A stretch of 64,000 nt of DNA from Pedobacter polaris (GTDB taxonomy: Bacteria; Bacteroidota; Bacteroidia; Sphingobacteriales; Sphingobacteriaceae), in the NCBI RefSeq assembly GCF_005116505.1, contig NZ_SWBR01000001.1:1054001-1118000 (forward strand). The letters run 5' to 3'. The notes beneath the pieces were generated by a model that had not been told where the DNA came from, did no database searches, and worked only from the letters and a program-made list of their open reading frames with translations. Below, in pieces: positions 1-64,000 of this stretch; the first letter of the stretch is position 1, and every line of letters starts with the position of its first letter. The position numbers and the translations under genes are program-made.

Positions 1-160
1 AAACAATTGCGAGTTTGGAGAAGATGCAGCTCAGAAAGCATATAAAATGGCATTAGAAGAAGATGAATTGTCAGCAGATTTGAGAAGTTTAATTACAGAG
101 CAAAAGGCTCAATTAAGAGTTTCTCATGATGAGATTAAAGCATTGAGAGACGCACAATAA
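1..160 (+). CDS. DUF2383 (PA2169-type) four-helix-bundle protein, 3' end only
   Basis: The last 52 codons of a gene that begins before the window. The visible peptide contains CEFGEDAAQKAYKMALEE and a final RVSHDEIKALRDAQ. The GEDAA...Y..AL and 'shdeIk.LRD' patterns match the C-terminal helices of DUF2383 proteins, which fold as ferritin-like four-helix bundles of about 150 aa. In Bacteroidota these are often stress-induced and of unknown biochemistry. The gene ends 24 nt before a bidirectional hairpin shared with cphA. Family assignment rests on this short tail, so it is good but not certain. Confidence 0.7.
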   Translation, partial: NNCEFGEDAAQKAYKMALEEDELSADLRSLITEQKAQLRVSHDEIKALRDAQ

Positions 161-183
161 TGAAAACTTTCTGTAAAAGATAC

Positions 184-216
184 AAAGCCATTTCGTGTAT
201 TCGAAATGGCTTTGTT
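184..216. terminator. Bidirectional intrinsic terminator
   Basis: A perfect 12-bp stem (AAAGCCATTTCG at 184-195, CGAAATGGCTTT at 202-213) with a 6-nt loop. The A-run on one side and T-run on the other let it serve both the DUF2383 gene (+) and cphA (-), which converge here. Confidence 0.85.
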
Positions 217-227
217 GTTTCATTAGT

Positions 228-2855
228 TTATGAAGAGCTATTCTTATCTAACTCTTTATCTAAATAATAAGTTGCCTTTTGTATCGCATTATCAATAGTG
301 TCACTTAAAATAGTTATGAATGAACCTGATTTTGCATTTTTAACTAGGTTCCTCATACAATCTTCGCCATTGTTATTAATTTCAATCGGAATATTGGGGT
401 TTATTTCTTTTAAGCCCTTAATCAATAAATCAATAAGTTCTTGCTGTTTACGCCCACGAAGATATTTTTCTTGACAAATCACAACTTTGTCAAACATTTT
501 AGCTGCAATACGGGCTGTTTCAATAATATCTTCATCTCTTCTATCCCCTGTTCCAGAAATTACACCTACATGTTCTGTTGCATCAACGGTCTCTAGATAT
601 GCTCTAATACCGTTAAATCCATCGGGATTGTGTGCAAAATCAACCAGAATCTTAAAATCCTTAAACTTAAATACATTCATTCTACCTGGCGTTTGTGCTG
701 CCGATGGAATAAATGTTTCAAGAGACATTCTAATGTCTTCTGTTTTACATCCCCAAAGAAAAGTGGTTAGAGTTGCTGCTAAAACATTCTGGATCATAAA
801 GCTAACTGAGCCATTAAAAGTTAAGGGAATGTGCGTTGCTTTTTCAACGCGAATTTTCCAGTCTCCTTTTTTAATGGTTACGTACCCATTCTCATAAATT
901 GCCGAAATGCCTCCTTTTTTGCTATGCTCTTTGATAACTGGATTTTTTTCATCCATACTAAAATAAGCAACATTACAATCTGCACTTTCTGCAATTTTTA
1001 AACAGTATGAATTGTCAGCATTTAAAACTGCCCAACCACTTCTTTTAACGGCTCCAATAATAACAGACTTTACCCTGGTTAAGTCATCAAGATTATTAAT
1101 GTCTGAAATACCTAAGTGATCTTCTTGTATGTTGGTAACAACACCAATATCACATTTATTAAAGCCTAAACCGGCACGAAGTATTCCGCCTCTAGCTGTT
1201 TCTAGCACAGCAACTTCTACTGTTGGATCTTTAAGAATAAATTCTGCACTAAAAGGGCCAGTAGTATCACCTTTCATTAATAAAGTGTTCTGTACATAGA
1301 TCCCATCGGATGTTGTAAAACCAACTCTACTACCATTGTTTTTTACAATGTGAGCAATTAAACGAGTTGTAGTTGTCTTGCCATTGGTTCCTGTAACTGC
1401 AATAATAGGTATGCGAGCAGATTTCCCTGGTGGATAAAGCATATCAATAACTGGTGCTGCTACATTACGAGGTAGACCTTCACTAGGTGCCAAATGCATT
1501 CTGAAACCTGGGGCAGCATTAACTTCTAAAACAACTCCACCATTTTCTGTTAATGGCTCAGTTAAATTTTCCGCCATGATATCAATTCCGCAAATATCTA
1601 AACCAACAATTCGTGATATTCTTTCGCAATTGAAAACATTCTGGGGGTGAACCTGATCTGTAACATCAATGGAAGTGCCACCCGTGCTTAAGTTTGCAGT
1701 AGATTTTAGGTAAACAATCTCACCTTTTGGAGCTACGGTTTCTAGCGTATATCCTTTTTTCTCTAATAAATCTTGTGTGTCACGATCAACTGTTATTTCA
1801 GTGAGTACATTTTCATGTCCATATCCTCGTCGTGGATCTTCATTTTCTATATCAATCAATTGCTGAACAGTACTTTTTCCATCTCCTTTAACATGAGCAG
1901 GAACGCGTAAGGCCGCGGCCACCATTTTATGGTCAATTACCAAAACCCTAAAATCATGTCCGCTTATAAAGCTTTCTACAATAATTCTTCTAGAATATTC
2001 TTTTGCATAATGAAATGCTGCAATAGCCTCTTCCTCATTTTTAACATTAATTGTGGCACCCTTACCGTGATTACCATCTAAAGGTTTAAATACCAAAGGG
2101 AAGCCAACTCTCTTTATGGCATCATAAACATCATCTAAAGTAGAGGCGGTAACCCCTTTAGCAACAGGAATTGCTGCATCTCCTAATAAACGTTTAGTTT
2201 CGTCTTTGTTGCCTGCAATATCTACAGCAATGCTACTCGTTCTTTCGGTCATGGTTGCTCTAAAACGAACTTGGTTTTTGCCATAACCTAATTGCACTAA
2301 TGAACTTTTATTTAACCTTATCCAAGGAATATCTCTAGCAATCGCTTCATCAACAATTGATCCAGTACTTGGGCCTAAACGTTCAGATTCCCTCAACTCA
2401 CGCATGCGATGGATGTCGTGTTCTAAATCATATTCTTTGCCATCTATTAAAGCTTCAGCTATGCGAACAGAAGCTTCAGCGGCATAAACGCCAGCTTTTT
2501 CTTCTAAGTAACTAAAAACAACATTATAAATTCCATCGGTTTTGGTTTGGCGAGTTCTACCAAAGCCAGTATCCATTCCTGCTAATGTTTGTATCTCTAA
2601 AGCAATATGTTCTATTACATGGCCCATCCATGTACCTTCTTCAATCCGTAATAAAAATCCACCAGGTGAACTTTTGCTACAACGATGAGACTGTAAGCTG
2701 GGAATTAATTTTTCTATTCTTTCTCTAAAACCTTCTATAACGTTCGTCGGGCGCTGTTCCATCTCCTCCAAATCTAAACGCATTTGAATTAATTTTTTTC
2801 TGTTAATAGACCAGATGTTTGGTCCTCTTAGCACTTGTATGCCTAATATCTTCAT
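228..2855 (-). CDS. cphA: Cyanophycin synthetase
   Basis: 875 aa, the usual length of CphA1. It polymerises multi-L-arginyl-poly-L-aspartate from Asp and Arg using ATP. The three-part architecture is visible: an N-terminal domain (about 1-160), an ATP-grasp domain (about 220-475, with the HGKG nucleotide loop) that adds Asp, and a Mur-ligase-like domain whose P-loop GTNGKTTTT centres on K493 and adds Arg. Both nucleotide sites look intact, which argues against the degenerate CphA2 type. It is divergent from cphB across 264 nt. The start MKILGIQVLRGPN is the canonical CphA N-terminus. Identification is very secure; that this strain accumulates cyanophycin is inference. Confidence 0.96.
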   Translation of the reverse strand: MKILGIQVLRGPNIWSINRKKLIQMRLDLEEMEQRPTNVIEGFRERIEKLIPSLQSHRCSKSSPGGFLLRIEEGTWMGHVIEHIALEIQTLAGMDTGFGRTRQTKTDGIYNVVFSYLEEKAGVYAAEASVRIAEALIDGKEYDLEHDIHRMRELRESERLGPSTGSIVDEAIARDIPWIRLNKSSLVQLGYGKNQVRFRATMTERTSSIAVDIAGNKDETKRLLGDAAIPVAKGVTASTLDDVYDAIKRVGFPLVFKPLDGNHGKGATINVKNEEEAIAAFHYAKEYSRRIIVESFISGHDFRVLVIDHKMVAAALRVPAHVKGDGKSTVQQLIDIENEDPRRGYGHENVLTEITVDRDTQDLLEKKGYTLETVAPKGEIVYLKSTANLSTGGTSIDVTDQVHPQNVFNCERISRIVGLDICGIDIMAENLTEPLTENGGVVLEVNAAPGFRMHLAPSEGLPRNVAAPVIDMLYPPGKSARIPIIAVTGTNGKTTTTRLIAHIVKNNGSRVGFTTSDGIYVQNTLLMKGDTTGPFSAEFILKDPTVEVAVLETARGGILRAGLGFNKCDIGVVTNIQEDHLGISDINNLDDLTRVKSVIIGAVKRSGWAVLNADNSYCLKIAESADCNVAYFSMDEKNPVIKEHSKKGGISAIYENGYVTIKKGDWKIRVEKATHIPLTFNGSVSFMIQNVLAATLTTFLWGCKTEDIRMSLETFIPSAAQTPGRMNVFKFKDFKILVDFAHNPDGFNGIRAYLETVDATEHVGVISGTGDRRDEDIIETARIAAKMFDKVVICQEKYLRGRKQQELIDLLIKGLKEINPNIPIEINNNGEDCMRNLVKNAKSGSFITILSDTIDNAIQKATYYLDKELDKNSSS

Positions 2856-3119
2856 TTAGTTGTATTATTTTAAGTAGTGGTAATAGAGCGATTACTTAAT
2901 AGAGATTTTTGTCTCAAAGAAGCACTTAAAGTATAAAATTTTTTCCAAAAAAATAACTTTCACCTTAAAACTTTATTTGCTAAAGTGTTTAAGTCTAAGT
3001 TATAAAATGGAACAAATCTTTAAGAATGTTAATTAAAAGTGTAATATGGATAAAAATAACGTTAATTATTAGGCTAATGGCTATAAATTTGGCATTTTAG
3101 CAAAAATCTAAAGACTACA
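2856..3119. other. Divergent cphA/cphB promoter region
   Basis: 264 nt between the divergent start codons, very AT-rich. A TAAATTTG (-7 type) element is present for cphB. No recognisable -7 box was found for cphA and no clear palindromic operator was seen. Confidence 0.5.
3084..3091 (+). promoter_or_regulatory. Putative cphB -7 element (TAAATTTG)
   Basis: Matches the Bacteroidota TAnnTTTG consensus, 28 nt before the cphB start. No TTTG -33 element stands at the expected distance, so support is moderate. Confidence 0.45.
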
Positions 3120-3992
3120 ATGGCTCCAAAAGGGAAATTAATTATAATTGGTGGCGCAATAAATACAGGAAGTTTTGCCGAAACACAGTTCGGATTACCA
3201 CAGAACATGAATTTTTTTGAGCGTGGAATTTTAAAAAGAATAACGACGGAATCGGTAAGAGGGAATGAATCTCGTTTCGAAATTATGACAACTGCTTCTT
3301 TAATTCCTGAAAGAGTAGGCGAAGAATATATTAAGGCTTTTGCACAATTAGATGTACACGATGTTGGTGTTTTAAATATCGGAAGCAGAGAAGAAGCAAA
3401 TAGATTGGAATATGTTGAACGAATTAAACTAGCCGATGTAATTATATTTACAGGAGGCGATCAGTTACGCTTGTCGTCAATTTTTGGAGGTACAGAAATT
3501 CATCGTGTTTTATTAGATAAGTACCAAAATACAGAAATTGTAATTGCAGGTACATCAGCTGGTGCTGCGGCAAGTTCAAAAAATATGATTTACCAAGGAA
3601 GTAGTAAAGATGCTTTACTAAAAGGCGAGGTTAAAATTACTGGTGGGCTAGGATTTATTGATGGTGTAATTGTAGATACTCACTTTGTGCAACGAGGTAG
3701 GATTGGTCGTTTATTATATGCTGCGGCAAGTAATCCAGGTATTTTGGGCATTGGTTTAGGTGAAGATACAGGTTTGTATATTCATGAAAATACAATGGAA
3801 GCAATTGGTTCAGGAATGGTAATTTTGGTAGATGGCCGCCATATGGCTGACACCAATTTAACTGATGTGGAAATGGGACAACCAGTTTCAATTAAAAATA
3901 TGATTGTACATGTAATGTGTGATGGAGATATGTATAATTTAGCAGATCATCAATTGGTTATTCATCATCCAAAAGCTGTTCCAACAGAATAA
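3120..3992 (+). CDS. cphB: Cyanophycinase
   Basis: 290 aa, peptidase family S51. It cleaves cyanophycin to beta-Asp-Arg dipeptides. The nucleophile motif GTSAGAA is visible with S146 as the predicted catalytic Ser. The N-terminal beta-strand KLIIIGGA and the GGDQLRL segment are also typical of S51. There is no signal peptide, consistent with intracellular degradation. It is divergent from cphA and followed 51 nt later by an isoaspartyl peptidase that completes dipeptide breakdown. Confidence 0.95.
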   Translation: MAPKGKLIIIGGAINTGSFAETQFGLPQNMNFFERGILKRITTESVRGNESRFEIMTTASLIPERVGEEYIKAFAQLDVHDVGVLNIGSREEANRLEYVERIKLADVIIFTGGDQLRLSSIFGGTEIHRVLLDKYQNTEIVIAGTSAGAAASSKNMIYQGSSKDALLKGEVKITGGLGFIDGVIVDTHFVQRGRIGRLLYAAASNPGILGIGLGEDTGLYIHENTMEAIGSGMVILVDGRHMADTNLTDVEMGQPVSIKNMIVHVMCDGDMYNLADHQLVIHHPKAVPTE

Positions 3993-4043
3993 TCCAGGTG
4001 CATAAATCTGTCTTAATACTATATACTAAGTACCAAATACTAG

Positions 4044-4886
4044 ATGAAATTAATTATACATGGTGGATTTTTTAGTGAATCATCAACCAATCAAGAAACA
4101 AAAAAAGCTAAGCAAGATGCATTGGCCCAAATTGTAGAAAAAGCCTACCAATTTCTAAAAACCAATACTGCCTTAGAAACTGTAGTTTATACAGTAGCCT
4201 TGTTAGAAGACAATGAACTTTTTAATGCAGGCATTGGTTCTCAGATACAAAGTGACGGTAAAGTGAGATTAAGTGCATCTATAATGGATGGTAAAACTCA
4301 TAAATTTAGTGGGGTAATTAATTTAGAAGATGTTAAAAATCCCATTGAAGTTGCCAAAGAGCTTTTATCTTATGATGATAGAGTACTGAGTGGTGAGGGT
4401 GCTTTGGCCTTTGCTCGTGCAAATGGTTTCGAATATTTTAATCCGATTACTGCACAAAGACAAACTGAATATAAAGACAAGCTAAATCAAGAAGAGAAAA
4501 AAGGAACAGTTGGCTGTGTAGCACTCGATGCTGATGGAAATTTAGCTGTTGCTACTTCAACTGGTGGAAAAGGTTTTGAAATCCCGAGTCGTGTAAGTGA
4601 TTCGGCTACTGTTGCTGGTAATTTTGCCAATGATTTTGCTGGCATTTCTTGTACAGGCGTGGGCGAAGATATTGTTAGTGGGGCACTAGCTGCAAAGATT
4701 GTAACTCGTGTTACTGATGGTTTAACTTTGCAAGCTGCTTGTGATAAATCTTTCTCAGAGTTAAAATCATTTGATGGTTTTGCAGGCGTTATTGGCATAT
4801 CTAAAAAAGGAGAAATGTATCATTGCGATTCTCATCCTTATATGGTTTGGGCATCTTTTGATGTTAATTTACAGGTGTTTAACTAA
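4044..4886 (+). CDS. iaaA: Isoaspartyl peptidase / plant-type L-asparaginase (Ntn hydrolase)
   Basis: 280 aa, peptidase family T2. These enzymes are made as a precursor that cuts itself before a catalytic Thr. Here the site is GTVGCVALD with T155, followed by the typical GNLAVATSTGG. The N-terminal IHGG and NAGIGS motifs are present. The usual 'R.GDSP..GAG.YA' substrate segment reads RVSDSATVAGNFAND, so the substrate pocket may differ from the classical asparaginase. Its place after cphB suggests it hydrolyses beta-Asp-Arg from cyanophycin; that role is inferred from context. Confidence 0.9.
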   Translation: MKLIIHGGFFSESSTNQETKKAKQDALAQIVEKAYQFLKTNTALETVVYTVALLEDNELFNAGIGSQIQSDGKVRLSASIMDGKTHKFSGVINLEDVKNPIEVAKELLSYDDRVLSGEGALAFARANGFEYFNPITAQRQTEYKDKLNQEEKKGTVGCVALDADGNLAVATSTGGKGFEIPSRVSDSATVAGNFANDFAGISCTGVGEDIVSGALAAKIVTRVTDGLTLQAACDKSFSELKSFDGFAGVIGISKKGEMYHCDSHPYMVWASFDVNLQVFN

Positions 4887-4906
4887 AATTTACATATCTT
4901 AGCAGG

Positions 4907-5587
4907 ATGAATAAAATCTGCTTAACGCTTACATGTTTGTTTTTTGTTGCTAATGTTGGTGCTCAGAACTTTAATTCTGGACCCCAAGATGTACCTCAAG
5001 TAGGTACGGCAATTAATATTGCTGTCGCAACAAATGATGAATCTGGAGCAGATGAATTTTTTGAAGATGCGGATAGAAATGAACGTAGAGGTGATTTAAA
5101 TGAAGCTTTAACCTTATTTGGAAAGGCAGCATTTGAGTACAATAACGATAAAAAATTCAGCAGATATGGGGCTACATTGTTAAGAATGAGCAATGTACAT
5201 ATGTTGCTTACACATTATACAGAAGCGGAGCAAGTGGTATTAAATGCGGCTCTAAAAACATATTCGCGTATTGGTAGTAGAACCGGTCAGATGGCTTCTT
5301 ATAATCAACTTGGTAAAATTTATTTAGCTGCTAATAAATTTACACAATCAATGTGGTTTTATACTCAACAGGGCATATTAGCTCGTCAGTTAGGCAATAA
5401 CACATCCTATATAGACTCGGTGATAGGTTTAGCTTTGGTAAAGATCAAAAAGAAAGAATACAGTTTAGCAACTAAAGATCTAAACAGGGCTGAACTGTTA
5501 GCCAAAGCATCAAAAATTACTCAATTTAATCAACAGATTAAGAGTAATAGATCCATTATTGCAGAAAAACAAGCAGTAAAAAAGTAA
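4907..5587 (+). CDS. Secreted TPR-like protein
   Basis: 226 aa with a signal peptide (about 1-19, ending ANVGA before QNF). The rest is helical and consists of TPR-like units: ADRNERRGDLNEALTLFGKA, a middle unit around YTEAEQVVLNAAL, and KKEYSLATKDLNRAELLAKA. It starts 20 nt after the isoaspartyl peptidase stop and may be co-transcribed with cphB and iaaA. It resembles the sensor part of the histidine kinase downstream, so it could be an accessory periplasmic sensor, but no function can be assigned from sequence. Confidence 0.7.
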   Translation: MNKICLTLTCLFFVANVGAQNFNSGPQDVPQVGTAINIAVATNDESGADEFFEDADRNERRGDLNEALTLFGKAAFEYNNDKKFSRYGATLLRMSNVHMLLTHYTEAEQVVLNAALKTYSRIGSRTGQMASYNQLGKIYLAANKFTQSMWFYTQQGILARQLGNNTSYIDSVIGLALVKIKKKEYSLATKDLNRAELLAKASKITQFNQQIKSNRSIIAEKQAVKK

Positions 5588-5591
5588 AAGT

Positions 5592-5663
5592 TTACAGATA
5601 ATTACTTAAAGCAGCAATAGATTTTTCTTCATGTCCTTGGAGGAACACTGCTGTTATTTTCAA
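5592..5663 (-). pseudogene. Possible gene remnant (cytochrome-c-like C-terminal tail)
   Basis: On the minus strand, 23 sense codons end in TAA and encode KITAVFLQGHEEKSIAALSNYL after a TTG. The end IAALSNYL resembles the last helix of class I cytochromes c. There is no haem motif, no good start, and a stop directly upstream. It may be a decayed gene tail or a chance frame. Low confidence. Confidence 0.2.
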
Positions 5664-5680
5664 TACTTTTCAACATAAAA

Positions 5681-5698
5681 ATACCCACTAGTAGGTAT
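5681..5698. promoter_or_regulatory. 18-bp palindromic operator before the histidine kinase
   Basis: ATACCCACTAGTAGGTAT is identical to its reverse complement at 16 of 18 positions. It ends 46 nt before the kinase start. The same pattern (ATACCC-N6-AGGTAT with a palindromic N6) occurs at 8931-8948. Two-fold symmetry and this spacing fit a dimeric NarL/LuxR-type regulator site, probably for the regulator encoded at 8267. Confidence 0.65.
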
Positions 5699-5744
5699 AT
5701 GGATTGAAACATATTTAATTAATTTTGAGATATTAACTAGCTCA

Positions 5745-7997
5745 ATGAAATTAATTCTCTCAATTGCATTTGCTTACTTCTTAGGCTGTTACCAAGCTAC
5801 AGCGCAAGATCAAAAAACGCTTGATAGCTTAAAACGAATACTGAAGAAATCAACGATTGTTGAGCAGGCTCAAAATCTCAATAAAATTTCATCAGCATAT
5901 TTTAGGGTTAATTTAGATAGTGCAATCTCTTACGGTAATAAATCAATAAATTTTTCTAATAAGCACAAAATTTATAAAGAATTGGCTGTAGGATATAATT
6001 ATCTAGGGCAAATGATATATTACAAGGGGAATTATGTAGCATCCTTATCAAATTTTGAAAAATTTAGGACGATTGCTCTTCAACTAAAGGATAATGTACT
6101 TATAGCTCAAGCTATAAACAATATTGCTGGTGTTTTAATAGATCAAGGTAAAACCGATGAAGCAATTCAAAAATATGAAGAGGTTTTAGCAATTAGTAAG
6201 AAAAACAATGATAAAAAGGGGCAATCACTTGGTTATGGGAATTTGGCATTTGCATATCGATATATTGGCAATAATGGTAAAGCGATTAGTTATATTTTTG
6301 AGCAGATAAAAATAGACGAGGAGATTAATAATAAGATGGGTTTGGCCTATTCTTACCAGCAACTAGTTCTGTTATACAATCAAAGGAATGATCTAGTAAA
6401 CACAAAGAAGTATTTAGATTTAAGCCTAAATAAGTTTCAGGAGCTAAATGATGGCAGGAACGTGGCGGTGAGTTATGATTTGTATGCCTCCTATTTTCAG
6501 AGTACCAATCATATTAAAAAAGCTATTGAATATGAAAAAATGGCAATAGACTTAGCAAATAAACATCAAGATAAGCGTTCTATAGCTATTTTTCAGTCAA
6601 AGCTATCCAATTTGTACTTTGAAGCCGAAGCTTTTGAGCTAGCAGAGAAAAATTTTGTTCAGGCTATAAATTTACATGAGTCTATAAATTTGCAAAAAAC
6701 TGTTGCAGGTGCATATATTGGTTATGGGAAATCATTATTAAAATTGAACAAACTAGAACAAGCCAAAAGTAATCTAGATAAAGGTTTAGCGATCGCTATT
6801 AGTCAAAAATCAGCAGTTGATAAAAGAAATGCTTACGAGGCATTGACAGAATATTATATTAAAATTAATGAGTCTAATCAAGCGATAAAAACTCAAAGAC
6901 AATATATCGCTGTTAAAGACAGCTTATTAAACGAGAGTAATAGCAAACAGATAAATGAGCTAAATACAATTTATCAAACTCAAAAAAAAGAGCAAAAGAT
7001 TTTATTATTAGATAAGCAAAATCTTATACAAGGATTAGAGCTAAACAAAAGCAAACTAGAGTTAGAAAATGAAAGTTTAGAGAATGACAAAAAGGCGCTG
7101 CAGATTAGCGAGCAGAATTTCATTCTTCAAAAAAATAAAGTGCTGATTGCACAAAAACAGATTGAAACAAGGGCAAAAGCGCAACAAATTAAATTACTAG
7201 CTACTCAAAATGAAGTACAAAAGTTAGAACTGCTTAAGCGCAATATTTTTTTAATAATAATTATAAGCATTCTTTTGGTTTCTATTTTATTGGCATATCT
7301 GTTTTATAGTCGCAATAAATTGAAACAGGAAGCTCGTTTACAAGATGAGGTAATCAAACAACAAGATCTTGCAACTAAAGCAATTTTAAATGCCGAAGAG
7401 AGTGAGCGTAAGCGGATTTCAAATGAATTACATGATGGCTTAGGACAAATGTTTTCTGCTGTAAAAATGAATTTATCTGCACTAACAGAAGATTTGAATT
7501 TTAAGAACGAACAGAGCAAGGACATGTTTGACAAAACATTGAGTCTGGTTGATGAAAGCTGTAAAGAAGTAAGATCGATTTCCCATCAAATGGCACCTAA
7601 TGTATTATTGAAATCTGGGTTGGCTACAGCGGTTAGAGATTTCATAAGTAAGATAGATTCTAGAAAACTAAAAATTAAGCTAGAAACTTTTGGACTTCAA
7701 GAAAGGTTAGATCAGAATATAGAGACTGTTTTATATAGAGTAATACAGGAAACAGTAAATAACGTAATTAAACATGCTGAGGCAAGTTCGTTAGATATTC
7801 AACTTAGCAAAGACGAAGAAGGCATTAATGCAATGATTGAGGATAATGGAAGAGGTTTTAACACAAGTGAATTAGAGAAATTTGAAGGTATTGGTTTAAA
7901 GAATATCAGAAGTAGGGTTGAATACCTGAAAGGGAGTGTTGATTTTTCTTCAACTCCTAGTAGTGGCACTTTAGTTGCAATATTTATACCTTTTTAG
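5745..7997 (+). CDS. TPR-containing sensor histidine kinase (HisKA_3 type)
   Basis: 750 aa. Order: signal peptide (1-20), about ten TPR-like repeats in the periplasm (about 30-400), a coiled coil (about 400-495), one membrane span (about 500-522), a HisKA_3 dimerisation domain with SERKRISNELHDGLGQ (phospho-acceptor H563) and a HATPase_c domain (N-box ETVNNVIKHA, G1 DNGRGF, GIGLKNIRSR). This is the NarX/DegS-like kinase class that pairs with NarL/FixJ regulators, and such a regulator follows 269 nt downstream. The ligand of the TPR sensor is unknown. An 18-bp palindrome sits 46 nt before the start and suggests feedback control. Confidence 0.93.
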   Translation: MKLILSIAFAYFLGCYQATAQDQKTLDSLKRILKKSTIVEQAQNLNKISSAYFRVNLDSAISYGNKSINFSNKHKIYKELAVGYNYLGQMIYYKGNYVASLSNFEKFRTIALQLKDNVLIAQAINNIAGVLIDQGKTDEAIQKYEEVLAISKKNNDKKGQSLGYGNLAFAYRYIGNNGKAISYIFEQIKIDEEINNKMGLAYSYQQLVLLYNQRNDLVNTKKYLDLSLNKFQELNDGRNVAVSYDLYASYFQSTNHIKKAIEYEKMAIDLANKHQDKRSIAIFQSKLSNLYFEAEAFELAEKNFVQAINLHESINLQKTVAGAYIGYGKSLLKLNKLEQAKSNLDKGLAIAISQKSAVDKRNAYEALTEYYIKINESNQAIKTQRQYIAVKDSLLNESNSKQINELNTIYQTQKKEQKILLLDKQNLIQGLELNKSKLELENESLENDKKALQISEQNFILQKNKVLIAQKQIETRAKAQQIKLLATQNEVQKLELLKRNIFLIIIISILLVSILLAYLFYSRNKLKQEARLQDEVIKQQDLATKAILNAEESERKRISNELHDGLGQMFSAVKMNLSALTEDLNFKNEQSKDMFDKTLSLVDESCKEVRSISHQMAPNVLLKSGLATAVRDFISKIDSRKLKIKLETFGLQERLDQNIETVLYRVIQETVNNVIKHAEASSLDIQLSKDEEGINAMIEDNGRGFNTSELEKFEGIGLKNIRSRVEYLKGSVDFSSTPSSGTLVAIFIPF

Positions 7998-8039
7998 TTA
8001 ATAATAGCTGAGCTGAAGCATCAACCCAGCTTAAATTAC

Positions 8040-8153
8040 TTACCTAATCAGGCCATTTAAGTCATCAACAATAGTATTGCCAACATGTATAATGTCACAA
8101 CCAACACTTGATGCTAAATCAAATAAAAACAACTGCATTTCGATTAATAACAT
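8040..8153 (-). pseudogene. Short antisense frame, possible gene remnant or small ORF
   Basis: In the 269-nt spacer between kinase and regulator, the minus strand has an ATG-started 37-codon frame containing LFDLASSVGCDIIHVG and ending NTIVDDLNGLIR. Its composition is protein-like rather than random AT-rich translation. No family is recognised, and no promoter or RBS is evident. It could be a decayed gene end or an unannotated small protein. Confidence 0.22.
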
Positions 8154-8266
8154 AAAATATATTTTATAAGCCAATCACCATAATTGGTTAAATAAATATA
8201 AAAAAAGAAAGCAGAATAAATAAATTGGTTTAAATATTTAAATATAATTCATTGTAAATTAGTGAG

Positions 8267-8902
8267 ATGGAAAATACGCTCTTAACAAATCTGTTTATTG
8301 TAGACGATCACCAATTGGTGGTTGATGGTTTACGTGCATTGCTAAACAATGAAAATAAGTATGCTATAGTTGGCTGTAGTAATCAGCCTAAAGATGTTTT
8401 ACCTATGCTTGATGAGTTAAAGGTAGATATCTTATTAACGGATATTAACATGCCTGAAATGTCTGGAGTTGAGTTAACAAGAAATGTAAAGAAAAAGCAC
8501 CCGAGTATTAAGGTATTAGCACTATCAATGTTTGGAGAACGACAAGTAATTAAAGAGATGATAGATGCAGGTATTTCTGGTTACATATTAAAAAATACGG
8601 GCAAACATGAGCTCTTAGAAGCATTGGATAAGTTAGCTAAAGGACAAACCTTTTTTAGTGAAGAAGTAACCAAAGAATTGATGAAATCTTTTAAGAACTT
8701 TGATGAGGTTCCTCATTTAACTAATAGGGAAGTAGAAATAATAAGATTAATAGAATGCGAAAATAGCAATAAGAAAATTGCCGACATGCTATTTATTAGT
8801 GAGCGCACAGTAGAAACCCATCGTAAAAATATTTTTAGAAAAACAGGTACACAAAGCCTAGTTGGCTTACTTAAATATGCTTATGAGCATAAAATTATAT
8901 AA
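8267..8902 (+). CDS. NarL/FixJ-family response regulator
   Basis: 211 aa. An N-terminal receiver domain (about 6-125) has the acidic pair DD at 13-14, phospho-acceptor D59 in LLTDINMPEMSG, and K109 in the conserved lysine region (YILKNTG). A C-terminal LuxR-type HTH (about 148-211) reads LTNREVEIIRLI and ERTVETHRKNIFRKTG. It is the evident partner of the HisKA_3 kinase at 5745. The two 18-bp palindromes at 5681 and 8931 are its likely binding sites, which is inference. Confidence 0.93.
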   Translation: MENTLLTNLFIVDDHQLVVDGLRALLNNENKYAIVGCSNQPKDVLPMLDELKVDILLTDINMPEMSGVELTRNVKKKHPSIKVLALSMFGERQVIKEMIDAGISGYILKNTGKHELLEALDKLAKGQTFFSEEVTKELMKSFKNFDEVPHLTNREVEIIRLIECENSNKKIADMLFISERTVETHRKNIFRKTGTQSLVGLLKYAYEHKII

Positions 8903-8918
8903 GCTTCTACCAGCTATT

Positions 8919-8948
8919 GGGTAGGTAAATATACCCTAGCTAAGGTAT
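8919..8948. promoter_or_regulatory. Palindromic operator array before the 9000 lipoprotein gene
   Basis: The core ATACCCTAGCTAAGGTAT (8931-8948) is palindromic at 16 of 18 positions and shares its outer bases, spacing and mismatch positions with 5681-5698. An extra GGGTA half-site at 8919-8923 forms a second overlapping inverted repeat with TACCC at 8932-8936. The core ends 51 nt before the start at 9000. Two sites of one pattern beside a kinase/regulator pair strongly suggest its regulon. Confidence 0.65.
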
Positions 8949-8999
8949 TGTGTTGCGGAGTACATTTTTGAACATTTGTGATATAAATTTAAATAAATC

Positions 9000-9467
9000 A
9001 TGAAAAAAATTACAACAATTCTACTGGTATTCACAATTTTAACAACTGTATTTATTTCTTGCAAGAAAGATGAAGAAACCACAGTTAAAGCGGCTGGTAC
9101 AGCAAGTGCAGATCTAAAAGTAGGTAGTGCAGCAAGTGTGGCATGGGTAGCAACAACAGCAACAGCAACAAAAGCTGGAACTAGTTATACAATTACCGCA
9201 ATTAATTCAACAGGAACTTTGGTAATTAAACTAGATAACGTGACAGCAGCAGGGACCTATACATTTACTACAGCAAATAGAAATGCAACTTTTACTACTG
9301 GAAGTAAAACTTATGGCACACTAAATAATGGAGGTGGCAATACAATAATTACAGCAATATCAGCAGATAAAATTGAAGGAACATTCTTCTGCGAAATGTT
9401 TGATGGTACTGCAACATCTGCTGTTTATTGTAACCTAGGGAATGGAAAATTCAGCGCATCATTCTAA
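9000..9467 (+). CDS. Small lipoprotein, DUF6252-like
   Basis: 155 aa with a lipoprotein signal (lipobox FISC, lipidated C21). The mature part is rich in Thr, Ala and Gly and has beta-strand character, including SYTITAINSTGTLVIKL and ADKIEGTFFCEMFDG. This resembles DUF6252-type Bacteroidota surface lipoproteins, whose function is unknown. It lies directly after the response-regulator gene and behind the second palindrome, so it is a candidate target gene of that system. Confidence 0.75.
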   Translation: MKKITTILLVFTILTTVFISCKKDEETTVKAAGTASADLKVGSAASVAWVATTATATKAGTSYTITAINSTGTLVIKLDNVTAAGTYTFTTANRNATFTTGSKTYGTLNNGGGNTIITAISADKIEGTFFCEMFDGTATSAVYCNLGNGKFSASF

Positions 9468-9499
9468 TAAAATTTAATAATTTAACTAATCGTTATGCT

Positions 9500-9718
9500 A
9501 TGAAAGCAGGTAATAAAGTAATTGATGTTTTAAGCAAGCGTGAAGTAGAAATTATAAAGTTGATAACACAAGAATTTAGTAATGAAGATATTGCGTCTCA
9601 TTTGGCTATAAGTAAGCGAACTGTAGAAACTCATCGTAAAAATATCTTTAAAAAAACAAAGGTTAAAAGTATTGTAGGTCTAGTAATGTTAGCCATTAAG
9701 AATAAGTTGGTTTCTTAA
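9500..9718 (+). CDS. Orphan LuxR-type helix-turn-helix protein (no receiver domain)
   Basis: 72 aa consisting almost only of a GerE/LuxR DNA-binding domain: LSKREVEIIKLI, SNEDIASHLAIS and KRTVETHRKNIFKKT. It is closely similar along its length to the C-terminal HTH of the response regulator at 8267 (REVEII.LI, RTVETHRKNIF.KT, S.VGL). It probably arose by partial duplication. Without a receiver it cannot be controlled by phosphorylation, so it may bind the same palindromes constitutively, as activator or competitor. It lies 32 nt after the lipoprotein gene, likely in the same transcript, and ends before a strong terminator. Confidence 0.85.
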   Translation: MKAGNKVIDVLSKREVEIIKLITQEFSNEDIASHLAISKRTVETHRKNIFKKTKVKSIVGLVMLAIKNKLVS

Positions 9719-9747
9719 TTATACCCCTAAGTTTTATTAAGTTTACA

Positions 9748-9780
9748 AAAAAGATACAGTATAAAGCGGTATCTTTTTTG
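9748..9780 (+). terminator. Intrinsic terminator
   Basis: Stem AAAAAGATAC (9748-9757) / GTATCTTTTT (9769-9778) with an 11-nt loop and a T-run. It ends the lipoprotein/orphan-HTH transcript. Confidence 0.85.
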
Positions 9781-9849
9781 TTTTTTAAAAAAATTGGTAT
9801 CATATTGGATGATGATTTTATAAGAATGGAACTTAAATTAGTTAAAGAG

Positions 9850-12063
9850 ATGTTGAGAAGAGTATTAATGATAACATTTACAGCTGCAGCACTTGCTTGT
9901 AGCGCTTCACCAAAGCCTCAGAAGATGGTTGATGGTGTTCAGAATATTAAGCCAGATGAGCAACAAAGCTTGGCTTTAAGACAGGTTGTAGGATTAATAG
10001 AAAACTATAATTACAAACAGATATCAATTAATGATTCTATTTCATCAATTGTACTAGATAGATATATCAAAGCTTTAGATCCCTCTAAGTATTATTTTTT
10101 GGCTAGTGACATTAAAGAGTTTGATAAGTTTAGAGCAACTTTAGATGATGATTTTAAAATTGGAGACTTAAGTGCACCCTTTTATATTTTTAATGTCTAT
10201 TTAAAAAGGTACAATGAGCGTATAGATTATTCAATTTCTCAAATTAAGGCTAAGTATGACTTTAATCAAAATGATACTTATGTTTATGATAGAGAGAAAA
10301 TGCCTTGGATTTCTAGTACTTCTGGTTTGGATGATGTGTGGAAAAAAAGGGTAAAATATGAGCTGGTTAACTTAAAAATTACAGGAGCTGACCCTGCTAA
10401 AAATATTGAAACGTTAACAAAACGTTACCAAGGATTAAAAACTCAGGCCGCCAAATTTAATAACCAAGACGTTTTTCAAATCTTGATGGACTCTTTTACT
10501 GAAGCCATTGATCCACATACCAATTATTTTAATCCAAGAAATGCAGAAGCTTTTAATCAAGAAATGTCTCGTTCAATTGAAGGTATCGGTGCTACATTAC
10601 AACTAGATAATGAAGTAACTAAAATTGTATCTATTGTGCCAGGTGGCCCTGCTTTTAAAAGTAAACAGATCAATGCTGGTGATAGAATTATTGGAGTTGC
10701 ACAGGGTGTAAATGGAGACTTTGAAGATATTATAGGATGGAGAATTGATAATGCAGTATCTAAAATAAAAGGTCCAAAAGGAACAACTGTCCGTTTAAAA
10801 ATTATTCCAGTAGGACAGGAGATGTCATCAAAACCAGTTATTATTACCTTGGTTAGAGAAAAAGTGATTTTGGCAGACCAATCTGCGAAAAAGTCTGTTA
10901 AAACCGTACAGTCTGATGGTAAACCTTATAAAATCGGAATTATTGATGTTCCAGGCTTTTACGCAGACTTTGAGGCTGCAAGGGCAGGAGATAAAAACTA
11001 TAAAAGCACTACGCGTGATGTTCGCTTGTTAATAGACACATTAAAAAATATTGATAAAGTTGATGCAATAGTAGTTGATTTACGTTCAAATGGAGGTGGT
11101 TCATTACCAGAAGCAATTGATTTAACCGGATTGTTTATTGATAAAGGACCGGTAGTTCAGGTAAAAGAATACAATAAAGAGGTTAGTGTTAATTCTGATA
11201 GAGACCCAGGTGCAGCATGGACAGGTCCTCTTGGCGTCATGATTGATCGTTTAAGTGCGTCAGCATCAGAAATCTTTGCAGGTGCCATACAAGATTATGG
11301 TAGAGGTGTAATTATGGGTACACAATCGTATGGTAAAGGAACTGTACAAAGAGTAATTTCTTTAAATGACATGGTTGATTCATCTATTTTGCAAAAAATG
11401 ATGAATGCATTAGCTGCTAATAAAGCCAAAAATGGCGGTGATAAATCAATTAATATTAAAACTAACAATGCTGATAAAACGGTAACTATTGTAGATAAAA
11501 ATGGAGTTCCTCAATTAGGACAATTGAATTTAACAATGGGTAAATTCTATCGTATCAATGGCTCTAGTACGCAACATAAAGGTGTCGTGCCTGATTTTAG
11601 TTTCCCTTCAATCTATCCTTTAGATAAAATTGGAGAAGATACAGAGCCATCGGCATTACCATTTGATATCATTAAGCCATCTAATTTTCAAAGTATAGCT
11701 AGTTTAACAGATGTTAAAGCTAATTTATTGAGATTACATAAAGAAAGAATGGCAAAATCTTTAGACTATAAGGTACTAGAAGAGGATATTGTTGAATCTA
11801 AAAAACGAGATACCGAAACTGCAATTACATTAAATGAAGCTAAATTAAAAGCAGAAAGAGATGAGTTAGAAGCTAAATCTTTAGCCCGTTTTAATCAATT
11901 AAGAGCATCTAGAGGTTTAGCTCCAGTTAAAAAAGGAGATAAAACAACTAAAGAAGACGCTTTCGATTTTGTTCAGGATGAAAGCTTAAAAATAATGGTA
12001 GACCTAATGAAATTAACAGAAGGAGCTAAAACAGCCACGGCTATTCCTACATTTAATAAATAG
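9850..12063 (+). CDS. Carboxy-terminal processing (tail-specific) protease, S41 family
   Basis: About 737 aa. Starting at ATG 9850 gives a compact lipoprotein signal (MLRRVLMITFTAAALAC). ATG 9826 is an alternative; frames further upstream run into the terminator hairpin. Order: lipobox, N-terminal helical region, PDZ domain (GIGATLQLDNE...SIVPGGPAFKS), S41 catalytic domain with the carboxylate loop DLRSNGGG, catalytic Ser in SASASEIFAGA and Lys in QSYGKGTVQ, then the C-terminal DUF3340-like helical part. It resembles Prc/Tsp, which trims periplasmic proteins from their C-termini. It is flanked by terminators and is probably monocistronic. Confidence 0.93.
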   Translation: MLRRVLMITFTAAALACSASPKPQKMVDGVQNIKPDEQQSLALRQVVGLIENYNYKQISINDSISSIVLDRYIKALDPSKYYFLASDIKEFDKFRATLDDDFKIGDLSAPFYIFNVYLKRYNERIDYSISQIKAKYDFNQNDTYVYDREKMPWISSTSGLDDVWKKRVKYELVNLKITGADPAKNIETLTKRYQGLKTQAAKFNNQDVFQILMDSFTEAIDPHTNYFNPRNAEAFNQEMSRSIEGIGATLQLDNEVTKIVSIVPGGPAFKSKQINAGDRIIGVAQGVNGDFEDIIGWRIDNAVSKIKGPKGTTVRLKIIPVGQEMSSKPVIITLVREKVILADQSAKKSVKTVQSDGKPYKIGIIDVPGFYADFEAARAGDKNYKSTTRDVRLLIDTLKNIDKVDAIVVDLRSNGGGSLPEAIDLTGLFIDKGPVVQVKEYNKEVSVNSDRDPGAAWTGPLGVMIDRLSASASEIFAGAIQDYGRGVIMGTQSYGKGTVQRVISLNDMVDSSILQKMMNALAANKAKNGGDKSINIKTNNADKTVTIVDKNGVPQLGQLNLTMGKFYRINGSSTQHKGVVPDFSFPSIYPLDKIGEDTEPSALPFDIIKPSNFQSIASLTDVKANLLRLHKERMAKSLDYKVLEEDIVESKKRDTETAITLNEAKLKAERDELEAKSLARFNQLRASRGLAPVKKGDKTTKEDAFDFVQDESLKIMVDLMKLTEGAKTATAIPTFNK

Positions 12064-12077
12064 GCTATTGCCGATAT

Positions 12078-12117
12078 AAAAAAGTCCACTAACCTTTAGG
12101 CTAGTGGACTTTTTTTG
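12078..12117. terminator. Intrinsic terminator between convergent genes
   Basis: A 14-bp stem (AAAAAAGTCCACTA at 12078-12091 with TAGTGGACTTTTTT from 12102) and T-runs in both directions. It serves the S41 protease gene (+) and the SPFH gene (-). Confidence 0.88.
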
Positions 12118-12129
12118 TTTTAAGAAATT

Positions 12130-13071
12130 TTATTTGGTTTTTGTTCTAGCAGAGTTGGTTTTTTCCATCTGCATAGACATCATTTCTTTCATGGTTTTAT
12201 TCATTCCTTCTGTAGAGCCATCTAGGAAAATCACATTGCCATCACTGTTCTCGGCAAAATGCTTAATAGATTCTGTCCACATGGTGAAAAGGATAACAGA
12301 AATATCTAAGTTTGCTTGCTCCATTTCTTGAGCAGCCTTTGTCATTCCATGGGCCACTTCAGCACGAAATAAGGCAATACCTTGTCCACGTAATTGAGCA
12401 GCCTCTCTTTCAGCCGCCGCGGCAATTTTAATGGCATTACCATCAGCTTCTGCCCCTTTGGTTTTGGTAATTAGCAAAGCCTGCCCTTCATTTTCTGCTG
12501 CTGCTTTTAAGTTATTAGAGGCAACAACCCTGCTCATTGAACGCATAATTTCTTCATCAAAAGTAATATCGTTTAGCTGTAAATCTTGTAGGTGATAACC
12601 CCAGCTTTCTAAAACTTGGTCAATTTGGTGCTTTACGTGTTCTACAATTTCATTTCTTTGCGCTAGTACATTTGCTTGTTTTTGAGTGGCTACATAAGCT
12701 CTAATTGAACCTTCAATGGTGCGAATTAATGCTTGCATTAAGTTAGTGGCATCCACAAATTTAAAGGCCACATTTTTAATGGTCTCTTCATCATGATTTA
12801 ATACAGAATAAAGAAGCATAGCCTTGAAATAAACATTAGCTTGATCTTGCGTTACTGCTTGGAAAGATAACTCAACTGAGCGATTTTGTATAGAAATTTT
12901 AGAATGGATTTGCTCTATCAAAGGAATTTTTAAGCTTAAGCCCGGTCTTAATTGTCTTCTATATTTTCCGAAGATAGTAATTACAGCAATTGTGCCTTGT
13001 TTTACTGTTACAAATGAGCTAAATAGGACAATCAGCCCCAAAAAAAGTAAGACGTACGGAACGTAATTCAT
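12130..13071 (-). CDS. SPFH/Band 7 domain protein (stomatin/HIR-like)
   Basis: 313 aa. An N-terminal membrane span (about 3-22) is followed by an SPFH domain (about 23-190: VKQGTIAVITIFGKYRRQLRPGL, IRTIEGSIRAYVATQ). A helical C-terminus rich in Ala, Glu and Lys (AAENEGQALLITKTKGAEADG, AAAEREAAQLRGQ) is typical of flotillin-type oligomers. It likely forms membrane microdomain or cage assemblies; clients are unknown. No NfeD or protease partner is adjacent. The family is clear, the subfamily is not. Confidence 0.88.
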   Translation of the reverse strand: MNYVPYVLLFLGLIVLFSSFVTVKQGTIAVITIFGKYRRQLRPGLSLKIPLIEQIHSKISIQNRSVELSFQAVTQDQANVYFKAMLLYSVLNHDEETIKNVAFKFVDATNLMQALIRTIEGSIRAYVATQKQANVLAQRNEIVEHVKHQIDQVLESWGYHLQDLQLNDITFDEEIMRSMSRVVASNNLKAAAENEGQALLITKTKGAEADGNAIKIAAAAEREAAQLRGQGIALFRAEVAHGMTKAAQEMEQANLDISVILFTMWTESIKHFAENSDGNVIFLDGSTEGMNKTMKEMMSMQMEKTNSARTKTK

Positions 13072-13227
13072 AATGGTATTTGATTTTAATTATAATCAAT
13101 ATTACTAAGTAATTGTGATTAATAATAAATAATTTTTAATCAATCCTTTTATAATTTGAACGTCGATAAGGTCTATGTCAAACAAATGGAATAGTTTCTA
13201 TGTTATAGAGCTATAAAATCTAAACTT

Positions 13228-13413
13228 ATGAACGTAAAAAGAACTTTTGGAACTATACTAACTATTTTGGGAATTATAGGATTAATTTATGCTGGCTGGG
13301 GCTTTGTACAACATAGCACTGGTTCAAGAGAATTAATCGTTGTTGGTATAATTGGTGTGATATTCTTCGTTTCTGGCATTGGATTAGTAAGAAACACCAA
13401 AGACGAAGCTTAA
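13228..13413 (+). CDS. Small two-span membrane protein
   Basis: 61 aa. Two hydrophobic segments (FGTILTILGIIGLIYAGWGF and LIVVGIIGVIFFVSGIGLV) are separated by a short polar loop, with a charged tail RNTKDEA. It is a typical small Bacteroidota inner-membrane protein with no known function. It ends 1 nt before the stop of the convergent CapA gene, so the two 3' ends nearly touch. Confidence 0.65.
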   Translation: MNVKRTFGTILTILGIIGLIYAGWGFVQHSTGSRELIVVGIIGVIFFVSGIGLVRNTKDEA

Positions 13414-13414
13414 A

Positions 13415-14515
13415 TTATTTCAAGCTAATTCGTCCATTTCCTTCAAACTTTAACTGATTTTCTGGTAAATCAAAATTGGTTAAAGTTTGTATTTTTTTGA
13501 AAGCAGTATGGTTTGTATCAACTGTAAGTCTGTTGATTTTATCCTGTTTTACAGAAATAATATCAGCAAATAAGAAATCGCCTTTCGAGTTTATCTTTAA
13601 TTGTACAAGCGGTGCAAAGCCATTCGGGCCTTTTAAGCTAAACATTCCGTAAGTACAAAAATTACCCAAACTATAGGCTATAAATTTGTTTTTGTAAACT
13701 TCCATTGCTCTGGTAACATGTGGCCCATGGCCTAAAACTACATCGGCTCCTGCATCAATTACTCCATGTGCAAATGCATAAACATTACCTCTGTTTTCTT
13801 TATAAAAAATTTCAGTTTTACGTGTTAAATGCTCAAAATTAGCACCTTCACCACCACCATGGAAAGATACAATAACGATATCAACTTGTTTCTTTAGCTC
13901 AGCTACTAGTATTTTAGCGCTATCTATTTTTTTTATCGAAACCGTATTTTCATTCGGAGCAAAAGCACAAAAAGCATATTTAACGCTATCTTTCTCAAAA
14001 ATGTCAAAAGGTTTATTTAATTGACCAGCGTACTTTATTTGCAATGAATCTAATATTCTTGCGGTGTTTTTTCTTCCTCTTGCATCAAAATCGCCCACAT
14101 GGTTATTGGCAATACTCAATACATTAAAACCAGCATTTTTAAATATTAATCCATACCTGTCTGGCATTCTAAATGCGTAGCAGCTATTAGGATTTGAACC
14201 AATACACTTTGATGAGTTTCCAGCATTTAAAAAACAACCTTCTAAATTGCCAAAAACAATATCACCTTTTAAATATTGCTCAACAGCAACAAAACTATTC
14301 ATAGCATCATCTGGTGGAAGATTTGATTTGCTCGGAAAAGCAGAACCAAGCATAATATCCCCTACGGCTACTATGCTAATGGTATCTTTTATTTTTCTAA
14401 TTTTTAAGGTATCGGTTTTTGACTCTCGCGCAGATGCAATAGGTTTATTTTGGCAGCTCATCAAAAAATAAGCTCCCGCGCAAACTAAAATCAAAATACT
14501 AAAAAAATTCTTCAT
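13415..14515 (-). CDS. CapA-family metallophosphoesterase-like lipoprotein
   Basis: 366 aa with a lipoprotein signal (lipobox LMSC, C21). The CapA domain fills the protein: IVAVGDIMLGS, GNLEGCF, SIANNHVGDFDARG, VSFHGGGE and VVLGHGPHVTRAMEVY. CapA/PgsA proteins were named from poly-gamma-glutamate capsule synthesis and belong to the calcineurin-like phosphoesterase superfamily, but no pgs genes are nearby. The substrate is unknown. It lies downstream of NlpC/P60 on the same strand with a hairpin in between. Confidence 0.88.
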   Translation of the reverse strand: MKNFFSILILVCAGAYFLMSCQNKPIASARESKTDTLKIRKIKDTISIVAVGDIMLGSAFPSKSNLPPDDAMNSFVAVEQYLKGDIVFGNLEGCFLNAGNSSKCIGSNPNSCYAFRMPDRYGLIFKNAGFNVLSIANNHVGDFDARGRKNTARILDSLQIKYAGQLNKPFDIFEKDSVKYAFCAFAPNENTVSIKKIDSAKILVAELKKQVDIVIVSFHGGGEGANFEHLTRKTEIFYKENRGNVYAFAHGVIDAGADVVLGHGPHVTRAMEVYKNKFIAYSLGNFCTYGMFSLKGPNGFAPLVQLKINSKGDFLFADIISVKQDKINRLTVDTNHTAFKKIQTLTNFDLPENQLKFEGNGRISLK

Positions 14516-14526
14516 CCTTCATTCAT

Positions 14527-14555
14527 AAAAAAATCCCCCTTGTTGTAGGAGGATT
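14527..14555 (-). terminator. Hairpin terminator between NlpC/P60 and CapA genes
   Basis: On the minus strand a 9-bp stem with one mismatch (AATCCTCCT / AGGGGGATT) and a 6-nt loop is followed by seven T. It ends only 11 nt before the CapA start codon, so it could be a terminator or a conditional attenuator for CapA. Confidence 0.65.
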
Positions 14556-14593
14556 CTATATTTTGTATTAACCGAAATTAACTAATTATTAAA

Positions 14594-15145
14594 TTATTCT
14601 TCTACAAAGTCTTTCTTAGCGTCATCAAGAATTCTTCCGCCTTTATAAAAATAGCGACTATAATAAGGTTCGTTCAAATTGCTAATTTTAACACCTCCAG
14701 AACTAGAGTGCGCAAAACGATTGTCTCCAAGATAAACACCAACGTGAGAAATGCTGCGGCTTTTAATTTTAAAGAAAACCAAATCTCCTTCTTTTAATTC
14801 GTCTTTAGACAGTGGATCAACCATGCTAAAGATATCACGTGAACTACGTAAGATTGTAGTGTTAAAAACTTTTTCATAAATAGTCTTTGCAAAGGCCGAA
14901 CAATCAATTCCTTTTTTGGTATTTCCACCAAAACGGTAAGGAGTTCCTATCCATTCGTAAATAAACTTATAAAGTTTTAAGTTAGACGTTGCATCTACAG
15001 CCACACCCATTACCTGCGAGAAATATTGCGAGGCCAAGTTGTCTGGATCTTCTAATTTGTTGGTTTCTTTTGTCTTGTTTTGAGCAAACACAGCAGAAAA
15101 GCTGCATAAAACGATAAGAGTAGAAAACAAAAACTTTTTTATCAT
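14594..15145 (-). CDS. NlpC/P60-family cell-wall hydrolase (C40 peptidase)
   Basis: 183 aa with a signal peptide (1-21, AVFA before QNK). The NlpC/P60 domain (about 60-175) has catalytic C82 (KKGIDCSAFAKT), H134 (SISHVGVYLGD) and a third polar residue near H146. These enzymes cut gamma-D-Glu-diaminopimelate bonds in peptidoglycan stem peptides, in the periplasm. The length fits single-domain Spr/MepS-type enzymes. A good Bacteroidota promoter lies 73 nt upstream. Confidence 0.92.
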   Translation of the reverse strand: MIKKFLFSTLIVLCSFSAVFAQNKTKETNKLEDPDNLASQYFSQVMGVAVDATSNLKLYKFIYEWIGTPYRFGGNTKKGIDCSAFAKTIYEKVFNTTILRSSRDIFSMVDPLSKDELKEGDLVFFKIKSRSISHVGVYLGDNRFAHSSSGGVKISNLNEPYYSRYFYKGGRILDDAKKDFVEE

Positions 15146-15217
15146 GTTATACTGTTAAGTTTGGGTAAATGACACTTACACTTAAACGTACACCACTAGG
15201 GCTTATTGTTAGGATAG

Positions 15218-15249
15218 CAAAAGTATGCTATTTACAAATGTTATCCAAA
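15218..15249 (-). promoter_or_regulatory. Promoter of the NlpC/P60 gene
   Basis: Minus-strand TTTG (15249-15246), 20-nt spacer, TACTTTTG (15225-15218). This matches the Bacteroidota consensus TTTG-N19-21-TAnnTTTG, the best match seen in the window. Confidence 0.75.
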
Positions 15250-15577
15250 TTTTGAGTGTTTAAAACTGAAAGTTATTAACATTTCAAGACTTCTCTACGC
15301 AAAAAAGCTATTTATTTTTTTATAATCGAGGAATTAATTTCTAAATTTTAATCAATTTTTAGATTTTTTAAATTAGGAGGAACTTCATTCTTGCAGAATA
15401 ATATTCTAGTTCAAAATGAATTGAAATTATTATAAAGGTTGATCTTGTTAAAGCATAAAATGTTTAAACTTTTATTTTTATTTAAGAATATAGCTAAAAC
15501 CGATGTAACGCATTAATATCTATCAACCTAATGATGTTTTTACATATACTAATACCATGAAATACCAGAAAAAAAAT
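15250..15577. other. AT-rich intergenic region upstream of pdhA
   Basis: About 330 nt with no convincing gene, repeat or RNA fold. Short direct repeats such as ATACCATGAA/ATACCAGAA at 15553-15571 lie just before the pdhA -7 box and could be regulatory, but that is weak. Confidence 0.4.
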
Positions 15578-15585
15578 TAAATTTG
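15578..15585 (+). promoter_or_regulatory. Putative pdhA -7 element (TAAATTTG)
   Basis: A TAnnTTTG match 30 nt before the ATG at 15616. It overlaps a possible in-frame TTG at 15583, which therefore should not be the start codon. Confidence 0.5.
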
Positions 15586-15615
15586 CTCCACAAACAAAAA
15601 AATCAATACCTCAAC

Positions 15616-16611
15616 ATGAGTGCAGTAGAAATTAATAAGGATACCTATTTGAAGTGGTTTGAGTCGATGTTGCTAATGCGCAAATTCGAAGAAAAAACTG
15701 GACAATTATACGGACAGCAAAAAATTCGTGGTTTTTGTCACTTATACATCGGTCAAGAAGCAGTAGTTGCAGGTGCAATTTCAGCAATGGGACCTGATGA
15801 TTCTATGATTACATCTTACAGAGATCATGCTCATGGATTAGCCTTAGGAATGAGCGCTAATAGTATAATGGCAGAAATGTATGGAAAAATTACTGGTTGC
15901 TCTAAAGGTAAAGGTGGTTCCATGCACATTTTTAGCAAAGAACATAACTTTTATGGCGGCCATGGAATTGTAGGTGGTCAAATGCCTCTAGGTGCAGGTA
16001 TTGCATTTGCAGAAAAATATAAAGGCACCAAAAATGTTAATGTTTGTTACATGGGAGATGGCGCAGTACGCCAAGGCGCATTAAATGAATCGTTTAACAT
16101 GGCTATGTTATGGAAGTTGCCAGTAATTTTTGTTTGCGAAAACAATGGTTATGCAATGGGTACTTCTGTACAACGTACTACAAACATGACCGATATTTAT
16201 AAAATTGGTTTAGGTTTTGATATGCCATGTGCTCCGGTAGATGGTATGGATCCAGTTGCTGTCCACAATGCAATGGATGAAGCAATTCAACGTGCTCGTA
16301 ATGGAGAGGGTCCAACTTTCTTAGAAATGAGAACTTACCGTTATAGAGGTCACTCAATGTCAGATCCAGCTAAATACCGTACTAAAGATGAGTTGGAAGA
16401 ATATAAAGCAAAAGATCCAATTGAGCAGGTAAGAGAAGTAATTTTGAAAGAGAAATATGCTGATGATGCTTGGATCACTTCAATTGAAGAAAAGGTAAAA
16501 GAGATTGTTGATGAATCAGTAAAATTTGCTGAAGAATCTGCATGGCCAGATCCATCTGAACTTTACAAAGACGTATATGTTCAATCTGACTATCCTTACC
16601 AAGAAATTTAA
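15616..16611 (+). CDS. pdhA: Pyruvate dehydrogenase E1 component, alpha subunit
   Basis: 331 aa from ATG 15616 (MSAVEINKDTYLKWF). It oxidatively decarboxylates pyruvate with thiamine diphosphate. The TPP motif is visible from YMGDGAVRQGALNESF to FVCENN, as are GFCHLYIGQEAV, SYRDHAHGLALG and the loop YRYRGHSMSDPAKYR with phosphorylation-type Ser. The E2 gene follows after 27 nt in an apparent operon. No E1 beta or E3 gene is adjacent, so the complex's other subunits must be encoded elsewhere. Confidence 0.96.
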   Translation: MSAVEINKDTYLKWFESMLLMRKFEEKTGQLYGQQKIRGFCHLYIGQEAVVAGAISAMGPDDSMITSYRDHAHGLALGMSANSIMAEMYGKITGCSKGKGGSMHIFSKEHNFYGGHGIVGGQMPLGAGIAFAEKYKGTKNVNVCYMGDGAVRQGALNESFNMAMLWKLPVIFVCENNGYAMGTSVQRTTNMTDIYKIGLGFDMPCAPVDGMDPVAVHNAMDEAIQRARNGEGPTFLEMRTYRYRGHSMSDPAKYRTKDELEEYKAKDPIEQVREVILKEKYADDAWITSIEEKVKEIVDESVKFAEESAWPDPSELYKDVYVQSDYPYQEI

Positions 16612-16638
16612 TAAAAACGCATTTCAATAGATATATAA

Positions 16639-18300
16639 ATGGCTGATATAGTAAAAATGCCCAAAATGAGCGATACCATGACCGAAGGGGTAATGGCAAA
16701 GTGGCATAAGAAAGTAGGCGATAAAGTTAAAAGCGGTGATGTTTTAGCCGAAGTAGAGACTGATAAAGCTACCATGGATTTAGAATCTTACTGGGATGGA
16801 ACGTTATTATTTGTTGGCGTTGAGGAAGGTAAAGCTGTTCCAGTTGATGCTGTAATTGCTGTAATTGGCAAAGAAGGCGAAGATTATAAGACTGCTTTAG
16901 AAGCTGAAAGTGGCGCTGCAACGACGGCTTCTAAAAACGAAGAAGCTCCAAAAGAAGAACCTAAAGCAGATGCGCCAGCTCAAGGTGGTGGTTTAAGCGA
17001 AGAAGAATTAAGCAAAAAAGGTGTTACTGTTATTCGTATGCCTTTACTAAGTGATACTATGACTGAAGGCGTTATCGCTGAATGGCATAAAAAAGTAGGT
17101 GATAAAGTTAAAGATGATGACATTTTAGCGGATGTAGAAACCGATAAGGCAACTATGGAAGTGATGGGCTATGCAACTGGAACTTTATTACATGTTGGTG
17201 TTAATAAAGGTGAAGCTGCTAAAGTAAATGGCATCATCGCTATTGTTGGTCCAGAAGGAACAGATATCTCTTCTATTTTGGCACAAGGTGATGCTCCTTC
17301 AAAACCTACTGCTGATAAAAACGCAGATGCACCGGTAAAAGAACAAGCAAAAACAGAAGCTGCTCCTACACAAGAAGAAGCTCCTGCTGTAAGTTCAAAC
17401 GGTGGTCGTATTATTGCATCGCCATTGGCTAAAAAAATTGCAAAAGATAAAGGAATTGATTTAGCGCAAGTTGCTGGTAGTGCAGAGGGTGGTCGTATCA
17501 TTAAAAAAGATATAGAGAACTTTAAGCCTGCTGCTGCTTCTGCAAAAGTTGAAAATGCTCCTGTTACTTCAGATAAACCTGCTGCAGCTGCTCCAGTAAT
17601 CCCATCTTACGTTGGTGAGGTTAAATTTACAGAAGCACCAGTTTCGCAAATGCGTAAAGTAATTGCAAAACGTTTAGCAGAGAGCTTATTTACTGCTCCA
17701 CATTTCTATTTAACCATTAGTATTGATATGGATGGAGCAATTGCTGCACGTACCCAAATTAATACGGTTGCTCCAGTAAAAGTTTCGTTTAATGATATCG
17801 TAATTAAGGCTGTTGCAGTAGCATTGAAAAAACATCCAGCAGTTAACTCATCATGGGGCGGAGATAAAATCCGTTTTAATGAGCATACCAATATTGGTGT
17901 GGCAATGGCAGTTGAAGATGGACTATTAGTGCCTGTTGTTCGTTTTGCAGATGGTAAATCTTTATCTCACATTTCTGCTGAAGTAAAAGATTTTGGTGCT
18001 AAAGCAAAAGCTAAGAAACTACAACCTGCAGATTGGGAAGGAAGTACATTCACCGTTTCTAATTTAGGTATGTTTGGCATTGATGAATTTACATCGATTA
18101 TCAATTCTCCAGATGGAGCCATTTTATCTGTTGGTGCTATTCAAGCAATACCTGTAGTTAAAAATGGAGCCGTTGTTCCAGGTAATGTAATGAAGTTAAC
18201 TTTAGGTTGTGATCACCGTGTGGTTGATGGTGCAACTGGGGCTGCATTTTTACAAACTTTAAAAGGATTGTTAGAAGAACCAATTAGGTTATTGGCATAG
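16639..18300 (+). CDS. pdhC: Pyruvate dehydrogenase E2 (dihydrolipoamide acetyltransferase)
   Basis: 553 aa. Two lipoyl domains (about 1-80 and 128-205) carry lipoylated K43 and K170 in ETDKATM. Alanine/proline/lysine-rich linkers join an E3-binding domain (about 255-295, ASPLAKKIAKDKGIDL) and the catalytic domain (about 325-553) with H526 in DHRVVDG. It transfers the acetyl group to CoA in the PDH core. Two lipoyl domains is a common Bacteroidota arrangement. It is downstream of pdhA and followed by a terminator. Confidence 0.97.
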   Translation: MADIVKMPKMSDTMTEGVMAKWHKKVGDKVKSGDVLAEVETDKATMDLESYWDGTLLFVGVEEGKAVPVDAVIAVIGKEGEDYKTALEAESGAATTASKNEEAPKEEPKADAPAQGGGLSEEELSKKGVTVIRMPLLSDTMTEGVIAEWHKKVGDKVKDDDILADVETDKATMEVMGYATGTLLHVGVNKGEAAKVNGIIAIVGPEGTDISSILAQGDAPSKPTADKNADAPVKEQAKTEAAPTQEEAPAVSSNGGRIIASPLAKKIAKDKGIDLAQVAGSAEGGRIIKKDIENFKPAAASAKVENAPVTSDKPAAAAPVIPSYVGEVKFTEAPVSQMRKVIAKRLAESLFTAPHFYLTISIDMDGAIAARTQINTVAPVKVSFNDIVIKAVAVALKKHPAVNSSWGGDKIRFNEHTNIGVAMAVEDGLLVPVVRFADGKSLSHISAEVKDFGAKAKAKKLQPADWEGSTFTVSNLGMFGIDEFTSIINSPDGAILSVGAIQAIPVVKNGAVVPGNVMKLTLGCDHRVVDGATGAAFLQTLKGLLEEPIRLLA

Positions 18301-18312
18301 TTCTAAAAAGAA

Positions 18313-18343
18313 TTTGACATCCTGAGCTTGTCGAAGGATTTCA
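18313..18343. repeat. Dispersed intergenic repeat (CCTGAGCTTGTCGAAGG family)
   Basis: The stretch around CATCCTGAGCTTGTCGAAGG belongs to the same family as copies at 44832-44894 and 49651-49675, and to the inserted segment in hisS at 22435-22461. Here it is a single arm in the pdhC 3' region. Confidence 0.7.
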
Positions 18344-18356
18344 TATATAAAATAAG

Positions 18357-18386
18357 AAAAGCTACCCCGAAAAGGTAGCTTTTTTT
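18357..18386 (+). terminator. Intrinsic terminator of the pdh operon
   Basis: Stem AAAAGCTACC (18357-18366) / GGTAGCTTTT (18374-18383), 7-nt loop, then a T-run. Confidence 0.88.
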
Positions 18387-18674
18387 GTGGGTTTAAAAAT
18401 GATTTGTATCTCAGATCAACGAAAAAATCTTAGGGGTAAGAATTGAGTCTAATACTTAGATTTTGGAATTAGTTTGTCCGCATGACCCTATCAATTTTCT
18501 AAAAATTTCAGTAATTGTGCCCCACTCTACCTGGGTTTAAAAACATCAATTTCTCATGATAGAAAAGCGTTGAATTTTTTTCTAAAATATAGTTTTTGTC
18601 GGTTTTTTACTATTTATACCTTCTTGTTAGTCATAATTTCGTTAAGTCAACCGTTTGACAAAAAAATAAAAATT
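18387..18674. other. Intergenic region without recognised features
   Basis: 288 nt between the pdh terminator and the lipoprotein start at 18675. An open frame runs in from 18570 but its translation is a poor N-terminus. No clear promoter motif, repeat or RNA was seen. Confidence 0.4.
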
Positions 18675-19073
18675 ATGACAAAGTACTTAAACAAATTAAT
18701 CTTAGTTACGCTCGTTAGTCTCTTTATGTTCAGCGCATGTAAAAAATCTGATAAAAAGCCTCAGGAAGAAAGCCGCACAGTGAAGTATGAAATTACTGGA
18801 AATTTTACTGGAAAACTTACTGTTATTTACAATGATAATGTGACTGGCAATACAGTACTAACTGAGGTTCCTCTTCCATTTTCAAAAACTGTAACTTATG
18901 GAAGCAATGTTAAAGGCATTGGTTTTGGTGCAAACTCAAGCACAGTTAGTGCTCCAGGACAAAATGCTAAAATAACGATTTATTCTCATACTGGAGCTGT
19001 TCTTGCAACTGACACACAGCCCACCGGTGCCTCAGGAGAACTATCATCGCCCACAATAGCCTATATTTTTTAG
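18675..19073 (+). CDS. Small lipoprotein of unknown function
   Basis: 132 aa from ATG 18675, chosen because it gives a clean lipoprotein signal (lipobox FSAC, C22); longer upstream starts would add an implausible 35 residues. The mature part after KKSDKKPQEES is beta-rich (KYEITGNFTGKLTVIYND, LPFSKTVTYG, NAKITIYSHTGAVLA). It resembles lineage-specific Bacteroidota lipoproteins. It precedes an outer-membrane barrel gene by 57 nt. No function is assigned. Confidence 0.65.
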   Translation: MTKYLNKLILVTLVSLFMFSACKKSDKKPQEESRTVKYEITGNFTGKLTVIYNDNVTGNTVLTEVPLPFSKTVTYGSNVKGIGFGANSSTVSAPGQNAKITIYSHTGAVLATDTQPTGASGELSSPTIAYIF

Positions 19074-19130
19074 TATCCATAATATCACAAATAATAAACT
19101 AATAATTTTTTACAATCTAACTTTTAATCT

Positions 19131-19643
19131 ATGAAATCTTTTTTTCTATTAACTTTCTTGACTTTCATTTCAATTGCTTCAATAGCCCAACAAAATGGGG
19201 CTTACAGTAAGGGTGACAATCTCCTTAATATAGGTATCGGTATTAATTCTTCTTACAGCGGGGGCCTACCTATAGGAGCATCTTATGAAAAAGGTATTAC
19301 AGATGATATCAGCGTAGGGGCTAATTTTGATTATTTATCTAACAAATATTTAACCTATAAATTTACTGCCATTTATTTCGGAGCAAGAGGGTCATACCAT
19401 TTTAACAATTTGCTGAAAATACAAAATAATAAATTAGATTTATATGGTGGTGCCACACTTGGGTATAGGAGCTTCTCATGGAGTGATAGCGAACAAAATA
19501 TTGGTGATGAATATGGAAGTGGCGTGTTTTTAGGTGCTTACATAGGGGGTAAATATTATTTTGGAAATGCTATCGGTGTTTTTACAGAGCTTGGTGAAAT
19601 AGGCAGCACAAATGCTCGAGTTGGTGTTGCCTTTAAGTTTTAA
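19131..19643 (+). CDS. Outer-membrane beta-barrel protein
   Basis: 170 aa with a signal peptide (1-19, IASIAQ before QNG). Alternating amphipathic strands (NLLNIGIGINSSY, ISVGANFDYLS, GARGSYHFN, LDLYGGATLGYRSF, VFLGAYIGGKYYF) and a C-terminal aromatic ending ARVGVAFKF fit an 8-stranded small barrel of the OmpX/OmpW size class. It is followed 12 nt later by a DoxX-like gene. Specific function unknown. Confidence 0.78.
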   Translation: MKSFFLLTFLTFISIASIAQQNGAYSKGDNLLNIGIGINSSYSGGLPIGASYEKGITDDISVGANFDYLSNKYLTYKFTAIYFGARGSYHFNNLLKIQNNKLDLYGGATLGYRSFSWSDSEQNIGDEYGSGVFLGAYIGGKYYFGNAIGVFTELGEIGSTNARVGVAFKF

Positions 19644-19655
19644 AGTATTTGTTTT

Positions 19656-20054
19656 ATGTTAAAGCCAAATCTTATATTACGAATTGCAGTAGGAATTATA
19701 CTTTTATCACATAGCATATTTGGCATGTTTGATGGAGGTGTTAATGCTTTTGGAAAATTTTACCTCAACGAGATAGGCTTTGCCCCCTTTGGAGTAGCTA
19801 TTGCTTGGGCTATTAAAATCTCTCATGTGATATGCGCCTTATTGTTGTTCGCAAATAAGTATATCAAAGTAGCCAGTATTCTCACTATCCTTATTTTAAT
19901 TATGGGTATCATTTTAATTCATTTTAAAGAGGGTTGGTTTGTAGTTGGCGGTGGAAGAAATGGGATGGAATACAATTTTTTATTGATTGCCGTTTTGGTT
20001 CAAATCATGATTAATGATGGTGCTGAAAAAATAAATAGAAACCCGTTAGATTAA
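19656..20054 (+). CDS. DoxX-like four-span membrane protein
   Basis: 132 aa with four hydrophobic segments (about 8-26, 45-65, 70-90, 106-122) and the DoxX-like pattern RIAVGIILLSHSIFGMFDGG near the N-terminus, plus GGRNGMEYNFLLIAVL near the C-terminus. DoxX proteins are found with redox and thiol systems, but no such partner is next to it. It is probably co-transcribed with the barrel gene 12 nt upstream. Confidence 0.75.
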   Translation: MLKPNLILRIAVGIILLSHSIFGMFDGGVNAFGKFYLNEIGFAPFGVAIAWAIKISHVICALLLFANKYIKVASILTILILIMGIILIHFKEGWFVVGGGRNGMEYNFLLIAVLVQIMINDGAEKINRNPLD

Positions 20055-20116
20055 AAAACTAATACAATAAAGGCTTAATGAATTTATTGGCTTTATAAAG
20101 ATCAAGTACTCAATTA

Positions 20117-20152
20117 AAAAGAGCTATCCTTTAAGATAGCTCTTTTGTTTTT
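20117..20152 (+). terminator. Intrinsic terminator
   Basis: Perfect 12-bp stem AAAAGAGCTATC (20117-20128) / GATAGCTCTTTT (20135-20146) with a 6-nt loop and T-run. Confidence 0.88.
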
Positions 20153-20208
20153 TACGGGATATCATTTTATCAAAAAATCAGTATATCTTTAACTTATTAG
20201 ACTTGATA

Positions 20209-21366
20209 ATGAGTACACTTAACCAACCAATACAACAAAATCAGCGCACTATAATTGTAGATGTTCTTAGAGGTTGGGCGCTGTTAGGTGTAGTGTTAAT
20301 GAATTACTTTGATTTTTTTACATTAGGTAGAAATTGGCAAACCTTCAAGCCAGACACTTTTACAAATGTTTTAATGTATGCGTCGAGCATCATCTTCTCT
20401 GCAAAATCTTGGACTTTATTGAGTTTGCTGTTTGGGTACGGTTTCGCTGTTTTAATGAATAACATAAAAGAAAAAGGGCACAATGCTTATGGTTTTTTTG
20501 CTGGACGGATGTTTTGGTTACTGGTTTTAGCATTCATAAATAGCGCACTTTTCTTTGGAGACATTCTAAAAGACTATGCAATTTTGGGCCTTATTTTATT
20601 GTTATTCTATCGAAGTTCTGCTAAAACTGCTTTTATAATAAGCATCATTTTATTGCTAGCTATTCCAGCAGTTGCTGCTTACATCAGCACTTTACCAAAC
20701 GATAGCCAGAAAGAGTTTGTAAAGCTATTTCCATTATACAGGAGCAGCGATTTATTTGATGTTTTATGGTTTGGATTAAAGGGGACTTATTTTGGAGAAA
20801 TAATCAGTAAACCCTATTTGTATACTGTTCATGTCGTTATGTTTTGTTGTTTCTTATGGGGCTTTAGCTTATATAAAATCAATTTCTTTAACAACTTAGT
20901 TAGCAAATTGAAGCATATCAAAAGAGCATTTTGGATTTCACTAGCTACTGCTATATTTTTAACAGGATTATTTGAGATTGGACGTAAATTAGAATGGGAC
21001 TTCCTTAAATATTATAAACTAGGTTATTGGCTAATTTTAAGTTCTATGATTTTTATAGCTTGTTCAATTTGTTGGCTATATATAACAGGAAAATTTAAAG
21101 CTTTCTTTGCAGGTCTAGCAGTAATGGGTAAAATGACACTAACAAATTACATGGTACAAAACCTAATAGGCTTGTTTATTTTTTCTGGCTTTGGTTTTGG
21201 TGTTTGGAACACCAAGCCAATTTGGTTTTATTTTCTATTAGCCATTGTTGTATATATCCTACAAGTCTTTTTTAGTAAATGGTGGCTCTCTAAATATAAT
21301 TATGGTCCGGTAGAGTGGATTTGGAGACAACTTAGTTACCGTAAAAGATTGCCTTTAACAAAATAA
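20209..21366 (+). CDS. DUF418 (YeiB-type) membrane protein
   Basis: 385 aa from ATG 20209 (MSTLNQPIQQNQRT); a TTG two codons earlier is less likely. About ten membrane spans. The N-terminal DVLRGWALLGVVLMN matches the YeiB/DUF418 family, and the C-terminal DUF418 part holds GKMTLTNYMVQN and the late YGPVEWIWRQLSYRKRLP. Related to acyltransferase-3-like membrane proteins; no biochemical role is established. Confidence 0.9.
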   Translation: MSTLNQPIQQNQRTIIVDVLRGWALLGVVLMNYFDFFTLGRNWQTFKPDTFTNVLMYASSIIFSAKSWTLLSLLFGYGFAVLMNNIKEKGHNAYGFFAGRMFWLLVLAFINSALFFGDILKDYAILGLILLLFYRSSAKTAFIISIILLLAIPAVAAYISTLPNDSQKEFVKLFPLYRSSDLFDVLWFGLKGTYFGEIISKPYLYTVHVVMFCCFLWGFSLYKINFFNNLVSKLKHIKRAFWISLATAIFLTGLFEIGRKLEWDFLKYYKLGYWLILSSMIFIACSICWLYITGKFKAFFAGLAVMGKMTLTNYMVQNLIGLFIFSGFGFGVWNTKPIWFYFLLAIVVYILQVFFSKWWLSKYNYGPVEWIWRQLSYRKRLPLTK

Positions 21367-21380
21367 ACCTAAAGAAATGA

Positions 21381-21473
21381 GTTAAGGTCGTTGTATACCA
21401 AGCACTAGATTATGCTCACAAGGATAAAAACGGAGAGGCTGAGAAATTCAACGATTCTATAATCAGAAAATAA
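21381..21473 (+). pseudogene. Possible 3' fragment of a decayed gene
   Basis: In the 344-nt gap after the DUF418 gene, a frame without a start codon reads VKVVVYQALDYAHKDKN then GEAEKFNDSIIRK and a stop. Upstream in the same frame is a TGA. The residue composition is coding-like (TPR-like helix flavour), so it looks like a truncated gene end. Family unknown. The rest of the gap (21474-21710) is AT-rich with one weak GGGG/CCCC hairpin at 21554-21569. Confidence 0.3.
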
Positions 21474-21710
21474 TTCACGATTGTCTTCCACAAACGTATA
21501 AGTTATATAACATCCGAACTTGAGTTCATAAGGCCTCTATAAAGAGTACTTTCGGGGTTTAATTTCCCCAAAATGCGCAATCGTTTGCTCATCAATTAGG
21601 CTTAATCAATTTAATATCATACAAAGAAATATTATTACCTTTTAATTAAATTAAAATATGGTAAAGAAAATCTTTGGGCATGGTTATTGTAAAAAGTTAT
21701 ACATCTCGAA

Positions 21711-22091
21711 ATGATGAAGAAAAGAATTTATAAAATTACCGTATTTACAATTTTGTTATTGGGTTTGTTTATAAGTTCTACGTTTGCACATAATCCACCA
21801 ACAAATGGTAAACAAGATTGTGGTATTATAATGGGCAATGTATTTTATTCACAATATTACTCACCACCACAGGGAACTCCTGCTGTTAATGGTTCTTGCA
21901 GTTGGGTAAAACAATCAAATAATTCTTGTGGAAGTTATAATTATAATGGGACAAACTATACACTGTATCCCTATAAGTATATCTGCAACGTGCCGCTAGA
22001 CGATTACACTTATGTTGCTTTATTCGTAATAGGTATCTTTGGTTTTTTTAAGCTCAGAAAATTTAATCTGCTGGTAAAGCCTAATTCTTAA
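21711..22091 (+). CDS. Small exported protein with C-terminal membrane tail
   Basis: 126 aa. N-terminal signal segment (about 5-26, ending STFAHN). The short exported part is rich in Asn, Tyr, Gly and Ser with about five Cys (QDCG, GSCSW, NSCGSY, YICN). A C-terminal hydrophobic span, YVALFVIGIFGFF, follows VPLDDY and ends in basic residues (KLRKFN). The P-x-D then span then basic tail pattern recalls short Bacteroidota C-terminal anchor/sorting tails. No family is recognised. An atypical ATG pair precedes it (start at 21711 or 21714). Confidence 0.6.
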   Translation: MMKKRIYKITVFTILLLGLFISSTFAHNPPTNGKQDCGIIMGNVFYSQYYSPPQGTPAVNGSCSWVKQSNNSCGSYNYNGTNYTLYPYKYICNVPLDDYTYVALFVIGIFGFFKLRKFNLLVKPNS

Positions 22092-22182
22092 CTCCCTTAT
22101 CAAAAGTAATTCTAAATTTTCACTATCGAAACGGTAAATGGTTTCGTTGCCATTATATCATACACTTTCAATCTTCTTTTAT

Positions 22183-22190
22183 TACTTTTG
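22183..22190 (+). promoter_or_regulatory. hisS -7 element (TACTTTTG), leaderless layout
   Basis: A TAnnTTTG match ending 4 nt before the hisS ATG at 22195. Transcription would begin at or next to the A of ATG. It also excludes any start upstream of this box. Confidence 0.6.
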
Positions 22191-22194
22191 CGCC

Positions 22195-23586
22195 ATGTCT
22201 ATTACCAAGCCAAGTTTGCCAAAAGGAACAAGAGATTTTTCGCCACAAGAAATGGTGAAACGTAATTATATTTTTGATACCATTAAAACCGTTTTCAAGA
22301 AATATGGTTATGCCGAAATACAAACGCCCAGTATGGAGAACTTGCAAACTTTAACTGGCAAATATGGTGATGAGGGCGATAAACTGATTTTTAAGATTTT
22401 GAATAGTGGAGAGTTCTTGAATGATCCCAAAAAGAAATCCTTCAACTTCGCTCAGGATGACAATAGTAATAGGTTGGTTAGTCTTATATCTGAAAAGGCA
22501 CTTCGCTACGATTTAACAGTTCCTTTTGCTCGTTACGTTGTGATGCACCAAAGTGAGATTTCTTTTCCTTTCAAACGTTTCCAAGTGCAACCAGTTTGGC
22601 GTGCTGATAGACCGCAAAAGGGCCGGTACAGAGAGTTTTACCAATGCGATGCAGATGTAGTAGGTTCTCCGTCTTTGTTAAATGAGGCCGAGTTCATATT
22701 AATCTACCATGAGGCATTAAGCAATTTAGGTTTAAAAGATTTCAATATTAAAATCAACAACCGTAAAATTTTATCTGGAATAGCCGAAATTATTGGTAAG
22801 CCAGAATTGATTGTAGACATGACGGTTGCCATTGATAAACTAGATAAAATTGGTTTTGAAGGTGTTACTAAAGAATTGCTTGAACGTGGTTTTAGTAATG
22901 CTGATATAGATAAATTAAAGCCGGTTATTTTACTGCAAGGTACAAACGAAGAAAAGTTAGCGAGCTTAAAGTCAGTTTTAGCTAATTCTGAAACTGGATT
23001 AAAAGGTACCGAAGAAATTGAAACAGTTTTTGATTATGTATCTAAACTCACAACTCACAACTCACAACTCGCAACAACTATAGAACTTGATATTACTTTG
23101 GCGCGTGGTTTAAACTATTACACTGGTTGTATCTTTGAGGTTAAAACCAATGAAGTTGCCATGGGCAGTATTGGTGGTGGTGGTCGTTATGATGACTTGA
23201 CAGGGATGTTTGGCCTGAAAGATTTAACAGGGGTAGGAATTTCTTTTGGTGCAGATCGTATTTATGATGTGTTAGAAGAATTAAACTTATTCCCAGTATC
23301 AACAGCACAAGGTACAAAGGTATTAATCAGTAATTTTGATGAGACAGCCGAACTTTATGCCTTGCCAATTTTACAACAATTAAGAACTGAAGGCATTGCT
23401 GCAGAACTTTATCCTTCATCGGCTAAGCTTAAAAAACAAATGAGCTATGCAGATGGTAAAAATATTCCTTACGTTATTTTAATTGGCGGAGATGAAATGG
23501 AAAGCGGTTTGTTAACGTTTAAAAATATGGAAAGTGGAGCGCAAGAAAAGTTAAATATTACTTCGATTATTGAAAAACTGAGGTAA
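22195..23586 (+). CDS. hisS: Histidine-tRNA ligase
   Basis: 463 aa from ATG 22195, class II synthetase that charges tRNA-His. Motif 1 ([14 protein letters not shown]), [13 protein letters not shown], motif 2 with [24 protein letters not shown], the HisA motif [12 protein letters not shown] and motif 3 GGGGRYDDL are present. The C-terminal anticodon-binding domain starts at about 370. Two odd segments lie in loops: KSFNFAQDD (81-89), which is the translation of a dispersed intergenic repeat, and [10 protein letters not shown] (285-294), encoded by a tandem CTCACAA heptamer. The frame stays open, so the enzyme should be functional. Confidence 0.96.
22435..22461. repeat. Intergenic-type repeat embedded in hisS
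   Basis: The stretch CCTTCAACTTCGCTCAGGAT with its flanks matches the arm of the palindromic repeat at 44868-44890 (CCTTCGACTACGCTCAGGAT). It encodes KSFNFAQDD in frame between conserved HisRS blocks. Confidence 0.7.
23047..23074. repeat. Tandem heptamer in hisS
   Basis: CTCACAA three times, then CTCGCAA. It encodes LTTHNSQLA. Twenty-eight bases of a seven-base unit cannot be a CRISPR array; it looks like an inserted simple repeat. Confidence 0.75.
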
Positions 23587-23594
23587 ATATTTTT

Positions 23595-23675
23595 AACATG
23601 AAGGAATTAAGATAAGGAAGAAGAAAGTTTAATTTTATAAAGGCAAGACTTAATCACCTTCATTTCTTAATGTTC
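23595..23675. repeat. Degenerate AACATTAAGGA inverted-repeat element
   Basis: Arms AACATGAAGGAATTAAGA (from 23595) and CCTTCATTTCTTAATGTT (23657-23674) enclose about 45 nt. It is a diverged relative of the compact hairpin at 27307-27345. Confidence 0.5.
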
Positions 23676-23724
23676 TACTAGCCATTCGACTTTGTAGGAA
23701 TCTCATTTGTTACATAAGTTAGAA

Positions 23725-23751
23725 AGTCACTCGACTACACTCAGGTTGACA
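23725..23751. repeat. Degenerate copy of the CTCGACTACACTCAGG repeat family
   Basis: CACTCGACTACACTCAGGTTGACA resembles one arm of the 44832-44894 element; the complementary arm is missing. It lies between convergent hisS and the SnoaL-like gene. Confidence 0.45.
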
Positions 23752-23764
23752 CCATTATTTTAAC

Positions 23765-24229
23765 TTACTTTTTCATAAATTTCTCCAGATTTCCTATAGC
23801 TGTAGCTTGAATTTTATTTCTCAAAAAGCCTGTCCAGCCTAACAATATACCAGTAGTACCTAAAGCTTGTTTCGCCCAGGTATAAAAGTTGAAATCGTCA
23901 ATATGTTTGATAATTTTTCCATTCTTAAACTCAAAACTAGCATCAATTTTATTGATTACTTTTTTTCCTGTTGATGAAAAAGTATAATAGGCATCCCAGT
24001 GTGCCCTACCAGTGTGCTCATCTGCAGAAATGTTGCTAAATTCTATCCTCATATCCTTTCCTTTTGCAATTAGCATTTCCCACATTGCTTTTACTTGGGC
24101 AGCACTTAAATTTTTAAATACAGCATCGCTAAAAGTCGCATCATCAGCATAACAAGCTTGCATTCCTTTATAATCCTTGTTTTTAAAACAGGTATAAAAA
24201 TGTTGAATCAATTGTTCGTTAGTATTCAT
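23765..24229 (-). CDS. SnoaL/NTF2-like protein
   Basis: 154 aa. The N-terminal EQLIQHFYTCFKNKDYKGMQACYADDATFSDAVF is the characteristic start of the NTF2-like cone fold (SnoaL_2/ketosteroid-isomerase-like), followed by strands RAHWDAYYTF, VINKIDASFEF and KIIKHIDDFNFYTWAKQALG. Such proteins bind or isomerise small hydrophobic molecules or act in stress; the ligand is unknown. The C-terminal LGWTGFLRNKIQATAIGNLEKFMKK extends beyond the core fold. It follows the CheY-like gene on the same strand after 48 nt. Confidence 0.85.
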   Translation of the reverse strand: MNTNEQLIQHFYTCFKNKDYKGMQACYADDATFSDAVFKNLSAAQVKAMWEMLIAKGKDMRIEFSNISADEHTGRAHWDAYYTFSSTGKKVINKIDASFEFKNGKIIKHIDDFNFYTWAKQALGTTGILLGWTGFLRNKIQATAIGNLEKFMKK

Positions 24230-24277
24230 CTGGATAAGAATTAGATTGTTGTTAACAGCAGTTAACTAGTATGAATA

Positions 24278-24670
24278 TTAGTAAGTTTTACCCGCTAATA
24301 TACCTTCTATTTTATCGAGTAGATCATCAATGTCAAAAGGTTTTGCTAAAAACCCGTTTGGTCTATGTGTTCCATGCTGAATAGTTTCTGCTGTATACTT
24401 TGCAGAAATCATTAAAACCGGAATTTTGGCTGTTTTAGGATTGGTGCGTATTTGAGTCAATAAATCTCTCCCATCGCCATCTGGCAGCATGATATCTAAA
24501 ATCATCAAGTCAGGATTAAAAGATTGAATATGCTCCATCATATTTTCACTTTTATTTAACCCAGCTACTTTGTAGGCTTCGCTCTGCAAAATTAGAGTGA
24601 TTACATCTAAGATGGCATGATTGTCTTCAATCACTAAAATGTTCCTGTAAATTTTGGAGTTTTTTGCCAA
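24278..24670 (-). CDS. Single-domain response regulator (CheY-like receiver)
   Basis: About 130 aa, receiver domain only: acidic pair ED, phospho-acceptor Asp in DLMILDIMLPDGDG, Thr/Ser in PVLMISAKY and Lys in FLAKPFD. There is no output domain, so it acts by protein contact. The open frame extends to a TTG at 24697, but that codon overlaps a -7 box (TATATTTG at 24702-24695); the in-frame TTG at 24670 is a better start. No kinase is adjacent. Confidence 0.85.
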   Translation of the reverse strand: MAKNSKIYRNILVIEDNHAILDVITLILQSEAYKVAGLNKSENMMEHIQSFNPDLMILDIMLPDGDGRDLLTQIRTNPKTAKIPVLMISAKYTAETIQHGTHRPNGFLAKPFDIDDLLDKIEGILAGKTY

Positions 24671-24694
24671 AGCGTTAATATTTATATGGTACTG

Positions 24695-24702
24695 CAAATA
24701 TA
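24695..24702 (-). promoter_or_regulatory. -7 element (TATATTTG) of the CheY-like gene
   Basis: TAnnTTTG on the minus strand, 24 nt before the proposed TTG start. No -33 TTTG was found at the right distance. Confidence 0.45.
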
Positions 24703-24814
24703 TTTATTGCCATGACATTTAACTAAATATTTCTAGAAAATTAGCCGTAAATTTATGTTAAGATATGGAAATTAATCATACCATTTTATGGTTAACTATT
24801 TAAATTAAATTAAT

Positions 24815-25231
24815 ATGAAAAGAAATGCTACAGCCGTTTGGAATGGCACCGGAAAAGATGGAAAAGGAACATTGACCACGCAGAGTGGCACACTAAAAGA
24901 CACACAATATTCTTTCAAAAGCCGCTTTGAAGAGGGTGTAGGTACAAACCCCGAAGAATTGGTAGCGGCGGCCCATTCTGGGTGCTTTACTATGAAGTTA
25001 AGCTTTAATATTTCTGCTGAAAATATTACTCCAGAAGAAATGACAACAAAAGCAATTGTAGATCTTAATCCTGAAAAAGGCGAAATTGTTGGTGTTCATT
25101 TAGAAGTGAAAGTAAAAGCAGAAGGTTTGTCTAAAGAAAAATTCGATGAGTTAGTAGCGGATGCAAAAGCAAATTGTCCGATTTCTAAATTGTTAAATAC
25201 CAATATAACAATCGAAGCGGAATTATTATAA
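24815..25231 (+). CDS. OsmC-family peroxiredoxin
   Basis: 138 aa. A thiol-dependent (hydro)peroxide reductase of the OsmC/Ohr fold. The two redox cysteines are visible, C57 in AAHSGCFTM and C121 in ANCPISKLL, with the conserved Arg at R37 (SRFEEG) and the E47/E48 region (NPEELV). The sequence is closer to OsmC than to Ohr. Cytoplasmic. It is monocistronic, with its own terminator. Confidence 0.93.
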   Translation: MKRNATAVWNGTGKDGKGTLTTQSGTLKDTQYSFKSRFEEGVGTNPEELVAAAHSGCFTMKLSFNISAENITPEEMTTKAIVDLNPEKGEIVGVHLEVKVKAEGLSKEKFDELVADAKANCPISKLLNTNITIEAELL

Positions 25232-25252
25232 TCAGTATTGTTAAATTATTTT

Positions 25253-25285
25253 AAGCCATTTCTAGCAATTGAAATGGCTTTTTTA
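25253..25285 (+). terminator. Intrinsic terminator after the OsmC gene
   Basis: 10-bp stem AAGCCATTTC (25253-25262) / GAAATGGCTT (25271-25280), then TTTTT. Confidence 0.85.
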
Positions 25286-25323
25286 TTTCACAGTTTTTAA
25301 CAATTAAGCAATTTATTTATCAT

Positions 25324-25331
25324 TAACTTTG
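25324..25331 (+). promoter_or_regulatory. -7 element (TAACTTTG) of the hydrolase gene
   Basis: Consensus match 32 nt before the ATG at 25364; no -33 element recognised. Confidence 0.45.
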
Positions 25332-25363
25332 AGTCCCACATTTTGTGGAATAACCTAAATTTT

Positions 25364-26674
25364 ATGAAGAAAACCATTTTATTAGTCGCTCTAATATTGA
25401 TAAGTACCGTTTCATTCTCTCAAAATGTAATTAGTTTATTTGGTAAGGCAAATGAGTTCTTTAACTTGCTAGAGACCAACAAATATGATACTGCTCACCT
25501 ATATTTTGCAGAAAGTGAGCAAGCTAAAATTACTCCAGAAAATCTCAAAAAACTGTGGACTACAATCAAAGCAAGATTAGGTAATGTAGAAACTATTGAT
25601 GTATTGCAAAGTAGAGTTCAAGGTGAGTTTTTTGCTGTTACAATTGAAGGGAAATTTGAAAGAGACATTCAGAATTTTGTTTTGATGTTTAATAAGAGCG
25701 AAAAACTGGTTGGGCTTTATATGCCTCCAAAAGCGATAGCATATACAAAACCATTTTACGTTGATACAGCTTTATATACAGAAAAATCGGTATATCTACA
25801 GTCGTCTAATCATCAATTAGCGGCTATAATTACAACGCCAAAAAATATAACAAATTTTCCGATAGTTGTTTTAGTTCATGGTTCTGGTCCTGCAGATATG
25901 GATGGCACTGTTGGGCCAAATAAACCATTAAAAGACATTGCTACTGGTCTAGCTTCAAAAGGTATTGGCTCGGTGCGTTATGTAAAAAGAACAGTTATTT
26001 ATCCGGCAGAATTTAATAAGGCTTTTACAGTTAAGGAAGAGGTATTGGATGATGCAGTTGCAGCTATTGCATTAGCCAAAACTGTTAAAGGAGCCGATGT
26101 AAAGAATGTTTATATCCTTGGCCATAGTTTAGGGGGAATGCTTGCTCCGCGTATAGCGACCTTAGTACCAGATTTAAAAGGGATGATTTTAGCAGCTGCG
26201 CCAGCAAGAAAATTAACAGACATTATTATTGATCAAAATAAATATGCTGTTGCTCAAGCAAAAGACACTACTGCGGCGACAAAAAAACTTCTAGCAGATG
26301 CCATTAAAGCCGTAGAGGTTACCAGGATTTCTAAATTAAGAACCACAATTAAACCAGACTCGATAATCTTAGGCTTACCAGCATCTTATTGGATCGATCT
26401 AAATGCTTATAACCAGGTTGCAGCAGCAAAAGCCTCTTTAAAAAAGATTTTTATTGCACAAGGTGGAAATGACTATCAGGTTTCTGAAGTAGACTTTAAT
26501 CTTTGGAAGGCAGCATTAGCGGGTAAAACAGGTGTGACGTTAAAATTTTATCCAGAGATTAATCATTTATTAAGTCCTCAATTGGAAAAAGGAACTACTG
26601 CTCAATACCAAGTTATGGTAAATGTTTCTGAACAGGTGGTAAAAGATATTGCAGCTTTTATACTCGCAAAGTAA
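25364..26674 (+). CDS. Secreted alpha/beta hydrolase with N-terminal DUF3887-like domain
   Basis: 436 aa from ATG 25364, with a signal peptide (MKKTILLVALILISTVSFS). A DUF3887-like domain (about 20-130, LFGKANEFFNLLETNKYDTAHLYF) precedes an alpha/beta hydrolase domain with oxyanion segment LVHGSGPADMDG, nucleophile elbow GHSLGG, and probable acid and His in QGGNDYQVS and EINHLLS. This architecture occurs in Bacteroidota and Firmicutes peptidase/esterase-like proteins. The substrate is unknown. Monocistronic. Confidence 0.88.
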   Translation: MKKTILLVALILISTVSFSQNVISLFGKANEFFNLLETNKYDTAHLYFAESEQAKITPENLKKLWTTIKARLGNVETIDVLQSRVQGEFFAVTIEGKFERDIQNFVLMFNKSEKLVGLYMPPKAIAYTKPFYVDTALYTEKSVYLQSSNHQLAAIITTPKNITNFPIVVLVHGSGPADMDGTVGPNKPLKDIATGLASKGIGSVRYVKRTVIYPAEFNKAFTVKEEVLDDAVAAIALAKTVKGADVKNVYILGHSLGGMLAPRIATLVPDLKGMILAAAPARKLTDIIIDQNKYAVAQAKDTTAATKKLLADAIKAVEVTRISKLRTTIKPDSIILGLPASYWIDLNAYNQVAAAKASLKKIFIAQGGNDYQVSEVDFNLWKAALAGKTGVTLKFYPEINHLLSPQLEKGTTAQYQVMVNVSEQVVKDIAAFILAK

Positions 26675-26726
26675 GGCCCAATTTTTTAATAATTAGGGCT
26701 ATCTTATAATTTTCGTTTTTAAATTG

Positions 26727-26734
26727 TACCTTTG
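26727..26734 (+). promoter_or_regulatory. -7 element (TACCTTTG) of the J-domain gene
   Basis: Strong TAnnTTTG match; it predicts a leader of about 70 nt before the ATG at 26813. Confidence 0.5.
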
Positions 26735-26812
26735 CAAAAAAATATTTGTTTCCCTGTTACTTGGTTTTAAATTTTGCAACCGTTTCATAAACAATAACAT
26801 ATAAAAAAGGTT

Positions 26813-27259
26813 ATGAAGAAAGTTGGAGATTACAGAAAAACATTAGGTGTTACTAAAGCAACAGAGCTAAAGGAAATTAAGAGTATTTACAGAGGTTTGA
26901 TGAAAGATTGGCACCCTGATAAGTTTAGTGCTGATGCAGAAAAGCATGTTGAAGCTGAAGAAAAAAGTAAAGAAATTATTGAAGCTTATAACTTTTTATT
27001 GAGCATTGCACCAGAAACTTTGGAGCATGCAAAAGATGAATATATTCAAACTACAACATTATCTAACATCCAAGATTTTCAGTTTAAAGACGCTATTCTA
27101 CGCATTGATTTTTTTGATGGTAGCGCCTATGAATATTTTGATGTGCCTAGAGCAATGTACATCAAATTGGTAAATGCCGATTCTCCAGGTAGGTTTGCAA
27201 GAAGACATATCTTCAATGCATTCCCTTATCGTAACGTAGCAAAATTAGCTACAGCGTAA
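26813..27259 (+). CDS. J-domain protein with C-terminal KTSC domain
   Basis: 148 aa. N-terminal J domain (about 5-70) with the diagnostic HPD at 34-36 (MKDWHPDKF), which stimulates DnaK-type ATPase activity. The C-terminal domain (about 80-140: AILRIDFFDGSAYEYFDVPRAM, ADSPGRFARRHI) matches KTSC, a domain named from the C-terminus of some lysyl-tRNA synthetases. The pairing suggests a chaperone adaptor for an unknown client. It stands alone. Confidence 0.85.
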   Translation: MKKVGDYRKTLGVTKATELKEIKSIYRGLMKDWHPDKFSADAEKHVEAEEKSKEIIEAYNFLLSIAPETLEHAKDEYIQTTTLSNIQDFQFKDAILRIDFFDGSAYEYFDVPRAMYIKLVNADSPGRFARRHIFNAFPYRNVAKLATA

Positions 27260-27306
27260 ACTTAAATAATTATTGGTTCAATGCTTATTGAGCTATCCTA
27301 ATATTT

Positions 27307-27345
27307 AACATTAAGGAGTTAAGATTTTCTTAATTCCTTAATGTT
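27307..27345. repeat. Compact inverted-repeat hairpin (AACATTAAGGA family)
   Basis: AACATTAAGGAGTTAAGA (27307-27324), TTT loop, TCTTAATTCCTTAATGTT (27328-27345): an 18-bp stem with one wobble. It overlaps the 3' end of the SDR gene and supplies its stop codon (27338-27340). It may double as a terminator between convergent genes. Confidence 0.8.
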
Positions 27346-28162
27346 TTATCATGCTCTCAGCATATTCCATCCAATTCTCTATTTTAAATTGGTAATTTAA
27401 AACTTCAGGTACATTTTTACTTTCTACCTGTTTCCAATCTAAAAGTTCATCAATAAATGTTGGTTTTTCTAAACCACTAGTTAAACAAGCGCTGGTGTAA
27501 AAATCTTTTCTAGAAGGATGATGAGGTGTTACACCATGGTAAATATTGCCGAAAGCTTTTTGCTCAATAATTGCTTTTGTAATACCGATGCAATCATCTA
27601 AATGTATCAAATTGATTGGTGCCAAACCATTGGCTATTCCACTTTTTCCCGCAAAATGCTTAGCTAAATTTCGTTCTGGGCCAATTAATCCTGCAAAGCG
27701 GATGATAGTTGTTGTGAAAGCCGGATTTTGTTTTAAAACTTCTTCGGCTGCAGATAAAACTTGCCCAGCAACTGTATTGGGTTCGGGTTCATTTGTTTCG
27801 TTAACAATAAAATTTCCATTTTGGTAAATACCAGTAGAACCAATAAAAATAATCTGCTTAATCTTAGCCTTTTCAGCTGCTAATGAGATGTTTTTAATTT
27901 TGATTGGATAATCAGCTTGCGCATTCCTTTTAGGTGGTATACTGACGATTAAAACATCACAATTAAAGAAATTTTCATCATAATTGGTATGGTCACTATC
28001 AAAATTAATTAAGTACGGTTCGATATTGAACTTACTTAGGGTTTCAAGCTTTTCTTCAGTTGTGGTAGAGCCTTTTATTTCATATCCATCAGCACTAAGT
28101 GCTTTAGCCATTGCTAAACCGAACCATCCACATCCTAAAATACTGATTTTTTTAGTTGCCAT
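27338..28162 (-). CDS. NAD(P)-dependent sugar epimerase/dehydratase-like protein (YeeZ-like)
   Basis: 274 aa extended SDR. The N-terminal Rossmann motif is ILGCGWFGLAMAKAL, followed by DVLIVSIPPKRN and IIFIGSTGIYQNG (Ser/Tyr catalytic region) and HLDDCIGITKAI. It resembles the YeeZ group, whose substrate is not known. The last two codons (KH) and the stop lie inside the inverted repeat at 27307-27345, so its C-terminus was probably set by repeat insertion. Confidence 0.85.
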   Translation of the reverse strand: MATKKISILGCGWFGLAMAKALSADGYEIKGSTTTEEKLETLSKFNIEPYLINFDSDHTNYDENFFNCDVLIVSIPPKRNAQADYPIKIKNISLAAEKAKIKQIIFIGSTGIYQNGNFIVNETNEPEPNTVAGQVLSAAEEVLKQNPAFTTTIIRFAGLIGPERNLAKHFAGKSGIANGLAPINLIHLDDCIGITKAIIEQKAFGNIYHGVTPHHPSRKDFYTSACLTSGLEKPTFIDELLDWKQVESKNVPEVLNYQFKIENWMEYAESMIKH

Positions 28163-28171
28163 AAAATGAAA

Positions 28172-28200
28172 AAGCCTCGAAGAGTTTAACCCCGAGGCCT
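28172..28200 (-). terminator. Intrinsic terminator of the 28218 gene
   Basis: Stem GCCTCG (28174-28179) / CGAGGC (28193-28198) with T-rich minus-strand 3' side, located just before the SDR start at 28162. Confidence 0.7.
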
Positions 28201-28217
28201 ATTAATGTTTTTAAAAT

Positions 28218-28742
28218 TTATTTAACAGCTAAAGGAACTGAAACTTTTTCCCATTCTAAGGCAAAACCTTTATTGTCAATTTTGTAAACCAATCTTTCTT
28301 GAATTTCTTTTAACGCTTTTATTTTAACGTCAACTCTCAATTGATCTTCAGCTTCCTTGTAATTGAAAGGGTTTGTATTTGCTACTTCTTTGTTAAAAAT
28401 AGCTGTCCAAGTACCACTTTCTTTAGGGATTAGGAAGAAATTATATTTTCCAGCTGGCAATTTTTTACCCTGAACGGTGATGTCTTTATCTGTTTCGAAA
28501 GTAGTAGTTTTATTTGCGCCCGCACGCCAAACTTTATCATACTTTTCTAATCCACCCCAAATGGTACGACCTTTTACGCCTGGGCTACTATAATTAATTG
28601 TAACGTTTGCCGCTCCAATTTTTCCTGTCGCGGTTGCAGGTGGACTTGCTGGTGCCTTTGTTTCTTGTGCAAATGCATTTGCCGAAATTGTAGCTACAAA
28701 TAAGAAAGTAGCTATTGATTTGATTGTCTTTTTCATTATCAT
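28218..28742 (-). CDS. DUF2911 secreted protein
   Basis: 174 aa (ATG at 28742 or 28736). Signal peptide ending ANAFAQ. A DUF2911 domain follows: INYSSPGVKGRTIWGG, DKVWRAGANKTTTFETDKDI, LPAGKYNFFLIPKE, WTAIFNKE. DUF2911 is a common Bacteroidota periplasmic domain of unknown function. It is divergent from a longer DUF2911 paralogue at 28899 and shares a 156-nt promoter region with it. Confidence 0.9.
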   Translation of the reverse strand: MIMKKTIKSIATFLFVATISANAFAQETKAPASPPATATGKIGAANVTINYSSPGVKGRTIWGGLEKYDKVWRAGANKTTTFETDKDITVQGKKLPAGKYNFFLIPKESGTWTAIFNKEVANTNPFNYKEAEDQLRVDVKIKALKEIQERLVYKIDNKGFALEWEKVSVPLAVK

Positions 28743-28898
28743 TTAATTTTTGGTTAACAGATCTGATTTCCACTAATCTAAGGTTTTAGCTTAACAAATT
28801 TCAATGTGCTAATGTTTCTTTACATTCAGTTAGCGATTTGAATAAAGTTTAAAATTTTATTATTGTAAATTTAAGCGCAAAACTTAAATCAAAACAAA

Positions 28899-29744
28899 AT
28901 GAAATTTACAACAAAAACAGTGCTCTTGCTATTAATTGCTTTAGGCATAAATAATAGCTTAAGTGCACAATTAAAGTTGCCTGCGCCAAGTAGCACGCAA
29001 ACAATTATCCAAGAATTTGGATTAGGGAAAATAACTTTGGTGTATGCTAGACCCAATGTAAAAGGCCGTAAAATGTTTGGCGGAATGGAGCCTATGGACA
29101 AAGTTTGGAGAACAGGAGCAAACGCGACTACAATGATCACTTTTACCGAACCTGTTAAAATTGAAGGACAAGATTTGCCAGCTGGCGAATATGGTTTGTT
29201 TTCTATCCCTAACGCAAAGGAATGGACGATCATTTTCAGTAAAAATGCAAAACAATGGGGTGCTTATACCTACAACCAAAACGATGATGTTTTGCGTGTA
29301 AAAGTTAAGCCAAAGGCGACAAAAGACGTAACAGAAACATTTACGATGCAATTTGTAAACGTAACAGAAAGTAAAGCACAATTACATTTAGCTTGGGAAA
29401 ACACAGCGGTTACTGTAAACTTAACAACTGATGTTGATACCAAAGCAATGGCTAATATTGCTGAAGCAATGAAGGGTGAGAAAAAACCATATATGCAATC
29501 GGCTATTTATTATTTTACCAACGGTAAAGATTTAAAAACTGCTTTAGGTTGGATGGTAGAAGCTGATAAAGCAGAACCAAAAATGCCATGGACTAAGTTA
29601 TGGTTAGGAAAAATGCAGCTAAAGTCTGGCGATAAAGTTGGTGCAGCAGAAAGTGCAAAAGCTGGTATCGAGTTAGCTACTACAATGAAAAATGATGAAT
29701 ATATCAGGCTAAATACCCAATTATTAGCAGAGGCTAAGAAATAA
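28899..29744 (+). CDS. DUF2911 protein with C-terminal TPR-like extension
   Basis: 281 aa with a signal peptide (ending SLSAQ). A DUF2911 domain (about 30-180: LVYARPNVKGRKMFGGMEP, DKVWRTGANATT, LPAGEYGLFSIPN) is followed by a C-terminal helical part with TPR-like spacing (LKTALGWMVEADKAEPKMPWTKLWLGKMQL, GAAESAKAGIELATT). It is a paralogue of the divergent 28218 gene with the extra module. Function unknown. Confidence 0.9.
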   Translation: MKFTTKTVLLLLIALGINNSLSAQLKLPAPSSTQTIIQEFGLGKITLVYARPNVKGRKMFGGMEPMDKVWRTGANATTMITFTEPVKIEGQDLPAGEYGLFSIPNAKEWTIIFSKNAKQWGAYTYNQNDDVLRVKVKPKATKDVTETFTMQFVNVTESKAQLHLAWENTAVTVNLTTDVDTKAMANIAEAMKGEKKPYMQSAIYYFTNGKDLKTALGWMVEADKAEPKMPWTKLWLGKMQLKSGDKVGAAESAKAGIELATTMKNDEYIRLNTQLLAEAKK

Positions 29745-29777
29745 GTCTTGAGTCAGTATTCCCAAGTCAAATTATAT

Positions 29778-29810
29778 AACCGCTTCAACTTTTGTTGGGG
29801 CGGTTTTTTG
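29778..29810 (+). terminator. Intrinsic terminator
   Basis: AACCGC (29778-29783) pairs with GCGGTT (29800-29805); inner CAAC/GTTG also pairs; T-run follows. Confidence 0.8.
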
Positions 29811-29838
29811 TTTACTCCGCTTCATTCCCACAAATTTC

Positions 29839-29868
29839 TGTTCGAGATGTTAGTGGGTGCATTTCGAG
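29839..29868. repeat. TTCGAGATG imperfect inverted repeat
   Basis: GTTCGAGATG and CATTTCGAGA face each other. Same sequence family as 30466-30497. Confidence 0.5.
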
Positions 29869-29896
29869 AATGGCAACAGGTAAGTTAAGTTCAAAT

Positions 29897-30415
29897 CTAT
29901 TTGATTGTCTTCTTTATATTGGCATAGGCAGTTGTAACTTCCATGTATGATTCGTAAAAATGTTTTTCTCCATTTAATGAAGGAGTTGGAAATAATATGC
30001 TGGTCAAGTAGTACGATTCTTCATCAAAATCAATTTTATAATAATAGAATTCATTACAAATGGTAAGCCACCATGATCCTGAAAAAAAAGGGGCTTTGGC
30101 CTTATACAAGGCAAGTCTTTTGATATCCGAGAATTTTTTTTTGAGCAGTTTACCATCTTTTGAGATTGAGATAGTTTTTTGGTGATAGTCAATCTCTATG
30201 CTTTGATAATTGGTCACCTTTCGGTACTGTAAAAACAAGTTTAGATGCGGAAAACAAAATAAGAGCCAAAAAAAAATGAAGACCAAGGCTGATACCCCTC
30301 CTTGTGGCGATTCCATAAATAGTACCTTAAATAAAACAGGAATTAGAAGAAATGATAATAATATAACCCATTTAAGGCTAAACATTTTGCCTTTCGTAGA
30401 GATTTTGTAAATCAT
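29897..30415 (-). CDS. Membrane protein with PH-like cytosolic domain, unknown
   Basis: 172 aa. Two N-terminal spans (about 15-32 and 43-60) are followed by a soluble domain (IEIDYHQKTISISKDGKLLKKKFSDIKRLALYKA) with the strand pattern of bacterial PH-like or YcxB-type domains. I do not recognise the family. It is flanked on both sides by TTCGAGAT repeats, which may have moved or framed it. Confidence 0.65.
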   Translation of the reverse strand: MIYKISTKGKMFSLKWVILLSFLLIPVLFKVLFMESPQGGVSALVFIFFWLLFCFPHLNLFLQYRKVTNYQSIEIDYHQKTISISKDGKLLKKKFSDIKRLALYKAKAPFFSGSWWLTICNEFYYYKIDFDEESYYLTSILFPTPSLNGEKHFYESYMEVTTAYANIKKTIK

Positions 30416-30465
30416 TTTGTAAATCTAATCAATGGAATTATATAAGCGAAAATAATCACACAGCT

Positions 30466-30525
30466 GTTCGAGATTTTTAGCACAGCGCATCTCGAACTAT
30501 TGATAGAAACGGATTTCAAATCCGT
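30466..30525. repeat. Tandem small palindromes (GTTCGAGAT and ACGGATT families)
   Basis: GTTCGAGAT (30466-30474) pairs with ATCTCGAAC (30489-30497). Then ACGGATT (30509-30515) pairs with AATCCGT (30519-30525). Another TTCGAGATG stands at about 30538. The rest of the 168-nt gap is unremarkable. Confidence 0.65.
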
Positions 30526-30583
30526 AAAATCTTTTATTCGAGATGCCTTTCAGAACATCTTAAATAGCACTTTGTTGTCAATT

Positions 30584-31237
30584 TTACCCTGCAGCTGAAA
30601 TTTCTTTTAATTGCAATTGTTTTCCGTCAAATTTAAACACCCACCAAATTACATATTCACAAATTGAACTGTCATTTTCTGATATCTCGTCTTCTGAAAC
30701 TGTTTTGCCTTTGAAGCCTTTGTTTGAGTTTGTTCCTAAGGTAAGAGTCACAAGTTTATTTTCAACTTTCACACCATAAAAATGATAGCAAGGTTCTGTT
30801 TTGATAATTGCTTTATGTTCTAAGCTCTCCTTCGTTATAAGGTTCTCTACATGCAACTTTTTAAACAGTTGGTTTAATTGGTCAATCTGCAAACTCTCTG
30901 AAATGTCTTGATAAAAACTGATGAACATACTTCTTGTTACTCTGTTGTTATTTTTTGCCAATTGTTCATTGAAGTTGTCATTGTCAATATATATACCTAA
31001 TTTTTCGTTAGAAATTGGGAAACTGAAAATATCAGCCACTTTTTCTTTGTCATTAGTAGAGAAAACTGCTTGAAGTCGTTTTAGTTCTGCGATTATTATT
31101 TGTTGTTCGGAATTAGTTGCTATAGTGTCATTCAGTTGGGCTACGGTTGTTATTTCCTGACCAGCCGTTTTCTTGTCAGCTTGATTACAAGAAAGTAGTA
31201 TTCCAATGATTGTCAGTAAAAGTAAGTTTTGTCTCAT
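30584..31237 (-). CDS. Lipoprotein of unknown function
   Basis: 217 aa from ATG 31237, chosen because it gives a proper lipoprotein signal (MRQNLLLLTIIGILLSC, lipobox LLSC). The mature protein is hydrophilic, with ELKRLQAVFSTNDKEKVADIFSFPISNEKLG (a pattern seen in SnoaL/DUF4348-like proteins) and a C-terminal strand region ending ICEYVIWWVFKFDGKQLQLKEIS. No firm family. It is separated by about 120 nt from the symporter operon downstream on the same strand. Confidence 0.65.
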   Translation of the reverse strand: MRQNLLLLTIIGILLSCNQADKKTAGQEITTVAQLNDTIATNSEQQIIIAELKRLQAVFSTNDKEKVADIFSFPISNEKLGIYIDNDNFNEQLAKNNNRVTRSMFISFYQDISESLQIDQLNQLFKKLHVENLITKESLEHKAIIKTEPCYHFYGVKVENKLVTLTLGTNSNKGFKGKTVSEDEISENDSSICEYVIWWVFKFDGKQLQLKEISAAG

Positions 31238-31358
31238 AATGTTAGATTTGCTTGCGTACAACTCCTAAATACACTCAAGTTATTTAGAATGAATAATGCT
31301 TTAAAGTTAATTGAAAGGATTTTTAATTGCATCTTAACTAAAAATCTAACATTTTACG

Positions 31359-33068
31359 CTAAAATTTAATCTGCGAATCAGCGGCTTTATTTCCCATCAA
31401 ACTTTGTATGATTAATGCAAAAATTACAACCAATAAACAGCCAATTACATTAAGCCATAAATAAGCCACTACTTCACTATAACCACAAATACAAACAATA
31501 ACTTCAGCTAATAGGGCGCCATAGAAAACTGCTTTCCCCTTTACAGATTTAAGGTAAAAAGCGACGATGAAAACGCCCAAGATTGTACCGTAAATAAATG
31601 ATCCTAAAATGTTTACTGCTTCGAGCAAATTGCCAATTTTGCTAGCAAACAATGCCATCACTATACAAACAATACCCCATATAATGGTAGACCATCGAGA
31701 GGCTTTTACATACTCACTATCACTTGCATTTTTATTAATTAAGCGCTTATAAATATCTACCACACTTGTAGAAGCCAATGAGTTTAATGCGCTCGCTGTA
31801 GAACCCATAGAAGCTAAAAAGATTATAGCGATTAATAATCCAATTAATCCCTTTGGTAGGTATTGTGTAACAAAGCTTAAAAAAATGTAGTTGTTATCAT
31901 TTATATTCGCTTTCTCATCATTTTTGATCATGAGGTCGGTTAGTTCTTTGCGAATCGTTTTAGTTTCTTCATCCGCTTTTTTAACCGCAATTCTTTGTTG
32001 ATTTATTGCTGTTGGTTCATTTGCATCTAATGCTTGATCTAATTTCTCTACTTCTTTCTTTTTGCTTTCGAAAGCTTGGTTGTAATTAATTTTAATTTTA
32101 TCCAGCTCTGCTTTATACTTACTTTCCTCTAGTTTATTTAATTCATAGCTATTAAAAAATAAGGGTGCTTTATTATACTGATAAAAGGTAAAGACCAATA
32201 CACCGATTAATAGAATTAAAAATTGCATTGGAATTTTAACCAAACCATTCATCAATAGAGCTAATCTACTTTGACCTACAGAAGCCCCACTTAAGTAACG
32301 TCCAACTTGACTTTGATCTGTACCGAAATAGGAGAGTTGTAAAAAGAAACCACCAATAATTCCACTCCAAATGTTGTAGGGATTTTTCCAGTCGAAGTTA
32401 AAATCTATCGCATTTGTTCTTCCCATTTTCCCGGCAATGCTGACGGCCTTTTCGAAACCTACACTTCCTGGTAAGAGATGAACAACCATTACTCCTGCAG
32501 CAAACATACCACAGAAAATAATACTCATTTGTAAAAGCTGTGTATAAGAGACGGCTTTTGTACCTCCATAAACAGTATAGAAAATCACCAATCCGCCAAT
32601 AAACAAAGTGGTAAACGTGGTGTCTATGTCTAATATGGTAGATAAAATTATAGATGGGGCATAAATTGTAATTCCTGTTGATAATCCCCTTTGGATTAAA
32701 AACAAAAACGCGGTTAAGGCTCTTGTATTTAAATCGAAACGTTGCTCTAAATATTCATAAGCAGTATAAACTTTAAGGCGGTGAAAGATTGGTACAAATG
32801 CAATGCAAAGCACAATCATCGCCAATGGCAAACCAAAATAGAATTGTACAAAGCTCATTCCCGAAGTGTAGGCTAAGCCTGGTGCAGAAAGAAAGGTAAT
32901 TGCGCTTGCTTGTGTAGCCATTACAGACAGGCAAACTGTATACCAAGGCAAACTTTGATTGGCCAACAAATAAGCCTGCATGCTCTGTGCACCTCGGCTT
33001 TTATAAACACCATAACCAACGATAGCTAGTAGTGTTGTCATTAAAACTGCCCAGTCTATATAGCTCAT
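31359..33068 (-). CDS. Sodium:solute symporter (SSS family)
   Basis: 569 aa from ATG 33068 (MSYIDWAVLMTTLLAIVGYG). About 13-14 spans. SSS signatures: YLLANQSLPWYTVCLSVMATQASAITFLSAPG, FYTVYGGTKAVSYTQ and ASMGSTASALNSLAS (Na+ site helix with Ser/Thr). A charged coiled-coil insertion of about 80 residues (roughly 315-400, KAELDKIKINYNQAFESKK...) sits in one extramembrane loop. The start overlaps the stop of the 43-aa gene by ATGA, so translation is probably coupled. The substrate may be a sugar or sugar derivative given the upstream deacetylase; that is inference. Confidence 0.92.
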   Translation of the reverse strand: MSYIDWAVLMTTLLAIVGYGVYKSRGAQSMQAYLLANQSLPWYTVCLSVMATQASAITFLSAPGLAYTSGMSFVQFYFGLPLAMIVLCIAFVPIFHRLKVYTAYEYLEQRFDLNTRALTAFLFLIQRGLSTGITIYAPSIILSTILDIDTTFTTLFIGGLVIFYTVYGGTKAVSYTQLLQMSIIFCGMFAAGVMVVHLLPGSVGFEKAVSIAGKMGRTNAIDFNFDWKNPYNIWSGIIGGFFLQLSYFGTDQSQVGRYLSGASVGQSRLALLMNGLVKIPMQFLILLIGVLVFTFYQYNKAPLFFNSYELNKLEESKYKAELDKIKINYNQAFESKKKEVEKLDQALDANEPTAINQQRIAVKKADEETKTIRKELTDLMIKNDEKANINDNNYIFLSFVTQYLPKGLIGLLIAIIFLASMGSTASALNSLASTSVVDIYKRLINKNASDSEYVKASRWSTIIWGIVCIVMALFASKIGNLLEAVNILGSFIYGTILGVFIVAFYLKSVKGKAVFYGALLAEVIVCICGYSEVVAYLWLNVIGCLLVVIFALIIQSLMGNKAADSQIKF

Positions 33069-33196
33069 TCGAAATATTTTGTAAAAGCGTAAAACATTAG
33101 AATAAGTAAAACAAGCCAAGCCATTAGCAGAAAATAAAACTGTTTCCAGGTTTTTACAAACGGTGGAAGGTCTTTCTCATGTTGCTTTTCTTTCAT
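33065..33196 (-). CDS. 43-aa single-span membrane protein, putative symporter partner
   Basis: 43 aa from ATG 33196. A charged N-terminus (MKEKQHEKDLPPFVKTWKQF) is followed by one span (YFLLMAWLVLLILMFYAF) and TKYFE. It begins 1 nt after the deacetylase stop and its stop overlaps the symporter start. Several SSS transporters are known to have small membrane partners (DUF485, DUF997, DUF4212 types). This one is shorter than those, so it could be a new type of the same idea. Confidence 0.75.
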   Translation of the reverse strand: MKEKQHEKDLPPFVKTWKQFYFLLMAWLVLLILMFYAFTKYFE

Positions 33197-33197
33197 T

Positions 33198-35597
33198 TTA
33201 TGGTTGTTTTGGAGCAAGTAAATTTGCGAATAAACGGTAAGCTCCTGGAACACCAGCAGGCAATTCTCTAAAGAAAACTAGAGAAGTATAAACGAATTTT
33301 CCTTTGCCATAGTCAGCAACGAGTAAAGCACCATCACTCGCAGGTTCTCCAGTATCATTCATACTTAAAATGGTTGTATATTTTGGGTCTATATCTGTTG
33401 CAAAGTATAATCCCCTTTCTTGAATCCAACCTTCAAAATCTTTAGTTGTAATTTTATTTGGGTAGTTTAATGCAGCATGCGCTGGAGTAATGAAGTTAAT
33501 TTTCGCATCCTCTTCGGTTACCCTTTTGTTGGCTAGTTTAAACGGATAGGGGCCAATATTAGTTGTCTTTAGCCCGTTATTTACATTGTACTGAATTAAT
33601 AATGTTCCGCCATTTTCAACATATGCTAATAACTTAGGTTGGATAATTCTAGCTTCATCTGTAATATTGTAAAAGCGAACACCAACAACAATGGCATCAT
33701 AAGTTGATAAGTCATTATTAAGCGCCTGTACTGCATTTAAATGGGTAACCTGATAGCCCATTTCCTTTAAAGCAGCAGCAACCAAATCGCCAGCACCCTC
33801 AATATAAGCAATGTTTTTACCTACTGTTTTCAGGTCAATTTTCTCTAATCTGGCGGTTGCCTGAGGAAAGATAGTTATGGTAGGGATATGCTCATAGCTG
33901 ATGGTTTTTAAACCTTTATCATCTACCTTTCCGTTGATGTTAACTTGAAGCGTGATGCTGCCACTGCTTACTTCATTTCCAGGAGTAATGCTAAAACTAA
34001 TATTTTGCTCATCACCTTTTCTAGCTAAACTGAAATCTATTTTTTCTGGATTACTCTTCCATCCCTTTGGTAATTGAGGGGTTACAAAACCGGGGCTGTT
34101 ATTGCGAAAACTCTTTAATTGAATTGATATTGTTTTGGTAGAATTACCATTAAAAACATAAGCTTTTTCACTTAGCGTTGCTGTTACAGTTGGCGCTATA
34201 ATTAAAGGTTGGTAACGCTCACCACGAATTGGGTCTGTTGATTTAAAAACTACAGGACTATTCAACTCAATATTCTGACTGCCAAAATTTAAGAGTAATT
34301 TAACAGATAAACGTTTGGGATTTTCTGGATTGCCAACTTCTTCCTGATTTTCTATTATATATTGCCCAATTGGGTGATTTTTCTGAAGCCAATACGGTTG
34401 CGAAGTTTGAGTTGAAGAAACCTTAAAATCTGTATTTGTTAATTTATTGGGCTCAAGAACCACGGTTTTGGTTGGAGTGGTTAAAGAAATTGATGTTTTT
34501 GATCTAGCTATTGCTTGTATTCTAACTGGAATAGAATCTCCTACAGCATAAACATTTTCTGGTGTGCTCACTTCTGTCCAAATACCTGCACAAGCTAAAA
34601 TTAAATCATCTACCAATTGATGGTCGAAATCAATCTCCTTTGTTGCTGTTTTTAATTTCAAAAGGCTTGGTAATGACAACCAAGGTTCATTAACTTTAAA
34701 ATTGCTTTGAATTTCTGATAGAATGGATTGAACGTTTTTATTGTCAATAGTTGTTTTAACACCATCAAAAATAGAAGTTTTGGCAGGCTCTCCACCAACG
34801 CTACTAAAAAATTCAATAGATTCTCCTCTTTGTAAGGTTGAACCAAAGCCTTGGCTTTTATGGTTTGTTCTGCTAATGGCAGCAATTTCGCCATAGCTTT
34901 TTCCTACTAATGGATTGTATAAACCAACATCTAATTTAAGTTGATCAGGGGCAGTAGTATTATTACCTCCGAAATTAAAAGTGTTCCAAAGTATTCGTTT
35001 TGCTTGCCAAACTTTAACATATTTCAACTGCTCTGGAAAACGTTTAGCATCTGCAGCCGCTACAAATGCTTCTCTGGCTAAAATTGCCGAACCTGCGTGA
35101 TGCCCGTGACCCGCTCTTGAATCTTCAGGAAAACGAGTAATTATTACATCTGGCCTAAACTTTCGTATAACCCAAACTACATCTGCTAAGATTTGTTCTT
35201 TGCCCCAAATTTTAAAACTTTCATCTGCTGTTTTTGAGAAGCCAAAATCATTTGCTCGTGTAAAAAACTGTTCAGCCCCATCAACTTTTCTTGCGGCTAG
35301 TAATTCCTGAGTTCTAATTAAACCTAATAGCTCTGCTTGTTCATTACCTATTAAATTCTGGCCGCCATCACCCCTGGTTAGAGATAAGTACCCAGCTCTA
35401 ACTTTTACTTCTTTTGCCAAGTAAGCCAATAGGCGAGTGTTTTCATCATCAGGATGTGCTGCAATATAAAGCACACTTCCTTTTACATTTAATTTTGCTA
35501 TACCTAATGCAATATCTGCAGCATTCATTTGTTGCATTTGCGCATTTAACAAACAAGGAGAAAATAAAAAGAGAGTGAGGTAAAATAGCCGTTTCAT
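33198..35597 (-). CDS. Large secreted PIG-L family deacetylase-like protein
   Basis: 799 aa with a signal peptide (1-20, LLNAQ). N-terminal PIG-L domain with zinc motif AHPDDE (H48, D51) and later GHGHHAG. The middle and C-terminal parts are beta-sandwich-like, and the end holds a GATase/ThuA-like domain (ALKEMGYQVTHLNAVQAL, YDAIVVGVRFYN, GGTLLIQYN). PIG-L enzymes remove N-acetyl groups from amino sugars. It is too long for the small BshB used in bacillithiol synthesis. First gene of the deacetylase/microprotein/symporter operon. Confidence 0.88.
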   Translation of the reverse strand: MKRLFYLTLFLFSPCLLNAQMQQMNAADIALGIAKLNVKGSVLYIAAHPDDENTRLLAYLAKEVKVRAGYLSLTRGDGGQNLIGNEQAELLGLIRTQELLAARKVDGAEQFFTRANDFGFSKTADESFKIWGKEQILADVVWVIRKFRPDVIITRFPEDSRAGHGHHAGSAILAREAFVAAADAKRFPEQLKYVKVWQAKRILWNTFNFGGNNTTAPDQLKLDVGLYNPLVGKSYGEIAAISRTNHKSQGFGSTLQRGESIEFFSSVGGEPAKTSIFDGVKTTIDNKNVQSILSEIQSNFKVNEPWLSLPSLLKLKTATKEIDFDHQLVDDLILACAGIWTEVSTPENVYAVGDSIPVRIQAIARSKTSISLTTPTKTVVLEPNKLTNTDFKVSSTQTSQPYWLQKNHPIGQYIIENQEEVGNPENPKRLSVKLLLNFGSQNIELNSPVVFKSTDPIRGERYQPLIIAPTVTATLSEKAYVFNGNSTKTISIQLKSFRNNSPGFVTPQLPKGWKSNPEKIDFSLARKGDEQNISFSITPGNEVSSGSITLQVNINGKVDDKGLKTISYEHIPTITIFPQATARLEKIDLKTVGKNIAYIEGAGDLVAAALKEMGYQVTHLNAVQALNNDLSTYDAIVVGVRFYNITDEARIIQPKLLAYVENGGTLLIQYNVNNGLKTTNIGPYPFKLANKRVTEEDAKINFITPAHAALNYPNKITTKDFEGWIQERGLYFATDIDPKYTTILSMNDTGEPASDGALLVADYGKGKFVYTSLVFFRELPAGVPGAYRLFANLLAPKQP

Positions 35598-35711
35598 ACA
35601 AGAATTTAAGTCACTAAATTAATTAATAATATAATAGAACCAATGGTGATGTAATTGTAGTTGCGTAACAATTTGACTTACATTTAATAGTTTTGGTACC
35701 ATAGTTGATTA

Positions 35712-35719
35712 TACCTTTG
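35712..35719 (+). promoter_or_regulatory. -7 element (TACCTTTG)
   Basis: Strong TAnnTTTG match with TTTG at 35692-35695 as a possible -33 box (16-nt spacer, slightly short). 24 nt before the ATG at 35744. Confidence 0.6.
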
Positions 35720-35743
35720 TGTTTAATTAATCGTTATAAAGTG

Positions 35744-36343
35744 ATGAATAGAATATTTTTAGGTTTTCTGCTAATTGTAGGATTATCCGCATGCAGTGTA
35801 AATAAACAAGCGCAACAGATTAAAGCTTTAGAAAAGTGCGATTACAAGCTTTTAAATGCAACTAATATTACTATTGCAGGCACTAATGTCCAAAAATTAA
35901 TTAATGGAAATTCAATAGATCTTACCAGTATTCCATCATTAGCTTTAGGTTATTTAAGAAAAGATATTCCATTAAAAGCGAACTTAAACTTAGAAATTAG
36001 CAATCCGTCTACAACTTTAGCAGCCATAAATAATTTTGATTACATCATTTTAATCAATAAACAAGAAATTGCAAATGGTACAGTTGATCAAAGAGTAAGT
36101 ATAGATGCTGGCCAAACTGTGAAAGTCCCTGTTCAACTAAATGCTAATATTTACAAGTTTTTGGCCGATGGATCAATGCTATCAGACATTACAGATTTTG
36201 TAAAGGCTGCAAACACCGGGTCTGAAAAGAAAGGAATGGTTACTTTAAAAATTCGTCCATCTATTATGGTTGGAAGCGGCTTGGTAAAATATCCTGGCTA
36301 TATAACCATTGATAAAGAAGTGAGTAGTAAAATTTTGTTGTAA
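35744..36343 (+). CDS. LEA-type 2 (water-stress/hypersensitive domain) lipoprotein
   Basis: 199 aa from ATG 35744, which gives a lipoprotein signal (MNRIFLGFLLIVGLSAC, lipobox LSAC). The mature part is a beta-sandwich typical of LEA_2/WHy-like proteins: NLEISNPSTTLAAINNFDYIILINKQEIANGTVDQ and VKVPVQLNANIYKF. Such periplasmic lipoproteins are common in Bacteroidota; role unknown. It lies divergent from the deacetylase operon with its own promoter. Confidence 0.75.
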   Translation: MNRIFLGFLLIVGLSACSVNKQAQQIKALEKCDYKLLNATNITIAGTNVQKLINGNSIDLTSIPSLALGYLRKDIPLKANLNLEISNPSTTLAAINNFDYIILINKQEIANGTVDQRVSIDAGQTVKVPVQLNANIYKFLADGSMLSDITDFVKAANTGSEKKGMVTLKIRPSIMVGSGLVKYPGYITIDKEVSSKILL

Positions 36344-36472
36344 ATTTTTGCAATGAATACAGATTTAAAATTTGTTATCAAAATCATTGCATGTCTGTAA
36401 TTTCCGTTTAACAAGGCTGATAATTTTGTTTGTGCTAATTTTTTTTTAAAATTCTACTGGAGAATTTGTTTT

Positions 36473-36514
36473 TACGAAATATTTCGTAGTTTCGTATGTA
36501 CGAAAGTGTTCGTA
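36473..36514. promoter_or_regulatory. TACGAA operator array before the 36594 barrel gene
   Basis: Two sites of pattern TACGAA-N4-TTCGTA: TACGAAATATTTCGTA (36473-36488) and TACGAAAGTGTTCGTA (36499-36514), with centres 26 bp apart, plus a TTCGTA half-site at 36491-36496 between them. The array ends 79 nt before the start codon. The layout suggests cooperative repression, for example by a BlaI/MecI-type winged-helix repressor; that assignment is a guess from general architecture. Confidence 0.7.
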
Positions 36515-36593
36515 TTTAATTATTGTTATACCGATGATGCAACATTTTAAATAATGCTACGTCTCTGTAGCAAGAACCAAACAAACAAATTTT

Positions 36594-39374
36594 ATGAAGA
36601 GAAACTTACTTGCCCTTACTTTAATTTTTTTATCAACCATTTTGTATGCCCAAAAGGGTAGCATAACCGGAACATTAGTTGATAGTACGAACCATAAAAC
36701 CACTTTAAATTATGCAACTATCTCTATTTTTAAAGGAACAGATACAGTTTTAACTACCTATAAATTATCTGATGATAAAGGTGTTTTTAAGATAAACAAC
36801 TTAGAGTTGGGCGTAAAATATCGTTTAGTAATTAATGCTTGGATGTACAATGTGTTGCGCAAAGAAGTCGTAATAACCGCAACAGAACCAAACCTAAATG
36901 TTGGGAATCTGCTGTTGTCAGAGAAAAGAAATAACTTGAATGAAGTGGTTATTATGTCTGAAAGACCACCAGTTATTGTTAGAAAAGATACCATAGAATT
37001 TAATGCAGAATCTTTTAAAACACTGCCTAGTGCTGTTGTTGAAGATTTATTGAAAAAGCTACCAGGTGTAGCTATTGACGCCAATGGAGCAATCATGGTT
37101 AATGGAAAATCTGTGAGTAAAATATTAGTAGATGGCAAAGAGTTTTTTGGTGGAGATCAACAAATTGCTACAAAAAACCTTCCAGCCAATATTATTGATA
37201 AAGTACAATTGAGTGACGACCCAGAAGCAAAACGAAGAGATCCCGATATTGTAGCGGGCAACGTTCCACAAATTATTAATCTTAAACTAAAAAAAGCAAT
37301 TAAAAGTGGTGCTTTTGGAAAGTTCTATGCTGGTGGCGGGCCAAAAGAATTATATGAAGCAGGTGGGATCATGAATTTTTTTAGAGACACTACACAGGTA
37401 AGTATTTTAGGATATAGTAACAATGCCAACAAGCCAGGTTTTAGTATATCAGATGTGATGCGCATCGGCGGATTTTCAAGATCAGGTGTTAATTCTACCT
37501 CAATCAACTCCGATGGAGCTTTTAGCCTCAACGGAATTTCTTTTGGTGGTTCTATGAATGGAGGTGTTCAAAAGTCAGCTGGTGGAGGGGCCAATTTTAA
37601 CACCATCACAAAAAAGGGATTAAAGGTTAATGGGAAATATTTTCTAGGTTATAGTGATAATTTTACCAATCAACAAACAGACGTAGACCAAACGTTGGGC
37701 AATAGGCGATTGTTTATCAATACAAACTCATTAGAGACCAATAGGGCCTATAGCCATAATTTTGGCGGTAGGATAGAAGCGCAACTTGATAGTTTAACGA
37801 AATTAACCATAGAGCCTAATGTTTCCATAGGTATTACAAATATCAATGGCACTTTAAAAACAACTACTTTTAACAACAACTTGCAGTTAGAAAGCGACGG
37901 TAACAATGCGTCTAGATCAAAAGGAAGAACAAATGATATCAATCTAAGCACAAGTTTATGGAAAGACTTTAAAAAAACAGGCAGGTCTTTAAACTTGACT
38001 ATGAATATATCTAGGCGAGAAAATCTAATGGACAACTATAACATTAACCAAAGTAACTTTTATGACCCGCAAAATCCGAGTGTTTATTTAGATCAATGGA
38101 GAGATAACAATATTTCTAACTTCAACCTTAACCTAAATGGTAATTATAGCGAACCAATAAGTAAAGCTTTAACATTAAGCATAGCTAGTAATGCCAATTA
38201 TATTGACAACGAAAATGCATTAGCTACTTTTATTAAGAATCCTAATAATCAACAGTATGATATTGCAGTGCCAGATCGTAGTGAAACTGTAGTTCAAAGT
38301 GGTTATAAAACAAACAACAGGATCAGTCTACGATGGAAGGTAACCAAGGATTTAAACATCCAACCAGGTTTTGTTTTTAACACAATCGATTTAAAAAATG
38401 AGTTTGCAAATAACACAAGCTTCGAGCAGCATTTCAATTTTTTTGCACCCCAACTCACCATCAAGTATAAAAATTTAAGCTTTAATTATTCTCCCTCATT
38501 TAGAGAAGCTGATGTAAGATACCTGCAGCCAGTAGCCAATAATACCAATCAGTTTTTCATTCAGAACGGGAACCCTAACTTAAGACCATCTAAAACTCAC
38601 CAAGTAAACATGAATTTGTATAAATATGATACACAGAAAACATTAAGTTACAATTTGTATTTAGGTGGTAGTGTACAAAATGACGGTGTAATTATGGCGA
38701 GGGTAATTGGCGATGGGGGTGTACAAACCTCTACTCCCGTTAATCAAAATGGTATCTGGCAATTCCATAGCAATGGTAATATTTCCAAAGATTTTAAAGG
38801 CGTTAAAAGGCAATTTACCATTAGCACCGGGTATTGGGGTAATTATAATAGAAGTTATGTTATCGTAAATGGAAATAAAAGTAATAGTCAAATTATCAAT
38901 GGAGGTCCGAGACTCGGAGGAAGAATTAATTTAAACGATAAATTTGAGTTTGGAGAAACCTATAGCTTTGGCTTTAACAAAAGTCAATACGAAAACGATT
39001 TCTTTAAAAACCTAGACTATTACAATCACAGTAGCGATACAGAAATGATTATTCGTTTGCCTAAAAAAGTGGTTTGGGAAACCAACTATCGCTTGCAGTA
39101 CAATACACAAACACTTAATGGGCAAAATAATACCATTAGCTTTTGGAATGCAGCAGTTACGTTTTTATTTATGAAAAATGATAGGTTACAGCTAAAGGCT
39201 AGTTTCAATGATATCTTGAACACCAATAATAGGCGTTACGTTTACATTACTGAAAATACGGCAAGAGATTTAAGGGTAAATAACATCGGTAGGCACGGAC
39301 TATTTACACTCACTTATAATATCCAAAATTTTGGTGGCAAAGTAGGTGGCAAGGATACAATGTTTAGGTTTTAA
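36594..39374 (+). CDS. Outer-membrane beta-barrel protein with carboxypeptidase-like N-domain (TonB-receptor-like)
   Basis: 926 aa. Signal peptide (ending TILYAQ), CarboxypepD_reg-like domain (about 22-110, GSITGTLVDSTNHKTTLNYATISIF), plug-like segment (PPVIVRKDTIEFNAESFKTLPSAVVEDLLKKLPG, VNGKSVSKILVDGKEFFGGD) and a large barrel (about 235-926) of the OMP_b-brl_3 type. The canonical SusC features are absent, and no SusD partner is present. The promoter carries the TACGAA array, so expression is probably inducible. Substrate unknown. Confidence 0.9.
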   Translation: MKRNLLALTLIFLSTILYAQKGSITGTLVDSTNHKTTLNYATISIFKGTDTVLTTYKLSDDKGVFKINNLELGVKYRLVINAWMYNVLRKEVVITATEPNLNVGNLLLSEKRNNLNEVVIMSERPPVIVRKDTIEFNAESFKTLPSAVVEDLLKKLPGVAIDANGAIMVNGKSVSKILVDGKEFFGGDQQIATKNLPANIIDKVQLSDDPEAKRRDPDIVAGNVPQIINLKLKKAIKSGAFGKFYAGGGPKELYEAGGIMNFFRDTTQVSILGYSNNANKPGFSISDVMRIGGFSRSGVNSTSINSDGAFSLNGISFGGSMNGGVQKSAGGGANFNTITKKGLKVNGKYFLGYSDNFTNQQTDVDQTLGNRRLFINTNSLETNRAYSHNFGGRIEAQLDSLTKLTIEPNVSIGITNINGTLKTTTFNNNLQLESDGNNASRSKGRTNDINLSTSLWKDFKKTGRSLNLTMNISRRENLMDNYNINQSNFYDPQNPSVYLDQWRDNNISNFNLNLNGNYSEPISKALTLSIASNANYIDNENALATFIKNPNNQQYDIAVPDRSETVVQSGYKTNNRISLRWKVTKDLNIQPGFVFNTIDLKNEFANNTSFEQHFNFFAPQLTIKYKNLSFNYSPSFREADVRYLQPVANNTNQFFIQNGNPNLRPSKTHQVNMNLYKYDTQKTLSYNLYLGGSVQNDGVIMARVIGDGGVQTSTPVNQNGIWQFHSNGNISKDFKGVKRQFTISTGYWGNYNRSYVIVNGNKSNSQIINGGPRLGGRINLNDKFEFGETYSFGFNKSQYENDFFKNLDYYNHSSDTEMIIRLPKKVVWETNYRLQYNTQTLNGQNNTISFWNAAVTFLFMKNDRLQLKASFNDILNTNNRRYVYITENTARDLRVNNIGRHGLFTLTYNIQNFGGKVGGKDTMFRF

Positions 39375-39384
39375 TTGCACTCGA

Positions 39385-39435
39385 TTACCACATAGGTACA
39401 TAGAAAATAAGTAAGACTATGTATCTATGTGGTAA
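39385..39435. terminator. Long hairpin between convergent genes
   Basis: TTACCACATAGGTACATAG (39385-39403) pairs with CTATGTATCTATGTGGTAA (39417-39435), 19 bp with one mismatch, then A/T-runs. It can stop transcription from both sides. The sequence also has the look of a dispersed palindrome. Confidence 0.75.
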
Positions 39436-39440
39436 AAAAT

Positions 39441-40889
39441 TTACGCCTTAGGTTTATAAGTAGCAATCTGTTTGGCCATTCCTTTAAATAAAACCAAATG
39501 AAAAGGGTACATGGCATACCAATAAAGTCTGCCCCATAAACCATGAGGCCTAAAAGTTGCAATTTGAGAAAGGTAAGATTTGCCATGAAATTGCACTACT
39601 TTTAGCTCAAGCCAAGCTTCGCCGGGTACTTTCATTTCTGCATAAAGTAGTAAGCGTTTATGCTCTTTATCCGCCAGTAAAACCCGCCAAAAATCTAGTA
39701 CATCTCCGGCTTGTAAACTTGTATTACTTGTTCTTCCTCGTCTAGTGCCTACGCCACCAAACATCTTATCTAAAAAACCACGTAAGCTCCAAAGCCAATC
39801 TAAATAATACCAACCTCTGGTGCCACCAATACCCCAAATGTTATCAAAAACTTCTTCTGCTTTGCGTTCAAAAAGCATCTTCACTTTATATTCTACAGTC
39901 CCGTTTTGTGGTACCTTAACCTGATCCATAAAAGAAGTTTCTAAGTAGCCCCTGTTTAATGCATCTTTCCAGCTACTCACAATGGAGTTTTGCTCAATCT
40001 TTTCGAACGCAAGTTTTAAAGCTTCTTTGTAAGTAAGGCAAGGTTTCGGAACCACTTTTTTAATGTTGTCATTTTTACAGATCACTTCAACTTTCATACT
40101 ATCTACTAAGCTCCTAGCCAAAGAATAAGGAACGGCGGTAACTAAATTTAGCCACAATGAAGAAAGCTTTGGCGTTAGAACCGGAACGGTAACAATCCAT
40201 CTTTTTAAACCTCTAGATTCTGCATATTGCAAAAGCATTTGTTTGTAGGTTAAAATATCTGGTCCGCCAATATCAAAAACTTGTTGGTAAGCTTTTTCAT
40301 TGCCCAAAACCTCACATAAATATTCAAGTACATCTCTAATGGCGATAGGTTGGCATTTTGTGCTAACCCATTTTGGAGCAACCATAACCGGAAGTTTTTC
40401 TGTTAGATCTCTAATAATTTCGAAAGATGCAGAGCCGGAACCTATAATAATTGCTGCTCGCAGGATAGTGTAAGCCAAACCAGAATTTTTCAATTCATCC
40501 TCAACCGCCAAACGAGAGCTTAAATGTTTAGAGAGCTCATCGCCATTAACAATTCCAGTTAAATAAATAAGCTGTTTGCAATTGGTTTGTTTAATCTGCT
40601 GCACAAAATTTTGAGCAGATTTTAGTTCTAGATCTGCAAAATCACCATCACTACCAGACATTGAATGTACCAGGTAATAAGTTGCATCAATGTTTGTTGG
40701 AATGTTTTTTAAAATATCTGGTTTGAGTAAATCGCCAGTAACAATTTGAACTTTATCGCCAAAATCACTTTCTAGGGCAAACCTTCGTGGATCACGAACC
40801 ATGCAAACTACTTCATGGCCTTGTGCTAATAAAAGTGGAAGTAAGCGGGTACCAATGTAACCATTGGCACCTGTAAGTAAAATTTTCAT
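39441..40889 (-). CDS. SDR-family NAD(P)-binding protein with DUF2867 domain
   Basis: 482 aa. N-terminal Rossmann/NmrA-like half (MKILLTGANGYIGTRLLPLL, YYLVHSMSG, QLIYLTGIVN, YTILRAAIIIGSGS) and C-terminal DUF2867 half (about 320-482, LWSLRGFLDKMFGGVGTRRGR, GEAWLELKVVQF, LWGRLYWYAMYPFHLVLFKGMAKQI). This fusion is common in Bacteroidota and Actinobacteria; its substrate is unknown, with a lipid or quinone-related role often suspected. It is 48 nt downstream of the ABC1 kinase and likely in its operon. Confidence 0.88.
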   Translation of the reverse strand: MKILLTGANGYIGTRLLPLLLAQGHEVVCMVRDPRRFALESDFGDKVQIVTGDLLKPDILKNIPTNIDATYYLVHSMSGSDGDFADLELKSAQNFVQQIKQTNCKQLIYLTGIVNGDELSKHLSSRLAVEDELKNSGLAYTILRAAIIIGSGSASFEIIRDLTEKLPVMVAPKWVSTKCQPIAIRDVLEYLCEVLGNEKAYQQVFDIGGPDILTYKQMLLQYAESRGLKRWIVTVPVLTPKLSSLWLNLVTAVPYSLARSLVDSMKVEVICKNDNIKKVVPKPCLTYKEALKLAFEKIEQNSIVSSWKDALNRGYLETSFMDQVKVPQNGTVEYKVKMLFERKAEEVFDNIWGIGGTRGWYYLDWLWSLRGFLDKMFGGVGTRRGRTSNTSLQAGDVLDFWRVLLADKEHKRLLLYAEMKVPGEAWLELKVVQFHGKSYLSQIATFRPHGLWGRLYWYAMYPFHLVLFKGMAKQIATYKPKA

Positions 40890-40937
40890 GATTGCGAATG
40901 AATGACTACTTACGTAACAACCAATCTAAACGATTTG

Positions 40938-42245
40938 TTAGTTCCTTTTTACATGAGGTTTAAAAGTATCTGTTCTTACAGTAGCCTTTAATTCATGTAA
41001 AATGTTGTATAGACCAAAATTGGTGCGATTAATATAAATAAAATGTTTAACCCCACGTGCTTGTTTAAACTCTGGCATTTTAGCAACCTTTTCGCCATAG
41101 GTATATAAATCTTCAAAAAACTGCTCTTGGCTAAAATCAAATGTATCGGTAACATAAGGTTTAGCAAATAGAGAAATCATTTCTTTATAAGCTTTATAAT
41201 AGAATTCTATTTGTGCAGAAGTATCATTTGGCAAAATCATTTGTAGCTTTCTAAAAGCTTTGATGGTTTCTTCTTTGTTATTAAATAAATCTGTTGAGGT
41301 TAGAGAGAAAAATGGTTCATAAAAGTCATCAGGCATCTCTTTAATGCAGCCAAAATCTATTGCTCCAAGCTTTTCATCTTTGGTAATTAAGAAGTTTCCA
41401 GGATGAGGGTCTGCATGTACTTTTCTTAACTCGTGTTGCTGAAAATTATAGAAATCCCATAAAGCCTGTCCTATTTTGTTTTTTAGCTCCTGAGAAGGAT
41501 TACTCTTTAGAAATTCTTTTAAATGTTGTCCTTCAATCCAATCCATTGTAATGATCCTACTGCTTGAAAGTGCAGGATAATAACCAGGAAAAACAACATT
41601 TTCTAAATTCTTACAAGCTTCTGCAAATTCAATAGAGCTACGTACTTCACGTTCATAATCAGTTTCTTCCAACAAACGTTCTTCTACCTCTTTCATATAA
41701 ATGCTCAATTCCTTTTCGCTCATACCCAACAAACGAAAAGCAATAGGTTTCACCATTTTTAAATCTGATGAAATGCTATCTCCAACTCCCGGATACTGAA
41801 TTTTAACAGCTAGCTTTTTGCCGTCTAATTCAGCTTCATGAACTTGACCAATTGAAGCCGCGTGAGTAGATTTGATGTTAAACTTGTCGAATATTTTTTC
41901 TGGTGTTTTACCGAAACTCTTGGTAAAGGTTCTTACAATAAGAGGTCCAGATAAGGGAGGGGCATTGTATTGCGATTGCGTAAATTTATCTACATAAGCC
42001 CTTGGTAGGATATTTTTATCCATACTAAGCATTTGCGCAATTTTTAGCGCAGAACCTTTCAATTCGCTTAAAGAATTGTAAATATCTGATGCATTATCTT
42101 CATTCAACTCATCACGACTAAGTTCTGGATTGAATAGTTTTTTAGAATAATGTTTAATGTAATTTCCGCCAATCTGAAAACCTGTTTTTACAAATTTTGC
42201 AGAACGTTCTACCTTAGTGGTAGGCATGGTTTCTTGTGCTTTCAT
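40938..42245 (-). CDS. ABC1/AarF/UbiB-family protein kinase-like
   Basis: 435 aa. The ABC1 domain has VKIQYPG (nucleotide-binding Lys), HADPHPGNFLI (catalytic loop) and AIDFGCIKE (metal loop). The UbiB hallmark KxGQ reads KIAQ (LKGSALKIAQMLSMD), Gly replaced by Ala. UbiB-like proteins support isoprenoid-quinone synthesis or transport as atypical kinases/ATPases. It sits 6 nt after the TetR gene and before the DUF2867 protein. The kinase fold is certain, the quinone link is inferred. Confidence 0.9.
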   Translation of the reverse strand: MKAQETMPTTKVERSAKFVKTGFQIGGNYIKHYSKKLFNPELSRDELNEDNASDIYNSLSELKGSALKIAQMLSMDKNILPRAYVDKFTQSQYNAPPLSGPLIVRTFTKSFGKTPEKIFDKFNIKSTHAASIGQVHEAELDGKKLAVKIQYPGVGDSISSDLKMVKPIAFRLLGMSEKELSIYMKEVEERLLEETDYEREVRSSIEFAEACKNLENVVFPGYYPALSSSRIITMDWIEGQHLKEFLKSNPSQELKNKIGQALWDFYNFQQHELRKVHADPHPGNFLITKDEKLGAIDFGCIKEMPDDFYEPFFSLTSTDLFNNKEETIKAFRKLQMILPNDTSAQIEFYYKAYKEMISLFAKPYVTDTFDFSQEQFFEDLYTYGEKVAKMPEFKQARGVKHFIYINRTNFGLYNILHELKATVRTDTFKPHVKRN

Positions 42246-42251
42246 CCCCTC

Positions 42252-42905
42252 TTAAAATCCCATCTTTTCTTTCAACTTTCCGTTTTGTGTAAGAAACTTT
42301 CCATATTCGAAAAGGTTGTCTATTGGAGAACGTTGAAATAAATCAAATGTAACTTGAATCCCTTTTTCTATGGCTTCATCAGTTTTTTCAAATCCATTAC
42401 TGTCATCATCCACCCAAAAATTTAAGATGAAAGCATATTGAACCCAAAGTGCATCTTTATACCGTTTGCTAAGGAATTTGCGGTCGGCTAGCTCGCCACT
42501 TTCTAGACCTTCATTAATAATTTGCTCTGCAAAGTTTAAAAATATTGGTTTAGCGCCCGATAAAACTTCAGGAGTTGATAATCTTTTGCCGTGTTTTTTT
42601 AAACTGTAGATCACGAAACTCCTTTGGCTTTTTAGCAACTCTACATAGCTATAAAAAAATGACAACATTTTCTCTCTTGAAGAATATTGCTCCCAAGGTT
42701 CTTGCTTCTGAATTTCGTCAATGGTTTCTATGGTTAGCTCAAACCAAATGTTCTTTTCTATGCTCTCGAAAGATGCATAAAAAGCATAAAAATCAGCTTC
42801 TGTTATTTTTAATTTTTTAACAAAACTGTAAACTGATTTAGGTTGCTCATCATGTGTTAAAACATAATCGAGGTAACCCTTTTTAATTTGTGCTGCAGTT
42901 GCCAT
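42252..42905 (-). CDS. TetR-family regulator (atypical N-terminus)
   Basis: 217 aa. An N-terminal HTH-like region (AAQIKKGYLDYVLTHDEQPKSVYSFVKKLKITEADFYAFYASFESIEKNIW) is followed by an all-helical TetR C-terminal domain (TIETIDEIQKQEPWEQYSSREKMLSFFYSYVELLKS). The HTH is diverged, but the order 'helix, FYAFYASFESIEKNIW' follows TetR topology. It is the first gene of the apparent ABC1-kinase operon and may be its autoregulator. Confidence 0.8.
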   Translation of the reverse strand: MATAAQIKKGYLDYVLTHDEQPKSVYSFVKKLKITEADFYAFYASFESIEKNIWFELTIETIDEIQKQEPWEQYSSREKMLSFFYSYVELLKSQRSFVIYSLKKHGKRLSTPEVLSGAKPIFLNFAEQIINEGLESGELADRKFLSKRYKDALWVQYAFILNFWVDDDSNGFEKTDEAIEKGIQVTFDLFQRSPIDNLFEYGKFLTQNGKLKEKMGF

Positions 42906-43034
42906 TTTCTTTTTATTTAAAAACGTAAAAAATGTTGTTTTGGTTTATGTAACCACTCAAATTTAAGACAAGTTTTATCACGAATTTGCAATAAAATGCA
43001 AAGCATAATTCCAGAAATTTATTGATATTGGGGT

Positions 43035-44447
43035 ATGCAAAAGTATGGTCAGTTAGGAATATGTTATTTTTTATTGCTTCTTTTTTCTTGTTCAATTGAT
43101 AATGCTAAACAAGAGAAGAACGTTATAAATGATATCACCCAACTTAACCCAATAAAAGTTAAAGGTATTATTACTCCTAAAACCTCTTTTGAAATCATTA
43201 ATGCAATTAAATCTCACAATGGACCGATTTCTATAGGTGGTGGCAGATTTAGCATGGGTGGACAAATAGCTACTGAAAATGCAATTCAAATTGACATGCG
43301 AAAGTTTAATGGCATCATTAGCTTTTCTAAAGCACAAGAAGAAATTACTGTACAAGCGGGCATTAGATGGAGGGAATTAATTCAGTTTATTGATAAACAT
43401 AACCTCTCTGTTAAAATTATGCAAACCTATGCGAATTTTACAGTTGGGGGCTCGTTAAGTGTAAATGTGCATGGAAGATATGTGGGACAAGGACCAATTA
43501 TTTTATCAGTTAAGCGCATAAAAATAATTTTGGCAAATGGTGATTTTGTAATGGCAAGTGCAACTGAAAACCAAGATATTTTTTATGCTGCAATTGGTGG
43601 ATATGGTGGAATCGGAGTAATTGCAGAAGTGACACTATCATTAACTGATAATTGCAAGGTAGAAAGGAGTGATACAGTGATGGATATAAAAGATTATTAC
43701 AAATATTTCACGTCAACAATTAGAAATAATGGCAAGATTGTTTTTCATAATGCAGACATTTATCCAAATTCCTATGATGAAATAAGGGCGATTTCCTATA
43801 GTAAAACCAACAAGGAATTGACGATAAAAAATAGATTAAAACCGAATGATGGAAATTTTGCACTCAATCGTTTTGCAATTAAAACAGTGTCTAGCTCGTC
43901 TTTAGGCAAGTGGATTAGAAAAACAATACTTAACCCCATTTACTATCAGGGTAATCCTGTAGAATGGCGTAATTATGAGGCGACTTATGACATTAAGGAA
44001 CTCGAACCTAGTTCAAGAAAAACTTCAACTTATGTACTGCAAGAATATTTTGTGCCAGTAGATCAGTTCAATTCCTTCTATCCTAAAATGACAAAAATCT
44101 TAAAAGAAAATAAGGTTAACGTAATGAATATTTCTATTAGGCACGCGAAGCAAGACCCTGGCTCAAAATTAGCTTGGGCTAGAACTGAAGTTTTTGCATT
44201 TGTAATTTATTATAAACAGGGAGTAACTGATAAGGATAAGAAAAAGGTAAAAAAATGGACTCAACAATTAATAAATGCCTCATTATCACAGAATGGATCT
44301 TATTATTTACCTTATCAAATTCACGCTACAAAAGAACAATTTTTAAAAGCATATCCTAATGCTGAAGAATTTTTCAAATTGAAAAAGAAATATGATCCAC
44401 ATTATAAATTTAGAAATAAGCTATTTGATGCTTATTATCAACAATAG
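43035..44447 (+). CDS. FAD-linked oxidase lipoprotein (aldonolactone oxidase-like)
   Basis: 470 aa. Lipoprotein signal (FSC, C19). FAD_binding_4 domain (about 40-215: ISIGGGRFSMGGQIATENAIQIDMRKFNGI, ITVQAGIRWRELIQFID, VGGSLSVNVHGRYVGQGPI, GGYGGIGVIAEVTL) and a C-terminal D-arabinono/gulonolactone-oxidase-like part ending KKKYDPHYKFRNKLFDAYY. A lipidated, probably periplasmic flavin oxidase is unusual and points to an extracytoplasmic substrate. VAO/PCMH family; substrate not predictable. Confidence 0.87.
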   Translation: MQKYGQLGICYFLLLLFSCSIDNAKQEKNVINDITQLNPIKVKGIITPKTSFEIINAIKSHNGPISIGGGRFSMGGQIATENAIQIDMRKFNGIISFSKAQEEITVQAGIRWRELIQFIDKHNLSVKIMQTYANFTVGGSLSVNVHGRYVGQGPIILSVKRIKIILANGDFVMASATENQDIFYAAIGGYGGIGVIAEVTLSLTDNCKVERSDTVMDIKDYYKYFTSTIRNNGKIVFHNADIYPNSYDEIRAISYSKTNKELTIKNRLKPNDGNFALNRFAIKTVSSSSLGKWIRKTILNPIYYQGNPVEWRNYEATYDIKELEPSSRKTSTYVLQEYFVPVDQFNSFYPKMTKILKENKVNVMNISIRHAKQDPGSKLAWARTEVFAFVIYYKQGVTDKDKKKVKKWTQQLINASLSQNGSYYLPYQIHATKEQFLKAYPNAEEFFKLKKKYDPHYKFRNKLFDAYYQQ

Positions 44448-44448
44448 C

Positions 44449-44817
44449 CTACTTTGTAATCATCAATCCTAACGCAACCGCTAAAAAACCAATAAGCACA
44501 CTTGCCAAAGTATAGGTAATTAGCGTGATGTAGTTATTGCTCTGTAATAAAGAAATGTTTTCGGCTGCGAAGGTGGAGAAAGTTGTATAGCCTCCACAAA
44601 AGCCAGTGATAAATAAGAGCTTTAAATTACTGTCAGTATTTGTATTCGCAAAATAACCAATCAATAAGCCAATGATAAAACAACCCAAAATATTAGTGAT
44701 GAAAGTTGCCAATGGAAATGCGTTTGCATAATACTTTGCGGTAAGCACAGAGGTTAAGTATCGAAAGATACTTCCAATTCCACCACCTAAACCGACAAGA
44801 AAAAGTTGTTTAATCAT
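44449..44817 (-). CDS. crcB: Fluoride channel CrcB/Fluc
   Basis: 122 aa, four spans, as usual for dual-topology Fluc channels that export fluoride. Signatures: VGLGGGIGSIFRYLTS and TGFCGGYTTFSTFAAEN with the Phe-box and Na+-site Gly/Thr. No fluoride riboswitch is visible upstream; instead the 44832-44894 palindromic repeat sits between it and hutU. It converges with the FAD oxidase gene (2 nt between stop codons). Confidence 0.95.
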   Translation of the reverse strand: MIKQLFLVGLGGGIGSIFRYLTSVLTAKYYANAFPLATFITNILGCFIIGLLIGYFANTNTDSNLKLLFITGFCGGYTTFSTFAAENISLLQSNNYITLITYTLASVLIGFLAVALGLMITK

Positions 44818-44831
44818 AACTTTATATAATT

Positions 44832-44894
44832 ACTGTCAGTCTGAGCTTGTCGAAGACTTTTCAAATATCCTTCGACTACGCTCAGGATGACAGT
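44832..44894. repeat. Full 63-bp palindromic dispersed repeat
   Basis: ACTGTCA...CTGAGCTTGTCGAAG (44832-44857) pairs with CTTCGACTACGCTCAG...TGACAGT (44870-44894). It is the most complete copy of the family seen at 18313, 23725 and 49651, and inserted in hisS. It could form a cruciform or an mRNA hairpin between hutU and crcB. Confidence 0.8.
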
Positions 44895-46562
44895 TTATTT
44901 TAACCCCAATCTATGTTTTCTCAATGTATCTTTTGCAATGTCATAACCCGCATCTGCGTGCCGAATAACTCCCATGGCCGGATCATTGTGTAATACTCGC
45001 TTAATGCGAATAGCAGCATCATCTGTGCCATCAGCAACAATCACCATTCCGGCATGTATAGAATAGCCTATGCCAACACCGCCACCATGATGTAGCGAAA
45101 CCCAGCTTGCGCCACCTGCAGTATTAATCAAGGCATTTAAGATGGGCCAGTCTGCTACTGCATCAGAACCATCTAGCATTGCCTCAGTTTCGCGATTTGG
45201 AGAAGCTACAGAACCAGTATCTAAATGGTCTCTACCAATTACAAGCGGTGCTTTTACTTTTCCATCAGCTACTAATTTGTTAAATGCTAACCCTGCTTTT
45301 TCTCTTTCCCCTTGTCCCAGCCAGCAGATTCTTGCTGGTAAACCTTGAAAAGCAATTCGCTCTTGTGCCATGGTAATCCATTGACGTAGGCTTTCATTTT
45401 CAGGAAAAAGTTCTAAAATCAATTGATCAGTTTCATAAATATCTTGAGGGTCTCCACTTAATGCTGCCCATCTGAACGGTCCTTTACCTTCGCAAAATAA
45501 GGGGCGAATGTAAGCAGGCACAAATCCAGGGAAATCGAAAGCATTTTTTACACCAGCTTCTAAAGCTCTCCCGCGTAAATTATTACCGTAGTCGAATGTA
45601 ATTGACCCTCGTTTTTGCAATTCTAACATTTGCATCACATGTTTTGCCATTGTGGCGTAGGAACGTTTGGTATATTCTTCAGGATTTTCTGTCCGCAATA
45701 CATTTGCTTGTGCTACAGTTAATCCCTCTGGGAAATAACCAATTAATGGATCGTGAGCAGAAGTTTGATCTGTTAATGTATCCGGAACAATATTTCTATC
45801 AATCAATCTTTGTAAAAGATCTACAGCGTTACAAACTACACCAATTGAAATTGCTTTATTTTCTTTTTTGTATTGTAAGGCTTTATCTATCGCTTCATCA
45901 ATATTGTAGGCAATTTCATCAATATATTTAGTTTCTAAGCGTTTTTTGATGCGCCATTCTTCCACGTCAGCTGCTAGGCAAACCCCTTGATTCATGGTAA
46001 TAGCTAAAGGCTGTGCACCACCCATACCCCCCAAACCAGCGGTAACGTTTAATGTTCCTTTTAAATTACTCTGGAAATGTTTCTTAGCAAGTGCAGAATA
46101 AGTTTCATAAGTGCCTTGTACAATTCCTTGTGAACCAATATAAATCCAAGAGCCAGCAGTCATTTGGCCGTACATCATCAATCCTTTATCTTCTAACTCA
46201 TCAAAATGTTGTTGTGTTGCCCATTTTGGAACTAATTGCGAATTAGAAATTAAAACTCTAGGAGCATCTTTATGAGTTGGCAAAACACCCACGGGTTTTC
46301 CAGATTGGATAAGTAGAGTTTCATCTTCCTCTAGATTTTGCAATGCTTTAATGATTAGCATTAAAGCCTCCTTATTTCGGGCTGCTTTACCCCGCCCTCC
46401 ATAAACAATTAAATCTTCTGGTCGCTCAGCAACATCTGGATCTAAGTTGTTTAATAACATCCTAAGCGCTGCTTCCTGCACCCAGCCCTTGCAGGTTAAA
46501 GTATTTCCAGTTGGTGTATTCCTTACTTTTAGGTTTAAACCTTCATTTATATTTGTAGTCAT
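44895..46562 (-). CDS. hutU: Urocanate hydratase
   Basis: 555 aa, the normal length. It converts urocanate to imidazolone propionate using tightly bound NAD. Signatures: [68 protein letters not shown]-like ([17 protein letters not shown]) and the Cys-containing NAD region. A -7 box (TACATTTG) lies 20 nt upstream. The other hut gene here, hutH, is 6 kb away; hutI and hutG are not in the window. Confidence 0.97.
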
Positions 46563-46582
46563 ATCAAGGCAATGTTACATGT

Positions 46583-46590
46583 CAAATGTA
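46583..46590 (-). promoter_or_regulatory. hutU -7 element (TACATTTG)
   Basis: TAnnTTTG on the minus strand, ending 20 nt before the hutU ATG. It is back-to-back with the + strand box at 46611. Confidence 0.55.
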
Positions 46591-46610
46591 GAAAATTATT
46601 GTTATTTGTT

Positions 46611-46618
46611 TAGGTTTG
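46611..46618 (+). promoter_or_regulatory. -7 element (TAGGTTTG) of the His/Cys-rich gene
   Basis: Consensus match that overlaps a possible TTG start at 46616 and so rules it out; transcription should begin near 46625. Confidence 0.55.
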
Positions 46619-46627
46619 TCACAGAAA

Positions 46628-46963
46628 TTGAAAAAGAGACATTTACATATTCAGCAAATTTTAACCATTGCAATGCTATGGGTGTTTGCGCTTGCAATTA
46701 CTCCTTGGAATGCGATACATCATCATGAAGAAATAGAGGTATCTATTGTAGAGAAACATTGTACACATAAACTTCATCTTAAAACAGAACAAGAAACTTG
46801 TTTAATTTGTAAAGCTCATTTCGAAAAAAACTACACTATAAACAAAGCTACTTTCATCACTTATTTAAACAGTAAGTTGATGTTTGTAAACGAACCAATA
46901 GTAACCAGTTCTTATGCAGAGCTGATTTCTACTTCACTTAGAGGTCCCCCAGTTTTTTCATAA
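46628..46963 (+). CDS. Small His/Cys-rich exported protein, possible metal sensor
   Basis: About 111 aa, proposed TTG start at 46628 (MKKRHLHIQQ); ATG 46673 is an alternative. N-terminal span (about 8-24). Then HHHEE, CTHKLHL and ETCLICKAHFEKN, a set of His and Cys typical of divalent-metal ligands. It is 196 nt before a TonB receptor of the metal-receptor type, on the same strand. Function is inferred as metal binding or sensing; no family recognised. Confidence 0.6.
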   Translation: MKKRHLHIQQILTIAMLWVFALAITPWNAIHHHEEIEVSIVEKHCTHKLHLKTEQETCLICKAHFEKNYTINKATFITYLNSKLMFVNEPIVTSSYAELISTSLRGPPVFS

Positions 46964-46974
46964 CATCTCTTTTA

Positions 46975-47080
46975 CGTCACCCTGACCTGTAGCGAAGCGG
47001 AAAGCTACGGAGTAAATTTATTTCAGGGTCTGAGCTAGACGTTCATCTCATGAAAGATGATGAAATAAGTCAGCATGACG
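46975..47080. repeat. 106-bp palindromic element
   Basis: CGTCACCCTGA (46975-46985) faces TCAGCATGACG (47070-47080); inner pairs CTGTAGC/GCTACGG and TCATCTCATGAAAGATGA also fold. It lies between the His/Cys gene and the receptor gene, a possible mRNA hairpin regulating the receptor. Confidence 0.65.
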
Positions 47081-47159
47081 AACACTACAATTTTATTATC
47101 TAATCGTTCGATAACGGAATGGCATTTAGTTACTTCTGTTATCATTAAAATATATTATT

Positions 47160-49457
47160 ATGAAGAAGATACACCTAATATTAGTTGTACTGATTACTTT
47201 TTTAACTGTTCCTACTTTTGCTGGCACTATGGCAGACTTTAAAGGGAAAGTTACCGATGCTACTACTAACGAGCCACTTTCTGGTGCTACAGTTTACATA
47301 TCTGATTTAAAAGCCACAACAACTACAAATGCAAATGGTGAATTTACATTTACAAATATTGCTGCTAAAGGTAAATTTTTAGTTGAAGTGAGATATGTTG
47401 GTTATAAAACAACATCTCAAATAGTTGATTTGGCCGCAGCTCAAAATATAAGTTTTGCATTACAGCAATCAGTTATTGAAAGTGCTGAAGTTGTAATTAC
47501 TGGAACACCTTATAGTTCAAATAACAAAACAAATAGTTTAGCCGTGGTTTCGGTAAACCGCGAGAAATTGGCCCAATCTGCAGGAACAAACATTATAGAT
47601 GCGATAGCAAAAGTTCCTGGAATTTCTCAGGTAACTACCGGAGGCGCAATCTCAAAACCATCCATTAGAGGATTAGGCTACAATAGAGTATTAACTATTG
47701 TAGATGGAGCTAGGGAAGAAGCGCAACAATGGGGCGATGAACATGGAGTGGAAGTAGATCAATTTGCTGCCAATAGAATTGAGATTTTAAAAGGTCCGGC
47801 AAGTTTGCTTTATGGTTCTGATGCCTTGGGTGGTGTAATTAACATAATTGATGATCTTGTGCCTGCTGCAGGAGATTTTAATGGGAGCTTTACAACTGGC
47901 TACAGCTCAAATAATGGATTAACAGCATCTTCATTAATGTTGCAAGGCAATACTGATGGTTTTGTTTACCGCGGTAGAGCGTCTTATAAAAATGCTTATG
48001 GCTTTGGCTATAAAGGTAAAGCTGTTCCAAACTCTGGTTTCAATGAAACTAATTTTAGTGGAATGCTTGGCTTAAACAAAACTTGGGGATATGCACATTT
48101 AAACCTATCTCGTTTTAATACTAACGTAGGTTTAGTAGAAGAGGGTCCAGACAACAATGGAGACTACCTAGATGAAGATGGAAACGTAATTTCAAATAGT
48201 GATGCTAGACAAAGAAAGTTAAATCTTCCTTTTCAGAATATTAATCATTACCGTGCAGCTTTAAATAGCAATATTCTTTTAGGGGGCGGACAATTGAAAA
48301 CTACTTTAGCTTTTCAGCGCAATATTCGTAAAGAATTTGAAGAAAGCAAAGATGAACCAGGCTTACATTTAGGCTTAAATTCTTATACCTACGATGTAAA
48401 ATATTCTTTTGCTAATGGTGGAGTTTGGGAGCCTACAATCGGTGTGCAGGGAATGCATCAAACGAATGTTAATGCTGGAGATGAGTTTTTAATTCCTGAT
48501 TATACAAGTGATAATATTGGAGCTTTCGCTTATTTGAAACGTAATTTTAAAAACGGAGCTTTAAATGCGGGTATTAGATACGATTATAAGAACATAGATG
48601 GTTCTGACTTATTTGAGAATGGAAGCCAAGTGTTCTCGGCATTTAACAATAACTTCTCTAATATTTCTGGCTCATTTGGATTTGCTTTCGAGCTTGCAAA
48701 AAACCTGAATTTAAAAGGAAATGTAGGTTCTGGTTTTAGAGCGCCTAACATAGCGGAACTAGGAGCAAATGGTAAACATGAAGGAACTTTTAGATATGAG
48801 ATGGGAAACAGTAACTTGAAAAAAGAAACTAGTTTACAGTTCGATTTAGGATTAGAATACAATGCAGAGAAAGTAACCCTAGGGTTGAATGCTTATAGCA
48901 ATCGTATTTACAATTATATCTATCCAGGTAACTTTAACAATGAAACCATACCTTATGATGAGGAAGATGGTACAGTTAGCATTTTACCTGTTTATCGTTT
49001 TGTACAAACTGATGCCGAATTGTTAGGAGGTGAAGCCTCGATTGACTTCCACTTTATTAAGGCACTACACTTCGAAAATACTTTTGCATATGTAAGAGGA
49101 AAAAATCTTGCAGATAATTCAGCATTACCATTTATTCCTGCAGCTAGTTTAAATAATGAATTGCGCTTTGAACCAACAATTAAAGGACTAAAAGATAGTT
49201 TCATTAAAGTTGGTTTAACAAATGTCTTTAAGCAAAATCGCTTTGATAGCTTTGAAACAGAGACAGATGGTTATACTTTGTTAGATGCGGGTATTGGCAC
49301 TTCGTTAAAGGTTAAAAATGGCAAAATCAATGTATGGTTAACCGGTCAAAATTTAGGAAACAAACTGTATTTTAACCATCAAAGCAGATATAAACCAGCT
49401 GGAATTTATAACCAAGGGAGGAATGTAACTTTTGGAATTAGTGTTCCGATTTTGTAG
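47160..49457 (+). CDS. TonB-dependent outer-membrane receptor (metal-receptor type)
   Basis: 765 aa. Signal peptide (1-21), CarboxypepD_reg-like domain (25-115, GKVTDATTNEPLSGATVYI), plug (about 120-240) with SQVTTGGAISKPSIRGLGYNRVLTIVDG, WGDEHGVEVDQF and RIEILKGPASLLYGSDALGGVINI, then a 22-strand barrel to a C-terminal NQGRNVTFGISVPIL. The WGDEHG...SLLYGS run resembles zinc/copper-type receptors such as ZnuD. The His/Cys-rich gene upstream supports a metal ligand. The specific metal is not predictable. Confidence 0.92.
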   Translation: MKKIHLILVVLITFLTVPTFAGTMADFKGKVTDATTNEPLSGATVYISDLKATTTTNANGEFTFTNIAAKGKFLVEVRYVGYKTTSQIVDLAAAQNISFALQQSVIESAEVVITGTPYSSNNKTNSLAVVSVNREKLAQSAGTNIIDAIAKVPGISQVTTGGAISKPSIRGLGYNRVLTIVDGAREEAQQWGDEHGVEVDQFAANRIEILKGPASLLYGSDALGGVINIIDDLVPAAGDFNGSFTTGYSSNNGLTASSLMLQGNTDGFVYRGRASYKNAYGFGYKGKAVPNSGFNETNFSGMLGLNKTWGYAHLNLSRFNTNVGLVEEGPDNNGDYLDEDGNVISNSDARQRKLNLPFQNINHYRAALNSNILLGGGQLKTTLAFQRNIRKEFEESKDEPGLHLGLNSYTYDVKYSFANGGVWEPTIGVQGMHQTNVNAGDEFLIPDYTSDNIGAFAYLKRNFKNGALNAGIRYDYKNIDGSDLFENGSQVFSAFNNNFSNISGSFGFAFELAKNLNLKGNVGSGFRAPNIAELGANGKHEGTFRYEMGNSNLKKETSLQFDLGLEYNAEKVTLGLNAYSNRIYNYIYPGNFNNETIPYDEEDGTVSILPVYRFVQTDAELLGGEASIDFHFIKALHFENTFAYVRGKNLADNSALPFIPAASLNNELRFEPTIKGLKDSFIKVGLTNVFKQNRFDSFETETDGYTLLDAGIGTSLKVKNGKINVWLTGQNLGNKLYFNHQSRYKPAGIYNQGRNVTFGISVPIL

Positions 49458-49508
49458 GGTATTGGTTAGAATAGTTCATTAGTTCAATTGTTCATTGGTT
49501 TAGAAAGT

Positions 49509-49536
49509 TTGTCATTCTGAGCATCGCGAAGAATCT
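49509..49536. repeat. GTCATTCTGAGCATCGCGAAG repeat arm
   Basis: TTGTCATTCTGAGC and CGAAGAATCT resemble a further variant of the CTGAGC...CGAAG family. Confidence 0.5.
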
Positions 49537-49559
49537 CTATTCAGAATTCTTTTAATCCA

Positions 49560-49583
49560 TCGGTTGGTGTCCTCACCGACCGA
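49560..49583. repeat. TCGGTTGGTG hairpin repeat
   Basis: TCGGTTGGTG (49560-49569), TCCT, CACCGACCGA (49574-49583): 10-bp stem with one wobble pair. Confidence 0.6.
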
Positions 49584-49597
49584 AATACCAAATTATT

Positions 49598-49637
49598 AGC
49601 CACAGATTAACAGATTTAAATCTGCAAATCTGTGGCT
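49598..49637. repeat. Nested palindrome (terminator-like)
   Basis: AGCCACAGATT (49598-49608) pairs with AATCTGTGGCT (49627-49637), and CAGATTTAAATCTG (49611-49624) is a perfect inner palindrome. The T-rich 3' side may terminate the receptor transcript. Confidence 0.65.
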
Positions 49638-49650
49638 TTATTATGTTATT

Positions 49651-49675
49651 GTCACCCTGAGCGTAGTCGAAGGGC
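49651..49675. repeat. CACCCTGAGCGTAGTCGAAGG repeat arm
   Basis: Single-arm copy of the 44832 family: CCCTGAGCGTAGTCGAAGGG. Confidence 0.6.
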
Positions 49676-49781
49676 TTTTTATTTTAGGTTCACCAGCCAG
49701 ATTCTTCAGTGGTTATAATTGACAAAACAAAAAAATAAATAACAAATAATTTGGAGGTTTCAAAAATAGCACATACTTTAG

Positions 49782-49801
49782 TGTATTATTTAACTAATAC
49801 A
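49782..49801. promoter_or_regulatory. Palindromic operator for the GntR/YtrA regulator
   Basis: TGTATTATTTAACTAATACA: perfect 7-bp arms (TGTATTA/TAATACA) around a 6-nt spacer. It ends 7 nt before the ABC ATPase start. The third gene of the operon encodes a YtrA-type GntR regulator, which typically binds such sites and represses its own operon. Confidence 0.7.
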
Positions 49802-49808
49802 GTAGAGA

Positions 49809-50636
49809 ATGATTAAAATTAACAACCTAAATTTTGGTTACAGCAAACATCAACTGTTATTCAAAAACTTGAGCATGCAATTAAGCAATGGTCATATATA
49901 TGGATTATTGGGCAAGAACGGCGCTGGTAAATCAACCTTATTAAAAAATCTAGCAGGATTAGTGTACGCAGAAAGCGGAACTCTGGATGTGTTGGGTTTT
50001 AATCCTGCAAAGCGCCAACCAGCTTTGTTAGAGCAAATCTGTTTTATACCAGAAGAGTTTTATTTGCCATCAGTTAAAATTGATGCCTATGTAAAAGCAA
50101 ATGCAGCTTTTTATCCAAACTTTGACCATCCTTACTTTACGGCTTTGCTAGCAGAATTTGATATCCCAGTAGGGCAAAAATTAATCAATATGTCTTACGG
50201 GCAGAAGAAAAAGGTAATCATCGCCTTTGGCTTGGCTACTAACGCAAAGCTGATTATTATGGATGAACCTACAAATGGTTTAGACATCCCTTCAAAAGCA
50301 CAGTTTCGTAAAATTATGGCATCGGCATTAACAGAAGATAGATGCATTATCATTTCTACGCATCAAGTAAGAGATTTAGATAACTTGATAGATACAGTAA
50401 TTATGCTTGATGAAAATAGCGTGGCCTTAAAAGCATCTGTAGAAGAAATCACGAACAAATTAGTATTTAAACGTGTAAAGGAGATAGATGACAAAGTAAT
50501 TTATGCTGAACCCTCATTAGCAGGTTACAATGCGGTAATGCCAAACTTTCACCAAGAAGATAGTAAGCTAGACTTAGAATTGCTATTTAATGCGGTATTG
50601 GCAGAGAAAAATAAATTAAAACCAATTTTTAACTAA
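49809..50636 (+). CDS. ABC transporter ATP-binding protein
   Basis: 275 aa. Walker A GLLGKNGAGKSTL, signature-like MSYGQKKKVIIAF, Walker B LIIMDEPTNGLD, and H-loop STHQVRDL. It fits the YtrB-type ATPases of GntR-controlled systems. The C-terminal extension (about 215-275) is typical. It is the first gene of a four-gene operon with a palindromic operator 7 nt before the start. Substrate unknown; stress or antibiotic response is the usual suggestion for this group. Confidence 0.93.
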   Translation: MIKINNLNFGYSKHQLLFKNLSMQLSNGHIYGLLGKNGAGKSTLLKNLAGLVYAESGTLDVLGFNPAKRQPALLEQICFIPEEFYLPSVKIDAYVKANAAFYPNFDHPYFTALLAEFDIPVGQKLINMSYGQKKKVIIAFGLATNAKLIIMDEPTNGLDIPSKAQFRKIMASALTEDRCIIISTHQVRDLDNLIDTVIMLDENSVALKASVEEITNKLVFKRVKEIDDKVIYAEPSLAGYNAVMPNFHQEDSKLDLELLFNAVLAEKNKLKPIFN

Positions 50637-50649
50637 ATCTTAAACAGAC

Positions 50650-51477
50650 ATGAACAATACATTTAACATACAACGTTTTGGTCTTTTGTTAAAGAGACAA
50701 TGGCTAGAATTTGGCAAAATTTACCTAATAAGTTTATTAGTTGCACTAGGTGTTATTATAACATTTTACGGACTTGCCCTCTGGAAAAATATTGTTGGTA
50801 CACACGCTTTTTCAGAAAGAGATTTACATTTTAGAGAGCCTTTATTCCTAATTTTTGGTTTCATCTTTATCAGTATAATTGCAAGTAATTATTTTGCTCA
50901 CTTAGGTCAAAAACCAAAGGCGATTATAGATTTGTTGATACCCGCCTCAACATTTGAAAAATTTTTAACTGGGATTTTCTTCACTTCAATTTTAGCAATA
51001 GCAAGTTTTGTTATCTTGTTTTACCTCACTGATCTGGCTTTTGTTTCGAAATTACGAAGCCTTTATCATAGTGTAAGTTCAGTAACCACTTATACCGATG
51101 CAAGTGGGAAAGAAGTTAAGTCTATAGATAACATTATGTATTTCTTCTCTAAAAATAGTCCGAACCTGTTTAAACCGCTTTATGCAGTGCCATTTTTTGT
51201 AACTAGTATTTTCCTTGTAGGTTCCATTTACTTTAATAAATTCCATTATATAAAAACGGCAATTTCGGTAATGATATTTTCAGGGATTTGGAGTTTAATA
51301 ATCTTTAAATCTGGAGAGTTTTTATTTGAAGGTAAAGTTTTAATAGAAAGTGAAGAAATGCCTCTTAATAATGTATCAAGATCAGATGGTGAAATATTGG
51401 GGGTTCTATTGTTAGTAGTACTTACTGCAATATTCTGGAGCATTACTTATGTGCGTCTAAAAGAAAAAGAGGTTTAA
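50650..51477 (+). CDS. ABC transporter permease
   Basis: 275 aa with about six spans (first one around ISLLVALGVIITFYGLALW). No extracellular binding domain. It belongs to the permease class that pairs with YtrB-type ATPases. It begins 13 nt after the ATPase gene and ends 17 nt before the regulator. Identification rests on topology and context more than on motifs. Confidence 0.85.
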   Translation: MNNTFNIQRFGLLLKRQWLEFGKIYLISLLVALGVIITFYGLALWKNIVGTHAFSERDLHFREPLFLIFGFIFISIIASNYFAHLGQKPKAIIDLLIPASTFEKFLTGIFFTSILAIASFVILFYLTDLAFVSKLRSLYHSVSSVTTYTDASGKEVKSIDNIMYFFSKNSPNLFKPLYAVPFFVTSIFLVGSIYFNKFHYIKTAISVMIFSGIWSLIIFKSGEFLFEGKVLIESEEMPLNNVSRSDGEILGVLLLVVLTAIFWSITYVRLKEKEV

Positions 51478-51494
51478 TTTTAATTGGTATAGAT

Positions 51495-51869
51495 ATGGAA
51501 TTTAGAGATAATAAGGCAATATACCTTCAAATAGCAGCTTACGTTTGCGAGCATATTTTGCTTGGCAAATGGAAAGTAGACGAGAAAGTTTCCTCGGTTA
51601 GGGAAATGGCAGTAGCGCTAGAGGTAAACCCAAATACAGTAATGCGTACTTATGAATTACTGCAGAGCAAAAATATAATTAGTAACAAAAGAGGTATTGG
51701 TTTTTTTGTAGCTGAAAATGCATTGGTAAATGTAAAAGACTACCTAAAAACACAATTTATAGAAGAAGAACTACCCGTAGTTTTTAGAAATGTTTACTTG
51801 TTAAACATCGGGTTCGATGAATTAGAAACTCGCTACAACACTTTTGTTAAAGAAACTTTTAATCCTTAA
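51495..51869 (+). CDS. GntR-family regulator, YtrA subfamily
   Basis: 124 aa. The wHTH domain is about 8-75 (IYLQIAAYVCEHILLGKWKVDEKVSSVREMAVALEVNPNTVMRTYELLQSKNIISNKRGIGFFVAENA), followed by a short dimerisation tail, as in YtrA proteins, which lack a large effector domain. Third gene of the ABC operon. The palindrome at 49782-49801 is its likely operator. Confidence 0.93.
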   Translation: MEFRDNKAIYLQIAAYVCEHILLGKWKVDEKVSSVREMAVALEVNPNTVMRTYELLQSKNIISNKRGIGFFVAENALVNVKDYLKTQFIEEELPVVFRNVYLLNIGFDELETRYNTFVKETFNP

Positions 51870-51873
51870 GAAA

Positions 51874-52725
51874 ATGAAACTAAGTAATAAAATATTAATC
51901 GCTTTTGCATTGGCACTAATTTTAATTCCGGTTTTAGGGATGGTAATTGTTTCTGCAACAAAGTACAAAACTGGAGATAATAAACATATAATGTCTCACC
52001 TAGATAGCTTTAGTGCTACATCTAAAAATATGACAAGTATTCCGTTATCAAGCTCATTTGAATCGGTAAATATTGCAGATGCTAAAGCTTTGCAGTTAAA
52101 TATTCATTTTGTAAAGGATTCAAAGTACGGAGTAAAAATTCCGAGCCATTTGAAAGACGTATTAAGTGTAAATGTTGATGCCAGTGGAACATTGCAAATT
52201 GTAGTTAAAAATAACACAAATAATGAAGGGTATTATACGACAATTGCTGTTTACTCACCAAGTATTAAAAGTCTAAATGTAGCCAAAGCCAATGATGTAA
52301 ATGTTTCTGCCATTGCTGATAGCCTAAGTTTAAATATTCAAAAGTCGGGTTCAGTTTCTTTTGATCACGCTACCAAAATTAATCAATTGAGCGTTAAAAC
52401 TGAAGATTTAGCTAGTCTATATTTTAGAGAGGCTAAGATTAAATCAATCAGCTTAGATTTGCATAATACAAATTTGAAAAGTGAATTGAACTCTTTTGAC
52501 AATGTGTCAATTGCTACTTTTGGTAAATGTAAAGTTGAACTTATTGGAAGTTATGATCAAATAGAAAGAAAATACACCATTAATAATTTGACCTTGAATA
52601 CAAATGGTATTGCCGATGTGAAATTGGAGAACATTAAAGTCGCTAATTGTTCGGGCAAACTTTCTAATGAAACTCTGGTACAAATGCCAGCTGTTAACTT
52701 AAATCAAATGTTTAATAAGAAATAA
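51874..52725 (+). CDS. DUF2807 (GIN-domain)-like exported protein
   Basis: 283 aa from ATG 51874. N-terminal span (about 6-26). The remainder is a repetitive beta-helix (LNVAKANDVNVSAIADSLSLNIQKSGSVSF) as seen in the DUF2807/GIN 'head' domain of Bacteroidota. Co-transcribed with the GntR-ABC operon (4 nt gap). It may be a periplasmic partner of the transporter. Function is unknown. Confidence 0.75.
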   Translation: MKLSNKILIAFALALILIPVLGMVIVSATKYKTGDNKHIMSHLDSFSATSKNMTSIPLSSSFESVNIADAKALQLNIHFVKDSKYGVKIPSHLKDVLSVNVDASGTLQIVVKNNTNNEGYYTTIAVYSPSIKSLNVAKANDVNVSAIADSLSLNIQKSGSVSFDHATKINQLSVKTEDLASLYFREAKIKSISLDLHNTNLKSELNSFDNVSIATFGKCKVELIGSYDQIERKYTINNLTLNTNGIADVKLENIKVANCSGKLSNETLVQMPAVNLNQMFNKK

Positions 52726-52734
52726 AAAGTAAAG

Positions 52735-52805
52735 CGTCATTGCGAGCAAAGCGAAGCAATCTTTCCTACTGATAGATTGCTTCGTTGTTCCTCCTCGCAA
52801 TGACG
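52735..52805. repeat. 71-bp double-hairpin repeat (CGTCATTGCGAG family)
   Basis: Outer arms CGTCATTGCGAG (52735-52746) / CTCGCAATGACG (52794-52805), perfect over 12 bp. Inner arms CGAAGCAATCT (52752-52762) / AGATTGCTTCG (52774-52784), perfect over 11 bp. It separates two convergent genes and may also terminate transcription. Confidence 0.85.
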
Positions 52806-52813
52806 TAATTATT

Positions 52814-54301
52814 TTAAATTTTTGTACTCCTCATAAACTCAATACTCACTTTAATATCGGTTGATAAAATTCTATCAGCCTCATTAAAGGAAACAACTTT
52901 ACGATAATCACTCACTAAATTTTCAATTTTAATCGATGATTTTTCTGGTAATCTTAATTCTAGTGCTTGGCTTGCTGTTAGAAGTTCTATAGCCAAAATT
53001 CGTTCTACATTATCGCAAACGCGTAAACATTTTGTTGCCGCATTGGCACCCATACTCACATGGTCTTCTTGTCCATTGCTACTTACAATGCTATCAACAG
53101 ACGCAGGTGTACACAACTGTTTATTTTCGCTAGCAATTGATGCAGCGGTGTATTGTGTAATCATTAATCCAGAATTTAACCCTGCATTTTTAACCAAAAA
53201 TGGCGGCAAACCTCGGGTTCCAGAAATCAATTGAAATGTTCTTCTTTCAGAAATGGATCCAAGTTCGGCCAATGCCAAACATAAAAAGTCTAATGTTAAA
53301 GCCAAGGGCTGCCCATGAAAATTTCCGGCAGAAATAATTAGATCTTCATCTGGAAAAACATTTGGATTGTCAGTTACAGAATTCATTTCTGTTTCAAAAA
53401 CTGATTGGATATAATTGATACTATCTTTACTTGCTCCATGCACCTGCGGGACACAACGAAAAGAATAGGGGTCTTGTGTTTGTTTGCCTTTTCTAGCAAT
53501 TAATTCGCTTCCAGCAAGCCAGTCATAAATATTTGCTGCGGTTTCAACTTGACCTTTGTGTGGCCTGATGATATGGCTCAAAGTTAAAAACGGATCTATT
53601 CTACAATCAAATGCATCAATAGAGATGGCAGCAATTGCATCAGCCCAAGCCGAGAATTTTTGAGCTTTCAGTAAGCAAAAAGTTCCGTAAGCACTCATAA
53701 ATTGTGTTCCATTTATTAATGCTAAACCTTCTTTACTTTGTAGGGTTAAAGGCTGCCAATTCAGCTTTTTATTTAATTCAGCACTGCCGATTTTTTGATT
53801 TTCATACCAAACTTCTCCCTCGCCAATTAAAGGTAAAGCTAAATGAGCCAAAGGAGCTAAATCTCCAGATGCGCCTAATGAGCCTTGTGTATAAATTACG
53901 GGTAATATATCATTATTGTAAAAATCTACCAAACGTTTAACAGTTGTTAAAGCAATGGCAGAATGCCCATAACTTAAGGATTGTATTTTAAGCAAAAGCA
54001 TCAGCTTTACAATCTCTTTTGGAACTTCTTGGCCCGTTCCACACGCGTGAGATAAGAGTAAATTGTGTTGTAGTTGAGTTAAATTTTCGGCTTCGATTTT
54101 AACGTTTTGAAGATAGCCAAAACCTGTATTTATGCCATAAATTGGATCTTCGTTATTACTTAATTTATCATCTAAATACTTTCTGCATTTTTCAATGCGT
54201 TCAATAGCAGAAGTAGATAAGGTAAGCCTTTGCTGTCCCTCGATTATTTCTTTAATAACACTAAGTGATAATTGGTCAGAACCGATTTGGTAGTCTTTCA
54301 T
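52814..54301 (-). CDS. hutH: Histidine ammonia-lyase
   Basis: 495 aa from ATG 54301. A start at 54322 would fall in the promoter -7 box. It converts histidine to urocanate with the self-made MIO cofactor; the MIO triad Ala-Ser-Gly is visible in GSLGASGDLAPLAH. Also QEDHVSMGANAA and GINTGFG. Homotetrameric and cytoplasmic. The next enzyme, hutU, is at 44895. Transcribed from its own promoter. Confidence 0.97.
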   Translation of the reverse strand: MKDYQIGSDQLSLSVIKEIIEGQQRLTLSTSAIERIEKCRKYLDDKLSNNEDPIYGINTGFGYLQNVKIEAENLTQLQHNLLLSHACGTGQEVPKEIVKLMLLLKIQSLSYGHSAIALTTVKRLVDFYNNDILPVIYTQGSLGASGDLAPLAHLALPLIGEGEVWYENQKIGSAELNKKLNWQPLTLQSKEGLALINGTQFMSAYGTFCLLKAQKFSAWADAIAAISIDAFDCRIDPFLTLSHIIRPHKGQVETAANIYDWLAGSELIARKGKQTQDPYSFRCVPQVHGASKDSINYIQSVFETEMNSVTDNPNVFPDEDLIISAGNFHGQPLALTLDFLCLALAELGSISERRTFQLISGTRGLPPFLVKNAGLNSGLMITQYTAASIASENKQLCTPASVDSIVSSNGQEDHVSMGANAATKCLRVCDNVERILAIELLTASQALELRLPEKSSIKIENLVSDYRKVVSFNEADRILSTDIKVSIEFMRSTKI

Positions 54302-54319
54302 AAATTTTATTTGGTGCCT

Positions 54320-54353
54320 CAAAAGTATAAATAATGCTCACATATTAACACAA
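54320..54353 (-). promoter_or_regulatory. hutH promoter
   Basis: Minus strand: TTG (54353-54351), 23-nt spacer, TACTTTTG (54327-54320). Transcription would start near 54313, 12 nt before the ATG. Confidence 0.55.
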
Positions 54354-54393
54354 TTGCTAGTAACGATTGTTTTCCTTGTTTACAATTTCCCTT

Positions 54394-55383
54394 ATGATGA
54401 AGAATTATTTCCTATTGGTACTTTCTTTTTTTACAATTATTACTGTCGCAAAAGCTCAAAAACAAGATACGCTATCTATTACACTAGAAAATGTAAAGTA
54501 TGTATATCCTGTTAGGTTTCTAAATATTACGGACGAAGGTCAAGATCTTAGAATGGCATACATGGATGTTGCGCCAACAGCTAAAAATAATGGTAGAAGC
54601 GTAATGTTATTTCATGGCAAAAATTTTGGCGGTTATTATTGGACGAACGTTATCAAAGCTTTATCCGCTGAGGGTTATCGGGTAATTGTTCCAGATCAAA
54701 TTGGTTTCGGAAAATCTTCAAAAGCATTTATCCATTATAGTTTTCATCAATTGGCCGCATGGAATAAACAGTTATTGGATAGCTTAGGTGTTCAAAAAGC
54801 CTCAGTGCTTGGGCATTCAATGGGAGGAATGTTAGCTGTTAGATTTGCATTACTTTATCCAGATAGAACTGAGAAATTATTATTAGAAAACCCAATTGGT
54901 TTAGAGGATTATAGAAAGTTTGTACCTTATATAAATACTGAACAGCAATATAAGACAGAATTAAAATCCACAGCAGAAAGCATTAAGAAATATTACCAAA
55001 ATTCTTATTTCACAGCATGGAAACCAGAGTATGATGAATTAGTTCGAATTGCCGCTGGTGTAACTTTTAGTGCCGATTATCCTAGATGGGCGAAAGTTGC
55101 CGCAATGACATTTACCATGATTTATGAACAACCTGTAGTGCATGAGTTTGTGAATATCAAAGTGCCAACGGTTTTATTCATTGGAAGGGAAGATAAAACA
55201 ATTGTAGGGAAAGGTCTATTAAGCCCTAGTGAACAAGCAAAGCATGGACAATATAAGGTTTTAGGAAAAGAAACAGCTGCTAAAATTCCTGGAGCAAAGC
55301 TGATTGAGTTTGAAAATTGCGGACATATTCCTCATTTAGAAATACCTAATGAATTTCTAGTAGCTCTTATGAAGAATATTTAA
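54394..55383 (+). CDS. Secreted alpha/beta hydrolase
   Basis: 329 aa (ATG at 54394 or 54397). Signal peptide (ending VAKAQ). Alpha/beta hydrolase with oxyanion segment LFHGKNFGGYYW, nucleophile elbow GHSMGGMLAVRFALLYP, Asp in VLFIGREDKTIVG and His in FENCGHIPHLE. It resembles the proline-iminopeptidase/esterase-like branch. No specific substrate can be given. Divergent from hutH. Confidence 0.87.
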   Translation: MMKNYFLLVLSFFTIITVAKAQKQDTLSITLENVKYVYPVRFLNITDEGQDLRMAYMDVAPTAKNNGRSVMLFHGKNFGGYYWTNVIKALSAEGYRVIVPDQIGFGKSSKAFIHYSFHQLAAWNKQLLDSLGVQKASVLGHSMGGMLAVRFALLYPDRTEKLLLENPIGLEDYRKFVPYINTEQQYKTELKSTAESIKKYYQNSYFTAWKPEYDELVRIAAGVTFSADYPRWAKVAAMTFTMIYEQPVVHEFVNIKVPTVLFIGREDKTIVGKGLLSPSEQAKHGQYKVLGKETAAKIPGAKLIEFENCGHIPHLEIPNEFLVALMKNI

Positions 55384-55443
55384 ATTTTGTTCAGTCTGAA
55401 CTATTTTTTGTTTTAATCCGTTAGTCTAGATTGTCTGTTAGTC

Positions 55444-55487
55444 GAGATTTGTAATCTCAACTTTATTACTGCGGATTTTTAATCCGC
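55444..55487. repeat. Two tandem hairpins (GAGATT and GCGGATT)
   Basis: GAGATT-TGT-AATCTC (55444-55458), then GCGGATT-TTT-AATCCGC (55471-55487). They lie between convergent genes and are related to the ACGGATT hairpin at 30509. Confidence 0.7.
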
Positions 55488-55491
55488 AAGA

Positions 55492-56505
55492 TTAACTCTC
55501 CAATATTTCTAACTGCGTCAAAATATCTTCTTCTGTAATGGGATAAGGAATATCATTAGCTATGTTTTGATAAACAGCTTCAAAAATACCTGGATAATTT
55601 CCTTTTTCTGAAGCAACAGTTTCAGTTATTCTACCCCCATCTTCAGTAACTAAGGTAAGCTTCCCAGCGTCCTTGACATGCTCAATGCCATAATTTTCTT
55701 CGGTAGGTTTCATTCCCTTTAACAATTGGGCCTCTTGTACATCTGCATGATTTTTACTGAAAGAGCCCATCATTCCGTTTATTATAAAGGCATCTTTAAT
55801 ATCTGCAACCAACATACTTGCAGTTAAAAATACATTTAGTTCATTTGGGTAGGTTAATTGAATAGCGAAATAATCATCCACCTTTGTATCTGCACGATTT
55901 TTACTCAATATTTTATTGAATTTTTTTGGTTTACCAAATAAAGCAATTGCCTGATCTAGGAGATGAGGGCCCAAATCATATTGTAAACCCGTTGCTTCTA
56001 CTAACTCTTCCTTAAACGCTTTTGGACTTATTTCATTTCTATACCTATCATAGCGAAAATGAACTTCTACTAACTTGCCAAGCTTACCACCTTCAATCAC
56101 TTTTTTAACAGCATTGAAGCCACTATCGTATCTCCTGTTTTGATAAACTAATGCCTTTTTGTTGAGGCTTTTTGCCAAGGCAAATAACTCTTTCGCCTGT
56201 TCGGTTGTAGCTGTAAAAGGTTTTTCGACTAAAATATGCTTGCCAGCTTTTAACGCTTGTTTTGCATATTCGTAATGTGTATTATTTGGCGTATTAATGA
56301 TTACTAAATCTATAGCATTATCATTAAGCAATTCATCAACACTGTTGTAGCTTGTTATTTCTGGATAGTCTTTTTGTGCAAGTTTATGATTTCTTTCTAC
56401 AATCCCTTTTAAATTAAAATCAGGGTGTGTACTGATAAAAGGGGCATGAAATACTTTGCCAGACATGCCATAAGCCAATAGGCCCGTGTTGATTTTGCTG
56501 TTCAT
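55492..56505 (-). CDS. Gfo/Idh/MocA-family oxidoreductase
   Basis: 337 aa. N-terminal Rossmann fold (TGLLAYGMSGKVFHAPFI, DLVIINTPNNTHYEYAKQALKAGKHILVEKPFTAT with the EKP motif) and C-terminal substrate domain (GLQYDLGPHLLDQAIALFG). Members oxidise or reduce sugars or cyclic polyols. The close relatives named YdgJ/ScyllO-inositol-type share this pattern. A -7 box ends 4 nt before the ATG. Confidence 0.92.
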   Translation of the reverse strand: MNSKINTGLLAYGMSGKVFHAPFISTHPDFNLKGIVERNHKLAQKDYPEITSYNSVDELLNDNAIDLVIINTPNNTHYEYAKQALKAGKHILVEKPFTATTEQAKELFALAKSLNKKALVYQNRRYDSGFNAVKKVIEGGKLGKLVEVHFRYDRYRNEISPKAFKEELVEATGLQYDLGPHLLDQAIALFGKPKKFNKILSKNRADTKVDDYFAIQLTYPNELNVFLTASMLVADIKDAFIINGMMGSFSKNHADVQEAQLLKGMKPTEENYGIEHVKDAGKLTLVTEDGGRITETVASEKGNYPGIFEAVYQNIANDIPYPITEEDILTQLEILES

Positions 56506-56509
56506 AACA

Positions 56510-56517
56510 CAAAGCTA
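56510..56517 (-). promoter_or_regulatory. -7 element (TAGCTTTG), leaderless layout
   Basis: Ends 4 nt before the ATG at 56505 (spacer TGTT). Same geometry as hisS. Confidence 0.6.
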
Positions 56518-56559
56518 AAAAATTGACTTATATGTGCGTTAAACTGTTTGTCATAAAAG

Positions 56560-56567
56560 TATATTTG
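56560..56567 (+). promoter_or_regulatory. -7 element (TATATTTG), leaderless layout
   Basis: Ends 4 nt before the ATG at 56572 (spacer CAAT). Divergent from the box at 56510. Confidence 0.6.
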
Positions 56568-56571
56568 CAAT

Positions 56572-56916
56572 ATGAAGCCAGCAGAAATACACGCTAAATG
56601 GAAAGAACTACAACTAAAAATTGCTAAAGAGTTTGATTCTGATACTCCAGATTTAAAAGTAATTCTATTTTTAATTGGTGTACAAGAGCTTGGAAAAGGA
56701 CCAGGAAAGTATAGCAAAAGACAAAAGGAAGAGTTGATGCATATTGCAACTTGCCGTTTGCTTAGTGAAATGGGGTTTTATGAATTAGAAGGCTTAGACC
56801 AAGATGGTTGGCCTCATTGGAAACTTATAAAACCAGTTCCATCTTATGCTTTAATGGAGCAAGAGCTATTGCTTAAAGGTTTGGCGATTACCTATTTTGA
56901 AGACATTTATTCTTAG
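56572..56916 (+). CDS. Conserved hypothetical protein (Bacteroidota)
   Basis: 114 aa, soluble, no signal. Features include WKELQLKIAKEFDSDTPDLKVILFLIGVQELGKGPGKYSKRQKEELMHIATCRLLSEMGFYELEG. The tidy, globular composition and a promoter at exact leaderless spacing suggest a real conserved protein. I know no function. It is divergent from the Gfo/Idh/MocA gene. Confidence 0.7.
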   Translation: MKPAEIHAKWKELQLKIAKEFDSDTPDLKVILFLIGVQELGKGPGKYSKRQKEELMHIATCRLLSEMGFYELEGLDQDGWPHWKLIKPVPSYALMEQELLLKGLAITYFEDIYS

Positions 56917-57009
56917 CCAAATTATTACCACCTAAGAAACCTAAGCGCACCTTAGAAAAATTAAACATTAAGAATAGCCTTATGTCCTTCCGGTTATATC
57001 TAATATTAA

Positions 57010-57045
57010 AAAACCCTGAAGCAAATTAATGCAACAGGGTTTTGT
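57010..57045. terminator. Bidirectional terminator
   Basis: AAAACCCTG (57010-57018) / CAGGGTTTT (57035-57043), 16-nt loop, T-rich on both strands. Between the 56572 gene (+) and the OmpA gene (-). Confidence 0.8.
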
Positions 57046-57075
57046 TATTTATATAGGTAGATATAAATTTTATTA

Positions 57076-57756
57076 TTATTTGCCTTTAGTAGCAGCTTCT
57101 TTTTTCAATTGATCGTTTGCAACGATTACAATTTCAACTCTTCTGTTTTCCGCTCTACCAGTTTCAGTAGCATTGTCGCCAATTGGCTCAGCAAAACCTT
57201 TACCAATAGTAATTAAGCGAGAAGATGGTACACCTTGAGAAACAGCATAAGCTTTTACAGCAGCAGCTCTTTTCTGAGAAAGTGTCATGTTATATTCTTC
57301 AGTACCACGGCTATCAGTATGTCCGATAACTTTAATATCAGTACCTGGATATTGGTTTAAAGAAGATGCTAAACTTTGAATATTAGTTTTTGCTGCATCT
57401 TTTAACGCAAATTTATCGAAGTCGAATAAAATACCACTATCAAATTTCACAATGATACCTTCACCTTCACGAATTACCTCTGCATTTGGAATAGCATTTT
57501 GAATTTCGGCAGCTTGTTTATCCATACGTTTACCGATAAAACCACCAGCTGTACCGCCAACAGCAGCACCAATAATAGCACCTACTGCAGTATTACCTGC
57601 TTTTTTCCCGATTATACCACCAATAACGCCACCGGCAGCAGCACCTATACCAGCACCTTTTTGTGTATTTGTTAAGCTATCGCAACCAGAAAAAGTCATT
57701 GCGCCTACAGATAAGGCTATACTTAATGTTGCTATTTTGAATTTTGAAGTCATCAT
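57076..57756 (-). CDS. OmpA-family lipoprotein with glycine zipper
   Basis: 226 aa. Lipobox FSGC (C25 from the first Met). A Gly-rich zipper (about 33-75, GAGIGAAAGGVIGGIIGKKAGNTAVGAIIGAAVGG) and a C-terminal OmpA domain (about 105-220) with NIQSLASSLNQYP, GHTDSRGTEEYNMTLSQKRAAAVKAY and GRAENRRVEIVI, which binds peptidoglycan. It anchors the outer membrane to the cell wall. Pal-like YiaD-type proteins share this layout. Confidence 0.94.
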   Translation of the reverse strand: MMTSKFKIATLSIALSVGAMTFSGCDSLTNTQKGAGIGAAAGGVIGGIIGKKAGNTAVGAIIGAAVGGTAGGFIGKRMDKQAAEIQNAIPNAEVIREGEGIIVKFDSGILFDFDKFALKDAAKTNIQSLASSLNQYPGTDIKVIGHTDSRGTEEYNMTLSQKRAAAVKAYAVSQGVPSSRLITIGKGFAEPIGDNATETGRAENRRVEIVIVANDQLKKEAATKGK

Positions 57757-57822
57757 TTTAATAATATTTTTAGTTAATACTACAGCATATTCAAACGTAG
57801 TGCCAATTGTTACAAAACATCA

Positions 57823-57850
57823 CAAATAAGCTAAATTAATAGCTTATTTG
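57823..57850. repeat. 11-bp perfect hairpin upstream of the OmpA gene
   Basis: CAAATAAGCTA (57823-57833), AATTAA, TAGCTTATTTG (57840-57850). It may be an operator or part of the promoter region; purpose unknown. Confidence 0.5.
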
Positions 57851-57911
57851 TTGGGATAATGTAGATTAGCTCATGTAGACGTTTAAGTTAAAAAACTAGA
57901 TTATAAAATAA

Positions 57912-57953
57912 ATGGTCAACCTAATACCACAAATTGGGTATTTGATTGACCAT
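57912..57953 (-). terminator. Probable terminator of the rarA-DUF5687-ABC operon
   Basis: ATGGTCAA / TTGACCAT (outer 8 bp) and AATACC / GGTATT (inner 6 bp) with symmetric 3-nt bulges, 78 nt after the ABC stop, T-rich on the minus strand. Confidence 0.6.
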
Positions 57954-58030
57954 AATTCTATACAATTTGGGTTATTGGTTGCGAGTTACGCGATTGGATT
58001 TATATGCTATTTGAACAGCAACTTATAACT

Positions 58031-58729
58031 CTATTCAGCAAAATAAGCCTCTAACTCCTTTAAACTATTTTCATCAGTATGAAAATCCTTAATAATTATA
58101 CCTTTTTCTAATAAGATGATTCTGTCACAAACATCCGTTACGTGATTTAAATCATGGCTTGATATTAAAGTTGTTAATCTATGGGTTGATTTAAGTGCTT
58201 TGATATGAGATTTAAGCCTAATCTGAGTAGTTGGGTCTAGATTTGCAAAAGGCTCATCTAATACTAAAAGCTCAGGTTTTTGCATTAATGCTGCAGCAAT
58301 ACCAACTTTATTTTGATTTCCTTTCGAAAAATCTCTAATGTATTTTCCGCGATTTAAGATTTCACCATTAAAAAATTCATCATATTGGTTAAGGTATTCT
58401 TTAACATCGGCTATGCTTAAATTGTGTAGACTTCCAATAAAAATAAAATATTCTTCTGGTGTTAAATAATCGATTAGAAAACCTTCATCTAAATAAGAAG
58501 CGGTATAATTTTTCCAATCGCTATTTGTAGCAACATTAACATCTTTCGATAATATTTCTCCGCTGTCTGGCCTAATTAAATCGAGCAGCATTCTAAACAT
58601 AGTGGTTTTACCAGCCCCATTGTTACCTACTAAACCAATTGTTTCTCCTTCTCGGATGATTAGGTTGTTAATATCAACAACGGTTCTACCTCCGTAAGAT
58701 TTTTTTAATTGTTTAAATTCTAACATCAT
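58031..58729 (-). CDS. ABC transporter ATP-binding protein
   Basis: 232 aa. Walker A GLVGNNGAGKTTMFRM, signature FSKGNQNKVGIAAAL, Walker B LLVLDEPFANLD, and H-loop SSHDLNH. It begins 1 nt after the DUF5687 gene stop, so it is the ATPase of that membrane protein. Transporters of this type in Bacteroidota have no known substrate. Confidence 0.93.
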   Translation of the reverse strand: MMLEFKQLKKSYGGRTVVDINNLIIREGETIGLVGNNGAGKTTMFRMLLDLIRPDSGEILSKDVNVATNSDWKNYTASYLDEGFLIDYLTPEEYFIFIGSLHNLSIADVKEYLNQYDEFFNGEILNRGKYIRDFSKGNQNKVGIAAALMQKPELLVLDEPFANLDPTTQIRLKSHIKALKSTHRLTTLISSHDLNHVTDVCDRIILLEKGIIIKDFHTDENSLKELEAYFAE

Positions 58730-58730
58730 A

Positions 58731-60203
58731 TTATTCTCTAAAGCCTTCGGCTATTTTATATCGTTGTTTTTCAAATCTTTTAACTAATAAGTTTATCCAG
58801 AAATTACGCATTAAAAGGGTAATTAATCCGAAAATAGCAATTGCTGCTAATCCCCAATACGGTTTATTAAATATTCCAAAAGGCAAATAAATAAAAACGG
58901 GAACTAATATAAATGGTAATCCTAAAATCCACTGTGTAGCACCTACGCCTTGCCAATTAAAGCTCGCACTTTTGGTAATATCAAGTCTTTTATAATTCAT
59001 TGTAGCAAAGTAAAGTACAATTACTGTTGCAAAACCAATATTATATAAATAGGCTGCCAAATGCATTAGTAATAATTTATAACTCATAAAGCCATAAAAA
59101 CTAGCCAATATGGTAATGATGGTACAGCTAATGGTAAATAATAAAAACTTAGCTTTAATGAAATTCGTAAAATCAATTTTATTAACTAAGAGCCCATCAA
59201 AGTGTGTGCTTTGCCATGCGAACATAAACTGACCATAGGAGATGATGGTTATGCCTGTCATAAATAGAGCTGCAAAGAGCATTTTCCCAAACTCATCATT
59301 AGCTATCATTGGAGCTTTGTAAAAAATAAAGCCGTAAGCCAAAAAGGCCAACCCCATAAAAATGGAGCCACGAGAACGCTTGTGTCTTAAAATAAGTTTC
59401 AGTTCTAATGCAGCTAATTCACCAACTTTTCCAAAACGATTTAAAAAGGCATAGTCTGTGCTTACCTTTTTGTCATCCTTAGTACTTAATTCTTCTGTGT
59501 AAAGGTTAGATAATAAATAATTAGAATTGATGAAGAAAATAATCCCGGCTGCTAAAGTAAAAACTAATCCTCCAAGAGGATACTTAGCGACGGTCATAAA
59601 AATAAAGTTCGATACTGCTCTAACGGAAACAATGTTGTAATAATCTAAAGCAGCAAATACGGCTACAAAACCTATAATTAATCCAAAATAAGCAATATTA
59701 TTAATCGATTTTCTTTTTAGGTATAAGACTAAATAATTATTAAAAAATGTTAACGAGAGAATAGATACTATGTACATTAAACCAGTTAATGCCCCATAAG
59801 TAGTACCTATTTTGATAATGCTAAAAGGAATAAAAATAAATAGTGGTATGAGGTTAAAAAACGAGAACAGAGATTTAATGTTCAAGAAATTTACAATCGT
59901 TTTTTTGTTAATGTTAAGGTGTAAATACGGTATAATGCTTAATGTAGGCAATTCTTGCATTTGTGTACGAATTGCTAAATCGAATAGAAAATAATATAAA
60001 ATGAAGCCATTAAAAACCTCGATTACATTTTTACCTGGAAAGAATTTCTCGATAAGGAATCCCATCCCAAGGCCTAGTCCAATAGCAAGCACTAAGAAAT
60101 AAAGCATAAAAAAACCAAGGAGAATATTTGCAGCAATGCTTCCTGCTTTGTTTCGGCTACGCCAAAAATCTTTCCATTGATGGCTTAAAAAAGTTCTGAG
60201 CAT
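58731..60203 (-). CDS. DUF5687 membrane protein (ABC permease-like)
   Basis: 490 aa with about 10-12 spans. N-terminal LSHQWKDFWRSRNKAGSIAANILLGFFMLYFLVLAIGLG is characteristic of DUF5687. It begins 1 nt after rarA and is followed 1 nt later by its ATPase. A cell-envelope exporter role is inferred from this pairing. Confidence 0.9.
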   Translation of the reverse strand: MLRTFLSHQWKDFWRSRNKAGSIAANILLGFFMLYFLVLAIGLGLGMGFLIEKFFPGKNVIEVFNGFILYYFLFDLAIRTQMQELPTLSIIPYLHLNINKKTIVNFLNIKSLFSFFNLIPLFIFIPFSIIKIGTTYGALTGLMYIVSILSLTFFNNYLVLYLKRKSINNIAYFGLIIGFVAVFAALDYYNIVSVRAVSNFIFMTVAKYPLGGLVFTLAAGIIFFINSNYLLSNLYTEELSTKDDKKVSTDYAFLNRFGKVGELAALELKLILRHKRSRGSIFMGLAFLAYGFIFYKAPMIANDEFGKMLFAALFMTGITIISYGQFMFAWQSTHFDGLLVNKIDFTNFIKAKFLLFTISCTIITILASFYGFMSYKLLLMHLAAYLYNIGFATVIVLYFATMNYKRLDITKSASFNWQGVGATQWILGLPFILVPVFIYLPFGIFNKPYWGLAAIAIFGLITLLMRNFWINLLVKRFEKQRYKIAEGFRE

Positions 60204-60204
60204 A

Positions 60205-61485
60205 TTAATAGTTGTATTTGTTTTTCCAGTTTTGTTTTAGTTTTTCTCTTAATTTTTCTTCTGCGGGGTTTTTGCCCGGATCATATAGTTTTGTGCCACT
60301 TAGTTGTTCTGGAAAATATTCCTGTTCAGAAAAATTGCCTTCATAACCATGCGAATATTGGTAATCTTTTCCATAACCTATATTTTTCATCAACTTTGTT
60401 GGTGCGTTGCGGATATGTAATGGGACTGGCAAATTACCAGTTTGTTTCACCAAGGCTTGTGCTTTATTTATTGCTTCGTAACTAGCATTGCTTTTAGCGC
60501 TTGATGCTAAGTAAGTTACGCATTGAGAAAGTATAATTCTTGCTTCAGGATACCCAATTACATTTACAGCAGTAAAGCAGTTATTTGCTAAAAGTAAGGC
60601 ATTTGGATTTGCATTACCAATATCTTCTGAAGATAAAATCAACAACCTGCGGGCAATAAATAATGGATCTTCACCGCCTTCAATCATTCTGGCTAACCAA
60701 TAAACTGCTGCATTTGGGTCGCTACCACGAATAGATTTGATAAATGCCGAAATAATATCATAATGTTGTTCACCAGCTTTATCATACAACGCTAAGTTTT
60801 GTTGCGCATGAGCTAAAACATTCTCATTTGTTAATTCAATTTTATCACCTCCAATGCCATTAACCGCAATTTCTAGAACGTTTAACAATTTACGGGCATC
60901 ACCACCAGATAAACGAATTAGTGCCTCATGTTCTTTTATTTTGATTGTTTTTTCTTTTAAAACAACATCTTTTAGTATTGCAGTTTGTAAAAGGCTTGCT
61001 AACTCATCTTCAGTTAAATTTTGCAGAATATAAACTTGGCTTCGTGATAACAAAGCGGAAATTACCTCAAAACTTGGATTTTCTGTTGTAGCACCAATTA
61101 ACGTTACTAAGCCTCTTTCTACTGCGCCCAATAAACTGTCTTGTTGTGATTTACTGAAACGATGAATCTCGTCGATAAATAAAATGGGTAAACCTAAAAA
61201 ACTGTCTTTTAACGCAGCGGCTTTATCTATTACCTCACGGATATCTTTAACACCAGAATTAATGGCACTCAAGTTAAAAAATGGCCTGTCTAAACTTTGT
61301 GAAATGATGTATGCTAATGTAGTTTTGCCTACTCCTGGTGGTCCCCAAAAGATCATTGAGAGTAATTGACCACTCTCTATCGCTTTGCGCAAAACTGCAT
61401 CCGGACCAACCAAATGCTTTTGCCCAACATATTCGTCCAAATTTTGAGGGCGCATCCGTTCAGCTAATGGAGGTAGGTTTTGCAT
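60205..61485 (-). CDS. rarA: Replication-associated recombination protein A
   Basis: 426 aa AAA+ ATPase (MgsA/WRNIP1 family). Walker [12 protein letters not shown], Walker [16 protein letters not shown], sensor [10 protein letters not shown], and the C-terminal MgsA_C region ([25 protein letters not shown]). It acts at stalled replication forks. It begins the rarA-DUF5687-ABC operon. Confidence 0.96.
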
Positions 61486-61562
61486 AAGTTAAAGGTAGTA
61501 ATTTTAAGGTTTACTACATAGAACATAGAGGTGTATAAAAAGGTTTAGATATTAAATTTTAG

Positions 61563-61853
61563 CTAAAGCATAGACATCTTAATGATAAAAAACAGAATAA
61601 TTAAACCTGTTATGGCTGTTAATATATAGTTAAAATAAAGATATTTTTTAATCCAATTTTTATAGTAGAATAAATTGAAAACACCTATTATGAATGTTCC
61701 TATGAGTAAGGCATAAATAGTGTAAATTATTGTAATAAAAGTAAATTGACTACTTGAATTTGGATTTGCTTCAAAAAAAGGAATAAAAATTCCAATCCCA
61801 AGGCAAAAAATAAACCAGATAAAAAATAGACGAAGAGGTTTATATGTTGGCAT
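61563..61853 (-). CDS. Small three-span membrane protein, unknown
   Basis: 96 aa with about three spans (LRLFFIWFIFCLGIGIFIPFF; FITIIYTIYALLIGTFIIGVF; YFNYILTAITGLIILFFII). Very AT-rich, low-complexity membrane sequence. It lies between the helicase gene and rarA, all on the minus strand. No function can be given. Confidence 0.55.
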   Translation of the reverse strand: MPTYKPLRLFFIWFIFCLGIGIFIPFFEANPNSSSQFTFITIIYTIYALLIGTFIIGVFNLFYYKNWIKKYLYFNYILTAITGLIILFFIIKMSML

Positions 61854-61894
61854 TTTTAACTCTATTTACCTTCAATCTCAATACGCAATACCCA

Positions 61895-63112
61895 TTACGC
61901 TGTACTCTTCGGCTTCTTCTTAAAAAACTTTTTTTTCTTAACGTAAGGTTTATGATCTGAACTAGCAGGTTCATCTTTTGGAGCTTCTCCTATAGTTTCG
62001 GGTAGAGGAATTCGATCAATCTGGCGTTCAATCAATTTCTCAATATTAGCTAGTTTGCGTTTATCTTTATTGTTCACCAAAGTTATTGCTGTTCCGGTAG
62101 TTTCTGCTCTGGCTGTTCTGCCAATTCTATGAATATAATCCTCAGGATCTTGAGGCGCATCAAAATTAATTACCAAATCTATACCTGTCACATCAATCCC
62201 ACGGCTCAATACATCAGTTCCAATAAGCACATTTAATTTGCTGTTTTTAAAATCTAGCATAATGGCTTCACGCTCTTTTTGCTCTAAATCACTATGAAAT
62301 GCTGCCGCTTTTAAACCTAGCTTTTTAAAAACTTTGCCCAATTCTTTAACTTTCTCTTTTCGCCCTGCAAACACAATAATGCGTTTATAGGTTGCCGATT
62401 TAAGAATTTCAGTTAATAAAGGTACTTTCTGGTCATCAAAAACCATGTAAACTTGTTGGTTAATACCCTCGGCAGGTTTAGAAATGGCCAGACTTATAGA
62501 TTCAGGCGCATTTAATAACTTCCCAGCTAGTGTTCTAATTTTAGGTGGCATAGTGGCCGAAAACATCACTGTTTGGCGATCTTTTGGTAAGTAGCCAACA
62601 ATTTTCATGATGTCCTCATAAAAACCCATATCTAACATTCTGTCTGCCTCATCTAAAACCAAGTGTTTTAGTTTATCCATCTTTAAAACTCCAGACGAAA
62701 GGTGAGCAATTAATCTTCCAGGTGTTGCAATAATGATATCCACTCCTTCACGCATCGAACGTTTTTGTTGTTCATAAGCCATGCCATCCCCACCACCATA
62801 AACCGTTAACGAACTTATGTTTGTGAAATAAGAAAGTGCTTCAACCTGTAAATCTATCTGTTGTGCAAGCTCACGTGTAGGGGTAAGAATTAGCGTAGTA
62901 TTGTGCCTATCATGATCTTCAGTAAGCATATTCATGATGGGTAATAAGAAAGCACCTGTTTTTCCAGTTCCAGTTTGTGCGCAAGCAATTAAATCTTTAT
63001 TTGCTAAAATAAGTGGAATAGCTTGTTGTTGTATAGGCGTTGCGTTTTTGAAACCCATTGCCAGTAAACCCTCTAAAAGTTCGGGGTTGAAATTAAAATC
63101 TTTGAAATCCAA
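61895..63112 (-). CDS. DEAD-box RNA helicase (RhlE-like)
   Basis: 405 aa. Q motif FKNATPIQQQAIP, motif I AQTGTGKT, motif II DEAD (LDEADRMLDMGF), motif III SAT, motif V DVLSRGIDV and motif VI HRIGRTAR. Basic tail KKKKFFKKKPKSTA binds RNA. RhlE-type helicases work in ribosome assembly and cold adaptation. A -7 element (TAAATTTG) is at 63172-63165. Confidence 0.95.
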   Translation of the reverse strand: MDFKDFNFNPELLEGLLAMGFKNATPIQQQAIPLILANKDLIACAQTGTGKTGAFLLPIMNMLTEDHDRHNTTLILTPTRELAQQIDLQVEALSYFTNISSLTVYGGGDGMAYEQQKRSMREGVDIIIATPGRLIAHLSSGVLKMDKLKHLVLDEADRMLDMGFYEDIMKIVGYLPKDRQTVMFSATMPPKIRTLAGKLLNAPESISLAISKPAEGINQQVYMVFDDQKVPLLTEILKSATYKRIIVFAGRKEKVKELGKVFKKLGLKAAAFHSDLEQKEREAIMLDFKNSKLNVLIGTDVLSRGIDVTGIDLVINFDAPQDPEDYIHRIGRTARAETTGTAITLVNNKDKRKLANIEKLIERQIDRIPLPETIGEAPKDEPASSDHKPYVKKKKFFKKKPKSTA

Positions 63113-63164
63113 TGTATTGTGTTGTAAATATGGGGTGTAAATTACCTTAAATTACAGCTAAAAA

Positions 63165-63172
63165 CAAATTTA
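63165..63172 (-). promoter_or_regulatory. -7 element of the DEAD-box helicase gene
   Basis: TAAATTTG on the minus strand, 52 nt before the ATG. No -33 box recognised. Confidence 0.45.
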
Positions 63173-63353
63173 GAGATTTTAAAGGAGTTTAATTTTTATG
63201 AAAATCAAGATTTTTTGCAACTACCATCGTTCTTTCTGCTCTTAGCTACAATCTAATTTATACTTATCAGGCATTGTAAAAAGGGGTATTTTCTTTAATC
63301 AGGTTAAAAATTAAACTATATAGGAATTTAAGTTGTAAAATCATTAAACAACA

Positions 63354-63378
63354 AAGCTCCGATTAAATGTCGAAGCTT
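63354..63378 (-). terminator. Weak hairpin after the DUF4197 gene
   Basis: AAGCTCCGA / TCGAAGCTT with one mismatch, then a T-rich minus-strand tract. Probable terminator. Confidence 0.5.
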
Positions 63379-63402
63379 GTTTTATACATTGAATATGTTC
63401 TG

Positions 63403-64000
63403 TTATTTCTTAGTATCAGCATAACCAAAAACCTTTTGCAATAAGCCAGTACTTCTAGCACTAATGTTATCTCTAATTTTTAGTTCTTCTTGTGCAACCT
63501 GAATAAACATTCCATCAATGGCTTTTTGAGCTACATAAGTAGATAGATCTGTATTTACTGGTCTAACTAAAGGTATTTTGTTATAAGCAGATGCCGCGTC
63601 ACTCCAATATCTAGTTGCACCAACTTTACTTAGACTTGTAGTAATTACTGGTCTAAATTTTTCCATTAGTTGTGCTGTAGTTACGCGTTTAAAATATTCT
63701 GTAGCTGAATTTTTATTGCCTAAAAGAATATTTGTTGCATCCGTTATGGTCATTTGTTTAATAGCAGCTACAAAAATTGGTTTTGCTTCTTTTGCGGCAT
63801 CTTCTGCAGCACGATTAATACTTAAAATTACATTATCGGCTAGTGAATTTAAGCCCACACTTCGTAGCGTTTTTTCTACTTTTTGTGCTTCCGTTGGAAA
63901 TAATATTTTAACAGCTAAGTTGCCAAGAAAACCATCTTTTGCCGAAAGTCTATCAGCTCCAGCTGTTGTGCCAAACTCTAAGGCTTGTTTTAAACCCGAG
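63403..64000 (-). CDS. DUF4197 protein, 5' end beyond the window
   Basis: The open frame runs through the window edge at 64000; a Met codon at 63858 is internal, because the upstream codons continue a fitting sequence (SGLKQALEFGTTAGADRLSAKDGFLGNLAVKILFP). That matches DUF4197, a small periplasmic protein family of unknown function, with the C-terminal part TDATNILLGNKNSATEYFKRVTTAQL and SDAASAYNKIP. The signal sequence would be outside the window. Confidence 0.85.
   Translation of the reverse strand, partial: SGLKQALEFGTTAGADRLSAKDGFLGNLAVKILFPTEAQKVEKTLRSVGLNSLADNVILSINRAAEDAAKEAKPIFVAAIKQMTITDATNILLGNKNSATEYFKRVTTAQLMEKFRPVITTSLSKVGATRYWSDAASAYNKIPLVRPVNTDLSTYVAQKAIDGMFIQVAQEELKIRDNISARSTGLLQKVFGYADTKK

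Follow-up and report, generated by a model that had tools for sequence, protein, structure and literature searches.

Candidate activator sites of a NarL-type regulator before a TPR kinase gene and dispersed genes of Pedobacter polaris

Two closely similar 18-bp palindromes lie upstream of a sensor kinase gene and of a lipoprotein gene of Pedobacter polaris, a member of a genus of soil and water bacteria, and a NarL/LuxR-type response regulator is encoded at the same locus (Table 1). The locus raises the question of which protein reads these palindromes, what they do at the promoters and how many genes carry them; it was analysed as part of a window of 64,000 nucleotides (contig NZ_SWBR01000001.1, positions 1,054,001 to 1,118,000). 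A first-pass annotation had proposed that the palindromes mark a regulon of the kinase/regulator pair. This pair is built like other TPR kinase/NarL-type pairs of Bacteroidota, with a secreted-type N terminus, TPR repeats and HisKA_3 in the kinase and an adjacent NarL-type regulator. Such pairs are abundant and their operators seem to be undescribed: the open-licence literature searched contained neither a described operator for them nor a description of the motif ATACC-N8-GGTAT. Here we provide the consensus of one such operator, its fixed spacing in the promoter and a list of candidate targets.

The palindromes of the locus and their conservation

Rechecking the sequence reproduced both palindromes letter for letter. 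In each 18-mer eight of nine pairs are complementary (16 of 18 positions), the mismatched pair is formed by positions 6 and 13 in both, and the outer six bases on each side are equal. The recomputed gaps to the start codons are 46 nt for the kinase and 51 nt for the lipoprotein, and the regulator gene does lie between these two genes, so the first description of the locus was accurate in all these respects. Both palindromes consist of two inverted 7-bp elements starting with TAC and separated by 2 bp (7-2-7), TACCCAC-TA-GTAGGTA before the kinase gene and TACCCTA-GC-TAAGGTA before the lipoprotein gene. Missed in the first pass was a third, weaker site in front of the proximal lipoprotein operator.

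Table 1. Features of the locus, with coordinates in the window
Feature	Position	Strand	Description
Secreted TPR-like protein	4907..5587	+	upstream of kinase; constant neighbour at the locus
Palindromic operator ATACCCACTAGTAGGTAT	5681..5698		before kinase gene; genome-wide excess; kept in five genomes
Predicted -7 box TAATTTTG	5720..5727	+	kinase promoter; 21 nt past operator; TA..TTTG kept in alignment
Sensor histidine kinase	5745..7997	+	750 aa; signal peptide, TPR repeats, HisKA_3, HATPase_c
NarL/LuxR-type response regulator	8267..8902	+	211 aa; Response_reg and GerE; predicted as most likely operator reader
Distal weaker operator CTACCAGCTATTGGGTAG	8907..8924		24 bp upstream of proximal operator; conserved
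Proximal operator ATACCCTAGCTAAGGTAT	8931..8948		before lipoprotein/solo-HTH operon; genome-wide excess; conserved
Predicted -7 box AACATTTG	8971..8978	+	lipoprotein promoter; 22 nt past operator; conserved
DUF6252 lipoprotein	9000..9467	+	155 aa; candidate target gene
Solo GerE/HTH protein	9500..9718	+	72 aa; second gene behind lipoprotein promoter; second candidate reader

The same locus is present in P. boryungensis (G016), P. frigiditerrae (G279), P. planticolens (G359) and a further genome (G393). Both sites are kept in these five genomes, P. polaris included, in which the regulator is at least 88% identical and the two promoters can be aligned; locus L347 is a sixth case. In the five-genome alignments the half-sites ATACC and GGTAT are invariant before the kinase and the lipoprotein genes and the centre is variable, the predicted -7 box is found at the same distance in both promoters, and the distal site is conserved as TACC.GCT.TTGGGTAG. 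G279 and G393 carry a further palindrome before an extra kinase gene.

The kinase itself is mosaic-like. Compared with the P. boryungensis orthologue, identity is about 80-88% at the catalytic end and mostly only about 20-25% in the TPR sensor (residues about 40-500). From one orthologous locus to another, the sensor encoded behind this same promoter is of either a 750-aa or a 647-aa type. The gap between the kinase and regulator genes (7998-8266) measures about 270 nt here, about 257 nt in P. frigiditerrae and about 10-50 nt in other relatives. A decayed second kinase was considered as the content of this gap, but the search for a lost gene gave no convincing similarity.

Genome-wide occurrence and promoter geometry

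A scan of the window with two mismatches allowed returned 24 matches where 21.9 were expected, which is no excess; the question was therefore put to the whole genome. In the 4.57 Mb of P. polaris, ATACC-N8-GGTAT occurs 25 times compared to 9 times for the reversed control. The stricter form ATACCNA-N4-TNGGTAT (ATACCNANNNNTNGGTAT) gave 11 occurrences versus 0, and ATACCYANNNNTRGGTAT with one mismatch allowed gave 16 versus 3. Bacterial genomes consist mostly of coding DNA, yet 15 of the 25 exact sites lie between genes. The usual gap between site and start codon is 33-70 nt, and many sites precede genes for signal-peptide proteins (signal peptides on most downstream proteins were judged by eye). 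The expectation that the motif would exceed random frequency and recur at similar distances before genes was thus borne out. At intergenic half-sites the inner A (position 7) or its partner T (position 12) is kept in 23 of 30 cases, at genic ones in 5 of 20, so that the true motif is about ATACCYA-N4-TRGGTAT. Another exact match in the window, ATACCACAAATTGGGTAT (57924-57941), is intergenic and lies 167 nt before a lipoprotein-like gene on the reverse strand.

The spacing between the palindrome and a promoter element was determined for 31 intergenic sites from P. polaris and two relatives, counting as a box any match to at least five of the six positions of the -7 consensus TAnnTTTG. The box peaks at exactly 22 nt past the palindrome (16 of the 31 sites), while the maximum in 500 shuffles was 5 at any offset. 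An independent set of 19 intergenic sites from other genomes, chosen on the palindrome alone, gave the same spacing: the box stands at 22 nt in 11 sites, compared to a shuffle mean of 0.56 and to one of 19 genic controls. Demanding a perfect TAnnTTTG beside the operator proved too strict and left only two matches in P. polaris. Across the family, operator-plus-box matches are found in 231 of 401 genomes and control matches in roughly 50 (a hand count of the table); some of the operator-plus-box matches inspected are genic.

Conservation and spacing together rule out palindromes that arose by chance in an AT-rich genome. The near-expected number of matches in the window scan would fit such an origin, but the genome-wide counts of the exact and the strict motif, the retention in five genomes and the fixed spacing in the independent set contradict it, and we give it practically no credence.

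In Flavobacterium psychrophilum the TAnnTTTG box spans -12 to -5 (PMC9723704), which together with the 22-nt spacing places the centre of the operator at about -43. A palindrome followed at a fixed 21-22 nt by a -7 box has the position of a class II-type activator site, and we infer that the operator stands in for the -33 element and that the site activates transcription. Alternatively, the sites could be repressor operators through which, for example, the kinase gene is negatively autoregulated. Many repressors bind directly beside a promoter, which is where the operator lies, and a site at -43 that overlaps the promoter could serve one; however, a repressor does not need a fixed phase of 21-22 nt, and a constant distance between the -7 box and an operator that covers the -33 region is typical of activators that replace this element. 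Repression therefore appears quite improbable.

The activator geometry resembles that of E. coli NarL (NarX/NarL) at ogt, where a regulator with a GerE-type output domain uses inverted 7-bp TAC elements with a 2-bp gap (PMC7419079). NarL activates ogt from such 7-2-7 sites, one of them centred at -44.5 by the -35 element and a second dimer site located upstream, comparable to the centre at about -43 and the distal site found here (PMC7419079). The two arrangements differ in that the upstream site of ogt is 33 bp away instead of 24 bp. Furthermore, the P. polaris system has a Bacteroidota promoter, a TPR sensor where the E. coli system has one for nitrate, and a solo HTH gene in the target operon. 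The half-site of NarL is TACYYMT, the one found here TACCYA.

The candidate readers of the sites

The 8267-8902 protein contains a receiver and a C-terminal HTH (Response_reg, 2.5e-26; GerE, 7.6e-17). In the 72-aa protein encoded at 9500-9718, GerE (2.9e-19) covers residues 9-65, and it is thus a GerE domain alone. In this it is similar to Bacillus GerE, a stand-alone GerE-domain regulator; unlike the latter, it adjoins a full response regulator and has the same recognition helix. This helix, RTVETHRKNIF, is identical in the solo HTH and the 8267 regulator (window copy; the P. boryungensis copy was aligned as well), and among the aligned GerE proteins of P. polaris it is restricted to these two.

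The 8267 regulator is the natural candidate, since it is NarL-type, is encoded between both targets and is at least 90% identical in the three genomes with the highest counts. These counts of operator-plus-box matches on both strands are 11 in G393, 9 in G279 and 7 in P. polaris, the highest among the genomes compared for the regulator; the largest numbers of sites thus coincide with regulator orthologues of 90-91% identity. P. insulae (G022), in which the regulator is 78% identical, has the same recognition helix yet no excess of the motif (8 versus 7).

Because its recognition helix matches that of the regulator, the solo HTH is the second candidate. If it were the main reader, it would autoregulate its own operon and control the kinase and the dispersed genes. 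The distribution of the palindromes at the locus coincides exactly with that of the solo HTH gene. Both are present at seven loci (P. polaris, P. boryungensis, P. planticolens, P. frigiditerrae, G393, Pedobacter sp. PMG_085 and the Sphingobacteriaceae MAG locus L349), and both are missing at four loci that have the regulator (P. insulae, P. changchengzhani, G007 and the MAG locus L350). In L349 the lipoprotein gene is gone and the site and the solo HTH remain, which also agrees with this role, as does the identical helix. However, the association may mean only that the solo HTH gene is a target, and P. changchengzhani, which has no solo HTH at the locus, nevertheless shows a motif excess (13 versus 5) and a site before a caspase gene. 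We consider it unlikely that the solo HTH is the main reader.

More weight, although still with reservation, can be given to an operator shared by several paralogous NarL-type regulators, in which the 8267 protein is unprivileged and the local genes are partly under other kinase/regulator pairs. This possibility overlaps with the explanation that we prefer, which permits sharing. A site is found upstream of three of the nine HisKA_3 kinase genes of P. polaris, and Pedobacter genomes that have no close 8267 orthologue contain 4-6 operator-plus-box promoters. On the other hand, the recognition helices of other regulators of the genome differ (FTVTTHRRNIL, YTVDTHRKNM), distant regulator loci mostly have no site, and the local sites are retained only within the group of regulator orthologues with 84-91% identity. 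A close copy of the regulator is missing in 12 of the 17 Pedobacter genomes with high counts, so that similar sites must be read there by other regulators. These genomes, and the two other kinase genes with a site in P. polaris, argue that more than one protein probably reads the motif and that several NarL-type regulators probably share it. A general rule that every TPR kinase/NarL pair has a site was rejected, since a site was present at just one of 20 more distant loci and six of the nine kinases of P. polaris have none.

Taken together, we regard it as probable that the palindromes are class-II-type activator sites of a NarL/FixJ-family regulator, with inverted 7-2-7 half-sites TACCYAN most likely read by the 8267 regulator. 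This regulator or its small relative most likely binds the sites and turns on its own kinase gene and a set of secreted-protein genes.

Candidate target genes and the proposed mechanism

The palindromes probably mark a regulon, as initially proposed, and the two sites of the locus persist in five genomes; but the set of candidate targets is genome-wide and larger than the kinase and lipoprotein genes named at first, and two more kinase genes carry the site. One of these encodes a 7TMR-DISM kinase (C1:755.8k; site 70 nt upstream), the other a kinase on contig C11 (site 114 nt upstream, with one mismatch). Further candidate targets in P. polaris encode a thioredoxin-like protein, a DUF6252 lipoprotein, several proteins with no known domain and, behind a one-mismatch site, a VIT-domain protein. 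Apart from caspases, Pfam scans of the targets detected no shared family, and beyond likely secretion the targets have no common known function.

All three Peptidase_C14 genes of P. polaris have an exact palindrome 33-64 nt before the start (G000:C10:465549, G000:C11:22011 and G000:C1:1376409; loci L139, L140 and L316). Their products all have signal peptides and one has WD40 repeats, comparable to the known Peptidase_C14 metacaspases of prokaryotes, some of which carry WD40. The functions of such caspase homologues are described as largely unknown (PMC3501461). What is added to the known homologues is the shared upstream operator. In four Pedobacter genomes (P. polaris, G005, G279 and G393) 12 caspase genes encode a signal peptide and a site precedes 11 of these, a count in which two sites have one half-site mismatch, one required the first ATG to be skipped, and several genes look orthologous, leaving perhaps four or five independent cases of a link noticed post hoc. 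No site was found before caspase genes without a signal peptide (G279 C9, G396, G007) or before those of genus g39. The operator and its regulon are new, their type (NarL-type) is known, and the caspase link is unexpected; the shared site offers a first way into the question of when bacteria produce secreted caspases.

In the mechanism that we propose, the TPR kinase would sense an envelope or nutritional signal and phosphorylate the response regulator. A dimer of the latter, bound to ATACCYA-N4-TRGGTAT centred near -43, would recruit RNA polymerase to promoters that keep the TAnnTTTG -7 box and in which the operator replaces the -33 element. The regulator would thereby raise the expression of its own kinase, of the lipoprotein/solo-HTH operon and of roughly twelve genes scattered over the genome, most of which encode secreted proteins, among them the three proteases of the caspase family. 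The solo HTH, which lacks a receiver domain and shares the recognition helix of the regulator, might then bind the same sites as feedback, either as a competitor or as a constitutive activator. With the consensus, the promoter geometry and the target list, direct tests of binding, of activation and of what the small solo HTH does become possible.

A more far-reaching and tentative idea is that a NarL-type palindrome followed after 21-23 nt by TAnnTTT forms a promoter class throughout the Sphingobacteriaceae, common to several two-component systems and a solo GerE protein. In Pedobacter this class might serve as the specific switch of secreted proteases of the caspase family and so couple TPR kinases that sense the envelope to caspases outside the cytoplasm.

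A one-mismatch site at 1959-1976 of locus L138 (G000:C11:38858) is common to a divergently oriented pair of genes encoding a HisKA_3 kinase and an alpha-L-fucosidase.
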